Shown: one piece after another, positions 1-64,000 of the stretch | Numbering within the stretch: position 1 is the stretch's first letter | Layout: each line of letters starts with the position of its first letter | Assembly: GCF_000513475.1 (NCBI RefSeq) | Contig: NC_023003.1 | Location: forward strand, 310,001-374,000 | DNA: 64,000 nucleotides | Origin: Candidatus Babela massiliensis | Lineage (GTDB): Bacteria; Babelota; Babeliae; Babelales; Babelaceae | Reading direction: 5' to 3' | The notes under the pieces: model-generated | Told to the model about the DNA's origin: nothing | Databases searched by the model: none | What the model saw: the letters and a program-made list of their open reading frames with translations, nothing else | Translations under genes and position numbers: made by a program

Positions 1-2
1 AC

Positions 3-821
3 TCAAAAAATTTAGAAAAATTATTAGAAAAAGCAGAATTTTCAAAAAAGGTTAACGGTATTACTTTATTTAATATCAAAAATACTCCCGAAATTCAAGA
101 ATTAATGGATTATGTAAATAATAAACATAAATTAATTAGCTATAATCCATTCAAAATAGACTTACTTCCACACTTAATTTTAAATCTGACAAAAACTAAA
201 ATATTAAAATTTATTGAAAATTCCTTTTTAACCAAACCTACTCCATCCGATTTTCTTAACCCGGAAGTAATCCAAACTTATACCAATGCTTATGAAAAAG
301 ATAAAGAAGGAAATCTACAAAAAACAAAAACTCCTTTTTCTATAGTAACCCTTTTAATGTATTTCTTGAATCCAAAATATCTTTTAGAAGATATGCAAAC
401 ATCTCAACAAGAAAATTTAAAGAAGATCAATAAATTTTTTAATCTAGGCATACCTGACATATTATTTTCTAAATCAATTTCGGCTATTGCTTCAATATCT
501 GCTGGAGGTCTAGCCATTAAAGTTACTGATAACATATTGACCAATTCTTGGCGAGACTACTTAAAACTTAACCAAACTCGACTATTAAAACTACTTCAAA
601 TGTATAACAAAGAACTGGAAACAGAAACCACTACAGAAGTAAAACGAATAGAAAAAAAACTAAAGAAATTTATAATAGAAGGACATTCCAAAAATATATC
701 CTATTTGTGGTTACAAACCAAAAACATATCTCAAAGTCGTATAGGATTAATGCTTTCCCTTCCAGTCATAGGAACTTTAGCATGGAAAGGATATAATTTT
801 TATAAAACAAATATAGCATAA
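3..821 (+). CDS. Unknown helical membrane protein, partner of ATAD3-like ATPase (5' partial)
   Basis: The reading frame is already open at base 3, so this gene is cut by the left edge; the first ATG at 105 is not the real start. The residues before that ATG align with the middle of the 416-residue paralogue at 2718-3968, so roughly 150 N-terminal residues lie outside the window. The C-terminal part is predicted helical, contains the shared motif EGHSK, and ends in a hydrophobic segment (about the last 30 residues) that could be a membrane anchor. Its stop is 34 bp before an ATAD3-like ATPase, the same arrangement as in the second copy, so the two probably form an operon and act together. I do not recognise the family. 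Confidence 0.85.
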   Translation, partial: SKNLEKLLEKAEFSKKVNGITLFNIKNTPEIQELMDYVNNKHKLISYNPFKIDLLPHLILNLTKTKILKFIENSFLTKPTPSDFLNPEVIQTYTNAYEKDKEGNLQKTKTPFSIVTLLMYFLNPKYLLEDMQTSQQENLKKINKFFNLGIPDILFSKSISAIASISAGGLAIKVTDNILTNSWRDYLKLNQTRLLKLLQMYNKELETETTTEVKRIEKKLKKFIIEGHSKNISYLWLQTKNISQSRIGLMLSLPVIGTLAWKGYNFYKTNIA

Positions 822-855
822 ATAAAACAATTAAAAATAATTAAGGAAACTTAAA

Positions 856-2376
856 ATGCAAAAACGAATTTTACTTATATCTATACTTACACTATCGAAC
901 TTTGCTCATAAATCTTTCTCAATGGACTTTAACGAGATAAACCCAGATGTATTAAGATTCTTTGGAGATGCAGCAGAGGGTGCAGCCAGACTAGGACAAA
1001 ATATTGCTGAAGAAACAAGAAGAAATAACGAATACAGTTATGAAAATAGAGAAAGAAAATTAAAAGAAGAATTACAACAAGCTAAAAGCCCTGAAGAAAG
1101 AACAGAAATATTGAGACAATTAGGAGTTATAAGAGAAGGTAGAGAAAAAAAAGAACAAACTTGGGAAAATGTAGGCGCACAATTTGTACAAGTTGTTCCT
1201 AATATGCTTAATCTAGCACAAGATGTAATTAGGGAAAAAACACAAGCAGAAACTAAACTTGCTCAAGAAGCAATTAGCTCAAAAGCACGTAAAGAAGCTA
1301 TTATAGAAAGTATGCAAAAATTAATTCAAGCAGGTACAGATCCAAAAAATGCTAAATTATTTGCATTTACTACTACAGTAGCTGCGGTAGGTGTTTGTGG
1401 AGCATGGCATGGCAGCAAAGTGGTTGCTAATTTAGTACAACAATATATGAACAAAATCCCTACTATTGCCGAAGAAACTTCTCTAGTTTCTGTTAAAGAT
1501 AAGGTTGTTAATTACTTAAGAGGTCAAAAACCTGAAACAAATATCAATGATGTTATTTTAGAATCTAATTTAGCAACTAGAATATCAAGAATTGCTACTT
1601 CAGTTAAAAATACAGTAAGTAATGGTGGATATTTCAGACATATACTATTTTATGGCCCTCCCGGAACAGGTAAGACTATGCTTGCAAAAAGGATAGCTCG
1701 TAGCTCTGGTCTTGAATATATTTACTTTGCAGGTGGTTCTGCTCTTGATCAATTACCAATTGAAGATGCACTTTCAAGATTAGTTGAACTATTTGAATTT
1801 GCAAAAAGATCTTCTAAAAAACTTATGATTATTATCGATGAAGCTGAGGTTCTTCTTGCTGATAGAAGTAAAAACTTAAGTGATAAAACTCGTAAATTGC
1901 TTAACTTAATACTTGGTTATACCGGTACTGAAACTAATAACTTTATAATCGTTGCTTTAACAAATAGACCTGAAGATTTAGATGATGCATTTTTAAGTCG
2001 TTGTGATGAACAGATCGAAATTGGTGCACCAGCTCCTGAACAAAGATTAGAAATACTACAATCTTATATAAAGAAATTCTTAATCTCTCGAACAAAAGAA
2101 CAACCAAAACCTTCTCTATTTGCACGTATTTTAGGTGCAAATAATCCTCCTAAACCTATCACAATAGCAAAAGATGCTTTAACCCCAGAAGTTATAGAGG
2201 ATATTGCTCAAAGACTTGAACATTTTGTAGGACGTGATATTTCTAAATTAGTAATATCGATTCAATCTGAAGCTTATGCAACACCTCAATGTCGCATTAC
2301 TAAAGAAATTGTAGATAGAGTTATTCAACAAAAGATAGATCAAAAAACATTAGAAAAAAAACAATTTAAACAATAA
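856..2376 (+). CDS. ATAD3-like AAA+ ATPase, copy 1
   Basis: An AAA+ ATPase of 506 residues with the layout of mitochondrial ATAD3: a charged coiled-coil-like N-terminal half (about 45-165), one membrane segment (about 168-186) and a C-terminal AAA module. Walker A GPPGTGKT is at 267-274, Walker B IIIDEA near 325-330, the sensor-1 Asn near 370, an Arg-finger candidate near 382, and a sensor-2 GRD at 459-461. Remembered ATAD3 sequence also matches outside the AAA core: the stretch after the membrane segment (P..AEETS versus ATAD3 P..VRETS) and the sensor-2 helix. Unlike ATAD3, it begins with a Sec-type signal or anchor (residues 1-22), which predicts a periplasmic coiled coil and a cytoplasmic ATPase. 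AAGGAA lies 8 bp before the ATG. What it remodels is unknown. Confidence 0.88.
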   Translation: MQKRILLISILTLSNFAHKSFSMDFNEINPDVLRFFGDAAEGAARLGQNIAEETRRNNEYSYENRERKLKEELQQAKSPEERTEILRQLGVIREGREKKEQTWENVGAQFVQVVPNMLNLAQDVIREKTQAETKLAQEAISSKARKEAIIESMQKLIQAGTDPKNAKLFAFTTTVAAVGVCGAWHGSKVVANLVQQYMNKIPTIAEETSLVSVKDKVVNYLRGQKPETNINDVILESNLATRISRIATSVKNTVSNGGYFRHILFYGPPGTGKTMLAKRIARSSGLEYIYFAGGSALDQLPIEDALSRLVELFEFAKRSSKKLMIIIDEAEVLLADRSKNLSDKTRKLLNLILGYTGTETNNFIIVALTNRPEDLDDAFLSRCDEQIEIGAPAPEQRLEILQSYIKKFLISRTKEQPKPSLFARILGANNPPKPITIAKDALTPEVIEDIAQRLEHFVGRDISKLVISIQSEAYATPQCRITKEIVDRVIQQKIDQKTLEKKQFKQ

Positions 2377-2381
2377 TAAAT

Positions 2382-2427
2382 ATTAGGTTATAGATTAGTT
2401 ATAATTATAACTAATCTATAACCTAAT
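2382..2427. terminator. Long perfect inverted repeat after ATAD3-like gene 1
   Basis: Two perfect 19-bp arms (2382-2400 and 2409-2427) surround an 8-base spacer that is itself palindromic. It starts 6 bp after the stop of the ATPase gene. The stem is very AT-rich and the following T-run is short, so it is a probable rather than certain intrinsic terminator; mRNA 3'-end protection is an alternative. Confidence 0.65.
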
Positions 2428-2526
2428 TTGACAGATAACAAACATAAGCATACCTAATCTAATGTAATATCTTTGCAATATAATTTGTAAAAATTATTAT
2501 GGCAAAATTGAAATAAATATCAATCT

Positions 2527-2559
2527 ATTAAGGCTGTAATGATAGAATACAGCCTTAAT
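2527..2559. terminator. Second hairpin, 12-bp stem
   Basis: Arms 2527-2538 and 2548-2559 are perfect complements around a 9-base loop and contain a GGCTG core. This is the typical size of a factor-independent terminator, but it lies 150 bp past the stop, so it may end a read-through or a small RNA transcript. Confidence 0.5.
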
Positions 2560-2717
2560 TTACTTAATATAAAATTATATTTATTAACCTTTTGAAGATT
2601 TTTTAAAAAGACCATATAATTTAAATTGATTTATCATTATTTAAGAAATTCACTATTTTGAAAATAAACTATTAATCTTCAGTTTCTTAATCAATTTATA
2701 ATGACAATGAGAAAATT

Positions 2718-3968
2718 ATGTTAATTAAAATAAAAATAAAGTACTTATTACTTTTCTTAGTTATCTTTAATAGCCTTAACTTAAAATCAATAGAAAATTG
2801 CGATGAAATAATCAAAAGGGCAGAATTAAATATTCCAAGAATATTAAATCAAATTAAAGAAACTAAGCTAAATAACTATATAAATAAAGTAAACCAATTT
2901 CTAAAAGAACGAATAAATAAAGTAGAAAACAAAATTTATAATCAAAATACTATTTTACTGAATTTAGGATATTTGGGCTTATTTAAAGGAGATATAACAA
3001 GACTAGGAATATTTGCAATAGATTATGCAAGTGAATATGCAATGTATCAAAAAATATTAAAAGAGAAAATTGAACATGTAATTAAGTTAATAAAAGAAGA
3101 TTCAAAAAGATTAGAACAGCTTTTAGAAGATGCTGAAGAGTCCAAAAGCAGCATATTAACTACTAATTCGGATATTAATATAATTTTAACACCACAAATA
3201 GTAGCGTTAAGAAAATACCTTAATGATAAGCATAAAATGATTGCTAAAAATCCGTTTAAAGAAAATTTAGCAAGCCATGCTATGATAAACTTTATAAAAC
3301 CATATATCTTAAACTCTATAGAAAACAAACTTTTAGTAACTTCTGATTCTCTTGAAATAAAATCATTAGGCTTAGGATTTTTGCAAAAGTTAATGATTCA
3401 ATTTTCTCTTTTATTTTGTGCTTATAAAGAAGATAAAAATGGAAATTATCAAGGACCAATATTAAGTCCTCTTTCAATGGCGACGATTTTAATAAAATAT
3501 CTAAATCCTAGGTATTTATCAGAAAAAGCAATTTCCACTTTTAGCAATCAAATATTAAAAACATTAAATAGCTACTTTAATATTGGAATTCCTAATTTAG
3601 TATTTACTAATTCGACTCAAATATTATCTAGATTAATAGCATTGGCTCTAGCAATAAAATATACCGATATTATCTTAAACAACTCCTGGTCAATACATGC
3701 AACTGTAAATCAAGAAAATTTACTCAAAATAATTAAAGAATATAATCAAGCAACAGAAGAAAACAATCAAAATAAAATCAATCAATCCGAAGAGGAATTA
3801 AAAAAATTTGTAATAGAAGGACATTCTAAAACAATAAATTCCAAATCATGGATCGATATCAAAAACATATCAAAATCACAAATAGGATTCTTACTTTCTT
3901 TGCCTATAGTAGGAACATTTGCTTGGAAAACTTATAAATTTTATAAAAATCTAATAAAAATTGATTAG
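2718..3968 (+). CDS. Unknown exported helical protein, partner of ATAD3-like ATPase (full copy)
   Basis: This 416-residue protein has an N-terminal signal peptide or anchor (about residues 3-24), a Lys/Glu-rich mostly helical body, and a C-terminal hydrophobic segment near residues 388-412. It is a paralogue of the truncated protein at the left edge, with conserved patches including PFK, YLNP, NNSW and EGHSK. It sits 33 bp before the second ATAD3-like ATPase. Duplication of both genes as a block says the pair is functionally linked, for example as membrane receptor and motor, but that is inference. I do not recognise the family. GAG in ATGAGAAAATT upstream may act as the ribosome binding site. 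Confidence 0.85.
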   Translation: MLIKIKIKYLLLFLVIFNSLNLKSIENCDEIIKRAELNIPRILNQIKETKLNNYINKVNQFLKERINKVENKIYNQNTILLNLGYLGLFKGDITRLGIFAIDYASEYAMYQKILKEKIEHVIKLIKEDSKRLEQLLEDAEESKSSILTTNSDINIILTPQIVALRKYLNDKHKMIAKNPFKENLASHAMINFIKPYILNSIENKLLVTSDSLEIKSLGLGFLQKLMIQFSLLFCAYKEDKNGNYQGPILSPLSMATILIKYLNPRYLSEKAISTFSNQILKTLNSYFNIGIPNLVFTNSTQILSRLIALALAIKYTDIILNNSWSIHATVNQENLLKIIKEYNQATEENNQNKINQSEEELKKFVIEGHSKTINSKSWIDIKNISKSQIGFLLSLPIVGTFAWKTYKFYKNLIKID

Positions 3969-4001
3969 ATCATTAAATAATTTAAAAATGAGGTCAAATA
4001 A

Positions 4002-5567
4002 ATGAAAAAACAAAAATTACTCTTAATTTTTATAATTATAACATCCATTAGTAAAACATTTGGCATGCAAGATCCTAAAGCAGCAGGTACAGGAATATTA
4101 AACGCTGTACAACAATTTACCGAATCTCCTTTAGGCCAAGGCGTAATAAATGGAATGGAATGGATAGAGGAACGAATAAACAAAGGAGTAAATTTTATAG
4201 AAAAAAAATTACAAGAAAATTTAAAAACTTCTGAAACTCAAGCACTGGATGCGCAAAGGACTAAAATTCGTTCATATAAAAGAAAACGAGATTCTTATTA
4301 TACAACACCTCAAGAAAAAGCAGAATTAAATGAAAAAATCAGAATTTGTAAAGAAGAAAAAAAGAAGATTAGAGAAAAATATGAAAATAAAAGAGAACAA
4401 CTAAAGGACAAAATAACAGAAGAACTTCAAAAAACTACAGATATGAGTAGAAGAATGGTAGAAGAAAATAATAGAGCTGAAAATGATTTAAAATCAAAAG
4501 CAGTTGAAGCTAGTATTGTCGCAGAACATAATGTGATAATAGCTACAAAATGGATCGCTGCCGCTCCGGTAATTACCGTAGTTGGTTGTGGTGCATGGCA
4601 TGGAAGTAAAATAGTCGCTAATCAAATACAAAAATACTTAAATTATATACCAACTATCGCAGAAGAAACTTCTCTAATCTCTACTAAAGAAAAATTAGTA
4701 AATTACTTAACAGGTAAAAAATTCGAATCTAATATAAATGACGTTATTTTAGAAAAAGATTTATCTGAGCGTGTATCAAAATTATCTCAAGCAATTAAAT
4801 GTGCAACAGAAAATGAAGCATACTTCAGACATATGACATTCTACGGTCCTCCAGGAACAGGTAAGACTATGCTTGCAAAAAGAATCGCTCGTAGTTCTGG
4901 TCTTGAATATATTTACTTTGCTGGTGGTTCTGCTTTAGATCAATTACCAATTGAAGATGCTCTTGCAAGATTAGTTGAACTATTTGAATTTGCAAAAAGA
5001 TCTTCTAAAAAACTTATGATCATTATCGATGAAGCTGAAGTTCTTCTTGCTGATAGAAGCAAAAATTTAAGTGATAAAACTCGTAAATTACTTAACTTAA
5101 TACTTGGTTATACAGGTACTGAGACTAATAACTTTATAATCGTTGCTTTAACAAATAGACCTGAAGATTTAGATAGCGCATTCTTAAGTCGTTGTGATGA
5201 AAAAATAGCAATTGGAGTACCAGGACTTGAGCAAAGAGTAGGTATACTTGAACTTTATATAAACAAATTTTTAATTGAAAAAACTAAAGTTCAACCACAA
5301 CCAAAATTACTTCAAAGAATAATGGGCGCCAAGAACCCACCTAAACCGATAAGCATAGAAAAAGATGCATTAGATTCTGATATTATTATGGAAATTGCTC
5401 AAAAACTTGAAGGGTTTGTAGGCCGTGATATTGCTAAATTGGTAATTGCTATACAATCAGAAGCTTATATAACACCAAATAGATGTGTTACTAAAGAGAT
5501 CATAGAGAAAGTTGTTCAACAAAAAATAGAACAAAAACTCTTAGAAGATAAAGAATTTAAAGAGTAA
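4002..5567 (+). CDS. ATAD3-like AAA+ ATPase, copy 2
   Basis: This 521-residue paralogue of the ATPase at 856-2376 has a signal-type N-terminus, a strongly charged coiled-coil stretch (about 75-170) that is longer than in copy 1, a membrane segment around residues 183-203, and the same Walker A, DEAE Walker B, sensor-1 Asn and GRD sensor-2 motifs. The AAA core is almost identical to copy 1 even at the DNA level, whereas the N-terminal half and the far C-terminus have diverged clearly. This suggests different binding partners on a shared motor. GAGGT lies 8 bp before the ATG. It is probably co-transcribed with 2718-3968 and followed by a terminator. Confidence 0.88.
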   Translation: MKKQKLLLIFIIITSISKTFGMQDPKAAGTGILNAVQQFTESPLGQGVINGMEWIEERINKGVNFIEKKLQENLKTSETQALDAQRTKIRSYKRKRDSYYTTPQEKAELNEKIRICKEEKKKIREKYENKREQLKDKITEELQKTTDMSRRMVEENNRAENDLKSKAVEASIVAEHNVIIATKWIAAAPVITVVGCGAWHGSKIVANQIQKYLNYIPTIAEETSLISTKEKLVNYLTGKKFESNINDVILEKDLSERVSKLSQAIKCATENEAYFRHMTFYGPPGTGKTMLAKRIARSSGLEYIYFAGGSALDQLPIEDALARLVELFEFAKRSSKKLMIIIDEAEVLLADRSKNLSDKTRKLLNLILGYTGTETNNFIIVALTNRPEDLDSAFLSRCDEKIAIGVPGLEQRVGILELYINKFLIEKTKVQPQPKLLQRIMGAKNPPKPISIEKDALDSDIIMEIAQKLEGFVGRDIAKLVIAIQSEAYITPNRCVTKEIIEKVVQQKIEQKLLEDKEFKE

Positions 5568-5594
5568 TTATCTAATTTTTAATAATCTTAAAGC

Positions 5595-5631
5595 AATAAA
5601 GATCATAGATACTAAATCTATGGTCTTTATT
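5595..5631. terminator. Terminator hairpin after ATAD3-like gene 2
   Basis: A 16-bp stem with one G-T wobble (arms 5595-5610 and 5616-5631) encloses a 5-base loop. It lies 28 bp past the ATPase stop and has T-rich sequence at its 3' side. Confidence 0.7.
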
Positions 5632-5721
5632 ATTTAAATTAAGATAAATTATTTTGACATTGAATCTTTCTATTTGATAATGTTCAACATCAATAGATCT
5701 ATATAAAAAAGGAGAAACAAA

Positions 5722-6009
5722 GTGAATAAATGTCTAAGAATAAATATTATTTTAGAAACACTTGAGAATAAAGAAGAAAATTTAAAAAATATAATACAAA
5801 GATTTGCCAAAAAACATGAATTAGAAGGACTTGCTCAAAGTATAGATCATAATCATATAAAAGTAATAGTATGTGGCGAAAAAGAAAATGTAGATAATTT
5901 TGTCGATAAAATACATAAAGAAATATCTACCTTTGATATACAAGATATAGAAATAGAACCTTTTACAAAGGATAAAGATTATAGAGGTGTATTTAGATTA
6001 ATTGAATAA
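5722..6009 (+). CDS. Acylphosphatase-like small protein with degenerate catalytic residues
   Basis: A 95-residue protein starting at GTG with a clear GGAG 7 bp upstream. Length and pattern (a first strand, a helix ending in KHELEG, a strand with VIVCG, a helix, and a final strand ending F-R-L-I-E) match the acylphosphatase fold, a small alpha/beta sandwich that hydrolyses acyl phosphates. The alignment puts Lys22 where the family has its catalytic Arg and Gln/Ser39-40 where it has its Asn, so classic activity is doubtful. It may be a binding or regulatory version of the fold. It is a single-gene unit between two hairpins. Confidence 0.55.
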   Translation: MNKCLRINIILETLENKEENLKNIIQRFAKKHELEGLAQSIDHNHIKVIVCGEKENVDNFVDKIHKEISTFDIQDIEIEPFTKDKDYRGVFRLIE

Positions 6010-6017
6010 GAAAACTA

Positions 6018-6050
6018 AAAGACATCTTCTTAATCAAAGAAGATGTCTTT
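6018..6050. terminator. Terminator after the acylphosphatase-like gene
   Basis: Perfect 14-bp arms (6018-6031 and 6037-6050) with a 5-base loop, 8 bp after the stop codon and ending in TCTTT. It has classic intrinsic-terminator geometry. Confidence 0.8.
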
Positions 6051-6176
6051 ATGAATAATTATAAAATCAAACCCTGCCCTCAATTAAATTTTTTTAAATA
6101 GCATTTAAATAAAACACAATTCTAAATTAATTTAGATAATCTTACGTATTTTTTTGATTTATTTTGAAAAAACTTT

Positions 6177-6210
6177 ATATTCAATATATATATTTTTATA
6201 TATTGAATAT
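6177..6210. promoter_or_regulatory. Perfect 14-bp inverted repeat upstream of the His-rich/ABC operon
   Basis: Arms 6177-6190 and 6197-6210 are perfect complements around TATTTT, followed directly by a T-run, 38 bp before the ATG of the His-rich membrane protein. It could be an operator for a dimeric regulator (the gene order suggests a metal or metabolite sensor) or an attenuator hairpin. The stem is almost pure A/T, so chance is a real alternative. Confidence 0.4.
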
Positions 6211-6248
6211 TTTTATAATTTCTTAAGTAATTTAGATAGGTTAAACAA

Positions 6249-7001
6249 ATGATAGAAAATTCTAATTCTGAAAAAAAGATAAAAAAAAATAAATGCTCTT
6301 CAGATAATCACAATAATCATGATCACAATCATAACCATGAAGATGGGTCCCATGATCATGGAGTTATTCAGGAGTTCTTACATCACTTTCCTTATGCAAT
6401 TTTTTCTGTTGCTTTATCGATGATAATTTTAAGTCTACTTGATTATAATGGCCAGGCTGATAATTTAGAACGGTCATGTAGTGGTTTTCATATGTTATTT
6501 CATAGTTTCCACTTTTTACATATCTTATTTGCTTCTACTGGAACAGTTTTAACATATTCACGTTTTGCAAAAAATCCAACACTTATCAAGACTTTATTAA
6601 TTGGAACTATCTCTCCTATGATCTTTTGCATTCTATCGGATGTACTTTTACCGTATTTATCTGGTTACGCTTTAGGAGTTGAAATGGATCTTCATATCTG
6701 CTTTTATAGAGAACTGCATAATGTATTGCCATTTCTATTAATGGGCGTATTAAACGGTCTTGTTTTAAAATCACATCATTCAGCAGCACTTAATGTATTT
6801 TCATTAGGATCTCATTTTACACATATCTTGATAAGCTCATTAGCATCACTGTTTTATATGGTATCACATGGATTTCATAATTGGTATCCACAAATGGGTT
6901 ATGTATTTTTATTCTTAGTAATTGCAATAGTAGTACCATGCACTTTTTCTGATGTTATAATTCCTATGTATTTTGCTTATAAAGAACCAAATAAAAAATG
7001 A
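6249..7001 (+). CDS. Polytopic membrane protein with His-rich metal-binding-like N-terminus
   Basis: A 250-residue protein. Residues about 21-37 are a His/Asp/Asn-rich string of the kind seen in zinc, nickel or cobalt handling proteins. It is followed by roughly six hydrophobic segments with many further histidines in or near them (for example HSFHFLH and SHFTH). I do not recognise the family; it is not an obvious CDF, ZIP or NiCoT transporter. Its TGA overlaps the ATG of the downstream ABC ATPase by four bases (ATGA), so the two are translationally coupled, and the importer and this protein probably serve one process. A function in metal or metal-chelate uptake is a guess. Confidence 0.8.
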   Translation: MIENSNSEKKIKKNKCSSDNHNNHDHNHNHEDGSHDHGVIQEFLHHFPYAIFSVALSMIILSLLDYNGQADNLERSCSGFHMLFHSFHFLHILFASTGTVLTYSRFAKNPTLIKTLLIGTISPMIFCILSDVLLPYLSGYALGVEMDLHICFYRELHNVLPFLLMGVLNGLVLKSHHSAALNVFSLGSHFTHILISSLASLFYMVSHGFHNWYPQMGYVFLFLVIAIVVPCTFSDVIIPMYFAYKEPNKK

Positions 7002-8092
7002 GAAGCATAAGAATTCAAAACTTAACCAAAAAATTTAATGGTGAAGTTATAATAGATAATTTAAATTTACATATACCTTCAGGAAAAATTTTTGTTCTTT
7101 TAGGTCCTAGTGGTTGTGGAAAAACTACTCTTTTAAGATTAATAGGCGGCTTTGAAAACGTAAATTCAGGTAAAATTTACTTAGGTCAAGAAGATATAAC
7201 AAATTTGCCTATTAATAAAAGAAAAATAAATACAGTTTTTCAAAATTATGCATTATTTCCTCATTTAAATGTATTTGAAAATGTTGCTTATAGTTTAAAT
7301 ATCAAAAAGTTACCTAAAGATATAATCAAAGATAAAGTAATTAAGATTTTAAACACTGTACATTTAGAATCCCAAATATATAAAGATATAGATCAGTTAT
7401 CTGGAGGGCAACAGCAAAGAGTAGCCCTTGCAAGAGCTATAGTAAATGAGCCTGATGTACTTCTTTTAGATGAACCGCTTGCAGCATTAGATCTAAAATT
7501 AAGAGAAAAAATGCTTCTTGAATTAATAGAATTACAAGATAAGCTAAAAACCACTTTTATTTATGTAACTCATGATCAATTAGAAGCACTTACTCTTGCT
7601 GATCAAATGGCAATAATGAATATAGGTGGAAAAATAGAACAAATTGGAACACCAAAAGAGATCTACGAATTTCCAGTTTCAACTTTTGTCGCAAGATTTG
7701 TTGGAAGTACCAATATTTTATATGGAAAAGTGAAAAAAGAAAATAATAAAGACTTAATCGATATTAAAGACCTTGGCACTTTTGAAGTTTATATAAAAGA
7801 ACAAAATAATAATGTTATAAACTATTCAGAATATAAAGCAATAAGCATAAGACCAGAAAAAATATTTATTACAACAAAAGAAACACCAGGATTTTCTAAT
7901 GTAGTTACTGGAACTGTAGATTCAATCATATATCATGGTAGATCTACACAATATAATGTTAAAGTTAAAAATAATATGATATTACAAGTATTTCAACAAA
8001 ATGAAGAACATTTTCCTAAAGAAGTAATCGATTATGACAGTAAAGTTTACTTATACTTTCAAAAAGAAAATGTTGTACTTTTAAAGAAATAA
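6998..8092 (+). CDS. potA: ABC importer ATPase, PotA-like
   Basis: This 364-residue ATPase powers the importer encoded by the next three genes from the cytoplasmic face. It has Walker A GPSGCGKTT, a Q-loop (FQNYALFPH), the signature LSGGQQQR, Walker B LLLDEPLAALD, an H-loop VTHDQ, and a C-terminal TOBE-like domain with SIRPEK, the usual plan and length of PotA/FbpC-type proteins. The PotD-like binding protein points to spermidine/putrescine rather than iron. The start overlaps the previous stop (ATGA). The coupled His-rich gene is not part of standard pot operons and leaves the substrate open. Confidence 0.9.
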   Translation: MRSIRIQNLTKKFNGEVIIDNLNLHIPSGKIFVLLGPSGCGKTTLLRLIGGFENVNSGKIYLGQEDITNLPINKRKINTVFQNYALFPHLNVFENVAYSLNIKKLPKDIIKDKVIKILNTVHLESQIYKDIDQLSGGQQQRVALARAIVNEPDVLLLDEPLAALDLKLREKMLLELIELQDKLKTTFIYVTHDQLEALTLADQMAIMNIGGKIEQIGTPKEIYEFPVSTFVARFVGSTNILYGKVKKENNKDLIDIKDLGTFEVYIKEQNNNVINYSEYKAISIRPEKIFITTKETPGFSNVVTGTVDSIIYHGRSTQYNVKVKNNMILQVFQQNEEHFPKEVIDYDSKVYLYFQKENVVLLKK

Positions 8093-8110
8093 TTAAGATA
8101 AGTAAATTTT

Positions 8111-17600: not shown

Positions 17601-20600
17601 TCACTTGAACTAAATCCATTAGGACCTGTCCAATTATAGCCATAACTATCACTCCCTCCACTTACTATCGAATTTAAAGTTATAGTACTACCTTGACAGA
17701 TAATACTTTGTGAAGGAGATATAGATAGAGTTAAATCGGGATATACAGTTATATTAATTATTTGCTGGGAAGTACAGCCAGTAGAATCAGTAACCGTTAA
17801 AGTATAATTACCTGAATATAAAGTAGTAGCATTAGATATGCTAATTGATTGAGAAGAAGAAGTAAATCCATTAGGACCCGCCCAATTATAAGTATAATTA
17901 CCATCACCACCCGATACACTTGATGATATACTTATAGTACCACCTGCACATATTGGATTTTGAGCAGGAATAAGCGTTATATTAATCTCAGGTAAAACAG
18001 TTATGTTTGAACTAGCAACACCCGAATCCAATATCACTGAATCAGTAACCGTTAATACATAATTTCCTGAATTGGCTGTTGTTGCATTAGCTATATTAAT
18101 ATCTGTCTCTACTGAACTAAATCCATTAGGACCTGACCAACTATAATTATAATTACCACTTCCACCAGTAACATTAGAGTTCAAGGAAATAACATTATCA
18201 GTACATATAATATCTGAAGATGGAGTAACGGTAACAATAATAGTTGATTGAACAATTACTTCTGAGCTAGAAACCCCATAACATCCATTACTATCAGTGA
18301 CTGCTAAAGTATATGTACCAGTATTAGATGCCATAGTATTAACTATGTTAACATTTGGATCATTAGAAATAAATCCATTAGGTCCTACCCAAGAATAAGT
18401 ATAAGGAGCTGTCCCTCCGGTAACTGTTGACATAATACTCAAAGTATCTCCAGTCGATAAAGTTACTGAAGCAGGATTTAAATTCACGTTAACTAGCGAA
18501 TTAACAGAAACAGTAGAAGTTGCTGTGTCAGTACAACCATTACTATCTGTTACTATAACTTGATAAATTCCAGAATTTACAGAATTAACATTAGAAATTG
18601 AAATAGAATCATTATTTGAATAAAATCCACTGGGTCCACTCCACAAATAAGTGTATATGCCTGAACCTCCACTGACTTGAGCAGATAAATTGATAGTTCC
18701 TCCTACACATACATCTAATGTATTAGGTGCTATACTGGCTACTAAATCTGAATTAACAGTAACAGTAGAAGAACCACTTATCGCACAACCAGAGGAATCG
18801 GTTACAGTTATATTATATGTACCAGAATTTGAAGAACTGACATTATTAATAGTAATAGTTTTTAAGTTAGATATAAATCCATTGGGACCCGACCAACTAT
18901 AATTATAGCCCCCACTTCCTCCACTTATATCCGCTGTTATATTTAAATCACTTCCAGGACATAAAACAATAGAACTAGGTTGGACTGAGAGATTTAATTC
19001 AGATCCTACACTTATACTAGCAGTATCTGTAGAAAAGCACTCATTAGAATCAGTTACTGTAACCGTATAAGTGCCTGTATTTGCATTTGTTGCATTAGGT
19101 ATAATAATGGGATTAGATGTAGATGTAAAATCATTAGGACCTACCCAACTATAATTATAACCTCCTGCTCCTCCTGTCACTTGAGCTGTTAAATTAATAG
19201 TACTTCCATAACATATATTTGACATAGACGGAGTTACCGCAACTATAATCTCTGAATCAACTCCTATAGATATAGAGCTACTCGCTTGACAACCATTTGA
19301 ATCTGTTACTGTTAATTGATATGTACCTCCATTTAAAGGCGTAACATTAGGAATATTTACTGAAGTTCCTGTTGATGAATAACCATTAGGACCTGTCCAA
19401 CCATAATTATAAACTCCACTTCCTCCTGAGACTTGCGCTGTTAAATTTATAGTGCTATTTGCACAAAATATAGTTTGATTAGAAACTATATCAACAGAAA
19501 GTGCAGGATTAACATTTATACTAGAAACATCTGTACCTATACAACCGTTAGAATCGGTAACTGTAACAGTATATGTTCCACTATTTAATAAAGTTGCACT
19601 TGATATATTAATTGGATTATTTGTCGAAGAATAACCATTTGGACCTAACCATTGATAACTATAGATCCCACTACCCCCTGAAACATTTGCCAATAACTCT
19701 ATAGATTCGCCAACGCAAACTGTTAATTGAGAAGGTGTAACTTCAACAATAACTGGAGTGCTAACTGCTATATCTATTGACCCTATTTCTACACAGTTAT
19801 TTGCATCAGTAACAGTTACTTGATAAATTCCAGAATTTGCTTGGCTAACATTAGGAATATTAACAGGATTTAATGTTGATGTAAAACCATTAGGCCCTGT
19901 CCAATTATAACTATAACCTCCTGCACCTCCTGTCACTTGAGCTGTAAGATTTATTGTACCTCCAGGACAAACCGTTGGTTGAGTAGATACAACAGAAAGA
20001 TTAATCTCTGATCCTACAACAACACTAGCATTACCAGTACCCATACAACCAGCACTATCAATTACAACTACCGTATAAGTACCCGTATTGCTTGTTGTTG
20101 CATTAGGTATACTAATAGGATTTCCTATGCCGGAAAAACCATTAGGCCCTGTCCAGATATAACTATTATATACATTAGATCCACCAGTTGCTTGAGCTGT
20201 CAAACTTATTGCTCCATCATAACATATATTTGAAAAACTAGGAGTTATAGAAACAGTAATCTCAGGCAATACATTAACATTGGCCGAAGAAGTACTAGTA
20301 CATAAATTAGAATCAGTTATGGTAACTGTATAAGTGCCACTGTTTGATATATTTGCATTAGATATGCTGATAGGATTAGATGTTGATGTAAATCCATTAG
20401 GACCCGTCCAGATATAACTATAACCTCCGCTACCTCCTGTTGCTTGCGCTGTTAAATTTATAATTCCAGAAGAACATATAGACTGTTGAGAAGGACTTAT
20501 TAAAGAAGTTAATTGAAAATTAACTATAACAGTTGAAGTCGCAGTTCCTGTACAGCCATTAGAATCGGTCACAGTTACTGTATAAGTTCCCATATTTAAT

Positions 20601-22690
20601 AAAGTAGCATTGGATACGCTAATCGAACTTGAGACTGCAGTAAAACCATTAGGACCAGCCCAGCTATAACTATAACTTCCTGAACCTCCTGTCACTTGAG
20701 CATCCAAGTTTATTGTATCATCATAACATACTGTTAATTGTGAAGGACTTACAAAAACATTTACATTACTATTAACTGTAACTATAGTACTACCCGAAGC
20801 ACTGCAATTATTAGAGTCTACAACATTAACAGTATAAGTTCCCGCATTTGCTGATGTAACATTACTAATGGTTACAGGATTGGCTGTAGATACAAAGCCA
20901 TTAGGACCAGACCAGCTATAACTATAACTTCCTGAACCTCCTGTTACTTGAGCAGACAAAATTACATTTGAGTTAGAGCATACAACCGCAGGTGTAGCAG
21001 AGACATTAACAATAATTTGAGAATCTACAGTTACCTCAGTTGAAGCATTACCAGTACAACCATAAAGTGAATCAGTTACTATCACACTATAAGTACCAGA
21101 ATTTTGAGTCGTTGCATTATTAATAATAATTGGATTACTAGTAGAACTAAACCCATTAGGCCCTGACCATTGATACGTATAATTACCACTACCTCCACTC
21201 ACAACAGCTAATATGTCAATAGTACTACCTATACATAAATTATCTCTTGGATTAATAATAACCGGACATAACAAATCATAAGAAGTAGGATTTAAAAGAA
21301 CTGTTAAAGAAGTACAAGTAATTGGCAAAGATGTATTAGGAAATCCCGAGGTATCTCCTAGATTACTTGAGGTATAAGAACCATTATTATTAGTAGCAGT
21401 TGCACTTATATAATAAGGAGGCGTTAAAGCTGTAGTAGGCAAAGTAAAAGTAGCAGTAAACGCAGCATTTGCAGAAACTATTACGTCAGCTCCAGAAATA
21501 TATTGTTGTCCTTCATTGATAGAATTATTTGCATCATTTAAAAAAAATTGAATAAGCATAGTACCTCCTCCAGAAGCTGCCGCGGGTGCTATACCAGAAA
21601 CTGTAATACTATTGCCTGAAAAAGATGCACTTATCAAATTAGGAGCTGCTTGATAATGATTCCCTCCGTCTATTAAGAAAATACCTCCTTGAGTATTATC
21701 ATAAATATTATTAGATAAAATAGAATTGTATTGACCACTACCATTAGCAACAGCTATACCTCCGCCACCATTTTCTTGAGTTGCAGTATTACCGTTAATA
21801 ACATTATTTAAAATCTTGTTATTATAACTATTAATATAAATTCCACCGCCATCATAACCGGAAATGTTATTACTGATTATGTTATTCTGTAAAGTATTAT
21901 TGAAAGCATTAATATAAACACCTCCGCCTCCATTTACACTACTATTTGAAGCATTATTTCCAGAAATAGTATTATTACTTAAGATATTATTAGAACCAGT
22001 AATATAAATACCTCCCCCTCCAGCAGTATTAGTTGTAGTGTTATTGCTAACAGTATTTCCAGTTAATGTATTATTACTACTACTGACAAAAATACCACCT
22101 CCACCATTATTACTTGAAGTATTATTGGTAACTATATTATTAGTTATAGTATTACTATTTAAATTAATAAAAATACCACCACCGCCATTAGAAGCATTGT
22201 TATTAGTGATAGTATTACTGCTTATGCTATTATTAGTTCCATTGATAAATATACCACTATTACTATTACCACTTATGGTATTATTAGAGACGATACTATT
22301 AGAGCTATTTATATAAACTGCATTACCTGAATTATTGCCTATAATATTTAGATTAGTAATAGTACAGCTACTATTACCAATAAAAAAAGTATTTCCAGAA
22401 GAAATACCTGATCCGTTAATTGTTATTTGATTAGAACCACTTAATACAAGACCCTGAATCGTCAAGTTAGAGACTCCAATATACAATTGACTAGTCAAAT
22501 TAATAGTTTGACCAGCCAAAGAATTTGAAAAAACAATAGTATCACCAGAAGAAGCAGTCCCAATATAGTATCTTAAAGTACCAGAAGTATAAGTATCATT
22601 AGTACTAGTTACCGTATAAATTGCAGCATCAACTTTAAAAATAGTAAATAATAAAAGAATATAATAAAAATAATCATTAATTTTAAACAT
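14639..22690 (-). CDS. Giant surface adhesin: beta-helix head plus about 26 Ig/PKD-like repeats
   Basis: A 2,683-residue exported protein. I take the ATG at 22690 (GAGG just upstream); the longer frame uses TTG at 22720 with no Shine-Dalgarno sequence and abuts a terminator. Order: signal peptide (about 1-22); a right-handed beta-helix-like region (about 25-340) of short NNT/SNN repeats with Gly-rich GGGGIFI turns, introduced by the SGTLRYYI/GDTIVF pattern of Pmp-like proteins; a linker; then about 26 repeats of roughly 86 residues, 24 of them canonical (GGSGxYxYxWxGPNGF...GTYTVTVTDSNGC), each with two cysteines. There is no LPXTG or type IX C-terminal domain; it ends KYCSS. Likely cell attachment, though how it is anchored is unclear. 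Confidence 0.87.
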   Translation of the reverse strand: MFKINDYFYYILLLFTIFKVDAAIYTVTSTNDTYTSGTLRYYIGTASSGDTIVFSNSLAGQTINLTSQLYIGVSNLTIQGLVLSGSNQITINGSGISSGNTFFIGNSSCTITNLNIIGNNSGNAVYINSSNSIVSNNTISGNSNSGIFINGTNNSISSNTITNNNASNGGGGIFINLNSNTITNNIVTNNTSSNNGGGGIFVSSSNNTLTGNTVSNNTTTNTAGGGGIYITGSNNILSNNTISGNNASNSSVNGGGGVYINAFNNTLQNNIISNNISGYDGGGIYINSYNNKILNNVINGNTATQENGGGGIAVANGSGQYNSILSNNIYDNTQGGIFLIDGGNHYQAAPNLISASFSGNSITVSGIAPAAASGGGTMLIQFFLNDANNSINEGQQYISGADVIVSANAAFTATFTLPTTALTPPYYISATATNNNGSYTSSNLGDTSGFPNTSLPITCTSLTVLLNPTSYDLLCPVIINPRDNLCIGSTIDILAVVSGGSGNYTYQWSGPNGFSSTSNPIIINNATTQNSGTYSVIVTDSLYGCTGNASTEVTVDSQIIVNVSATPAVVCSNSNVILSAQVTGGSGSYSYSWSGPNGFVSTANPVTISNVTSANAGTYTVNVVDSNNCSASGSTIVTVNSNVNVFVSPSQLTVCYDDTINLDAQVTGGSGSYSYSWAGPNGFTAVSSSISVSNATLLNMGTYTVTVTDSNGCTGTATSTVIVNFQLTSLISPSQQSICSSGIINLTAQATGGSGGYSYIWTGPNGFTSTSNPISISNANISNSGTYTVTITDSNLCTSTSSANVNVLPEITVSITPSFSNICYDGAISLTAQATGGSNVYNSYIWTGPNGFSGIGNPISIPNATTSNTGTYTVVVIDSAGCMGTGNASVVVGSEINLSVVSTQPTVCPGGTINLTAQVTGGAGGYSYNWTGPNGFTSTLNPVNIPNVSQANSGIYQVTVTDANNCVEIGSIDIAVSTPVIVEVTPSQLTVCVGESIELLANVSGGSGIYSYQWLGPNGYSSTNNPINISSATLLNSGTYTVTVTDSNGCIGTDVSSINVNPALSVDIVSNQTIFCANSTINLTAQVSGGSGVYNYGWTGPNGYSSTGTSVNIPNVTPLNGGTYQLTVTDSNGCQASSSISIGVDSEIIVAVTPSMSNICYGSTINLTAQVTGGAGGYNYSWVGPNDFTSTSNPIIIPNATNANTGTYTVTVTDSNECFSTDTASISVGSELNLSVQPSSIVLCPGSDLNITADISGGSGGYNYSWSGPNGFISNLKTITINNVSSSNSGTYNITVTDSSGCAISGSSTVTVNSDLVASIAPNTLDVCVGGTINLSAQVSGGSGIYTYLWSGPSGFYSNNDSISISNVNSVNSGIYQVIVTDSNGCTDTATSTVSVNSLVNVNLNPASVTLSTGDTLSIMSTVTGGTAPYTYSWVGPNGFISNDPNVNIVNTMASNTGTYTLAVTDSNGCYGVSSSEVIVQSTIIVTVTPSSDIICTDNVISLNSNVTGGSGNYNYSWSGPNGFSSVETDINIANATTANSGNYVLTVTDSVILDSGVASSNITVLPEINITLIPAQNPICAGGTISISSSVSGGDGNYTYNWAGPNGFTSSSQSISISNATTLYSGNYTLTVTDSTGCTSQQIINITVYPDLTLSISPSQSIICQGSTITLNSIVSGGSDSYGYNWTGPNGFSSSDSSITISNASMINTGTYILTVTDLLAGCSSIASATVLVLEGINLTVIPLQSTVCSGGSINISTQVSGGSGSYSYSWTGPNDFTSNLPNININNVTSLNSGLYVVQVNDSSGCTASASSSIEVSSVAVSVSPSQLTVCSSDTINLTAQVSGGSGNYSYSWTGPTGFTSTSNSINITNATVANTGVYQVIVTDSIGCTSTSFASVLVNPDINVSIFPSLISTCPGSSLTITAVISGGSGIYDYNWIYPDGTTPNATTSITINNISSENAGVYTLNVIDSNGCQASTTSNIEVYPELEVSISPDELRACVGQRFILTAEPIGGSGIYNSYSWQGPNGFFTNSNPIVIEDATQLNTGSYKVTVIDSNGCQASAISNVTINPAIDVFIVPDQLRICSQGTINLNAIVSGGNAVYNYLWSGPNGFTSNLPSITINNATLLNSGDYTVLVSDVDVDGCVSMASANVLVDLPLNVNIVPNELFSCYGASVTFNSNVTGGIGAYNYNWTGPNGFGSDQPNITLNNVEPSNSGTYTLTVTDSFQCLSTTTAHLTVDPEINVNTFPKNANVCLGGSLNIISVVSGGSGIYSYNWTGPNGFSSNQPNVTLNNVNLSNTGTYTLTVTDARGCSVISSSDVNVLSELTVTVTPDQLLTCTGNTITLVAEVIQRNALYSYSWAGPNGFTADTQSIIIENVTSANTGTYTVTVRDADGCLGVGVANVRVAPTIDVSVRYYNEQSPICSGGTLSLVACPSNGSVPYTFSWTGPNGFNSDYQLIVIDNVSSLNSGTYYVTVTDANGCIGTSSFDVIIEDFSVVISPNVQNICYGNSATFQANVICGSGNYTYNWTGPGIIGATNTQSINVSSTLEPGNYIYTVTVTDMITGNVITTFASLNISKAEVLLTASATQIVEGDMVLLTATPISGIPPFTFIWSDGFVQSGDSAVSRLVTPTSTDNNYSVYVVDAIGCPSDPSVRVVIKFSPGPRSNLSRLIHEKYCSS
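14705..21285 (-). repeat. Tandem array of about 26 Ig/PKD-like protein repeats
   Basis: I counted 24 canonical units by the WxGPNGF-type hexads, plus two degenerate units at the C-terminal end (boundaries approximate). Unit length is close to 86 codons. Units differ from each other at both protein and synonymous positions, so this is an old array and not freshly copied. One early Cys and the Cys of DSNGC recur in most units and probably form a disulfide in each domain. Confidence 0.85.
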
Positions 22691-22721
22691 AAAGCCTCTA
22701 ATAAAATTAAATTTAAACAAA

Positions 22722-22753
22722 AAAAAGTAGTAGATTGAAATCTACTACTTTTT
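22722..22753. terminator. topA terminator abutting the adhesin gene
   Basis: Perfect 13-bp arms (22722-22734 and 22741-22753) with a 6-base loop and T-runs on both sides. On the minus strand it follows topA and lies about 32 bp before the adhesin ATG. Confidence 0.8.
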
Positions 22754-22826
22754 AATAATTCAGAGTCAAGATTTATGGTAAAATTAATATAGTAAGTAAC
22801 TTAAAGAATACTTAATAATTTTTTAT

Positions 22827-25085
22827 TTACTTATTTTTACACTCTTTGTTAGCACAATAAAAACGAGGATTACCTTCTTTATCTAATTTTTTTAAAAGAA
22901 AAGGCCACTTACATTCTGAACAAGAAATTCGTTCAGTTTCACCAGAAGTTATAAATTTGCAATTAGGATAGTTGCTACATCCCCAAAATCTAGAACCTTT
23001 AAACATTCTTTGAATAACATCGCCAGTTTGGCATAAGGGACAATTAAACCCGGCCTTAACCTGTTGAACATAATTACATTTAGGATAACCAGAGCAAGCT
23101 ATAAATTTGCCGTATTTACCCTGTAACTGTCTTAATTTATGCTCACATTTAGGACAATTTTCTTCAAGTACAATTAATTCTGATTCTATAAGTCTAATCG
23201 TTCCATCTTCAAGGCGCTCAAAGTTACTAGTAAAATCACACTCAGGATAATTATTACATCCAACAAATGGACCACTTTTACCAAATCTAATTAAGAGCTC
23301 TCCAGTTGCACATTTGGGACAAGTCATCCCGGTTTTTTGAGCAATTTTTTTGTTATCTTCGCCCTTAAAAGTTTCCAAATCTTTTTCAAAGTCGTTATAG
23401 AATAAATTAATTAGATTATCTCTTTGCAACTCTCCATTAGCTATCTTATCAAGATCTTTTTCCATATTTGCTGTAAATTTTAAGTCCATAATCTTAGAAA
23501 GATTTTGACTCAACATTTTAGTAACAACCGTACCAAGCTCCGTTGGTACAAATCTTTTTTTGTTATCTATTGTAGTATAAGATCTTAACTGTATAGTCTT
23601 TAATATAGTTGCATAAGTACTAGGTCTTCCTATCCCTTCTTTTTCTAATTCTTTTACCAAAGAAGCTTCTGTAAATCGTGGGGGAGCTTGAGTAAAATGC
23701 TGCTTAGGATCAATATCTTTCTTATTTAAAGACATATTTTCTTCAATCTCTGCCGGAATAGTAACTTTTTTATCTTTCTCATCACTATCTTGAGAGTCTT
23801 CAGTGTCATTATATACTTTTAAAAAGCCATCAAATATTAAAGTTGAACCTGTAACTTTAAAGATAAATGGTCCTCCTTCAATCGACACTTGTCTTTGAGC
23901 ATATTGAGCTGGCTTCATTTGACATGAGACAAATCTTTTCCAAATTAAGTCATATAATTTAGCTTGATCAGAAGAAACATATTTCTTTACATATTCAGGC
24001 GTCAAAGTTATATCTATAGGCCTTATTGCCTCATGAGCATCTTGAGCTGATCCACTCTTTGTATAAGCATTGGCCTTTGGAGGTAAATACTCTTTTGAGT
24101 AAGTGTCAGTTATAAATTTACGAGTTTGCTTTATTGCTACATCAGATATTCTTAAAGAATCGGTTCTCATATAAGTAATTAAAGCAATAGGCGTAGAAGC
24201 ATCCTCAAGAGGTACCCCCTCATAAAGTTTTTGAGCGATTTGCATAGTTTTTTGAACATTAAAACCCAAACGATTATAAGCAACTTGCTGTAAAGTACTT
24301 GTCATAAAAGGGGCTAAAGGATTTTTTAATCTATTAGTATCTTTTATAGATATTATTTTATAATCGTGGTTTTTAATTTCTTCAACTATCTTGTCAGCTT
24401 TTTCTTTATTTTCTATTTTCGGTTTTTTCTTATTAATTTGAACTAAAGGTGCTATAATCGTTATAGATTTTTTATCAACTTTAGAAATAAAAGTAACCTC
24501 AATCGACCAATATTCTTCAGGTTTAAAATTAACTATTTCTTCTTCTCTATCTACAATCAACTTTAAAGCAACAGACTGCACTCGTCCTGCTGAAAGACCT
24601 TTTGCTATCTTTCGCCACAAAACCGGGGATACTTCATACCCTACCAAACGATCAAGCACTCTTCTTGCTTGTTGAGCATTAACTTTATTTAAATTAACTG
24701 AAGATGGATTAGAAATTGCTTCCTCTATTGCTAATTTTGTAATTTCGTTAAAAGTTATACGATGTATCCTACTTTTATCTTTTACTATTTTAAGTAGTTC
24801 CTGCTCAACATGCCAAGCAATAATTTCCCCTTCACGATCAGGATCAGGAGCTAAAAAAATTTCATCGGCATTTTTTGCTTCTTTCTTAATCTCAGATATA
24901 GTTTTATCTTTACCCTCTAAAACTTCATAATCGATCTTTATTTCGCCATTAAAAGATACTCCAAGCTTTTTAGAAGGCAAATCTTTAATATGTCCCAAAG
25001 TGGAAACAATCTTAAAATCTTTACCTAAAAACTTAGATATAGTCTTTATTTTTGCCGGTGACTCAACTATTAACAGCTTTTTCAT
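22827..25085 (-). CDS. topA: DNA topoisomerase I
   Basis: A 752-residue type IA topoisomerase that relaxes negative supercoils. I start at the ATG giving MKKLLIVESPAK, the canonical family N-terminus; the open frame continues 14 codons upstream without a ribosome site. It has a Toprim domain (DPDREGEIIAWH), SAGRVQSVAL, the catalytic tyrosine in ITYMRTDS, and four C-terminal zinc ribbons of the CxxC...C type, two with the GC(N/S)NYP.C pattern. Length is normal for TopA with four zinc modules. It is followed by a strong terminator. Confidence 0.95.
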   Translation of the reverse strand: MKKLLIVESPAKIKTISKFLGKDFKIVSTLGHIKDLPSKKLGVSFNGEIKIDYEVLEGKDKTISEIKKEAKNADEIFLAPDPDREGEIIAWHVEQELLKIVKDKSRIHRITFNEITKLAIEEAISNPSSVNLNKVNAQQARRVLDRLVGYEVSPVLWRKIAKGLSAGRVQSVALKLIVDREEEIVNFKPEEYWSIEVTFISKVDKKSITIIAPLVQINKKKPKIENKEKADKIVEEIKNHDYKIISIKDTNRLKNPLAPFMTSTLQQVAYNRLGFNVQKTMQIAQKLYEGVPLEDASTPIALITYMRTDSLRISDVAIKQTRKFITDTYSKEYLPPKANAYTKSGSAQDAHEAIRPIDITLTPEYVKKYVSSDQAKLYDLIWKRFVSCQMKPAQYAQRQVSIEGGPFIFKVTGSTLIFDGFLKVYNDTEDSQDSDEKDKKVTIPAEIEENMSLNKKDIDPKQHFTQAPPRFTEASLVKELEKEGIGRPSTYATILKTIQLRSYTTIDNKKRFVPTELGTVVTKMLSQNLSKIMDLKFTANMEKDLDKIANGELQRDNLINLFYNDFEKDLETFKGEDNKKIAQKTGMTCPKCATGELLIRFGKSGPFVGCNNYPECDFTSNFERLEDGTIRLIESELIVLEENCPKCEHKLRQLQGKYGKFIACSGYPKCNYVQQVKAGFNCPLCQTGDVIQRMFKGSRFWGCSNYPNCKFITSGETERISCSECKWPFLLKKLDKEGNPRFYCANKECKNK

Positions 25086-25188
25086 TATTTTGTTAGATAC
25101 CCCCCAATAGTTAAAATACTTAATCATATAAATATATATAATTTTAAAAGAAACAATGACAAAAAGTCAAATATTAAAATTAAACAAA

Positions 25189-25818
25189 TTATTCTAAGTT
25201 ATTAATTATACCTGAAAAATACAATGTTTCTTCTAGTGGATTACTAGCTCCGGTTATTGCTTTAGATATAACTATGCCATTAGCTCCTATTGATAGGATT
25301 TCAGCTATATTTTCTCTTGTTATGTTAGAAGCTATAAATACAGGTAATTGAGTATTACCTTTAACGATTTCCCAACGTTCATGAAATACCGCTTGGACAT
25401 CTTCTGAAGAAGGCTTATGAAATAGAAGAGCATCCACTCCTAAACTTTTTGCTTCTAAAGCAGACTGACCTACGGAACTAGCATCAGTTAGATCCAACAT
25501 AATTTTTTTACCAAATTCATGAGCAACTAAACATGCTGTATGAATTACATTTCTTGGAGCACCAGCCATAACGGTTATCCAATCAGCTCCTGCTTGAGCA
25601 AAAAGAGAAACAGCATCTTTACTTTGATCAACTATTTTAGCATTTGCCAATATCGTTTTTTGAGGAAAATTTTGTTTAAATTTTTTAACAGATTCCTCAC
25701 CATATTTATATATCAGCAAAGCTCCAACCTCCAGAATATCAAAATGACTTTCTATTTCTTGCGCAATATTAATAGCCTTATCAAGGTCAGTAATATCAAA
25801 GGATATCTGAAATTTCAT
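25189..25818 (-). CDS. Hexulose-6-phosphate synthase / KGPDC-like TIM-barrel protein
   Basis: This 209-residue protein belongs to the orotidine-phosphate-decarboxylase suprafamily. It aligns along its whole length with HxlA-type hexulose-6-phosphate synthase and 3-keto-gulonate-6-phosphate decarboxylase, which act in formaldehyde fixation, ribulose-phosphate supply or ascorbate breakdown. Asp8, Glu30, Lys61 and Asp64 are present, but the first Asp of the DxKxxD signature is Asn59. Whether this blocks catalysis or shifts the reaction is open. No partner isomerase is adjacent. Confidence 0.75.
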   Translation of the reverse strand: MKFQISFDITDLDKAINIAQEIESHFDILEVGALLIYKYGEESVKKFKQNFPQKTILANAKIVDQSKDAVSLFAQAGADWITVMAGAPRNVIHTACLVAHEFGKKIMLDLTDASSVGQSALEAKSLGVDALLFHKPSSEDVQAVFHERWEIVKGNTQLPVFIASNITRENIAEILSIGANGIVISKAITGASNPLEETLYFSGIINNLE

Positions 25819-25933
25819 ATATTATATTCCTTATAAAAAGTTTGATATAGGATACTCTAATAGTTTAGCATGTTTTTTCAAACCTGAAAAATAATTTAAG
25901 CATCCAGAGAAACTAAATATACACTTAAGAAGG

Positions 25934-26671
25934 CTAATTTGCTACTCTTTGTTGATAAACGTCTTCCTTAAACTCTGATTTTAAATTTACCGGCGCAAAA
26001 TATTGTCTAACTTTTAAAAATCTAAATACGTTTAATACCGAATCAGGGTTTTTTATTAAATAAATATCAGGTAAAAGCAAATTTTCACCTCCTATTGCAG
26101 ATGTTTGACCTAACGGTACAAAAAAATTTTTAGGATCTAGAAATAATATAATCGAATCATATGGAATAATTTTATTTAAACTTAAAGGTTGTTCACTTAT
26201 GTACCAATTGTATACTTGATCTTGAACGCTTTCTTTACGTTCAATTGAGTAATATTTAAAATTAGCTTTAGGATCTACAACAAATCCTAAAATAGTATTT
26301 GGATTATTTGGATTTTGAAATACCGGCTTAATATCTTGAGTAAGAAGAAGATTAATTTTGGGCAGAGCTGTTTGTCTTGAAAAAGATATCTGACCATTGT
26401 GATTAGAATATGTAGAATAACCAGCATAAGAAGCATATATACCTACTTCAGGATGTTTAATTAAACTACTATTTATAATTTTAAAGAATTTTTTCTGTAA
26501 ATCTTTTGCTTGATTTAAGTTTTTTATTTTTTGACTTTCAAGTTCTTTTTCATTTTGAATAGTCAAAGGTTTAATAAAAAACGTTAGTATGTAAGGATTT
26601 AGTTGTTTATTTGCACAAAATATAGCATTATATACTAATAAAAGCGTTAAAATTAAAAGTCTTTTATTCAT
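25934..26671 (-). CDS. Secreted protein of unknown family
   Basis: A 245-residue protein with a clean signal peptide (MNKRLLILTLLLVYNAIFCA, cleavage about residue 19-20). The mature part is mixed alpha/beta with several Tyr/Asn-rich stretches, no transmembrane segment and no cysteine cluster. I do not recognise a domain. It is a single gene between the hexulose-synthase-like gene and divergent rsmG, with no visible terminator of its own. Confidence 0.7.
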   Translation of the reverse strand: MNKRLLILTLLLVYNAIFCANKQLNPYILTFFIKPLTIQNEKELESQKIKNLNQAKDLQKKFFKIINSSLIKHPEVGIYASYAGYSTYSNHNGQISFSRQTALPKINLLLTQDIKPVFQNPNNPNTILGFVVDPKANFKYYSIERKESVQDQVYNWYISEQPLSLNKIIPYDSIILFLDPKNFFVPLGQTSAIGGENLLLPDIYLIKNPDSVLNVFRFLKVRQYFAPVNLKSEFKEDVYQQRVAN

Positions 26672-26754
26672 CTATTTTTATAAGTAATTTAATTTTTAAT
26701 ATTTTACTTTTTTATTTAAATTTAACAAATAACAACAAATAAAGTCTACATTTT

Positions 26755-27399
26755 ATGGAAAAAGAAATCAAAAATCAAATTTTATGGGATAATTTTGCAA
26801 AAAGAAATTTATTATCTTCAGAGCAAATAGATCAATTTAAAAAATATTATAACCTACTTATTGAACATAATAAATTATATAATATAACTGCTATTACAGA
26901 TTTAGAATCTATAATAAATGATCATTTTGAGGATTCTTTAGCTTTATCAAAGGCCGTAGATCTTAATAATAAAGTAATAGTAGATGTAGGATCTGGCGGA
27001 GGATTTCCAGGAATTCCTTTAAAGATTAGAGATAATTCATTAAAAGTCATATTAATAGAAGTTATTTTGAAAAAGGTAAATTTCTTAGAAACAGTAATTG
27101 AAGAACTTAATCTAGATAATATAGAAACCTGCAATTTAGATTGGAGAACTTTTTTAAGAACACCTCAAGAACCACTAGAAAATAAAGTCGATTACTTTTG
27201 TGCAAGAGCATCTTTACATACAGATGAACTATTAAGAGTGTTTAAACCATCTTCATTTTATAAAAATAGTTCTATTGTATATTGGGCATCTAAAAATTGG
27301 ATTCCTACTAAAGAGGAGAAAGAGCTTATTTATAAAACATATTCTTATCAAAATGATAATAAACAAAGACAGTTAATTTTCTTTAAAAGTAAAATTTAA
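26755..27399 (+). CDS. rsmG: 16S rRNA (guanine-527-N7)-methyltransferase
   Basis: A 214-residue RsmG/GidB methyltransferase modifying the 530 loop of 16S rRNA with S-adenosylmethionine. Seen: the family entry YNITAI...DHFEDSL, the cofactor loop VDVGSGGGFPGIPL, and a downstream acidic residue in LIEVILKKVNFL. Length is typical. No clear Shine-Dalgarno is visible before the ATG. It heads a plus-strand run with the MATE exporter, gatC and gatA. Confidence 0.93.
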   Translation: MEKEIKNQILWDNFAKRNLLSSEQIDQFKKYYNLLIEHNKLYNITAITDLESIINDHFEDSLALSKAVDLNNKVIVDVGSGGGFPGIPLKIRDNSLKVILIEVILKKVNFLETVIEELNLDNIETCNLDWRTFLRTPQEPLENKVDYFCARASLHTDELLRVFKPSSFYKNSSIVYWASKNWIPTKEEKELIYKTYSYQNDNKQRQLIFFKSKI

Positions 27400-27474
27400 T
27401 TTTAATCATAAGCTTAAAAGTATTATAATAACACAAGATAGAAAAAAAGGTATGGTAATAAATGAGAAAAGTAG

Positions 27475-28905
27475 ATGAAAAATATATTTATTGAAAACAA
27501 ATCACTTTTAAAAAGTGATTCAAAAGATAAATGTGAAAATAGCTATAAAGAAATATTATCATACTTTTTACCAGAGTTTATTACATGCTTTATACTTTAC
27601 TTTATTATTAATGTTCTTGATAGCTTCTTTATATCTAAAATCAGCTCTTTTTGCTTTGCCAATTCTGGAGTTATTGAAACTCTATTTCATTTTATTACTA
27701 AAACAGCTGAAGGTTTTTCAGTAGGATTAATTATATTATGCGGAATGTTTAATGGTAATTCAGAATATAAAAAGGCAGGCGAGATATTCTCAAACTCTTT
27801 TTGGATATTTTTTATCTTTGGTTCTATTATATCTATTGTACTTTATACTAACGCATATTCAATATATTCTTTATATCAATTACCTAAAGACATATGCAAT
27901 ATAGGAGTACCTTACTTAAGATTAAGAGCTATTAGCGTTTTTTTTAGTTTTATTTTTTTTAGTCTAATCGGTTTTTTACGTGCTATAAAAAATACTAAAG
28001 TGCCTATGATCATATTTATTATTGGTTCTTTAATATTTATATTTTTTGATTATGTATTAATTTTTGGGAAATTGGGATTTACTCAATACGGCTTTAACGG
28101 ATCAGCTATAGCCTGTATTATACATTATGTATCTATGCTTATTATTACATTAATTTATATATTATTTGATCCAAATATAAAAAAATATTGTATAAATTGG
28201 AGACCTAAATTTAATAATTTAAACATTAATTATATAAACGATTTTATAAATTTAAGTTTACCGGTAATAATTGACAAAGCTACATTTGCTATTTTTTATA
28301 TATGGTTATCCAATAGAACTTCTTTTATATCGGCAAGCTATGATACACAAACATGCACAACTTTACTTTCAAGCTTTAACACAATAAAACATATAGAAAG
28401 ATTATCGATCTTACCAGCAATTGCATTAACTCAAGTAATTACGTTCTTAGTAAGTAACAGTATTAAAAGTAACGATAAGACTAATAAATTAATTATCTTG
28501 GATCATATTAAAAAAGTACTTATTATATCTTTTTTTATGGTATCTAGTATACTTATTTTTTTTGCCATATGGCCTAAAATTTTTATATCTCTTTTTGACC
28601 AAGAAGGATCATTTACTATAAATACAGCTAATATAATACCAATTATCAGTATACTAGTTTTATTTGATATGGTACAATTAATATTAGCAGCAGCTTTAAG
28701 AGGAGCTGCACAAGTTAAAACCGTAATGTGGACTAGATTAATTATTGGTGGTTTATTCTTTATACCCACCTCGTATATATTATCGATTATATCGATAAAA
28801 AACTTAAACATAAAATTTATGCTTATCTATAGCACCTTTTATATAAGCAATGTATTTATGAGTATTGTTTATATGAAAATACTGAAAAACAATTATAATA
28901 ATTAA
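27475..28905 (+). CDS. MATE-family multidrug/metabolite exporter
   Basis: A 476-residue protein with about 12 transmembrane helices arranged as two similar halves, matching the multi-antimicrobial extrusion fold. Supporting patterns are the N-terminal FISKISSFCFANSG loop, the early-half FLRAIKNTKVPM, and the late-half ALRGAAQVKTVMW, which are the typical paired G-x-R-G/A-x-x-D/N-x-K motifs. MATE proteins export cationic compounds by sodium or proton antiport. Substrate unknown. Confidence 0.85.
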   Translation: MKNIFIENKSLLKSDSKDKCENSYKEILSYFLPEFITCFILYFIINVLDSFFISKISSFCFANSGVIETLFHFITKTAEGFSVGLIILCGMFNGNSEYKKAGEIFSNSFWIFFIFGSIISIVLYTNAYSIYSLYQLPKDICNIGVPYLRLRAISVFFSFIFFSLIGFLRAIKNTKVPMIIFIIGSLIFIFFDYVLIFGKLGFTQYGFNGSAIACIIHYVSMLIITLIYILFDPNIKKYCINWRPKFNNLNINYINDFINLSLPVIIDKATFAIFYIWLSNRTSFISASYDTQTCTTLLSSFNTIKHIERLSILPAIALTQVITFLVSNSIKSNDKTNKLIILDHIKKVLIISFFMVSSILIFFAIWPKIFISLFDQEGSFTINTANIIPIISILVLFDMVQLILAAALRGAAQVKTVMWTRLIIGGLFFIPTSYILSIISIKNLNIKFMLIYSTFYISNVFMSIVYMKILKNNYNN

Positions 28906-28928
28906 ATATAAATCTTAGGAAAAACTAT

Positions 28929-29228
28929 ATGAAAATAACCAAAGATGATATATTAAAATTAGCTCAAATATCTATGATAGATGTATCGCCAGATGAGATT
29001 CCAATTTTAATTGAAAGATTAGATACTTTACTAAATTACGTATCTTGCTTAAAAGAGTTAGCTCAAGAAGTAAATATACCTGAATTACCTCACAATACTA
29101 ATATATTAAGAGAAGACAATTCAAGAGAACAAGATTATGTTCCTCTAATGAATTTAGCTCCTGAAAAGACAGACAATTACTTTGTTGTGCCTATGATCCT
29201 AAAAAAGCCAACAACAGAGAATAAATAA
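28929..29228 (+). CDS. gatC: Asp-tRNA(Asn)/Glu-tRNA(Gln) amidotransferase subunit C
   Basis: A 99-residue GatC that wraps and stabilises GatA. It has the family pattern DILKLAQISMIDVSPDE near the N-terminus and a C-terminal APEKTDNYFVVP tail. AGGA lies upstream of the ATG. It is followed after 32 bp by gatA; gatB is not in the window. Confidence 0.92.
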   Translation: MKITKDDILKLAQISMIDVSPDEIPILIERLDTLLNYVSCLKELAQEVNIPELPHNTNILREDNSREQDYVPLMNLAPEKTDNYFVVPMILKKPTTENK

Positions 29229-29260
29229 TATAAATTAACAGAATGAATAGGGTGAATCTG

Positions 29261-30727
29261 ATGAATAATTTAGCTTTTGCTTCGATAAAAGAATTAAAAA
29301 CCAAAATTTTGAACAAAGAACTGCATACTGAAGAATTACTAAGTTTTTTTATCGACCGATTTAAAAAATATGATCCCATTTTAAATTCTGCTCTTGAAAT
29401 ATTTGATAAAGATTCGATTTTAAATACTTTTACAAATACATCTAATGGCTTATTATATGGTATACCAGGACTTATAAAAGATAATATTTGCCAAAAAGGC
29501 AGAAACCTTACCTGTGCATCTAAGATTCTTGAGAATTATCAAGCAACTTATGATGCTACTGCTATCACAAACTTAAAAAACCAAGGAGCCCTTCTAATCG
29601 GCAGAGCAAATATGGATGAATTTGCAATGGGCAGTTCTACTGAAACATCTCATTATAAAAAAACTGCAAATCCTTGGAACACTAGATGCGTACCAGGGGG
29701 ATCAAGTGGTGGATCAGCAGCAGCGGTAGCTGCTGGATTAGTTCCTTGGGCTTTAGGCTCCGAAACCGGTGGATCTGTTCGCCAGCCTGCATCTTTATGT
29801 GGAATAGTTGGTCTCAAACCAACTTATGGTCTAATATCTCGTTATGGACTTGTTGCTTATGCATCATCTTTGGATCAAATTGGGATATTTACAAGAAATA
29901 TATATGATAATGCTTTAGTACTTTCAGCAATAGCAGGTACTGACAAAAATGACTCCTCTACTCTTAATGTACAAAATCAAGATTATACAAAACAGCTTAC
30001 AGGTAAATTAAAAGAGAATTTTACACTAGGCATTATCGATAATGCACTTGAAGCAAACGGTATAGAAGATGAAGTTTATACTCTTTTAAATGAAGCAATT
30101 AAAACTTTTGAAAAACTTGGCGCAAAAATTAAACGTATTAAATTACCTATGATGGACTACTCAGCAGCTGCTTATTTTGTCATTAGCCGAGCTGAAGCTG
30201 CATCAAATTTGGCCAAATTTGATGGCGTACGTTATGGTTATAGATCTAAAAATGCCGAAACTTTAAACGATATGTATATAAATACTCGTGAAGAAGGTTT
30301 TGGATTTGAAGTTAAATCTCGTATATTACTAGGTAATTATGTACTCTCAGCAGGTCATGCGGATGAATTTTATAGAAGCGCTAAAGTTGTTCAAGGACTA
30401 ATCAGATCAGAATTTCTTAAAGCATTTGAAGAAGTCGATTTACTCTTCTCTCCTGTTTCTCCAACAACAGCTTTTGAATTTGGTAAATATAATGATAATC
30501 TTCTTTTAATGGACTTACAAGATTACTTTACTTGTTCAGTAAATTTAGCCGGAATACCTTCCTTGGGCGTACCATGCGGACTTACTAAAGATCAAATGCC
30601 TGTTGGATTCCAATTAATTGGACCAGATTTATCTGAACATAATATATATCAAGCAGCTTATGCCTATGAAAAAGAAACTCAAAAAGATGATTCAGAAAAT
30701 AAATTTGTTCCAACAAATTTTAAATAA
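29261..30727 (+). CDS. gatA: Asp-tRNA(Asn)/Glu-tRNA(Gln) amidotransferase subunit A
   Basis: A 488-residue amidase that releases ammonia from glutamine to convert mischarged Glu-tRNA(Gln) or Asp-tRNA(Asn). The catalytic Ser-cisSer-Lys triad is visible: Lys in LIKDNIC and the serines in GGSSGGSAAAVAAG and GSETGGSVRQPA. I start at 29261 because AGGGTG lies 6 bp upstream; an ATG 18 bp earlier lacks a ribosome site. The single Asp-tRNA GatCAB system suits a reduced genome without AsnRS or GlnRS, but those genes cannot be checked here. Confidence 0.95.
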   Translation: MNNLAFASIKELKTKILNKELHTEELLSFFIDRFKKYDPILNSALEIFDKDSILNTFTNTSNGLLYGIPGLIKDNICQKGRNLTCASKILENYQATYDATAITNLKNQGALLIGRANMDEFAMGSSTETSHYKKTANPWNTRCVPGGSSGGSAAAVAAGLVPWALGSETGGSVRQPASLCGIVGLKPTYGLISRYGLVAYASSLDQIGIFTRNIYDNALVLSAIAGTDKNDSSTLNVQNQDYTKQLTGKLKENFTLGIIDNALEANGIEDEVYTLLNEAIKTFEKLGAKIKRIKLPMMDYSAAAYFVISRAEAASNLAKFDGVRYGYRSKNAETLNDMYINTREEGFGFEVKSRILLGNYVLSAGHADEFYRSAKVVQGLIRSEFLKAFEEVDLLFSPVSPTTAFEFGKYNDNLLLMDLQDYFTCSVNLAGIPSLGVPCGLTKDQMPVGFQLIGPDLSEHNIYQAAYAYEKETQKDDSENKFVPTNFK

Positions 30728-30824
30728 AATTTTATAAGAATAGTTTTAAATTAATTTAAATAAAAATAAGAAATATAAATTTTTGTTTATAAATTGGTTA
30801 GCAATTTTATTTTATTAAATTCTT

Positions 30825-30856
30825 ATTAAAAGGCCTATTAAAATAGGCCTTTTAAT
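30825..30856. terminator. Shared terminator between gatA and an ankyrin gene
   Basis: Arms 30825-30839 and 30842-30856 are perfectly complementary (15 bp; the inner pairs open into the loop), with an AAAAGGCC/GGCCTTTT core. The converging genes on both strands can use it. Confidence 0.8.
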
Positions 30857-30929
30857 ATCAATATATAAAACTTAGATTACTTTTATTTTAAAATTAGATC
30901 TAATAAAAGAGCTATACTCTTTTTACTAG

Positions 30930-31730
30930 TTACTTAATGGTTTCTAATTTTTTAATTAATTTTTCCACTATTTCTTTATCGTTTACCATAAAAGCTAACT
31001 TTAAAACCGTTAGAGACTTTAGATTTTTAATATTAAAATCTTGATCCTGATCGATTAAAATTAAAGCTATCTCTTTTTGACCTGATTTTATTGCTTTAAA
31101 TAAAGCAGTTTCATTAATATCATCCCTAATAGTTGGATCAGCTCCTGCTTGAATCAGTAATTCAACAATATAAGTATCGCTATAATAACATGCTTTCATT
31201 AAAACAGTTTGTCCTGCAATTCCACAAATATTTGGGTTAGCCCCTATAAGTATCAATTTTACAGCTTCATGCAAAATTTCTTTATTAGACACTTGCTTAT
31301 TTAATATTTTTACTAACGCTGCATCAAGCTCATTCTGATCCAAAGTATTTGATTTTTTCATTGTATCTATCAAATATTTCGATCTTTCTTTTTTTAGTCT
31401 ATTTATAGTATTGATTAGGTACTTATCAATGTAAGTATTACAAAGTACTCCAAATCTACAATTAATTAATCTTAGAGACATTACTTTTTGGTATAATTCT
31501 TTTTTATTGAATTCTTGATCAAATTCCAAAATATTACACCAATCATTCATATACTTTTTTACTAATTCTTCAAATAATTTTTCGATAATATTAAGTAACA
31601 TTTCGTCAGGCAAATCTAACAATTCTAGTTGGCTAATTTCTTGATTTATCTCTATAGATTCTTTTGCAAATATATTACTAAATAAAAATACATTCAAAGT
31701 CAAAATCAAATATTTAAATTCTTTTTTCAT
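30930..31730 (-). CDS. Exported F-box-like/ankyrin protein
   Basis: A 266-residue protein: signal peptide (about 1-22); an F-box-like head (LDLPDEMLLNII about 36-47, then W.NI..FDQEF and LRLINCRF near 95); a helical linker with KKERSKYL; and three to four ankyrin repeats (about 160-262, for example AGADPTIRDDINETALFKAI). It belongs to a family of eight such genes in this window. F-box plus repeat proteins recruit substrates to SCF ubiquitin ligases in eukaryotes, so a role in the protist host is plausible. AGGA lies before the ATG. Confidence 0.82.
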   Translation of the reverse strand: MKKEFKYLILTLNVFLFSNIFAKESIEINQEISQLELLDLPDEMLLNIIEKLFEELVKKYMNDWCNILEFDQEFNKKELYQKVMSLRLINCRFGVLCNTYIDKYLINTINRLKKERSKYLIDTMKKSNTLDQNELDAALVKILNKQVSNKEILHEAVKLILIGANPNICGIAGQTVLMKACYYSDTYIVELLIQAGADPTIRDDINETALFKAIKSGQKEIALILIDQDQDFNIKNLKSLTVLKLAFMVNDKEIVEKLIKKLETIK

Positions 31731-31815
31731 ATTTTTATCCTATTAAATTAACTTATTTTAAAACACTTATAATATTAATTATACAAATATAAATAAAAAT
31801 ATCAAGAAAATAAAA

Positions 31816-31839
31816 AAAGGCCTATTGAAAGAGGCCTTT
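31816..31839. terminator. Terminator of the large ankyrin gene
   Basis: 8-bp GC-containing arms (AAAGGCCT/AGGCCTTT) with an 8-base loop, 20 bp downstream of the minus-strand gene ending at 31860 and flanked by A/T tracts. Confidence 0.7.
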
Positions 31840-31859
31840 AAAACATTACTAAATTTTTT

Positions 31860-33332
31860 CTAAACTCTTTTTATTTGTTTAACAATTTTATAAAGATTAT
31901 AAGCATTAAATTTAGCTTTAAAATAATTATAAATTAAAAATACTGCAACTTTATATTTACAATTTTCCAAAACATAAATTAAATCATTAAATTCGGTATC
32001 TTCTATTTTTGCTCCTGCTTTGATCAATATATTAATTATATCTATATTATCTCTATATAAAGCAATTTTTAAAGCACACAAATCAAATTTATCTTTCAAA
32101 GTAATATCAGCTCCCGCTTCAAGTAACATTTTAACTATAATTACATAGTGTTCATTATTATAATATGCTTTACAAGCAAGTATTAAAGCAGTCTCTTTAT
32201 CAAAAAGTTCCTGTTCATTTACATCTATACCATTTTGTATGCATAATTTAACTATATCATCATACCCTTGATAACTTGCAAGCATTAAAGTAGTCTCATT
32301 TTTAAAATTCTTAATATTAAGATTTGCACCTTTTTCAATTAAAAAATCAACTATATCTTTACGTCTATATTTTAATGCAGACATTAAAGCAGTATTTCCA
32401 CATTCATCTTGAAGATTTATATCTGCTTTTGATTCAACTAATAACTCTACGATTTCTAAATGATCATATATACAAGCGTAAATTAATGCTGATCTTTTAT
32501 ATGATGAATAATTTTCATCAATTTTATAATATATAGCAGTATCACCTATATGATTAACATCTGCATTATGGTCTATTAAGAGTTTTACTATATCAGTATG
32601 TCCTCTTTTGCAAGCATATATCAAAGCAGTTCCTTTATATATATCTTTAGAATCAATATCAGCAGCTAATTTCAGTAACATAGATACAATATTCTTGTGT
32701 CCATAACTACTAGCTTTCATAAGTGGTGTTAACTTAAAAGTATCATGAAAATCGCTAACAACATTAAACCCTAGCTCTTTTATAACCTCTATTAATTCTT
32801 TAGATCCCTGAGCAATAGCTTTACTTAAAATTGTATTTTCATTTTGATCTTTTAAGTTTAAATCAGCTCCTGCAATTAACAATTGGATAACTTCTTCAGG
32901 ATCAAATTCAACCTCATTATTAATTATAGAATTTAAACGAGAATTTAATTCGTTAATATTAGGTTGCTCTAAAGTTGATTTTTCTTTTAACTTCTTGAAC
33001 AAATATGAAAATCTATTATATCTAATTTTCTGAAAAAGATTTGATATTTCTGTAACAGATAACTTGTTGTTTAGTTCTTTGTTGACTAATTTTAAATTAT
33101 TTAAATCTTTAATTAAATTCACTACATTGACTTCATGATCAAATCTACTGATAACGTTCCAATTATTAATATAACTAATCATTATATGCTGAATGATTTC
33201 TATTAACATTTCATCAGACAATTCTAATAGTTCTGATTTTGTATTTTGATTATTTTTTTCTATATCCATAGCTATTAGATAATTTGATAAAAATATAACT
33301 AAAATTATAATAATATATCTCTTTATTAACAT
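31860..33332 (-). CDS. Exported F-box-like protein with long ankyrin domain
   Basis: A 490-residue protein. I start at the ATG at 33332, which has GGGG about 7 bp upstream and opens directly into the signal peptide; the frame extends 4 codons further. The F-box-like head is LELSDEMLIEII, then WNVISRFDHE and LKLVNKEL. After a linker come about nine ankyrin repeats from roughly residue 145 to near the end (for example TALIYACKRGHTDIVKLLI and TALMSALKYRRKDIVDFLI). It has the most repeats of the family here. Exported and probably host-directed. Confidence 0.84.
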   Translation of the reverse strand: MLIKRYIIIILVIFLSNYLIAMDIEKNNQNTKSELLELSDEMLIEIIQHIMISYINNWNVISRFDHEVNVVNLIKDLNNLKLVNKELNNKLSVTEISNLFQKIRYNRFSYLFKKLKEKSTLEQPNINELNSRLNSIINNEVEFDPEEVIQLLIAGADLNLKDQNENTILSKAIAQGSKELIEVIKELGFNVVSDFHDTFKLTPLMKASSYGHKNIVSMLLKLAADIDSKDIYKGTALIYACKRGHTDIVKLLIDHNADVNHIGDTAIYYKIDENYSSYKRSALIYACIYDHLEIVELLVESKADINLQDECGNTALMSALKYRRKDIVDFLIEKGANLNIKNFKNETTLMLASYQGYDDIVKLCIQNGIDVNEQELFDKETALILACKAYYNNEHYVIIVKMLLEAGADITLKDKFDLCALKIALYRDNIDIINILIKAGAKIEDTEFNDLIYVLENCKYKVAVFLIYNYFKAKFNAYNLYKIVKQIKRV

Positions 33333-33535
33333 CTTAAACCCCATTTTTAACTATAAGAATTTCAGAAAAGGCATTTAACATTAACATCAAATTCTTACTA
33401 TTTCAATATTTTTATTTTATTAAATTAATTTATTTTGACAATTATATAATAAAAATTATATCGGTAAATATAGAACTATCAAGAGCATAGCAATGTTTTA
33501 ATATATATAGTTTTTAAATTTTAAAATATCAATTT

Positions 33536-34600
33536 TTAAGATAAGATACAACTACCAGAATTATCTACAACGGGATCCTCTACCACTCGATTTATTAACA
33601 TAGATTCTATTTCTAACTGCTCTGCTTCACTCAATTTACTATTTGTTAAATAATTCAAAGCAGTATTACCATAATCATCTTTTATATCAGGATCTGCTCC
33701 TGATTGAATTAAAGTCTTAACTATGTCTTTATGACCTGCGTCTACAGCCATCATTAAAGCGGTTACTCCATGATGATCTTGAGCATTAACTTCAGCTTCT
33801 CTTTCGATTAATAAATGTACTGTTTTTTGATAGTTTTTATAAGATGCCCTCATCAAAGCTGTTTTTCCATCTACTCCTTGAAAATTAACATTGGTTCCTT
33901 CTTTAATCCATATGTTTGCATACCTATCTGATGAAAAGTACAAAAACAATAAAACTACATTATCTACACCAAATGTCATATTAAGATGATAACCTACATC
34001 AGATAAAATCTTAATCACATTCTTATGTTTATATAAATAGGCAAAAGTCAATGAAATTAAAGCAAAAATACGAGCACTTTTATTTTTTTTAATAAATATT
34101 AATTTAAGAGCTTCTTCATTATCTGTCTCAGGAGATTTGCCATTCCACCAATCAGACCATGTTGGATTTGGAGATGAATCACACTTTTTCCACAATTCTA
34201 ATATTTTTGAATCAAGCTCATCTTCAGTTAAAGTATTATTATTTTTTAAAATAGAAACTAAGTACCAAAATCTTTCATTTTTCAAAGATTTAACTTCTTG
34301 AATGAATTCTTTACTATCTAAAAGTAAATTAAATTTTCTACAAACCAATTTTAAATTTTTGATTGCTCTTATTAACTCTACTTTCTTAGATTCTTGATCA
34401 AATTTATAAATCTCGTTCCAGCAATTGATATTTATCCCAACAAATTTGGTAAAAATATTAATTAAGATCTCATCTGAAAAATATTCTAAAATAGATTGAT
34501 TGTTATCTTGAACATCAACAGTTTGGGTTGGATTAGATATCAAACGATTTGATACACCTATTAGGAAAATTATAAAAATAAAATTTAATTTTTTAGTCAT
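33536..34600 (-). CDS. Exported F-box-like/ankyrin protein
   Basis: A 354-residue protein: signal peptide (about 1-22), F-box-like head (EYFSDEILINIF, then CWNEIYKFDQE and LKLVCRKFNLLL), a helical linker with FWYLV, a divergent central part, and three clear ankyrin repeats (about 240-330, including TALMMAVDAGHKDIVKTLI). The C-terminus ends in a short acidic tail. AGG lies 6-7 bp before the ATG. It is the third of three consecutive minus-strand paralogues. Confidence 0.83.
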   Translation of the reverse strand: MTKKLNFIFIIFLIGVSNRLISNPTQTVDVQDNNQSILEYFSDEILINIFTKFVGININCWNEIYKFDQESKKVELIRAIKNLKLVCRKFNLLLDSKEFIQEVKSLKNERFWYLVSILKNNNTLTEDELDSKILELWKKCDSSPNPTWSDWWNGKSPETDNEEALKLIFIKKNKSARIFALISLTFAYLYKHKNVIKILSDVGYHLNMTFGVDNVVLLFLYFSSDRYANIWIKEGTNVNFQGVDGKTALMRASYKNYQKTVHLLIEREAEVNAQDHHGVTALMMAVDAGHKDIVKTLIQSGADPDIKDDYGNTALNYLTNSKLSEAEQLEIESMLINRVVEDPVVDNSGSCILS

Positions 34601-34696
34601 CTTTTACCTATTATTGTTTATTATTATCTCAATTAAATATAAAATATATATCAAAATAAAAATTAAATATATAAAAAGAACAAAAATATTTATAAA

Positions 34697-34724
34697 TTGC
34701 TTTTTATATTTCAATCTGTATAAT
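34697..34724 (+). promoter_or_regulatory. Sigma-70-type promoter for the plus-strand ankyrin gene
   Basis: A -35 TTGCTT (34697-34702), a 16-bp spacer and a perfect -10 TATAAT (34719-34724), about 55 bp upstream of the ATG at 34780, in the intergenic gap between divergent genes. Confidence 0.55.
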
Positions 34725-34779
34725 AAATAATAAATACTTTATATTTTTAATATAAATTAAATAAAATTAAGGGTGAAAT

Positions 34780-35682
34780 ATGAAAAGTTTACTTAAGTTA
34801 CTTAATATATTGTTAAGGTCTAATAATTCGAAAATAGTTTCTAATAATGAAAATAAGGTTCTTAATCAAGTATTACTATATAATTTACCTGACAAGACAA
34901 AAATCGATATATTTAAGCAGACTATAGATATTATCCTAGAAGATAATAAAGAAAATATTTTTCAAGCCTTTTATCAGATATCTATATTTTTCAAAAGAAT
35001 ATTTTTAATTAATCAAAATTTTAGACAATTGGCTCCTGAGATTATAAAGTATTCAAAGAATTTAATTGCTCCTGAAGAAAGTCAATTAGATACAATAAAA
35101 TTAGATAAAGAGTTAAAAAAGATTTTAAGAACTAAATATACAAAAGAAAATGCACTAAAATTTTCAAGAATTATAATGCTCAATCCTGAAGTAAATCAAA
35201 AAACTAAAAATCAAGCATTAATATGGAGCTGTACAAGTAATGATCTCAATCTAGTTCAATTTGTTCTGAAATTGCATCCCAATATTGACTGTACAAATAA
35301 AAATAAACAAACTCCATTAATCTTGGCAATTGAGAGTGATAACCCTTCAATAGTTCAAGAAATTATAAATCATAAACCTAACATAAATCTAAAAGATAAG
35401 AATAATAATACAGCCTTAATGTATGCAGTAAGCAAAGGCAATGAACATATAGTATCTCTTATCATTAATGAAAAAGCAGATACTAATATAGAAAATAAAT
35501 TTGGAATAAATGCCTTTATACTTGCCTGTATTGAAGGAAGAGAAAATATAGTCAAATTATTTCTAAATAATCTAAATATGGAATATAATAAAGCACGTCA
35601 ATTTGCACAAAAAGCAGGTAACTATCCAATAGTTAAAATGATCGATAAAGAAATACAAGAAAGTATCAATTACTTAAATTGA
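34780..35682 (+). CDS. Ankyrin protein with divergent F-box-like head
   Basis: A 300-residue protein with LYNLPDKTKIDIF in the position of the F-box-like start, a helical middle, and about four ankyrin repeats from residue 145 (for example TALMYAVSKGNEHIVSLII). It lacks the hydrophobic signal peptide of its neighbours, so it may be exported by another route or stay inside the cell. AGGGTG precedes the ATG. It is divergent from the three minus-strand paralogues. Confidence 0.8.
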   Translation: MKSLLKLLNILLRSNNSKIVSNNENKVLNQVLLYNLPDKTKIDIFKQTIDIILEDNKENIFQAFYQISIFFKRIFLINQNFRQLAPEIIKYSKNLIAPEESQLDTIKLDKELKKILRTKYTKENALKFSRIIMLNPEVNQKTKNQALIWSCTSNDLNLVQFVLKLHPNIDCTNKNKQTPLILAIESDNPSIVQEIINHKPNINLKDKNNNTALMYAVSKGNEHIVSLIINEKADTNIENKFGINAFILACIEGRENIVKLFLNNLNMEYNKARQFAQKAGNYPIVKMIDKEIQESINYLN

Positions 35683-35743
35683 TAAATTGCTTGAAATTTA
35701 AATTTTGTTATTATTAAAAAAATTTAAAAACTAGTTATAATTT

Positions 35744-36529
35744 ATGTACATGATAAAAATTATTAAGATAATAACATTTTCTATTGTAATAATACTTAGA
35801 AGTAACTTAATAGGTAATTTTTATCCACTTATAAGCAAAAACATAAATAAAATCACAAATGATATAGTTAATATAAATAAAAAATTAATAAAAAAAGATA
35901 CATTAAATATATTAACATTAGCAACTCCATTTTATTTAACTTCTTTAATCTTTGATAAAAATATTAGCTCTATTTTTTATGACGAAAAAGACCATAAAAA
36001 CGTTAATTATTTGCCTTACTATAGCTCTTATTCTCAAATATCAAATATACTACTTTCTGGATCTATTATTTGTTGCTTAAGTTGTTTATTATCAAATGAT
36101 AAAAAATTTAGGCTAGCTAATTATGAACTACTTTTAGGATTACCTTTAATCGGAATAAGTAAATCTCTTATCAAATTAATAAAATGGAATGGATCCTTAA
36201 GACCTCCTAATCAATACTTTATGAAAGATAAGAAGTACTACGGTGGATTTCCTTCAGGACATTTAACAACTATGTCTTATATTAGTACTATATGGATCAA
36301 ACAATACGGAATTAAAACAACCTGCCCTTTTTTATTAATATCAGGGTACATGTTTTTAGATTATATAATGCAGAATCGACATTACACATCACAACTTATT
36401 GCCGGCATAACTCTTGGTAGTATATTTGGTCTTGCAGTCAGTTCATTAATAGATGATAAAATATTAAGCAAAAGTAACTTAAAATTAAAAAATAAAGATC
36501 TAGATTTAAAATTAATATATAAATTTTAG
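35744..36529 (+). CDS. PAP2-family membrane phosphatase, atypical active site
   Basis: A 261-residue protein with several hydrophobic segments and the acid-phosphatase-2 motifs: RP at 153-154, PSGH at 170-173, and the catalytic-His region RHYTS near 212-216. Such enzymes dephosphorylate undecaprenyl-pyrophosphate, phosphatidic acid or lipid A. The third motif is odd: the usual Asp four residues after the His is Gln217, and the preceding Arg position appears to be Tyr; the Lys before RP is one place out of register. It may be inactive or act on an unusual substrate. Confidence 0.68.
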   Translation: MYMIKIIKIITFSIVIILRSNLIGNFYPLISKNINKITNDIVNINKKLIKKDTLNILTLATPFYLTSLIFDKNISSIFYDEKDHKNVNYLPYYSSYSQISNILLSGSIICCLSCLLSNDKKFRLANYELLLGLPLIGISKSLIKLIKWNGSLRPPNQYFMKDKKYYGGFPSGHLTTMSYISTIWIKQYGIKTTCPFLLISGYMFLDYIMQNRHYTSQLIAGITLGSIFGLAVSSLIDDKILSKSNLKLKNKDLDLKLIYKF

Positions 36530-36535
36530 ATTAAA

Positions 36536-36560
36536 AAAGACCGGAATTAATCCGGCCTTT
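36536..36560 (-). terminator. sppA terminator
   Basis: 10-bp arms (36536-36545 and 36551-36560) with CCGG cores and a 5-base loop. The only odd pair is G-U in minus-strand RNA but A-C on the plus strand. A T-rich run follows on the minus strand. Confidence 0.7.
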
Positions 36561-36569
36561 AATTTTATT

Positions 36570-37472
36570 CTAATAATTTAAGTACATAAAATATTTATGA
36601 AAAAGGTTATAAACTTTACTCATAATAGATGTTTGAAATTTAGAATCTGAATCATCATCATTTGATAACAATGTTTGTATAAAATTGCCTCTCTTCTTAG
36701 GCTTAACCCATTCAATTTCAGTAGTAATTCCAACTTTTTCTTTAAGAGCTGTAATAACTGTAGATTGAGAACCTAACTCATCAACTAGCCCTATTTGTAG
36801 TGCCTGTTGACCAGTAAAGATTCTACCATCTGCCCATTCTTTTACATTACCTGATAATTTTGGTCTTTGAATAGCTACATCATGAACAAATTGCTTATAA
36901 ACATTATCAGAAAGACCTTGAAGCATTTGACGTTGAGCATCGGTTGTTTCTAAAAATGGATTCCCTACAGTTTTATAATCACCTGATTTAATTACCTCAT
37001 ATTTAACCTTAAATTGTTCGATAAAATCTTTAAACATAGGATGAGCAATATAAGAACCTATGCTTCCAATAAACGCTCCTGGTGTACTTATAATATAATT
37101 AGCAGCAGATGCTACATAATAACCACCTGAGGCAGCCAGGTTTTCAACAAAAGCAATTACATACTTATTATTTACTCCTTGCCAATGCTTAATTTCATTA
37201 AAGATAGCTTGAGAAGTGCCTGCTGCTCCTCCAGGACAATTTATCTTTAATACTAAAGCTTTTATACTTTTATCTTTAAAATAATCTTTTATATCAGATA
37301 CATAATCATCAGAATTATATAAAGCATCTTTAATAGTAATTACACCTACTTTAGTTTTAGCTTCTAACACATTACTATACTGTTTCTTTAAATTTTTAAT
37401 AAGTGATGGAGCAACTTGTAGTAAAACTAAAATAAAAAATATATTTTTTAAATAATCAACAAATCTAGGCAT
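36570..37472 (-). CDS. sppA: Signal peptide peptidase SppA (family S49)
   Basis: A 300-residue membrane serine protease of the short, single-domain SppA type, which degrades signal peptides left in the membrane. An N-terminal anchor (about 8-25) is followed by the catalytic core with NCPGGAAGTSQAI, the nucleophile Ser in ENLAASGGYY, and the general-base Lys in SGDYKTVGNPF. Length suits the bacterial 36-kDa form. It is followed by a terminator. Confidence 0.9.
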   Translation of the reverse strand: MPRFVDYLKNIFFILVLLQVAPSLIKNLKKQYSNVLEAKTKVGVITIKDALYNSDDYVSDIKDYFKDKSIKALVLKINCPGGAAGTSQAIFNEIKHWQGVNNKYVIAFVENLAASGGYYVASAANYIISTPGAFIGSIGSYIAHPMFKDFIEQFKVKYEVIKSGDYKTVGNPFLETTDAQRQMLQGLSDNVYKQFVHDVAIQRPKLSGNVKEWADGRIFTGQQALQIGLVDELGSQSTVITALKEKVGITTEIEWVKPKKRGNFIQTLLSNDDDSDSKFQTSIMSKVYNLFHKYFMYLNY

Positions 37473-37631
37473 ATTTATTCTTCCTTGTTATAGTTATGAA
37501 ATTCGTAAAACTTTATAGCACCATGATATTTTATAGTTTACACTTAAAGTACCAAAATTATTTGAACTATTAAAGATTTTTCTTCACTTCAAAAAAAGAG
37601 TAAGAAAGTTTAAAAATAATTAAAAAAAGTT

Positions 37632-37660
37632 TTGACATTTTAAATAAATTGTCTTACAAT
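37632..37660 (+). promoter_or_regulatory. Consensus sigma-70 promoter of the tRNA cluster
   Basis: Perfect -35 TTGACA (37632-37637), a 17-bp spacer and -10 TACAAT (37655-37660). The predicted start near 37667 is about 15 bases before tRNA-Val. Confidence 0.85.
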
Positions 37661-37682
37661 ATATTTATCGTAATTGATACTA

Positions 37683-37757
37683 GGGCGGTTAGCTCAGTGG
37701 TAGAGCTCCAGTCTTACAAACTGGAGGCCGTTGGTTCGAATCCATCACCGCCCACCA
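37683..37757 (+). tRNA. tRNA-Val (anticodon TAC)
   Basis: Cloverleaf read by eye: 7-bp acceptor stem, GCTC/GAGC D-stem, anticodon loop CTTACAA (TAC at its centre), and a T-loop TTCGAAT. CCA is encoded at 37755-37757. The T-stem has one T-T mismatch. Confidence 0.95.
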
Positions 37758-37781
37758 TTTGAAAATTATTCTTTAAGTTAT

Positions 37782-37857
37782 TCCTCGGTAGCTCAGTTGG
37801 TAGAGCAAACGACTGTTAATCGTTGGGTCACAGGTTCGAGTCCTGTCCGAGGAGCCA
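37782..37857 (+). tRNA. tRNA-Asn (anticodon GTT)
   Basis: A complete cloverleaf with acceptor TCCTCGG/CCGAGGA, anticodon loop CTGTTAA (GTT) and T-loop TTCGAGT. CCA is encoded. It lies 24 bp after tRNA-Val and is probably co-transcribed. Confidence 0.95.
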
Positions 37858-37864
37858 CTTTTAA

Positions 37865-37942
37865 GGAGCTGTAGCTCAGTTTGGTCAGAGCGTCCGCCTG
37901 TCACGCGGAAGGTCGTGGGTTCGAGCCCCATCAGCTCCGCCA
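37865..37942 (+). tRNA. tRNA-Asp (anticodon GTC)
   Basis: A complete cloverleaf with acceptor GGAGCTG/CAGCTCC, a long D-loop, anticodon loop CTGTCAC (GTC) and T-loop TTCGAGC. CCA is encoded. It is the last of the three-tRNA unit, followed by a short T-run. Confidence 0.95.
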
Positions 37943-37976
37943 CTTTTTATAACAAAAACTAATACCGTAAATAAGT

Positions 37977-38513
37977 ATGTCATTTGCTCCACTTGTGAAT
38001 TATATTTTAAAATTGTTTTCTCGTTTCATTGAGAACAAAGAACAAGAGCGTAAGAATTTAGAAGAAATTTATAAAAAGCTAATTCATTTAATAGAATATT
38101 GTGGCCAATTAGTTATCTTTTTTGATATTCTTAACAGAGAAATTAATAAATCTTCAAAGCAATATACAAGTAAAAATAAATTAACAAAATTAATTCAAAT
38201 AAAAGTTCTTGATATTTTATCAGAAGATCTGGGATTAAAACAAATTTCTCTAGCTAATGAATATCTTGAATCAATATACTTAAACATCGATAAAGATATA
38301 TATAAAAAGGCAAAAAATATAATTAAACAATTAATGAAACTATATGACTTAACCAAAAAGCATGTTATTAATGATAATTATAAGAAATATTCATTCCAAG
38401 AGATAAAAGATTTCTTAAATAGCGCTAATCAAATTGTTAATAAATTAAAAATTAATAAAAAATCATTAAAATTAAAAATAAAGACAGAACTAAATTCAAA
38501 GTATTTAATATAA
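37977..38513 (+). CDS. Unknown helical Lys-rich protein
   Basis: A 178-residue protein, strongly basic and predicted all-helical with Leu/Ile heptad-like stretches (about residues 20-60 and 105-170). There is no signal peptide, though residues 1-18 are moderately hydrophobic. I do not recognise it. It lies directly after the tRNA cluster, and its stop is followed within a base by the opposite-strand uvrA remnant, so it marks the edge of the island. Codon use is like the genome background. Confidence 0.6.
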   Translation: MSFAPLVNYILKLFSRFIENKEQERKNLEEIYKKLIHLIEYCGQLVIFFDILNREINKSSKQYTSKNKLTKLIQIKVLDILSEDLGLKQISLANEYLESIYLNIDKDIYKKAKNIIKQLMKLYDLTKKHVINDNYKKYSFQEIKDFLNSANQIVNKLKINKKSLKLKIKTELNSKYLI

Positions 38514-38831
38514 TTACTGATTGACTGCTATATAAGCCCTCAAGCATTGCCCTGTTAATGAATTTGGATTTCCAATAATTTCTTGAGGCGAGCCCGTCGC
38601 AACTATCTCACCACCTGCAAGACCTTCCCCTGGACCAAAATCAATAATCGTATCAGAGACACAAATAACATCTAAATTGTGCTCAATTACTACTACTGTA
38701 TTTCCTTTGCATACCAATGTTCTCAAGATATCAAGCAGTTTTTCGACCTCCTGCGGATGCAACACTGTTGTTGGTTCGTCCAATAAATACAATGTCTTTC
38801 CTACTAAACGACAAACAAAATTTTTAATCAT
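38514..38831 (-). pseudogene. C-terminal remnant of a UvrA-type ABC protein
   Basis: About 105 codons match only the end of UvrA: Walker B LYLLDEPTTVLHPQE, the H-loop VVVIEHNLDVI, then FGPGEGLAGGEIVATGSP. A full UvrA has over 900 residues, and the Gly of the usual TTGLH is Val. Everything upstream is missing and the sequence runs straight into the padR remnant. It is visibly richer in GC than its surroundings, which suggests transfer. The original was probably a drug-resistance-type UvrA paralogue next to a PadR regulator. Confidence 0.85.
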
Positions 38832-38855
38832 AGACTTATCTCAATTTTATTTTAG

Positions 38856-39410
38856 TTATTCAACTTTTATATCTACAGTTCTTAATGTCTTGATAGCTTT
38901 ATCGCACCATTCTAGAGAACTTGAAACTTGTCTGATTCCATGATCTAATGTAATTAAACTATATAAAGATTCTGGAATTTATGCTGGATAATTCATTTTC
39001 AATCGCTCGAAATGAAGATAATTTGCTTTCAAGTTCTTTTTTATATTTTTCTAGGTGTTCAATATTGACTTCGATAGGAACTAGATTGCCGAAAAATAGC
39101 TTTAGCAATAGCTCATTTCTTAATTGTACACTTTCAGATGGTTGTATCAACCAATTTTCAAAAATATTCTGACCTGCAGGAGTTAAAGTATAAACGTTAC
39201 GCTTACGGTCATTTCTTGTAGGAGTATCTATTTTTACAATCAATTTTTGCTTTTCTAGTTCTTCAAATACAGGGTAAATTGAACTAAATGTCTCTTTCCA
39301 AAAATACTAAGTGCTTGATTCCATATACTTCTTTAAATCGTATCCAGAACTTTTTTTAACATTGAAAACATCCCTAAAATTGCAAATTGACTTTTTCCAC
39401 TTTTTGTCAT
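38856..39410 (-). pseudogene. PadR-family regulator broken by two frameshifts and a stop
   Basis: Reading the minus strand from an ATG at 39410 with a GAGG site upstream gives MTKSGKSQFAILGMFSM. A frameshift in an A-run near 39355 then leads to the PadR helix SSGYDLKKYM, an in-frame TAG at 39307-39309, and a winged-helix continuation FWKETFSSIYPVFEELE and RKRNVYTLT. A second frameshift near 38970-38980 leads to the C-terminal PadR helix HGIRQVSSSLEWCDKAIK, ending at TAA 38856-38858. All pieces are in order and together make about 185 residues, so the gene decayed recently. Confidence 0.88.
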
Positions 39411-39965
39411 TATTTCCTCATATAATATATCATTATGATATATTACGCAACTCCGCTTATTTTATTTCTCAGCAAAAAAGAAATAAGTCTATAGAAGCCT
39501 AGGAATTAAATAGATTTACGTAAATCAATGTAATAATCGAGAAGCTTGTTCTTTAAGTTTGGGTCATAAAAAAATTCAAGACATACCCAATGTATACTGC
39601 CAAATTTATATAAAGATAGAAAGCATTAAAAAAATTATATTAATTATAAATTTTAATATTTATAAATTAAATACAAAACTTCTACATCAATTTTTATTTT
39701 GAATATTGATATTGCATGAAGTGAAAAATATTGATAAAGAATCGCAATTATCACAGATAAAAATCCCCAAATATTGAAAGAAGAACTGATTTAGAAATAT
39801 TTGATATAAAATTATTTAAAATATTTTTATTCTTAAGATTTTTATTTCAGATTTTATCTTTATTAATCAAATAATTTTTGAAAGATTATATCTCTAGAAA
39901 TTCATAAAGCTTTATAATGTTGCCTTATATATATTCAATTCGATAAATTGCATAATTGACATAGA
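39411..39965. other. Intergenic, decayed sequence with a short coding remnant
   Basis: 555 bp without an intact gene. On the minus strand a stretch of about 38 codons ending at TAA 39506-39508 (including GSIHWVCLEFFYDPN) looks like the tail of a lost gene; a similar tail lies at 43516-43580. The rest (39640-39960) is featureless AT-rich DNA. Confidence 0.6.
39557..39601 (-). repeat. Left copy of an imperfect 45-bp direct repeat flanking the island
   Basis: It matches 43519-43563 at 32 of 45 positions without gaps, in the same orientation. Both can be read on the minus strand as related peptides (GSxHWxxxExxxDPN), so they may be tails of duplicated genes or element ends. Confidence 0.5.
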
Positions 39966-40850
39966 TTAACCATAAATTTCACGCTTATATTCTTCAAATA
40001 CTTCATTAATAACGCGCCAAGCTTGAGCTGCTTCTACCGCATTTGTACTAGTTAATCCTGATGCCACAATTAAGGCTTTCCATAAAGCCCAAGCTCGTCC
40101 TCGTGCCCAAGTTCCTGAATCCATCTGAAGTACTTTACGAAAAATTTCACGGCTTTCACCTTTAAAGAAAGTCCAAGCAATTACCAAATCACATGCAGGA
40201 TCACCTACACCCATCATTCCAAAATCAATAACAGCACTCAACTTGCCATTTAAAACAAGAAGATTGCCAGGGCTCACATCACCATGTATCCATACAGGCA
40301 ATTTATTCCATGATATTGAAAGTGCAGTTCCCCAAACATTAATTGCTAAGTTAACATCAATTTTATCTTTTAAAATAGAAATCGCTTGACGAGTCTGAGT
40401 ATCATAAACTTCCAATGAACCTCCTCTATAGAAATTATGAGGTCCAGGCAAAGGTCCTCCATAAGAATCTATACTCTGAAGAGCAATCAAAAATTGTGCA
40501 AGTTGACTGGCAAAATCACATAAATTATCTATATATCCAGATACTGCAGTCTCTCCTTCAAGCCAACCATAAATAGACCAGTTCCATGGATAACCAAACT
40601 CAGGCTTTCCAAGCCCTAAAGACACAGGGATTGAAATAGGTAAAAATGGCGCTAACTCGGGCAACCATAGATGCTCTTTATCTACTTGTATAGCATATTT
40701 CTCAGCGCTAGGCATACGAACTAACATGTGTTTACCTAAATGAAATGTTCGATTATCCCATCCACTAACCTTAACCGGACTAATAGGCAAATCTTTCCAT
40801 CTTGGAAATTGAGAAGAAACTAATTGCTTAACAAGCATAATATCTATCAT
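39966..40850 (-). CDS. Aminoglycoside phosphotransferase-family protein
   Basis: A 294-residue kinase-fold phosphotransferase. It closely resembles a widespread group of predicted aminoglycoside phosphotransferases through the N-terminal FPRWKDLPISPV and SGWDNRTFHLG patterns, the catalytic HGDVSPGNLL (Asp191, Asn196) and the metal-binding VIDFG (Asp209). GC content is clearly higher than in neighbouring genes, a sign of acquisition. It is the last gene of a minus-strand operon, 32 bp after the P-loop kinase. Real resistance activity cannot be inferred; many members act on unknown small molecules. Confidence 0.85.
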   Translation of the reverse strand: MIDIMLVKQLVSSQFPRWKDLPISPVKVSGWDNRTFHLGKHMLVRMPSAEKYAIQVDKEHLWLPELAPFLPISIPVSLGLGKPEFGYPWNWSIYGWLEGETAVSGYIDNLCDFASQLAQFLIALQSIDSYGGPLPGPHNFYRGGSLEVYDTQTRQAISILKDKIDVNLAINVWGTALSISWNKLPVWIHGDVSPGNLLVLNGKLSAVIDFGMMGVGDPACDLVIAWTFFKGESREIFRKVLQMDSGTWARGRAWALWKALIVASGLTSTNAVEAAQAWRVINEVFEEYKREIYG

Positions 40851-40882
40851 TTAATAAACCCTAAACACTCTTAAGTATAAAA

Positions 40883-41416
40883 TTAATAATCACTTAACTT
40901 TTTAATAAATTCATCTATTTCATATTGAGATCTAAGAATATATATTTCTTTATTCTTAGCATAAAAAGCTAATAATTCTATAATTTTATTCAAATTACGC
41001 TTTTTAAAATTCCATACCCATTTCAAAAAGTTTAAAAATCTTAAATCAAAAAAATTTTCAATACATTGATCAGCACTAGTGGGAGTTGCTTTTCCATAAT
41101 ACTTAAAAGCTCTTTTTATTATTCGCCAAATACACTTATATCTAGAAATATTTAAAAATATTATAGTATCAGCATTCTTAAATCGATACTCAGAAACAGA
41201 AAGATTATTGCCATCTATAATCCATTTATCTTGATCACATATTTTGTCATGAATTAATCTATATTCGTTAAGATCTGGATGGATCCAATTTGGTTTCCAA
41301 AAATATTTGTCCAAATGATAAACAGGAAGTTTTAAAATTTGATGCAAAGTTTCTGCTAAAGTAGATTTACCTGAGCCAGCATTTCCAATTATAGCTATTC
41401 TTTTTAGATTTTTCAT
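40883..41416 (-). CDS. P-loop kinase, FlaR/adenylate-kinase-like topology-modulation family
   Basis: A 177-residue P-loop protein with Walker A GNAGSGKSTLA near the N-terminus, the lid-region YHLDKYFWKPNW, IIDGN, and the FxLRFLNFLKWVWNF pattern typical of the so-called DNA topology modulation FlaR-like kinases. These are nucleotide-kinase relatives of uncertain substrate often found beside resistance genes. Its start lies 3 bp after the stop of the upstream nucleotidyltransferase, so the two are co-translated. Confidence 0.82.
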   Translation of the reverse strand: MKNLKRIAIIGNAGSGKSTLAETLHQILKLPVYHLDKYFWKPNWIHPDLNEYRLIHDKICDQDKWIIDGNNLSVSEYRFKNADTIIFLNISRYKCIWRIIKRAFKYYGKATPTSADQCIENFFDLRFLNFLKWVWNFKKRNLNKIIELLAFYAKNKEIYILRSQYEIDEFIKKLSDY

Positions 41417-41419
41417 AAT

Positions 41420-42166
41420 TTAAATTAAATCTTTAAGCACATTATTAAATAATTTTTTTGCGAGTGTCAGTTTTATAAACATTTCTTCAAGTGAATTTAT
41501 CTTGTAAAGATCTTCTAATTGTTTTGATAAATCTTCTGGCAAATCTTGTGAGATATATTTTAAAAACATCTGCTTTTTAGGAGCATATTTTATTCTTAGA
41601 AGTTCAGTAAGGGGCTGAAGAGTAAACTTATAATAAAAGTTAAAGGCATCGATAAATTCTCTACGCTTAATCATTTTTATAACTCTTGAGTCTTGATGAA
41701 AAATGTTTTTTAAATGATATATTCTCTTTTCTAAAAATTCATTCCATTGTCTTTCATCAAACTCTTTAAACTTTATTACGTTATCTTTATCAAAAATAAT
41801 TTTCACTTCTTCCCCAGGCAAATCGATGGTAAAGAAAAACTTTCTGCTATGACTTTGAATACAAATGTCCAACAATAAAGTAGTAGCAGTATTTTTAACA
41901 TGATAAACCTTATGGCGAATTAAATCATGGGGCAGTTCTTGCTCATAAATAAAATCTAATGGTCCCAATTTTTCTAGAATTCTTTCGATTTCACTAAAAA
42001 TTAAATTTTCTTTTCCATCTTCTACATCAAACCAAATATCCAAATCTGAATATTCATCAGTCAAGCCGGAAGCATCAGCTCCTTCAAGCCAAAAAGCATA
42101 TACATTAGTATTATTTTTTAACTGTTCATATAATAATGCAATAATTAAATTACGACCAATCTCCAT
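41420..42166 (-). CDS. Nucleotidyltransferase (aminoglycoside-adenylyltransferase type)
   Basis: A 248-residue protein from the ATG at 42166; the open frame continues to a TTG at 42241 with no better ribosome site. Seen: the pol-beta-type signature GADASGLTDEYSDLDIWFD, in which the two Asp of DLD bind metal, and a helical C-terminal half (about residues 130-245) like that of nucleotidyltransferases acting on small substrates. Substrate unknown. It is first in the operon with the P-loop kinase and phosphotransferase. Confidence 0.8.
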   Translation of the reverse strand: MEIGRNLIIALLYEQLKNNTNVYAFWLEGADASGLTDEYSDLDIWFDVEDGKENLIFSEIERILEKLGPLDFIYEQELPHDLIRHKVYHVKNTATTLLLDICIQSHSRKFFFTIDLPGEEVKIIFDKDNVIKFKEFDERQWNEFLEKRIYHLKNIFHQDSRVIKMIKRREFIDAFNFYYKFTLQPLTELLRIKYAPKKQMFLKYISQDLPEDLSKQLEDLYKINSLEEMFIKLTLAKKLFNNVLKDLI

Positions 42167-42568
42167 AACATTTAATTTCCTTATATTTATATAGTAAATT
42201 TCATATAAATTTATAATATTAAAAATTAACTCAAATAACAAATAAGAGCTTTACTCGAAGACTTAATTTAGCAATATAAAATCTTTTTTCTAAATTAAAT
42301 ACTATATAAAACCAACATTAACAATTACTGCGATTTTCTTATCATTAATATATGGTTTGGTAATATTTTACAAAGTTTGTTAAATTAGATATAATCTGAA
42401 TTATTTTTATCCTATAAGAGTTTTATTAAAAAATATGTATAGTGATTTATTATAATTTTAGGAATTGTAGTAAGACAATTATTTTATATACATAAAAATA
42501 TTAAAGCATATGAAAATAATTTAAAATACAATAAGTAGAACTCATGGTATTGTTTTTGAGCATTAACG
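42167..42568. other. Divergent intergenic region
   Basis: 402 bp between the nucleotidyltransferase operon and the divergent phosphotransferase. It is AT-rich and must hold two promoters, but I see no convincing -35/-10 pair, repeat or small gene. Confidence 0.5.
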
Positions 42569-43462
42569 ATGAAAAACACCGATAAATTAATAGATATATA
42601 TCGAGATAAATTAGATTTACAAATCGCCCATTTTGAACTTATTGAACATGAAGATGCTATGGTTGCACCTGTATATAAGATTCTAAAAGAAAGCGGCGAA
42701 CAGTTTATTTTAAAAATATGTACGAATAGAAAGCATTATTTACGCGAACAAATATTCCTCAATTATTTTTTTGGACAAATTCTGGTACCTAAAATTATAG
42801 ATTTTATTGATCCAGAAAATAATATTCCTGGAGCTATTCTTATGGAATATATAAATGGCTCAGTAATGAAAATAACCGATTTTAATGCGACAATTGCTCA
42901 TCAATCAGGTGTAATACTTGCAAAAATTCATAATAATAGAACAAACGGTTATGGCGAATTGATTGAATCATCTAAATTAGATTCTAATCCAGTGCAGTCA
43001 TTTACTCTTAAATTTGAAGAAGGATTAGGGGAATGTATTGGGCATCTGCCTAATCAACTTATTGAACAAGTTAAGAGCTACTTCTATCAAAATATAAATT
43101 TGCTTAGTTTGGTTGATGGTCCTTGTATAGTTCATTATGATTTTAGACCTGGAAATATCATCGTTCAAAATAATAAAGTTTTAGCGATTATTGATTGGTC
43201 ATCTTCTCGTTCAAGCTTTGCTGAAGAAGATTTTTGTTCATTTGAGCATGTTGAATGGTTGATTGATTCAAACACAAAAAAAGAATTTCTAGAAGGCTAT
43301 GCATCGGTAAGACCAATACCTAATTATTCAAAAGTTATGCCTCTTTTACGTATATCTAAAGCCATAACATCAATTGGTTTTATAATTAAACAAGGTATTT
43401 TTAACAACAATAGAAATAGATGGTATCAATTAAATTTAAAATTTTTGAAAGCTTTTTTCTAA
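42569..43462 (+). CDS. Second phosphotransferase of the APH fold
   Basis: A 297-residue kinase-fold protein with an N-lobe Lys in FILKICT, the lobe-linker LMEYINGSVM, the catalytic loop VHYDFRPGNIIV (Asp catalytic, Asn) and IIDWSSS for the metal Asp. It is only distantly related to the phosphotransferase at 39966-40850. It sits alone and divergent from the operon. Members of this fold modify antibiotics, but also sugars, amino sugars or choline, so the substrate is not assigned. Confidence 0.82.
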   Translation: MKNTDKLIDIYRDKLDLQIAHFELIEHEDAMVAPVYKILKESGEQFILKICTNRKHYLREQIFLNYFFGQILVPKIIDFIDPENNIPGAILMEYINGSVMKITDFNATIAHQSGVILAKIHNNRTNGYGELIESSKLDSNPVQSFTLKFEEGLGECIGHLPNQLIEQVKSYFYQNINLLSLVDGPCIVHYDFRPGNIIVQNNKVLAIIDWSSSRSSFAEEDFCSFEHVEWLIDSNTKKEFLEGYASVRPIPNYSKVMPLLRISKAITSIGFIIKQGIFNNNRNRWYQLNLKFLKAFF

Positions 43463-43815
43463 ATGACAAACAAGCATAATTTTTATTTTAAAAAGTCTGT
43501 AAACCTTATTTGTTGTTTAATTTGGATCATCTAAAAGTTCGAAGAGTGTCCAATGTTTACTGCCATGAATTAATATCTATTTTCTACTCAAAAATATAAG
43601 TCGATTAGGAGATTTAGGAATTATAACGAATTTTTAAAAACCTTTCACCGAAAACATATAGAGTGAATTATGTATGACTTTTAACTCCATCTCAAAACAT
43701 TAAAGCTAAATCAGATATTATCAATACTTTCACTGATAAAATGACTGACCATCTTGGAATAATTGGAATAATCGGAACAATATAATTTAATTGTAAAAAA
43801 TAATTAGATTTAAAA
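43463..43815. other. Intergenic region with right-hand repeat remnant
   Basis: 353 bp. It contains the right copy of the 45-bp repeat (43519-43563). The remainder shows no reading frame, hairpin or promoter that I can support. Confidence 0.5.
43519..43563 (-). repeat. Right copy of the imperfect 45-bp direct repeat
   Basis: The partner of 39557-39601. On the minus strand it encodes the end of a lost reading frame (GSKHWTLFELLDDPN then TAA at 43516-43518). Confidence 0.5.
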
Positions 43816-44973
43816 CTAAGGAAATAAAACGCTTTCATTAGTTTGTTCATTAGAAGAAACTATATCCTTAATTTCTATATCTTCATTTTCTTGCTTATCA
43901 CTTTTATCTGTATTTTTCTCTTCTTTTTTTGGATCTTTATTCAAAACCCATAAAATGAATAATCGTGTCAATATAGCAGGGACCTCAATTGTTATAAGGC
44001 GCAACATTTTCTCTTGTTGATAATTTTGTTGATAAAGCCCTTTATAATATAAATAATCTCTTCCAGAATTATCTCTACAATTAGTATTAGCTCCTGCTTT
44101 TATCAAAGCATCTATTATATGTGCATTATTTTTTTTCATGGCGGCTATTATCAACGCTGTTTTGCCAGTCACGTCCCTAATATCAATATTAGCATTTGCT
44201 CTTATTAATATTTCTACTATCTCTTTCTGGCCCACATAGACGCATGAATTAAAGCTGTAAAACCCAAATTATTTGCAATATTAACATCAGCTCCTGCTTC
44301 TATTAACATTTGAACCATCTTTAGATGCAAGCATTAAAGCCGTTTCGCCATATTCATTTGTAGCATCAACGTCAGCGCCTAATTTTATTAATAATTCTAC
44401 CATATCTCTATCACCTTGTCTTAATGAACAGATTAGTGGCGTCATGCAATTTGCTGATATATTAATATCAGCACCTAAAAGTACTAACTTACATATTTTC
44501 TCATAATCTATTTTTGATAAATCATATTTCTTTAATATATTACTTAAAGTTCTATTGAGCTCATCTATAGTTAAACCTTTATACTCTTCTTTAGCTATAT
44601 CTTCTAAAGATATAAGTAATTCTTTAAATTTTTCTTTTTTTAATTCTTCAATATGATTGTTTAAAGCTGTTGATGATAAAGCATCGTTAAAAACATTATG
44701 GCTTTTTTGAGACGTTGCATAAAAACCCTTAAAACTTTCCAGATTAATTTTAGGTTTTTCAAATATAGTATTCCATTTACTAAGATCTTCTTTTACTTGT
44801 TGTATAATTGCCTGGCTTATTATATGCATAATCGCTTCTATAGGAAGATTTAAGAATAAAGAACCCTCTTGACTGTATCCCGACTCTATACAATTTATCT
44901 GTTCCATAGGTGTTATATTATTAAACCAAAATACAATCGATAATATTATGTATAAATATTTTATTCTATTCAT
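43816..44973 (-). pseudogene. F-box-like/ankyrin gene broken by two deletions
   Basis: The 5' part (from the ATG at 44973, AGG upstream) encodes a signal peptide, an F-box-like head (LNLPIEAIMHII, then WNTIF) and ankyrin repeats up to TALMLASKDG near 44312, where the frame shifts and stops at TGA (44287-44289). The ankyrin reading continues in a second frame (MVQMLIEAGADVN...TALIHASM) and, after another shift near 44235, in a third frame to 43816. A 14-bp loss between short repeats plus a 1-bp loss explains both shifts and would restore the frame. Assembly error is the alternative. Confidence 0.85.
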
Positions 44974-45097
44974 TTTTAAACCTAATATCATAATTATTTG
45001 TAATATATTTATATAAGTATAAATAAAGCATCTACAATATTCAAAAGCCTAATAATTAACTTTGTAAAAAGTTAAAACACGAAAAAATATCAAACTA

Positions 45098-45838
45098 TTA
45101 TAAGTTGGGTTTTGCATGTACAATACGTGAGGGCCCACTGCTTCTAAAAGTTTCTTCATATATTTTGACAACTTCAAATCCTGCTTGATTAAGTAACTGT
45201 TTTAACTCATTATCACTATACCAAGTTACTTGCATCAGTTCGTTTTCTTGTTCTTCTATAACGCCATTTTTAATCAACTCATATAAACAGAAAGCATCTG
45301 CTATTTTCTCTTGATTATTAAAAACATATCTTGTTATTAAACGTATTATTGTATTATCATCAACTCTTGCTATTCTTATTGATCGATTGTCTATATTTTG
45401 ATCAGGCACAAATATGTCAATTAATAAATCACCATTATCCTTCATGTGAAATCTTATATTTTGGAGACTTTTTAAAGCATTTTTACGATCTACAATAAGT
45501 TGAAAAGAGCCTACTGCTATTGTAACTGTTTGATACTTATGAGGTAAATCTAAATTCTCTAAAGATTGTTCATAAATTTCTGGTGATAATTTTAAATCAG
45601 CACAACGGGCACGACAGGAATTAAGCATAACAGACGAGTTATCAACTCCATCAACTGTAAAACCTAGTTGAATAAGCGGTATTTGCAAACGACCGGATCC
45701 TGACATTGCTTCTAACACTCTACTATTTTTATTCATAAAAGAAGCATAAAAATTTACTTCTTTTTCTGGAGCATAAGTCTTTGTTGCATTATAAAATAAA
45801 GTACATAATTTGCCATAGGCATAAATTTGATTACTCAT
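45098..45838 (-). CDS. Class I SAM-dependent methyltransferase
   Basis: A 246-residue protein with the Rossmann methyltransferase core: motif I RVLEAMSGSGR (about residues 40-50), an acidic residue in VDGVDNSS after the second strand, and LLIDIFVP for the later strand. The C-terminal extension (WYSDNELKQLLNQAGFEV) is typical of small-molecule methyltransferases. Substrate unknown. It is a lone gene between an ankyrin pseudogene and a pair of tiny ORFs. Confidence 0.82.
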   Translation of the reverse strand: MSNQIYAYGKLCTLFYNATKTYAPEKEVNFYASFMNKNSRVLEAMSGSGRLQIPLIQLGFTVDGVDNSSVMLNSCRARCADLKLSPEIYEQSLENLDLPHKYQTVTIAVGSFQLIVDRKNALKSLQNIRFHMKDNGDLLIDIFVPDQNIDNRSIRIARVDDNTIIRLITRYVFNNQEKIADAFCLYELIKNGVIEEQENELMQVTWYSDNELKQLLNQAGFEVVKIYEETFRSSGPSRIVHAKPNL

Positions 45839-54372: not shown

Positions 54373-56463
54373 ATGAAACAATTTTTAAAATCGGTTTTTT
54401 GTATAAGTCTACTATTAAGTAGCCCAGGAATTATAAGTAGTACTGATTGCGATAGCTGCTATAGTAGTAGGTCAAGTTGCGAAGATTATTCGTGCGATGA
54501 TAACTTCGGTTGTAATACCGGATGTAACACTTATCAACCTGGATGTGGCTATAATCAAGACTGCGATAACTCTTGCGACAATTGCAGCCTTTCGTGTGAT
54601 AATAGCTGCTCAGAGGATGATTGCTTTAGTTGTGATAATGCACCGGTAAGAACTTATTTACATATAAGATCTCAAGGTGCTAATACAGCACGTGAACTTG
54701 TAGGCTGGCAATGGGATATAAATTTACCATTTATGTGTAACAACTATGGAGTTGCTTACTTAGCTTATGAATATCAAAGATCATTTAACTCATGCAGAAT
54801 AGCTAATTCACTTTTTGGCGGTCGTACATTAAGATTCTCCGGAAGTTTAGTACCAGGAAGAGATTCAAGAAACGAACTTCTTGCTGATAACTTTGGTTTA
54901 TCACGTACTTTCCAAGGAAGCTTAACTTTCTCCCCAAGAATACAAAACCATATTATAGATCTTGGTTACTTTATGGGACTTGATTGTTGGCTACAGGGCT
55001 CTTACATTAGATTCCATGCGCCAATAACTTATAGTCATTGGTCTTTACAAGCACGTGAATGTGTAACATGCCCAGGAAGCTGTACTGAAAGTGCTTGCTA
55101 CTATGGAAGTGATGATGTAGCATCTTCAACAACTCCTGTATATGAACCAAGCGTACCTGTAACTACGGTAGCAACTTCTTTACGTCAAGCATTAGGTGGT
55201 AATTACTTATTTGGTGATATGCAAACTCCATGGTGTGCTGGTAGATTTGATTTCTGCGGCCGCGGCAAATGGGGTCTTGCAGATATAGACGTTATTTTAG
55301 GTTATAACTTCCTCAATAATGATTGCTATCATTTTGGCGCATATCTACAAATGGTATTAAATACAGGACCAAAACCAAAGGATTTCTATGTATTTAGCCC
55401 TGTTGTAGGTAATGGTGGTCACTTTGAACTTGGGGCTGGTATTTCTGCACACTGGTCATTCTGGTCAAATGAAACTCAAAACTTAGCATTATTCTTAGAA
55501 GGTAACATTACTCATATGTTCCAAAATGAACAATGTCGTTTATTCGATCTTTGTAATGGTGGAGCGTTCAGCAGATATATGTTACTTAAAGAATATGATA
55601 CTAATGGTTTGACAAACACTTATAATGGCAACTTAGTAAGCGCAACTTGTTTCACCAATAGACGTGTTGATGTAAAAGTTGACATTAAAGGTGATCTTGC
55701 TATAAAACTTGCTTATCGCTGGTGCGGTTGGGGTATTGACGTAGGTTATAATATTTACGGACATAGCCATGAAACAATCAGATTTAAATGTGATGAAAGC
55801 AATGATTGCGCTCCTCAAAGAATTCTTAGCCCTAAAGGTACTGAAGGCGTATGTTGCTTCAATTATCCTGTAGTTTGTGTTCCAACAACAGCTGGAACTT
55901 ATAATTCAACTATATTCCCTGATAATGCTACACTACCTGCAGGCACCGCAGTATGTGATGTAACCACAGGATCTTGTCCAACTTCTTCTGCTGATGCAAC
56001 TCCGTTTACAGGATCTTACAGAGTTACAGCGGTGAATAATAATGGCAGTCAACCTAATGCAACAGCATATAACGGTTATCCTGTAACAAATCCTAACCCA
56101 ACCACAGGAACAAGTACTGCTTGTGCAGTAGCTTTATCTGCAAATAACACAACAGTCGTTCCATCAACAGGTGCTTTAGTTTCTGCTCTAGTAAGTGATG
56201 GTTATGTTTTATGTAACAATTTTGCTCCAGTGGCTCCTTTAACAAAAGCAGATCTTAATAGAAGATCAGCAGAATCCGTATCACAGTTAACCAACAAAAT
56301 ATTTGGCCATATTAACTATACTTGGTATGACAAATGCGGTTGGAATCCACAACTTGGTGTAGGTGCTGAAGCTGAATTTAGTAACAGACGTAATTCAGAA
56401 ATTTGCAGAAAAGCAGATTTAGAACAATGGGGTGTTTGGTTTAAAGGCGCTATTACCTTCTAA
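54373..56463 (+). CDS. Cys-rich outer-membrane beta-barrel-like surface protein 2
   Basis: A 696-residue exported protein with a signal peptide (about 1-22), a very Cys/Ser/Asn-rich head (about 24-92, more than 15 Cys in repeated CD-N-SC patterns), the motif RSQGANTARELVGWQ (about 99-113), a long beta-type domain with the family patterns LLADNFGLS, LFGDMQTPWCAG, DIDVILGYNF and RWCGWGIDVGYN, a Thr/Asn-rich variable stretch (about 490-620), and a C-terminal WGVWFKGAITF. It is a probable major surface barrel. The Cys-rich head recalls disulfide-linked envelopes of chlamydiae; this is an analogy, not homology. Confidence 0.8.
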   Translation: MKQFLKSVFCISLLLSSPGIISSTDCDSCYSSRSSCEDYSCDDNFGCNTGCNTYQPGCGYNQDCDNSCDNCSLSCDNSCSEDDCFSCDNAPVRTYLHIRSQGANTARELVGWQWDINLPFMCNNYGVAYLAYEYQRSFNSCRIANSLFGGRTLRFSGSLVPGRDSRNELLADNFGLSRTFQGSLTFSPRIQNHIIDLGYFMGLDCWLQGSYIRFHAPITYSHWSLQARECVTCPGSCTESACYYGSDDVASSTTPVYEPSVPVTTVATSLRQALGGNYLFGDMQTPWCAGRFDFCGRGKWGLADIDVILGYNFLNNDCYHFGAYLQMVLNTGPKPKDFYVFSPVVGNGGHFELGAGISAHWSFWSNETQNLALFLEGNITHMFQNEQCRLFDLCNGGAFSRYMLLKEYDTNGLTNTYNGNLVSATCFTNRRVDVKVDIKGDLAIKLAYRWCGWGIDVGYNIYGHSHETIRFKCDESNDCAPQRILSPKGTEGVCCFNYPVVCVPTTAGTYNSTIFPDNATLPAGTAVCDVTTGSCPTSSADATPFTGSYRVTAVNNNGSQPNATAYNGYPVTNPNPTTGTSTACAVALSANNTTVVPSTGALVSALVSDGYVLCNNFAPVAPLTKADLNRRSAESVSQLTNKIFGHINYTWYDKCGWNPQLGVGAEAEFSNRRNSEICRKADLEQWGVWFKGAITF

Positions 56464-56490
56464 TTCTGACATTGCAATCAAAACTAACAC

Positions 56491-56525
56491 AAAAAAAGAG
56501 ACTCGGTTGTCGAGTCTCTTTTTTT
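56491..56525 (+). terminator. Strong terminator of surface protein 2
   Basis: Perfect 15-bp arms (56491-56505 and 56511-56525) with a GAGACTCG core, a 5-base loop and a 7-T run. Confidence 0.92.
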
Positions 56526-56744
56526 ACTTCATTAATCTTAAATTAAAATAAGTTTTATATCGCTTAATAAATAATTAAAAATTAATTTAAGTTTCTATAA
56601 ACATGAATTAATAGTCTTGAATTTATAAAACTTCAAAGCATAAAATTCATCAAATTCAATAAATTTATAAATTTAATCAAAAAGCTTTACTTTAATCTCT
56701 GCTAGTATCTAGAATATGTAGAAACTGAAAACAGTAGGTAAATA

Positions 56745-56787
56745 TATCGGTTGTTTCAATCCAAATATTTGGATGAATAAAAGGGAG
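56745..56787 (+). promoter_or_regulatory. Conserved leader element before surface protein 3
   Basis: The second copy of TATCGGTTGTTTCA, followed by a palindromic ATCC...GGAT hairpin (56759-56774) and GGGAG (56783-56787) before the ATG at 56793. The hairpin arms differ in sequence from the first copy but occupy the same place, which suggests structure is conserved. Confidence 0.6.
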
Positions 56788-56792
56788 TACTT

Positions 56793-58865
56793 ATGAAAAA
56801 ATTTATAACAACAGCATTTTGTGTAACATTACTTTTAAGCAGTTTTGAAAAAATATACGCAAAAAACTATGATTCCTCATCTAATTCTGTAGATAATTTT
56901 TCAGATAAGAGAGATTATAAATCTTGTAATTCATGCTCAAATGACTGCGATTTAGCCGTATGCGAAAGCAGCTCATCGTGTGAATCTTATAGCTCTTGCG
57001 ATAATTTGACCAATAATTATGATTGCACTAATTATTGTCAATATACATGTAACAATAATTGTGATAATAGCTGCGATAGTTGCGATGAGGGATGTAATGG
57101 CGGAAATTGCTCATTATGTTGTGCAACTCCAGTAAGAACAGCTATGCATTTTAGATCTCAAGGGGCAAATACTGCAAGAGAGCTTGTAGGTTGGCAATGG
57201 GAAATCAATTTACCGTTTATGTGTAATAACTACGGTGCTGCTTACTTTGCTTATGAATATCAAAGATCTTTTAATGATAAAATCATCGCAAATGCACTTT
57301 TTGGAAATTGCAGATTAAACTTTTCAGGTAGCGCAGTAGCAAATAGATCAAGCAATGATCTTTTAGCAGATAACTTCGGCCTTTCAAGCAATTTCCAAGG
57401 AAGCATACGGTTTAACCCAAGAATTCAAAATCATATATTCGATTTTGGTTACTACCAAGGGCTTGATTGTTGGATTCAAGGCTCTTACTTAAGATTACAT
57501 GCACCTGTAGTATTAACCTATTGGGAATTAAGACCTTGTGAAACTTCTTGCAATACAACAACAACCGATTTTGATACCTGCTATGTAGATAGCACTTCAA
57601 ATCAACCAACAGCTCCTGCTCAAAGTATCTTACAAGCATTAACCGGAAACTTCTTATTTGGTGATATGCAAACACCTTGGTGCGCTGGAAAATTTGACCC
57701 TTGTTCAAGAAAAAGAGTAGGACTTGCTGATATAGACGTTATTTTAGGATATAATTTCTTAAATACTGATTGCTATCATTTAGGGCTTTATGCACAATTA
57801 GTTATGCCTACAGGAAAAAAATATAAAGATAGATTTATCTTTGATCCAGTAGTTGGAAACTATGGTCATTTTGAAGTAGGTGGCGGTGTTTCTGCTCATG
57901 CAGTTTTATGGTCAAGTAATGATCATAATTTAGCTGCATTTTTAGAAGGTAACTTAACTCATATGTGCAAGACACATCAATGCAGGTTATTTGATTTCCA
58001 AAATGCTGGTGCATTTAGCAGATACTTATTACTTAAAGAATATGATGCATCTGGAGTTTATACTGGACGCTTAATTAATGCTACTTGTTTTAATAATAGA
58101 CGCGTAGATGTAAGAGTAAATATCAAAGGTGATGCTTCTGTTAAACTTGCCTATCGTTGGTGTGGTTGGGGCGCAGATCTTGGTTATAATATTTACGGAC
58201 ATAGCAGTGAAAGCGTTAAATTCAGAGATGATTCTTGTGTAAATCCTGCATGGCAATATGCAATCAAAGGAAGTGCTCCTGTATGCTGCTCAAGCTATCC
58301 TGTTGCTTGTGTTCCATCAGGTGATACTTATACTCAAATGATATTTCCAGATGGAGCAACTTTACCGACAGGTACATTAGCATGTTCAGTAAATACACAA
58401 GACGGTAGTGCAACTTGTGAAGCTACTAATCCAGCTCTTTCCTCTTATACTGTAAATACAACACTCAATAATGGAGCACAACCTAGTGCAACTGCTTTTG
58501 CAGCCAGCCCAATTACAATAAGCTCTCCTGAAGGTTGCAGCGTTTGCTTAAATCAAACAGTAACCGCTCCTATTAATATTTCTCAATTAACAACTGAAGG
58601 ATTTGTGCTTGTTGATAATAATTCACCAACAAGATTTGTAACTCCAGGAGATTTTAATATTAGATCTGCTGAATCCATTGGAGTATTAACTCATAAGATA
58701 TTTGCTCATTTAAACTACGTTTGGTACGATAGATGTGGTTATAATCCACAGCTTGGTATAGGTGGCGAAGCAGAATTCAATGATAATCATATCAATGACT
58801 TAAATTGCAAAAATGCCGGTTTAAGTCAATGGGGTGTATGGTTAAAAGGTAATATATCATTCTAA
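56793..58865 (+). CDS. Cys-rich outer-membrane beta-barrel-like surface protein 3
   Basis: A 690-residue paralogue of the preceding gene with a signal peptide (about 1-23), a Cys/Ser/Asn-rich head (about 45-112), RSQGANTARELVGWQ (about 120-134), the same core patterns (LLADNFGLS, LFGDMQTPWCAG, DIDVILGYNF, RWCGWGADLGYN), a Thr/Ser-rich variable stretch, and a C-terminal WGVWLKGNISF. Head and variable stretch diverge most from protein 2, as expected for exposed parts. It shares a bidirectional terminator with acpP. Confidence 0.8.
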   Translation: MKKFITTAFCVTLLLSSFEKIYAKNYDSSSNSVDNFSDKRDYKSCNSCSNDCDLAVCESSSSCESYSSCDNLTNNYDCTNYCQYTCNNNCDNSCDSCDEGCNGGNCSLCCATPVRTAMHFRSQGANTARELVGWQWEINLPFMCNNYGAAYFAYEYQRSFNDKIIANALFGNCRLNFSGSAVANRSSNDLLADNFGLSSNFQGSIRFNPRIQNHIFDFGYYQGLDCWIQGSYLRLHAPVVLTYWELRPCETSCNTTTTDFDTCYVDSTSNQPTAPAQSILQALTGNFLFGDMQTPWCAGKFDPCSRKRVGLADIDVILGYNFLNTDCYHLGLYAQLVMPTGKKYKDRFIFDPVVGNYGHFEVGGGVSAHAVLWSSNDHNLAAFLEGNLTHMCKTHQCRLFDFQNAGAFSRYLLLKEYDASGVYTGRLINATCFNNRRVDVRVNIKGDASVKLAYRWCGWGADLGYNIYGHSSESVKFRDDSCVNPAWQYAIKGSAPVCCSSYPVACVPSGDTYTQMIFPDGATLPTGTLACSVNTQDGSATCEATNPALSSYTVNTTLNNGAQPSATAFAASPITISSPEGCSVCLNQTVTAPINISQLTTEGFVLVDNNSPTRFVTPGDFNIRSAESIGVLTHKIFAHLNYVWYDRCGYNPQLGIGGEAEFNDNHINDLNCKNAGLSQWGVWLKGNISF

Positions 58866-58875
58866 ACTATAAATA

Positions 58876-58911
58876 AAAAAATATAGGGCTAAAAACTAGC
58901 CCTATATTTTT
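58876..58911. terminator. Bidirectional terminator between surface protein 3 and acpP
   Basis: A stem of about 15 bp with a TAGGGCTA/TAGCCCTA core, a 5-base loop AAAAC (58892-58896), A-tract on one side and T-tract on the other, between convergent genes. Confidence 0.9.
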
Positions 58912-58918
58912 AAAATTA

Positions 58919-59182
58919 TTAACTTGATTTGTGTTTTAAATTATAAATATAATTCACCGCATCATCTATAGTATTTAATTTCTCAGCATCTTCGTCATTG
59001 ATTTCTAGCTTAAACTCTTCCTCAAGTCGCATCACAATTTCAACTCTATCAAGAGAATCAGCTCCTAAACTATCAATAGTAGCATCAGCAGTTATAGAAC
59101 TTTCAGGGACATTTAGCTGTTTAGAAACAAGAGATACTATTTTATTACGTATTTCATTTTTTTCATTTTGATCTACTGACAT
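58919..59182 (-). CDS. acpP: Acyl carrier protein
   Basis: An 87-residue acidic helical carrier protein. The phosphopantetheine attachment Ser43 lies in the standard GADSLDRVE motif, followed by the [21 protein letters not shown] pattern of helices II-III. It is last in a minus-strand run after fabD, 25 bp downstream of it. Fatty-acid or phospholipid synthesis is its usual role; the neighbouring FabD looks inactive, so acyl chains may come from other enzymes. Confidence 0.95.
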
Positions 59183-59207
59183 TTCTCAATCCTCTTTAAT
59201 AAAGATA

Positions 59208-60218
59208 CTATATATTATTAATTCCTAATAAATTATTTATTATACTATCATTATCATTATTAATATCATTAATATCAATATTTATAGTTTCTTCTAATAT
59301 TGCCTTTAAATTATCAATATCTAATAAACTTTCTATACCTATAATTGCCTTATTGGGATAAAAATTTCTTATTTCTGAAACAAAATTTTTTGAAGGTGAA
59401 GGTATAATAATTATGTCCATATCACTAAACTGTTTTAAGACATTATTCCAGCAAATTGGCTTAATTATTAAATCCATTATAAGATTTTGTGCTGATTGAG
59501 CAGAAATCACTTCTTTACCATTTATACATGAAATCATCGGTATCAAAAGATCTTTAAAATCAACCTTGGTTAAATATAACTTAAGCTGATCAAAAATTTC
59601 TCTCAAAAGAGGATTATGTAAAGCCTCTTCCAAATTAAATTTAGTAACTTTATCAGCACCCTTGGAAGAAGCAGATTTTGCTACAGCCTCTACTGCACTA
59701 GTATTGCCTGTTACCATATGCTCGCTATCCTTTGAATAGACTGAAATTTGAGCAGAATTATCTTGAGAGCTATTTTCTTTACAGATCTTTTTTACATCGC
59801 GAGAAGATAAACCATCTATTACTACAGTTTTAACATCTATCTGCTGCTTAATTTTTGTATAAAAGTCAGAAAGCTTTTTCAAAAGATAAAGACCATCAGG
59901 AAAGCTTATTCCTCCTGAAAAACATAGCGCACTATATTCCCCCAATCCATGACCTGCTACCTTATCAACTTTTATACCAAAGTGATCTTTGAGCATAATA
60001 GCAATAGAAGTACTTAAAAGAAATATAGAAGGATAAGCATTTGAAATCTTACCTAATTCTATATCTGATGAGGCATAGCAAAGTTTTACAAAATTACTAT
60101 CTAAACAATGTGAAGCTTCTTCAAAATACTCCTGCATTATTCGAAAATTATCATATAATTCTTTTGCCATACCTACAAATTGATTCCCATAACCAGGAAA
60201 AAGCATTCCTACTTTCAT
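59208..60218 (-). CDS. fabD: FabD-like malonyl-CoA:ACP transacylase homologue lacking the nucleophile
   Basis: A 336-residue FabD-fold protein, similar along its length to malonyl-CoA:ACP transacylase. Four key sites differ: GHSLGE is GHGLGE (Gly91 instead of the catalytic Ser), the GQGSQ oxyanion loop is GYGNQ, the Arg that binds the malonyl carboxylate is missing around residue 117, and GPGxxL near the end is SPSKNF. His201 is kept. The reading frame is long and intact next to acpP, so it is probably maintained as a non-catalytic ACP- or acyl-binding protein rather than decaying, though recent loss of function cannot be excluded. An Asn/Asp/Ile-rich tail (about 305-336) is unusual. Confidence 0.85.
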   Translation of the reverse strand: MKVGMLFPGYGNQFVGMAKELYDNFRIMQEYFEEASHCLDSNFVKLCYASSDIELGKISNAYPSIFLLSTSIAIMLKDHFGIKVDKVAGHGLGEYSALCFSGGISFPDGLYLLKKLSDFYTKIKQQIDVKTVVIDGLSSRDVKKICKENSSQDNSAQISVYSKDSEHMVTGNTSAVEAVAKSASSKGADKVTKFNLEEALHNPLLREIFDQLKLYLTKVDFKDLLIPMISCINGKEVISAQSAQNLIMDLIIKPICWNNVLKQFSDMDIIIIPSPSKNFVSEIRNFYPNKAIIGIESLLDIDNLKAILEETINIDINDINNDNDSIINNLLGINNI

Positions 60219-60247
60219 AGTTAACCTCCAAAAAACTAATTAAGTGT

Positions 60248-61666
60248 TTAATGCTTCCTTACTACATTAGATAAAAATTCAACAAAAACTTTTATCCTCT
60301 GTATACTCTCTTTTTTTCCAAGCAAAATAATAATATCAAAAATGCCTGGGCTTGAAACTTTTCCTGTTAATGCTAACCTAATCGGTTGAGCTATTTCAGG
60401 TAACTTTATACCAAATTCTTTACATAATATTTTAATATCTAAAGAAATATTTTCATGAGAAAAATTTTCTTGCATATCAAGACTCGATATTAATTTCTTT
60501 AATATCGATATACTATTTTCATTAGCCCATTGATCTAAATTATGTAATTCCAAATTATGAGGCTCATTATATAATTCTACAATAAACAGTAGTAACTCTT
60601 TAAGAGTTCTTACTCTATCTTTATATAAATCTATTGATTTTAATATCTTATCTTGACTCCAATGATTTAAATTTTTAAATACATCAGCGTCTATATTTTC
60701 TGTTATATAATCAAATAAGTATTGAGATGAAGAATTACGAATATAAACACCATTGACCCACTCAAGTTTCTTAATATCAAAAATTGCTCCATGTTTTGAT
60801 ACATTTTCTAGAGTGAAATATTTAATCATTTCTTCTTTTGAAAAGATTTCTTGATCTCCATGAGCCCAGCCTAATCTTACTAGATAATTACATAAAGCGT
60901 CTGGTAAAAATCCCTCTTTTTGATAAAAATCTACTGAAGTTGCTGCATGTCTTTTACTCAATTTTCCACCATCAGGACTCAAAATCAAGGGTAAGTGTCC
61001 AAATAATGGTACTCTAAAACCACATGCTTGATATAGTAAAATTTGTTTAGGCGTATTGGATATATGCTCTTCGCCTCTTAAGATATGAGTAATATTCATA
61101 CTATTATCATCAACCACAACTGCAAAATTATAAGTAGGCATCCCATCAGATCTGAATATAACAAAATCATCAAATTGATCTATATCAAAGGTTATATCAC
61201 CTCTAATTAAATCGTTAAATTCAATCTTATCAATATTTTCAGGTAGCTTAAATCTTATAACATGAGGACTTTGAAGATCTATTTGATTAATCAAACGATT
61301 TCTACAGGTACCTTCATACTTTTTATATTCTACATTTTGATTTGATTCTTTTTCAGAACAAAAACAACGATATGCCAAATTTTTTTCAAGCATATAATTA
61401 AGTACTTTATTATATAACTCAAGACGTTGTGATTGAAAGGTTATTGGTTCATCTGATTCTATACCAACCCACTTTAATGGAATTAAAATCGAATCAACAT
61501 ATTTAGATTCTGAACGATTTAAATCAGTATCCTCAATTCTAATTATAAATTGACCTTTGTTGTGACGTGCATATAGCCAATTAAACAACGCTACTCTTAA
61601 TGAACCTAAATGCAAATAGCCCGTAGGCGATGGCGCAAATCTTACACGAATCAAATTATCTGTCAT
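60248..61666 (-). CDS. gltX: Glutamate--tRNA ligase
   Basis: A 472-residue class I synthetase with APSPTGYLHLGSLRVALFNW (HIGH type), RIEDTD, the cofactor-region NFAVVVDD, and KLSKRHA (KMSKS type), with a complete C-terminal anticodon domain. In organisms with GatCAB it often also charges tRNA-Gln, which agrees with gatCA in this window. It lies 14 bp after the upstream YfgM-like gene and 29 bp before fabD. Confidence 0.95.
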   Translation of the reverse strand: MTDNLIRVRFAPSPTGYLHLGSLRVALFNWLYARHNKGQFIIRIEDTDLNRSESKYVDSILIPLKWVGIESDEPITFQSQRLELYNKVLNYMLEKNLAYRCFCSEKESNQNVEYKKYEGTCRNRLINQIDLQSPHVIRFKLPENIDKIEFNDLIRGDITFDIDQFDDFVIFRSDGMPTYNFAVVVDDNSMNITHILRGEEHISNTPKQILLYQACGFRVPLFGHLPLILSPDGGKLSKRHAATSVDFYQKEGFLPDALCNYLVRLGWAHGDQEIFSKEEMIKYFTLENVSKHGAIFDIKKLEWVNGVYIRNSSSQYLFDYITENIDADVFKNLNHWSQDKILKSIDLYKDRVRTLKELLLFIVELYNEPHNLELHNLDQWANENSISILKKLISSLDMQENFSHENISLDIKILCKEFGIKLPEIAQPIRLALTGKVSSPGIFDIIILLGKKESIQRIKVFVEFLSNVVRKH

Positions 61667-61680
61667 AATATTTCTTAAGT

Positions 61681-62328
61681 TTATAAGGATTCTAATCTAG
61701 ATTTAGCTAAATTATACCAACTTGAATCTTGTTTATCTTTGTTAATAATTGTTTGCCAAAGTTCTTTAGCTTTATCTTTATTAGATTTAAAGAACTCATT
61801 AAGACCTAAATTATATATAGCCATATCCTGAAGAGGATTATTTACATTATTTGCAAGACCTTTAAGCTCATCATAACCTTGAGATTCTAACTGTGTATCT
61901 TTAGAGTCTAACTTTAATAATGCTCTTTTTATAGAATAAGCATAATATAATGGATCATTTTGCTTAACAGAATTAACAATTGTATCAAATATTTCAGCCG
62001 CTTCTTTATACTTATTTTGTTTTAAAAGCGTCTCTGCTTGATAGCTTAAAAATAAAGGATATAATTTAGAATTTTTATGTTTTTGAGCTGCTGCTTTCAA
62101 TATATGCTCAATATCATTTAAATCATCTTTATTATTTAAATGTATCTTTTTGCTATATTCTTGAGCAATTTTTGCAAATTCTTGACTAGCTGCTTGCTCA
62201 CTCTTATTTTTATAATAAGAATAACCAAACCACGATAAACCTAATAAAGAAGTTAATACAAATGCCATTACTAATAATACTATATAATTTCTATATTTAG
62301 AATTTCCAACAAGATTAGAGTAAACCAT
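61681..62328 (-). CDS. YfgM-like membrane-anchored TPR protein
   Basis: 215 residues: a short cytoplasmic N-terminus, one membrane segment (about 15-38), then a periplasmic helical domain with TPR-like units (for example YPLFLSYQAETLLKQNKYKEA and YNLGLNEFFKSNKDKAKELW). Size and plan match YfgM/tetratricopeptide-like proteins that assist translocon-associated periplasmic chaperones. It is immediately upstream of gltX. Confidence 0.75.
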   Translation of the reverse strand: MVYSNLVGNSKYRNYIVLLVMAFVLTSLLGLSWFGYSYYKNKSEQAASQEFAKIAQEYSKKIHLNNKDDLNDIEHILKAAAQKHKNSKLYPLFLSYQAETLLKQNKYKEAAEIFDTIVNSVKQNDPLYYAYSIKRALLKLDSKDTQLESQGYDELKGLANNVNNPLQDMAIYNLGLNEFFKSNKDKAKELWQTIINKDKQDSSWYNLAKSRLESL

Positions 62329-62377
62329 ATCTATTCCTTTTCAAATGCTATGGGACTTCAATACTATAAAGTCATTA

Positions 62378-62419
62378 AAATAGGGCTAAACCCCAATAGA
62401 ATTGAGTTTGCCCTTATTT
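62378..62419 (-). terminator. Possible terminator after rpmF
   Basis: Imperfect arms 62378-62391 and 62406-62419 (GGGC/GCCC core, one or two bulges) downstream of rpmF, with a T-rich end on the minus strand. Confidence 0.45.
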
Positions 62420-62435
62420 AAATTATAAAAAATTT

Positions 62436-62711
62436 TTATTTATTATCTTGTTCGTTATTTTCTTGAGCATATTCTTGCATATGTTGATTTGCCTGATGTG
62501 CTTTCTTAAGCTCGCCCCTTTTTAGAACTCTATCTAATTTAGTAGCTATAACTTTTTTACCTTTATAAAAACCACACTGAGTACAAGCACTATGAGGAGG
62601 CAATGGATGCTCACAATTTGAACATTTAGCAATAGCTTTTACGCGAATAAACCTAGTAGAAGATCTCTGATCTCTTCTTCGCTTACTCGTCTTACGTTTA
62701 GGTACTGGCAT
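62436..62711 (-). CDS. rpmF: 50S ribosomal protein L32 with C-terminal extension
   Basis: 91 residues from the ATG at 62711, preceded by GGAG 6 bp upstream (the open frame starts 4 codons earlier). The MPVPKRKTSKRRRDQR start is diagnostic, and the zinc ribbon CSNC...CTQC is complete. Typical bL32 has about 55-65 residues; here a charged Gln/Asn-rich tail of about 30 residues follows the ribosomal domain. There is no plsX next door, unlike in many bacteria. Confidence 0.95.
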   Translation of the reverse strand: MPVPKRKTSKRRRDQRSSTRFIRVKAIAKCSNCEHPLPPHSACTQCGFYKGKKVIATKLDRVLKRGELKKAHQANQHMQEYAQENNEQDNK

Positions 62712-62866
62712 ACGAAGCTCCAATTTGTATTATTTTAAAAATTTACTATATTACTCTTATTTATAATTTCAGATTAAATTTATATTTTTTTCTTAAATTA
62801 TGCTAATTAAGAAAAAATACTTAATAATAATATTATACATCAAAATTTTTTTATTGCAAAAAAAGA

Positions 62867-64000: not shown

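Follow-up and report, generated by a model that had tools for sequence, protein, structure and literature searches.

The amoeba parasite Babela massiliensis, a member of the phylum Dependentiae, codes for a homolog of the malonyl-CoA:ACP transacylase FabD that is very probably not an enzyme. Comparison with its relatives indicates that it is a pseudoenzyme, lacking the essential catalytic residues and maintained by purifying selection. We consider it probable, if some way from assured, that this dead FabD, with its complete fold, has been kept as a noncatalytic scaffold or chaperone with a partner site on its N-terminal segment. The gene lies in the window, i.e., the whole stretch of 64,000 nucleotides analyzed here, which corresponds to positions 310001 to 374000 of the single contig. 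Residues are numbered as in E. coli FabD, unless they are given for the B. massiliensis protein, in which case the E. coli equivalent follows in parentheses.

Gene neighborhood and predicted fold

The fabD-like open reading frame has an ATG start with GGAGG just upstream and codes for 336 aa without an internal stop, in agreement with the full-length frame reported in the first-pass annotation. It belongs to a minus-strand row with the order dprA-rpmF-TPR protein-gltX-fabD-like-acpP, in which dprA was recognized by eye (Table 1). Its product is the sole Acyl_transf_1 domain in the B. massiliensis genome, matches PF00698 with 55.4 bits, and has C. perfringens FabD as its closest PDB match by sequence. 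The match to TIGR00128 (155.2 bits) does not reach the curated cutoff of 260.9; this cutoff is exceeded in just 9 of 101 Dependentiae genomes, so that it cannot by itself separate the two clades described below. An AlphaFold model built with 53 orthologs in the alignment (pLDDT, 94.3; pTM, 0.89) superimposes on E. coli FabD 1mla with TM scores of 0.83/0.91 and on other solved FabDs with scores up to 0.93. The model thus predicts with high confidence a complete FabD fold, as the first-pass annotation had supposed. The plus strand of the window encodes, in tandem, two Cys-rich proteins that look secreted and measure about 690 aa each; they are 53% identical to each other, have no Pfam match, and are probably a duplicated surface protein.

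Table 1. Features of the fabD-like locus and other features of the window
Feature	Position in window	Strand	Basis or remark
Predicted noncatalytic FabD-fold protein (pseudo-acyltransferase), 336 aa	59208..60218	-	TIGR00128, PF00698, AlphaFold model
Shine-Dalgarno GGAGG of fabD-like gene	60225..60229	-	Sequence
Codons 18-54 (E. coli 19-55), N-terminal helices	60057..60167	-	Most conserved segment; proposed second-site interface
Tyr10 codon (Gln11 in catalytic FabDs)	60189..60191	-	Tyr in 55/60 of clade
Tyr62 codon (Gln63 in all catalytic FabDs sampled)	60033..60035	-	
Former nucleophile elbow, His90-Gly91-Leu92-Gly93-Glu94	59937..59951	-	
Gly91 codon GGA, replacing Ser92	59946-59948	-	
Leu116 codon (Arg117 in catalytic FabDs)	59871..59873	-	Mostly Tyr/Phe in clade
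Tyr120 codon (Met121)	59859..59861	-	
His201 codon	59616..59618	-	Kept (52/60 in clade)
acpP, acyl carrier protein	58919..59182	-	25 bp downstream of fabD-like gene; TIGR00517, PF00550
Intact phosphopantetheine Ser43 of acpP product	59054-59056	-	
gltX, glutamate-tRNA ligase	60248..61666	-	Directly upstream of fabD-like gene; TIGR00464, 524.7 bits
TPR-like protein, same gene row	61681..62328	-	Weak TPR matches; same position in relatives
rpmF, ribosomal protein L32	62436..62711	-	PF01783; listed ORF start 62723, MPVPKR start 62711
First Cys-rich protein of tandem pair	54373..56463	+	
Second Cys-rich protein of tandem pair	56793..58865	+	

Loss of the catalytic residues

Judged by these features, the protein resembles E. 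coli FabD (1mla, 6u0j) in its whole fold, its length, its acpP neighborhood, and the retention of His201, Q14, and G94; unlike it, the protein lacks Ser92, Gln11, Gln63, Arg117, and Met121. The first-pass annotation had described the loss of the catalytic Ser, a GQGSQ motif altered to GYGNQ, and the loss of the substrate-binding Arg next to a retained His201, and the alignment bears out each of these: the B. massiliensis protein has Y10 (Q11) and N12 (S13), H90 (H91) and G91 (S92), L116 (R117), and H201 (H201). To these it adds L250 (Q250), Y62 (Q63), and Y120 (M121), of which Q63Y and M121Y are clade-wide and had been missing from the earlier list. With the nucleophile, the oxyanion-side Gln, and the substrate Arg all gone, acyl transfer should be impossible. 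The reported change in the GPGxxL motif is likewise real, the motif reading PSPSKNF, but it is weak evidence and was rejected as a mark of lost catalysis, since catalytic relatives vary there too: the third Gly is also replaced in most catalytic Dependentiae FabDs. In the alignment, the noncatalytic clade keeps G276 in 51 of 60 members and P277 in 53 of 60.

The Gly91 codon, GGA, is two substitutions away from any Ser codon, and a single base error therefore cannot explain it. The loss is not peculiar to this strain either, as the elbow of the nearest relatives reads AGHGIGE (G006) and AGYGIGE (G011), and orthologs across the Dependentiae share the absence of the Ser.

A single noncatalytic clade under purifying selection

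A TIGR00128 profile search of 101 Dependentiae genomes, followed by retrieval of the loci and alignment of the proteins with E. coli FabD, recovered a FabD homolog in 82 of them. The 21 catalytic proteins, from families f3, f5, f12, f15, f16, and f18, carry the canonical GQGSQ, GHSxGE, R117, and H201, whereas the 61 noncatalytic ones span 11 of the 19 Dependentiae families (f1, f2, f4, f6, f7, f8, f10, f11, f13, f17, and f19). Sixty of the latter were long enough for alignment and tree building, and in these 11 families the motifs take the form of FPGYGSQF, AGY(G/N/D)xGE, and KYAxFY or variants thereof. When the motif columns were left out of a tree inferred by a quick method, all 60 noncatalytic proteins fell on one side of a single branch (SH-aLRT, 98), which shows that one ancestral loss of the catalytic residues gave rise to the entire clade. 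A separate, second S92G replacement is seen within the catalytic clade in genome G062, which retains Q11, R117, and H201 and has what is left of a decayed fabG downstream (25% identity over 68 aa; E, 5e-4). Outside the phylum, where FabDs were fetched with the noncatalytic profile itself (the best 78 of 546 relatives, which do not amount to a census), Q11, Q63, S92, R117, M121, and H201 are kept in 78 of 78.

The gene is located directly downstream of gltX in 53 of the 61 noncatalytic and 15 of the 21 catalytic loci. In G097 (L058/L099; accession no. AP025250.1), the FabD-like gene has been kept about 72 kb away from gltX-acpP, and its product has an Asn instead of the His at position 201. No FabD match was obtained in 19 of the 101 genomes, several of which have a clean gltX-acpP junction; the gene is dispensable and its function replaceable, a point that counts against the reading as a retained function.

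Nei-Gojobori (NG86) dN/dS ratios nevertheless point to strong purifying selection, in support of the retained pseudoenzyme proposed in the first-pass annotation. They are 0.09 (G044/G047), 0.14 (G038/G039), 0.15 (G098/G099), and 0.17 (G092/G093) for close noncatalytic pairs and 0.15 to 0.30 within f4, so that the noncatalytic values (0.09 to 0.30) occupy the same range as the catalytic ones (0.10 to 0.31); several dS values are near saturation, and most weight falls on the closest pairs. The loss of catalytic motifs in an AT-rich, reduced genome might in principle denote a decaying relic or a sequencing artifact. We find this barely credible and rejected it, given that the frame is complete in about 60 genomes, that the replacements are conserved, that dN/dS is 0.09 to 0.3, and that the Gly codon is two changes removed from Ser.

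The surrounding fatty acid pathway

Profile searches of the B. massiliensis genome returned no match for FabF, FabH, FabZ, or the carboxylase, and the search for a further fabD, fabH, or fabF proposed earlier likewise yielded none. Matches to PF08541 and weak ones to PF00109 were not taken as FabH or FabF; judged by length and partial match only, they are probably different members of the thiolase fold, HMG-CoA synthase for instance. Across the survey, a full-length FabF-type match (PF00109) is found in 12 of 21 genomes with a catalytic FabD and 0 of 61 with a noncatalytic one (Fisher, 4e-9), and an acetyl-CoA carboxylase match (PF03255) is found in 14 of 21 and 0 of 61 (Fisher, 5e-11), although as gene-content correlations these values reflect in essence one evolutionary event plus G062. 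The dead protein thus differs from classical FabD also in the company that it keeps, and the FabD of B. massiliensis appears not to be part of a working type II fatty acid synthase. The 2015 genome paper placed it among enzymes of unclear function with the pathway missing (PMC4378268), and the Chromulinavorax paper reported no evidence of lipid biosynthesis. In f3 and f5 (five genomes), the catalytic FabD is intact despite the absence of FabF and the carboxylase, implying that FabD can outlive its pathway before the active site is lost; together with G062, these families represent intermediate states.

The pathway content also bears on whether the protein is still a malonyl- or acyltransferase with another nucleophile. 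H201 is kept in 52 of 60 members, and Asp or Cys occupies position 92 in some lineages. However, no common nucleophile is found across the clade, R117, which all of the best 78 of 546 relatives from other phyla keep, is gone, and none of the 61 genomes yielded a carboxylase for making malonyl-CoA, which together make this possibility very remote.

AcpS and an AMP-binding acyl-CoA/ACP synthetase are present in B. massiliensis and in most f1 and f19 genomes. These gene contents are consistent with an activation of host fatty acids and thereby fit the first-pass annotation, in which the organism was thought perhaps to obtain its fatty acids from the host. Separately, across the 101 genomes a FabF-type synthase was seen in 13 and a carboxylase match in 17. 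The FabA/FabZ dehydratase (PF07977) had no match in any of the 101, and the FabF-positive families must accordingly rely on a different dehydratase or have another product. We also observed a fusion of an AMP-binding synthetase, a carrier domain, and a PlsC-type acyltransferase of about 830 aa (L088:884-3418 and L089:768-3254), and open reading frames of similar length with AMP-binding and PP-binding matches in several other Dependentiae. This fusion might take free fatty acids to phospholipid within a single protein.

A shift of constraint to the N-terminal helices

The distribution of sequence conservation along the protein is uneven. Residues 19 to 55 show a mean pairwise identity of 0.67 in the noncatalytic clade, against 0.72 in catalytic Dependentiae FabDs and 0.44 in those of other phyla; the ratio to the catalytic relatives (0.93) is the best of any region, and when every window of 37 columns is compared, those that begin at columns 11 to 16 have both the top retention (0.95) and the top absolute conservation. 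The same residues have a dN/dS of 0.064 with an ordinary dS (1.02), which places the constraint on the protein rather than on the DNA. The small subdomain (residues 128 to 197) shows the opposite: its pairwise identity is 0.21 in the noncatalytic clade, compared with 0.50 in catalytic Dependentiae and 0.47 in other phyla (ratio, 0.42). R287, present in 95 to 100% of catalytic FabDs, drops to 13%. These comparisons show a shift of constraint to the N-terminal segment. Catalytic and noncatalytic Dependentiae FabDs further share a signature comprising R27, Q30, C39, N43, F44, A50, and S52, together with Y112, K116, Y215, K218, P290, and K292. Outside the phylum, these 13 residues range from absent to at most moderately common (K116, 42%) among the best 78 of 546 relatives.

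At the C terminus, all eight f4 proteins (L059, L070, L076, L071, L069, L052, L046, and L055) have a conserved acidic tail resembling ADxxNExPxDYDIEDE, whereas inspection of f1, f2, and f8 revealed no such tail; as the f4 genomes lack ACP, it might substitute for a partner that has been lost, or else it might indicate a new interaction.

The former active-site pocket has been refilled in a conserved manner, with Gln11, Gln63, Arg117, and Met121 mostly becoming Tyr: Y11 occurs in 55 of 60 members, Y63 in 52, an aromatic residue at 117 in 53 and at 121 in 54. Such specific replacements, unlike random decay, could denote a repurposed, Tyr-rich site (Y11, Y63, Y/F91, Y/F117, Y121, and H201) with a new ligand or reaction. 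We regard this as improbable. Position 92 varies among G, N, D, and C, positions 91 and 95 vary as well, the small subdomain, which in FabDs lines the opposite side of the cleft, is nearly unconstrained, and the aromatic residues may just fill a disused cavity. The refill is nonetheless more than a purely surface-based scaffold would call for, and it may represent either structural packing or a ligand site.

Independence from acyl-ACP in at least two families

A different proposal, made in the first-pass annotation, is that the dead FabD is a partner of ACP or a sensor of acyl-ACP, i.e., that it binds, holds, protects, or reports on ACP or host-derived acyl-ACP. The start of acpP lies within 150 bp downstream in 46 of 61 noncatalytic loci, compared with 2 of 21 catalytic ones, and B. 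massiliensis has a Ser-bearing ACP, AcpS, and an acyl synthetase. However, catalytic genomes with a readable gap (G066, G067, G071, and G049) have a gene of the length of fabG after fabD, giving the order fabD-fabG-acpP, and the noncatalytic loci look like that order minus fabG. The adjacency looks inherited, with the close spacing stemming from the loss of fabG, and we downgraded it as evidence of partnership.

The gene complements of individual families are more telling. An ACP able to carry an acyl group co-occurs with the protein in B. massiliensis and most genomes, but not in f2 or f4. The f2 ACPs lack the phosphopantetheine Ser (the motif reading DEL, DQF, DWL, or DEF), and none of the six f2 genomes has AcpS or the AMP-binding synthetase; the family cannot make acyl-ACP. 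Family f4 comprises eight genomes, including one that consists of a single contig; searches with PF00550 and with a Dependentiae ACP profile covering the Ser-less members retrieved no ACP from any of them, and AcpS and the synthetase were not detected, yet the FabD-like protein is kept. In these two families, the retained role is therefore not acyl-ACP sensing and needs no acyl-ACP. In f8 (G038 and G039) and f17, the free ACP likewise lacks the Ser, the carrier domain being part of the AMP-binding-PP-binding-acyltransferase fusion of about 830 aa. The Ser-less ACPs that adjoin the dead FabD in f2, f8, and f17 could be taken for a protein partner free of the prosthetic group. Yet a Ser-less ACP also survives beside gltX in G004 and G005, which have no FabD, showing that the two are not an obligate pair and weakening the idea that such ACPs are kept because of the dead FabD. 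Coupled with the loss of the conserved basic R287 and of the constraint on the small subdomain, these observations do not support an ACP-linked role as a general explanation, and we judge it no better than the repurposed pocket; it may still apply in B. massiliensis, where the Ser of the ACP is retained.

The Ser-less ACPs form an observation in their own right. They occur in about four lineages with DEL, DQF, DWL, DEF, EQL, or DDL at the motif and with the acidic helix II region kept (L078, L064, L048, L068, and L057 in f2; L053 and L047 in f8; L040 and L044 in f17; L179 and L180 in f1, i.e., G004 and G005). AcpS is gone in f2 and in G004/G005, which makes a non-carrier role for their ACP likely. 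A search of the open-access literature on Ser-less ACPs found no report. E. coli AcpP with MukBEF (PMC8602292) offers a precedent for ACP as a protein partner to which the Ser-less ACPs of f2, f8, f17, and G004/G005 might be likened. The partner there is a different one, and a pairing of ACP with the dead FabD would be putative.

A possible second function of FabD in the Dependentiae

Returning to the scaffold or chaperone that we favor, its partner would be bound via residues 19 to 55 together with Y112, K116, Y215, and K218. The catalytic Dependentiae FabDs (f3, f5, f12, f15, f16, and f18) share this N-terminal signature and these four residues, as well as, mostly, the gltX-fabD order; they differ in that their catalytic residues are intact, except in G062, and in that acpP is usually not directly adjacent. 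Since residues 19 to 55 are conserved in these active proteins too, the second, moonlighting function probably predates the loss of catalysis and would be the reason why the gene outlived the pathway. That an old second function on the N-terminal helices, unrelated to fatty acid chemistry, preserved the protein in the Dependentiae is a tentative proposal, which we hold to be slightly more apt to fail than to stand.

Human MCAT, the mitochondrial counterpart of FabD, retains its catalytic residues and its enzymatic role; in this it is unlike the dead Dependentiae FabD, which does not keep those residues. MCAT also takes part in assembling the mitochondrial small subunit, as a factor that sequesters h31 and hinders the docking of h42 (PMC9892005), providing an example of a FabD fold in a role outside fatty acid chemistry. 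By analogy, small-subunit assembly would be the most concrete candidate for the scaffold function, of which it is a special case. The folds are alike (TM, 0.79/0.81 to 8csp chain 8), and the gene sits in the translation-related row rpmF-TPR-gltX. However, E. coli too has rpmF beside fab genes, so that this context is weak, and some Dependentiae do without the gene. We therefore rate this specific role as unlikely, albeit a little less so than the pocket-based and ACP-based alternatives.

Implications

Searches of the open-access literature turned up no earlier account of an inactive FabD, which is weak evidence of novelty. The results provide an answer in kind to the unclear function noted for FabD in 2015, namely, that it is very probably no enzyme, and caution against reading "fabD present" in a reduced genome as a sign of fatty acid synthesis. 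A defined segment and several natural experiments, i.e., the losses of catalysis, of the ACP Ser, of ACP, and of AcpS, narrow the function and make the question testable. If the old second function is true, the protein was preserved past the loss of its pathway, its substrate, and, in one family, ACP. A FabD kept for a noncatalytic task would parallel human MCAT in mitoribosome assembly, and if the second function should be ribosome assembly, the match with MCAT would suggest an old bacterial, noncatalytic role of FabD.
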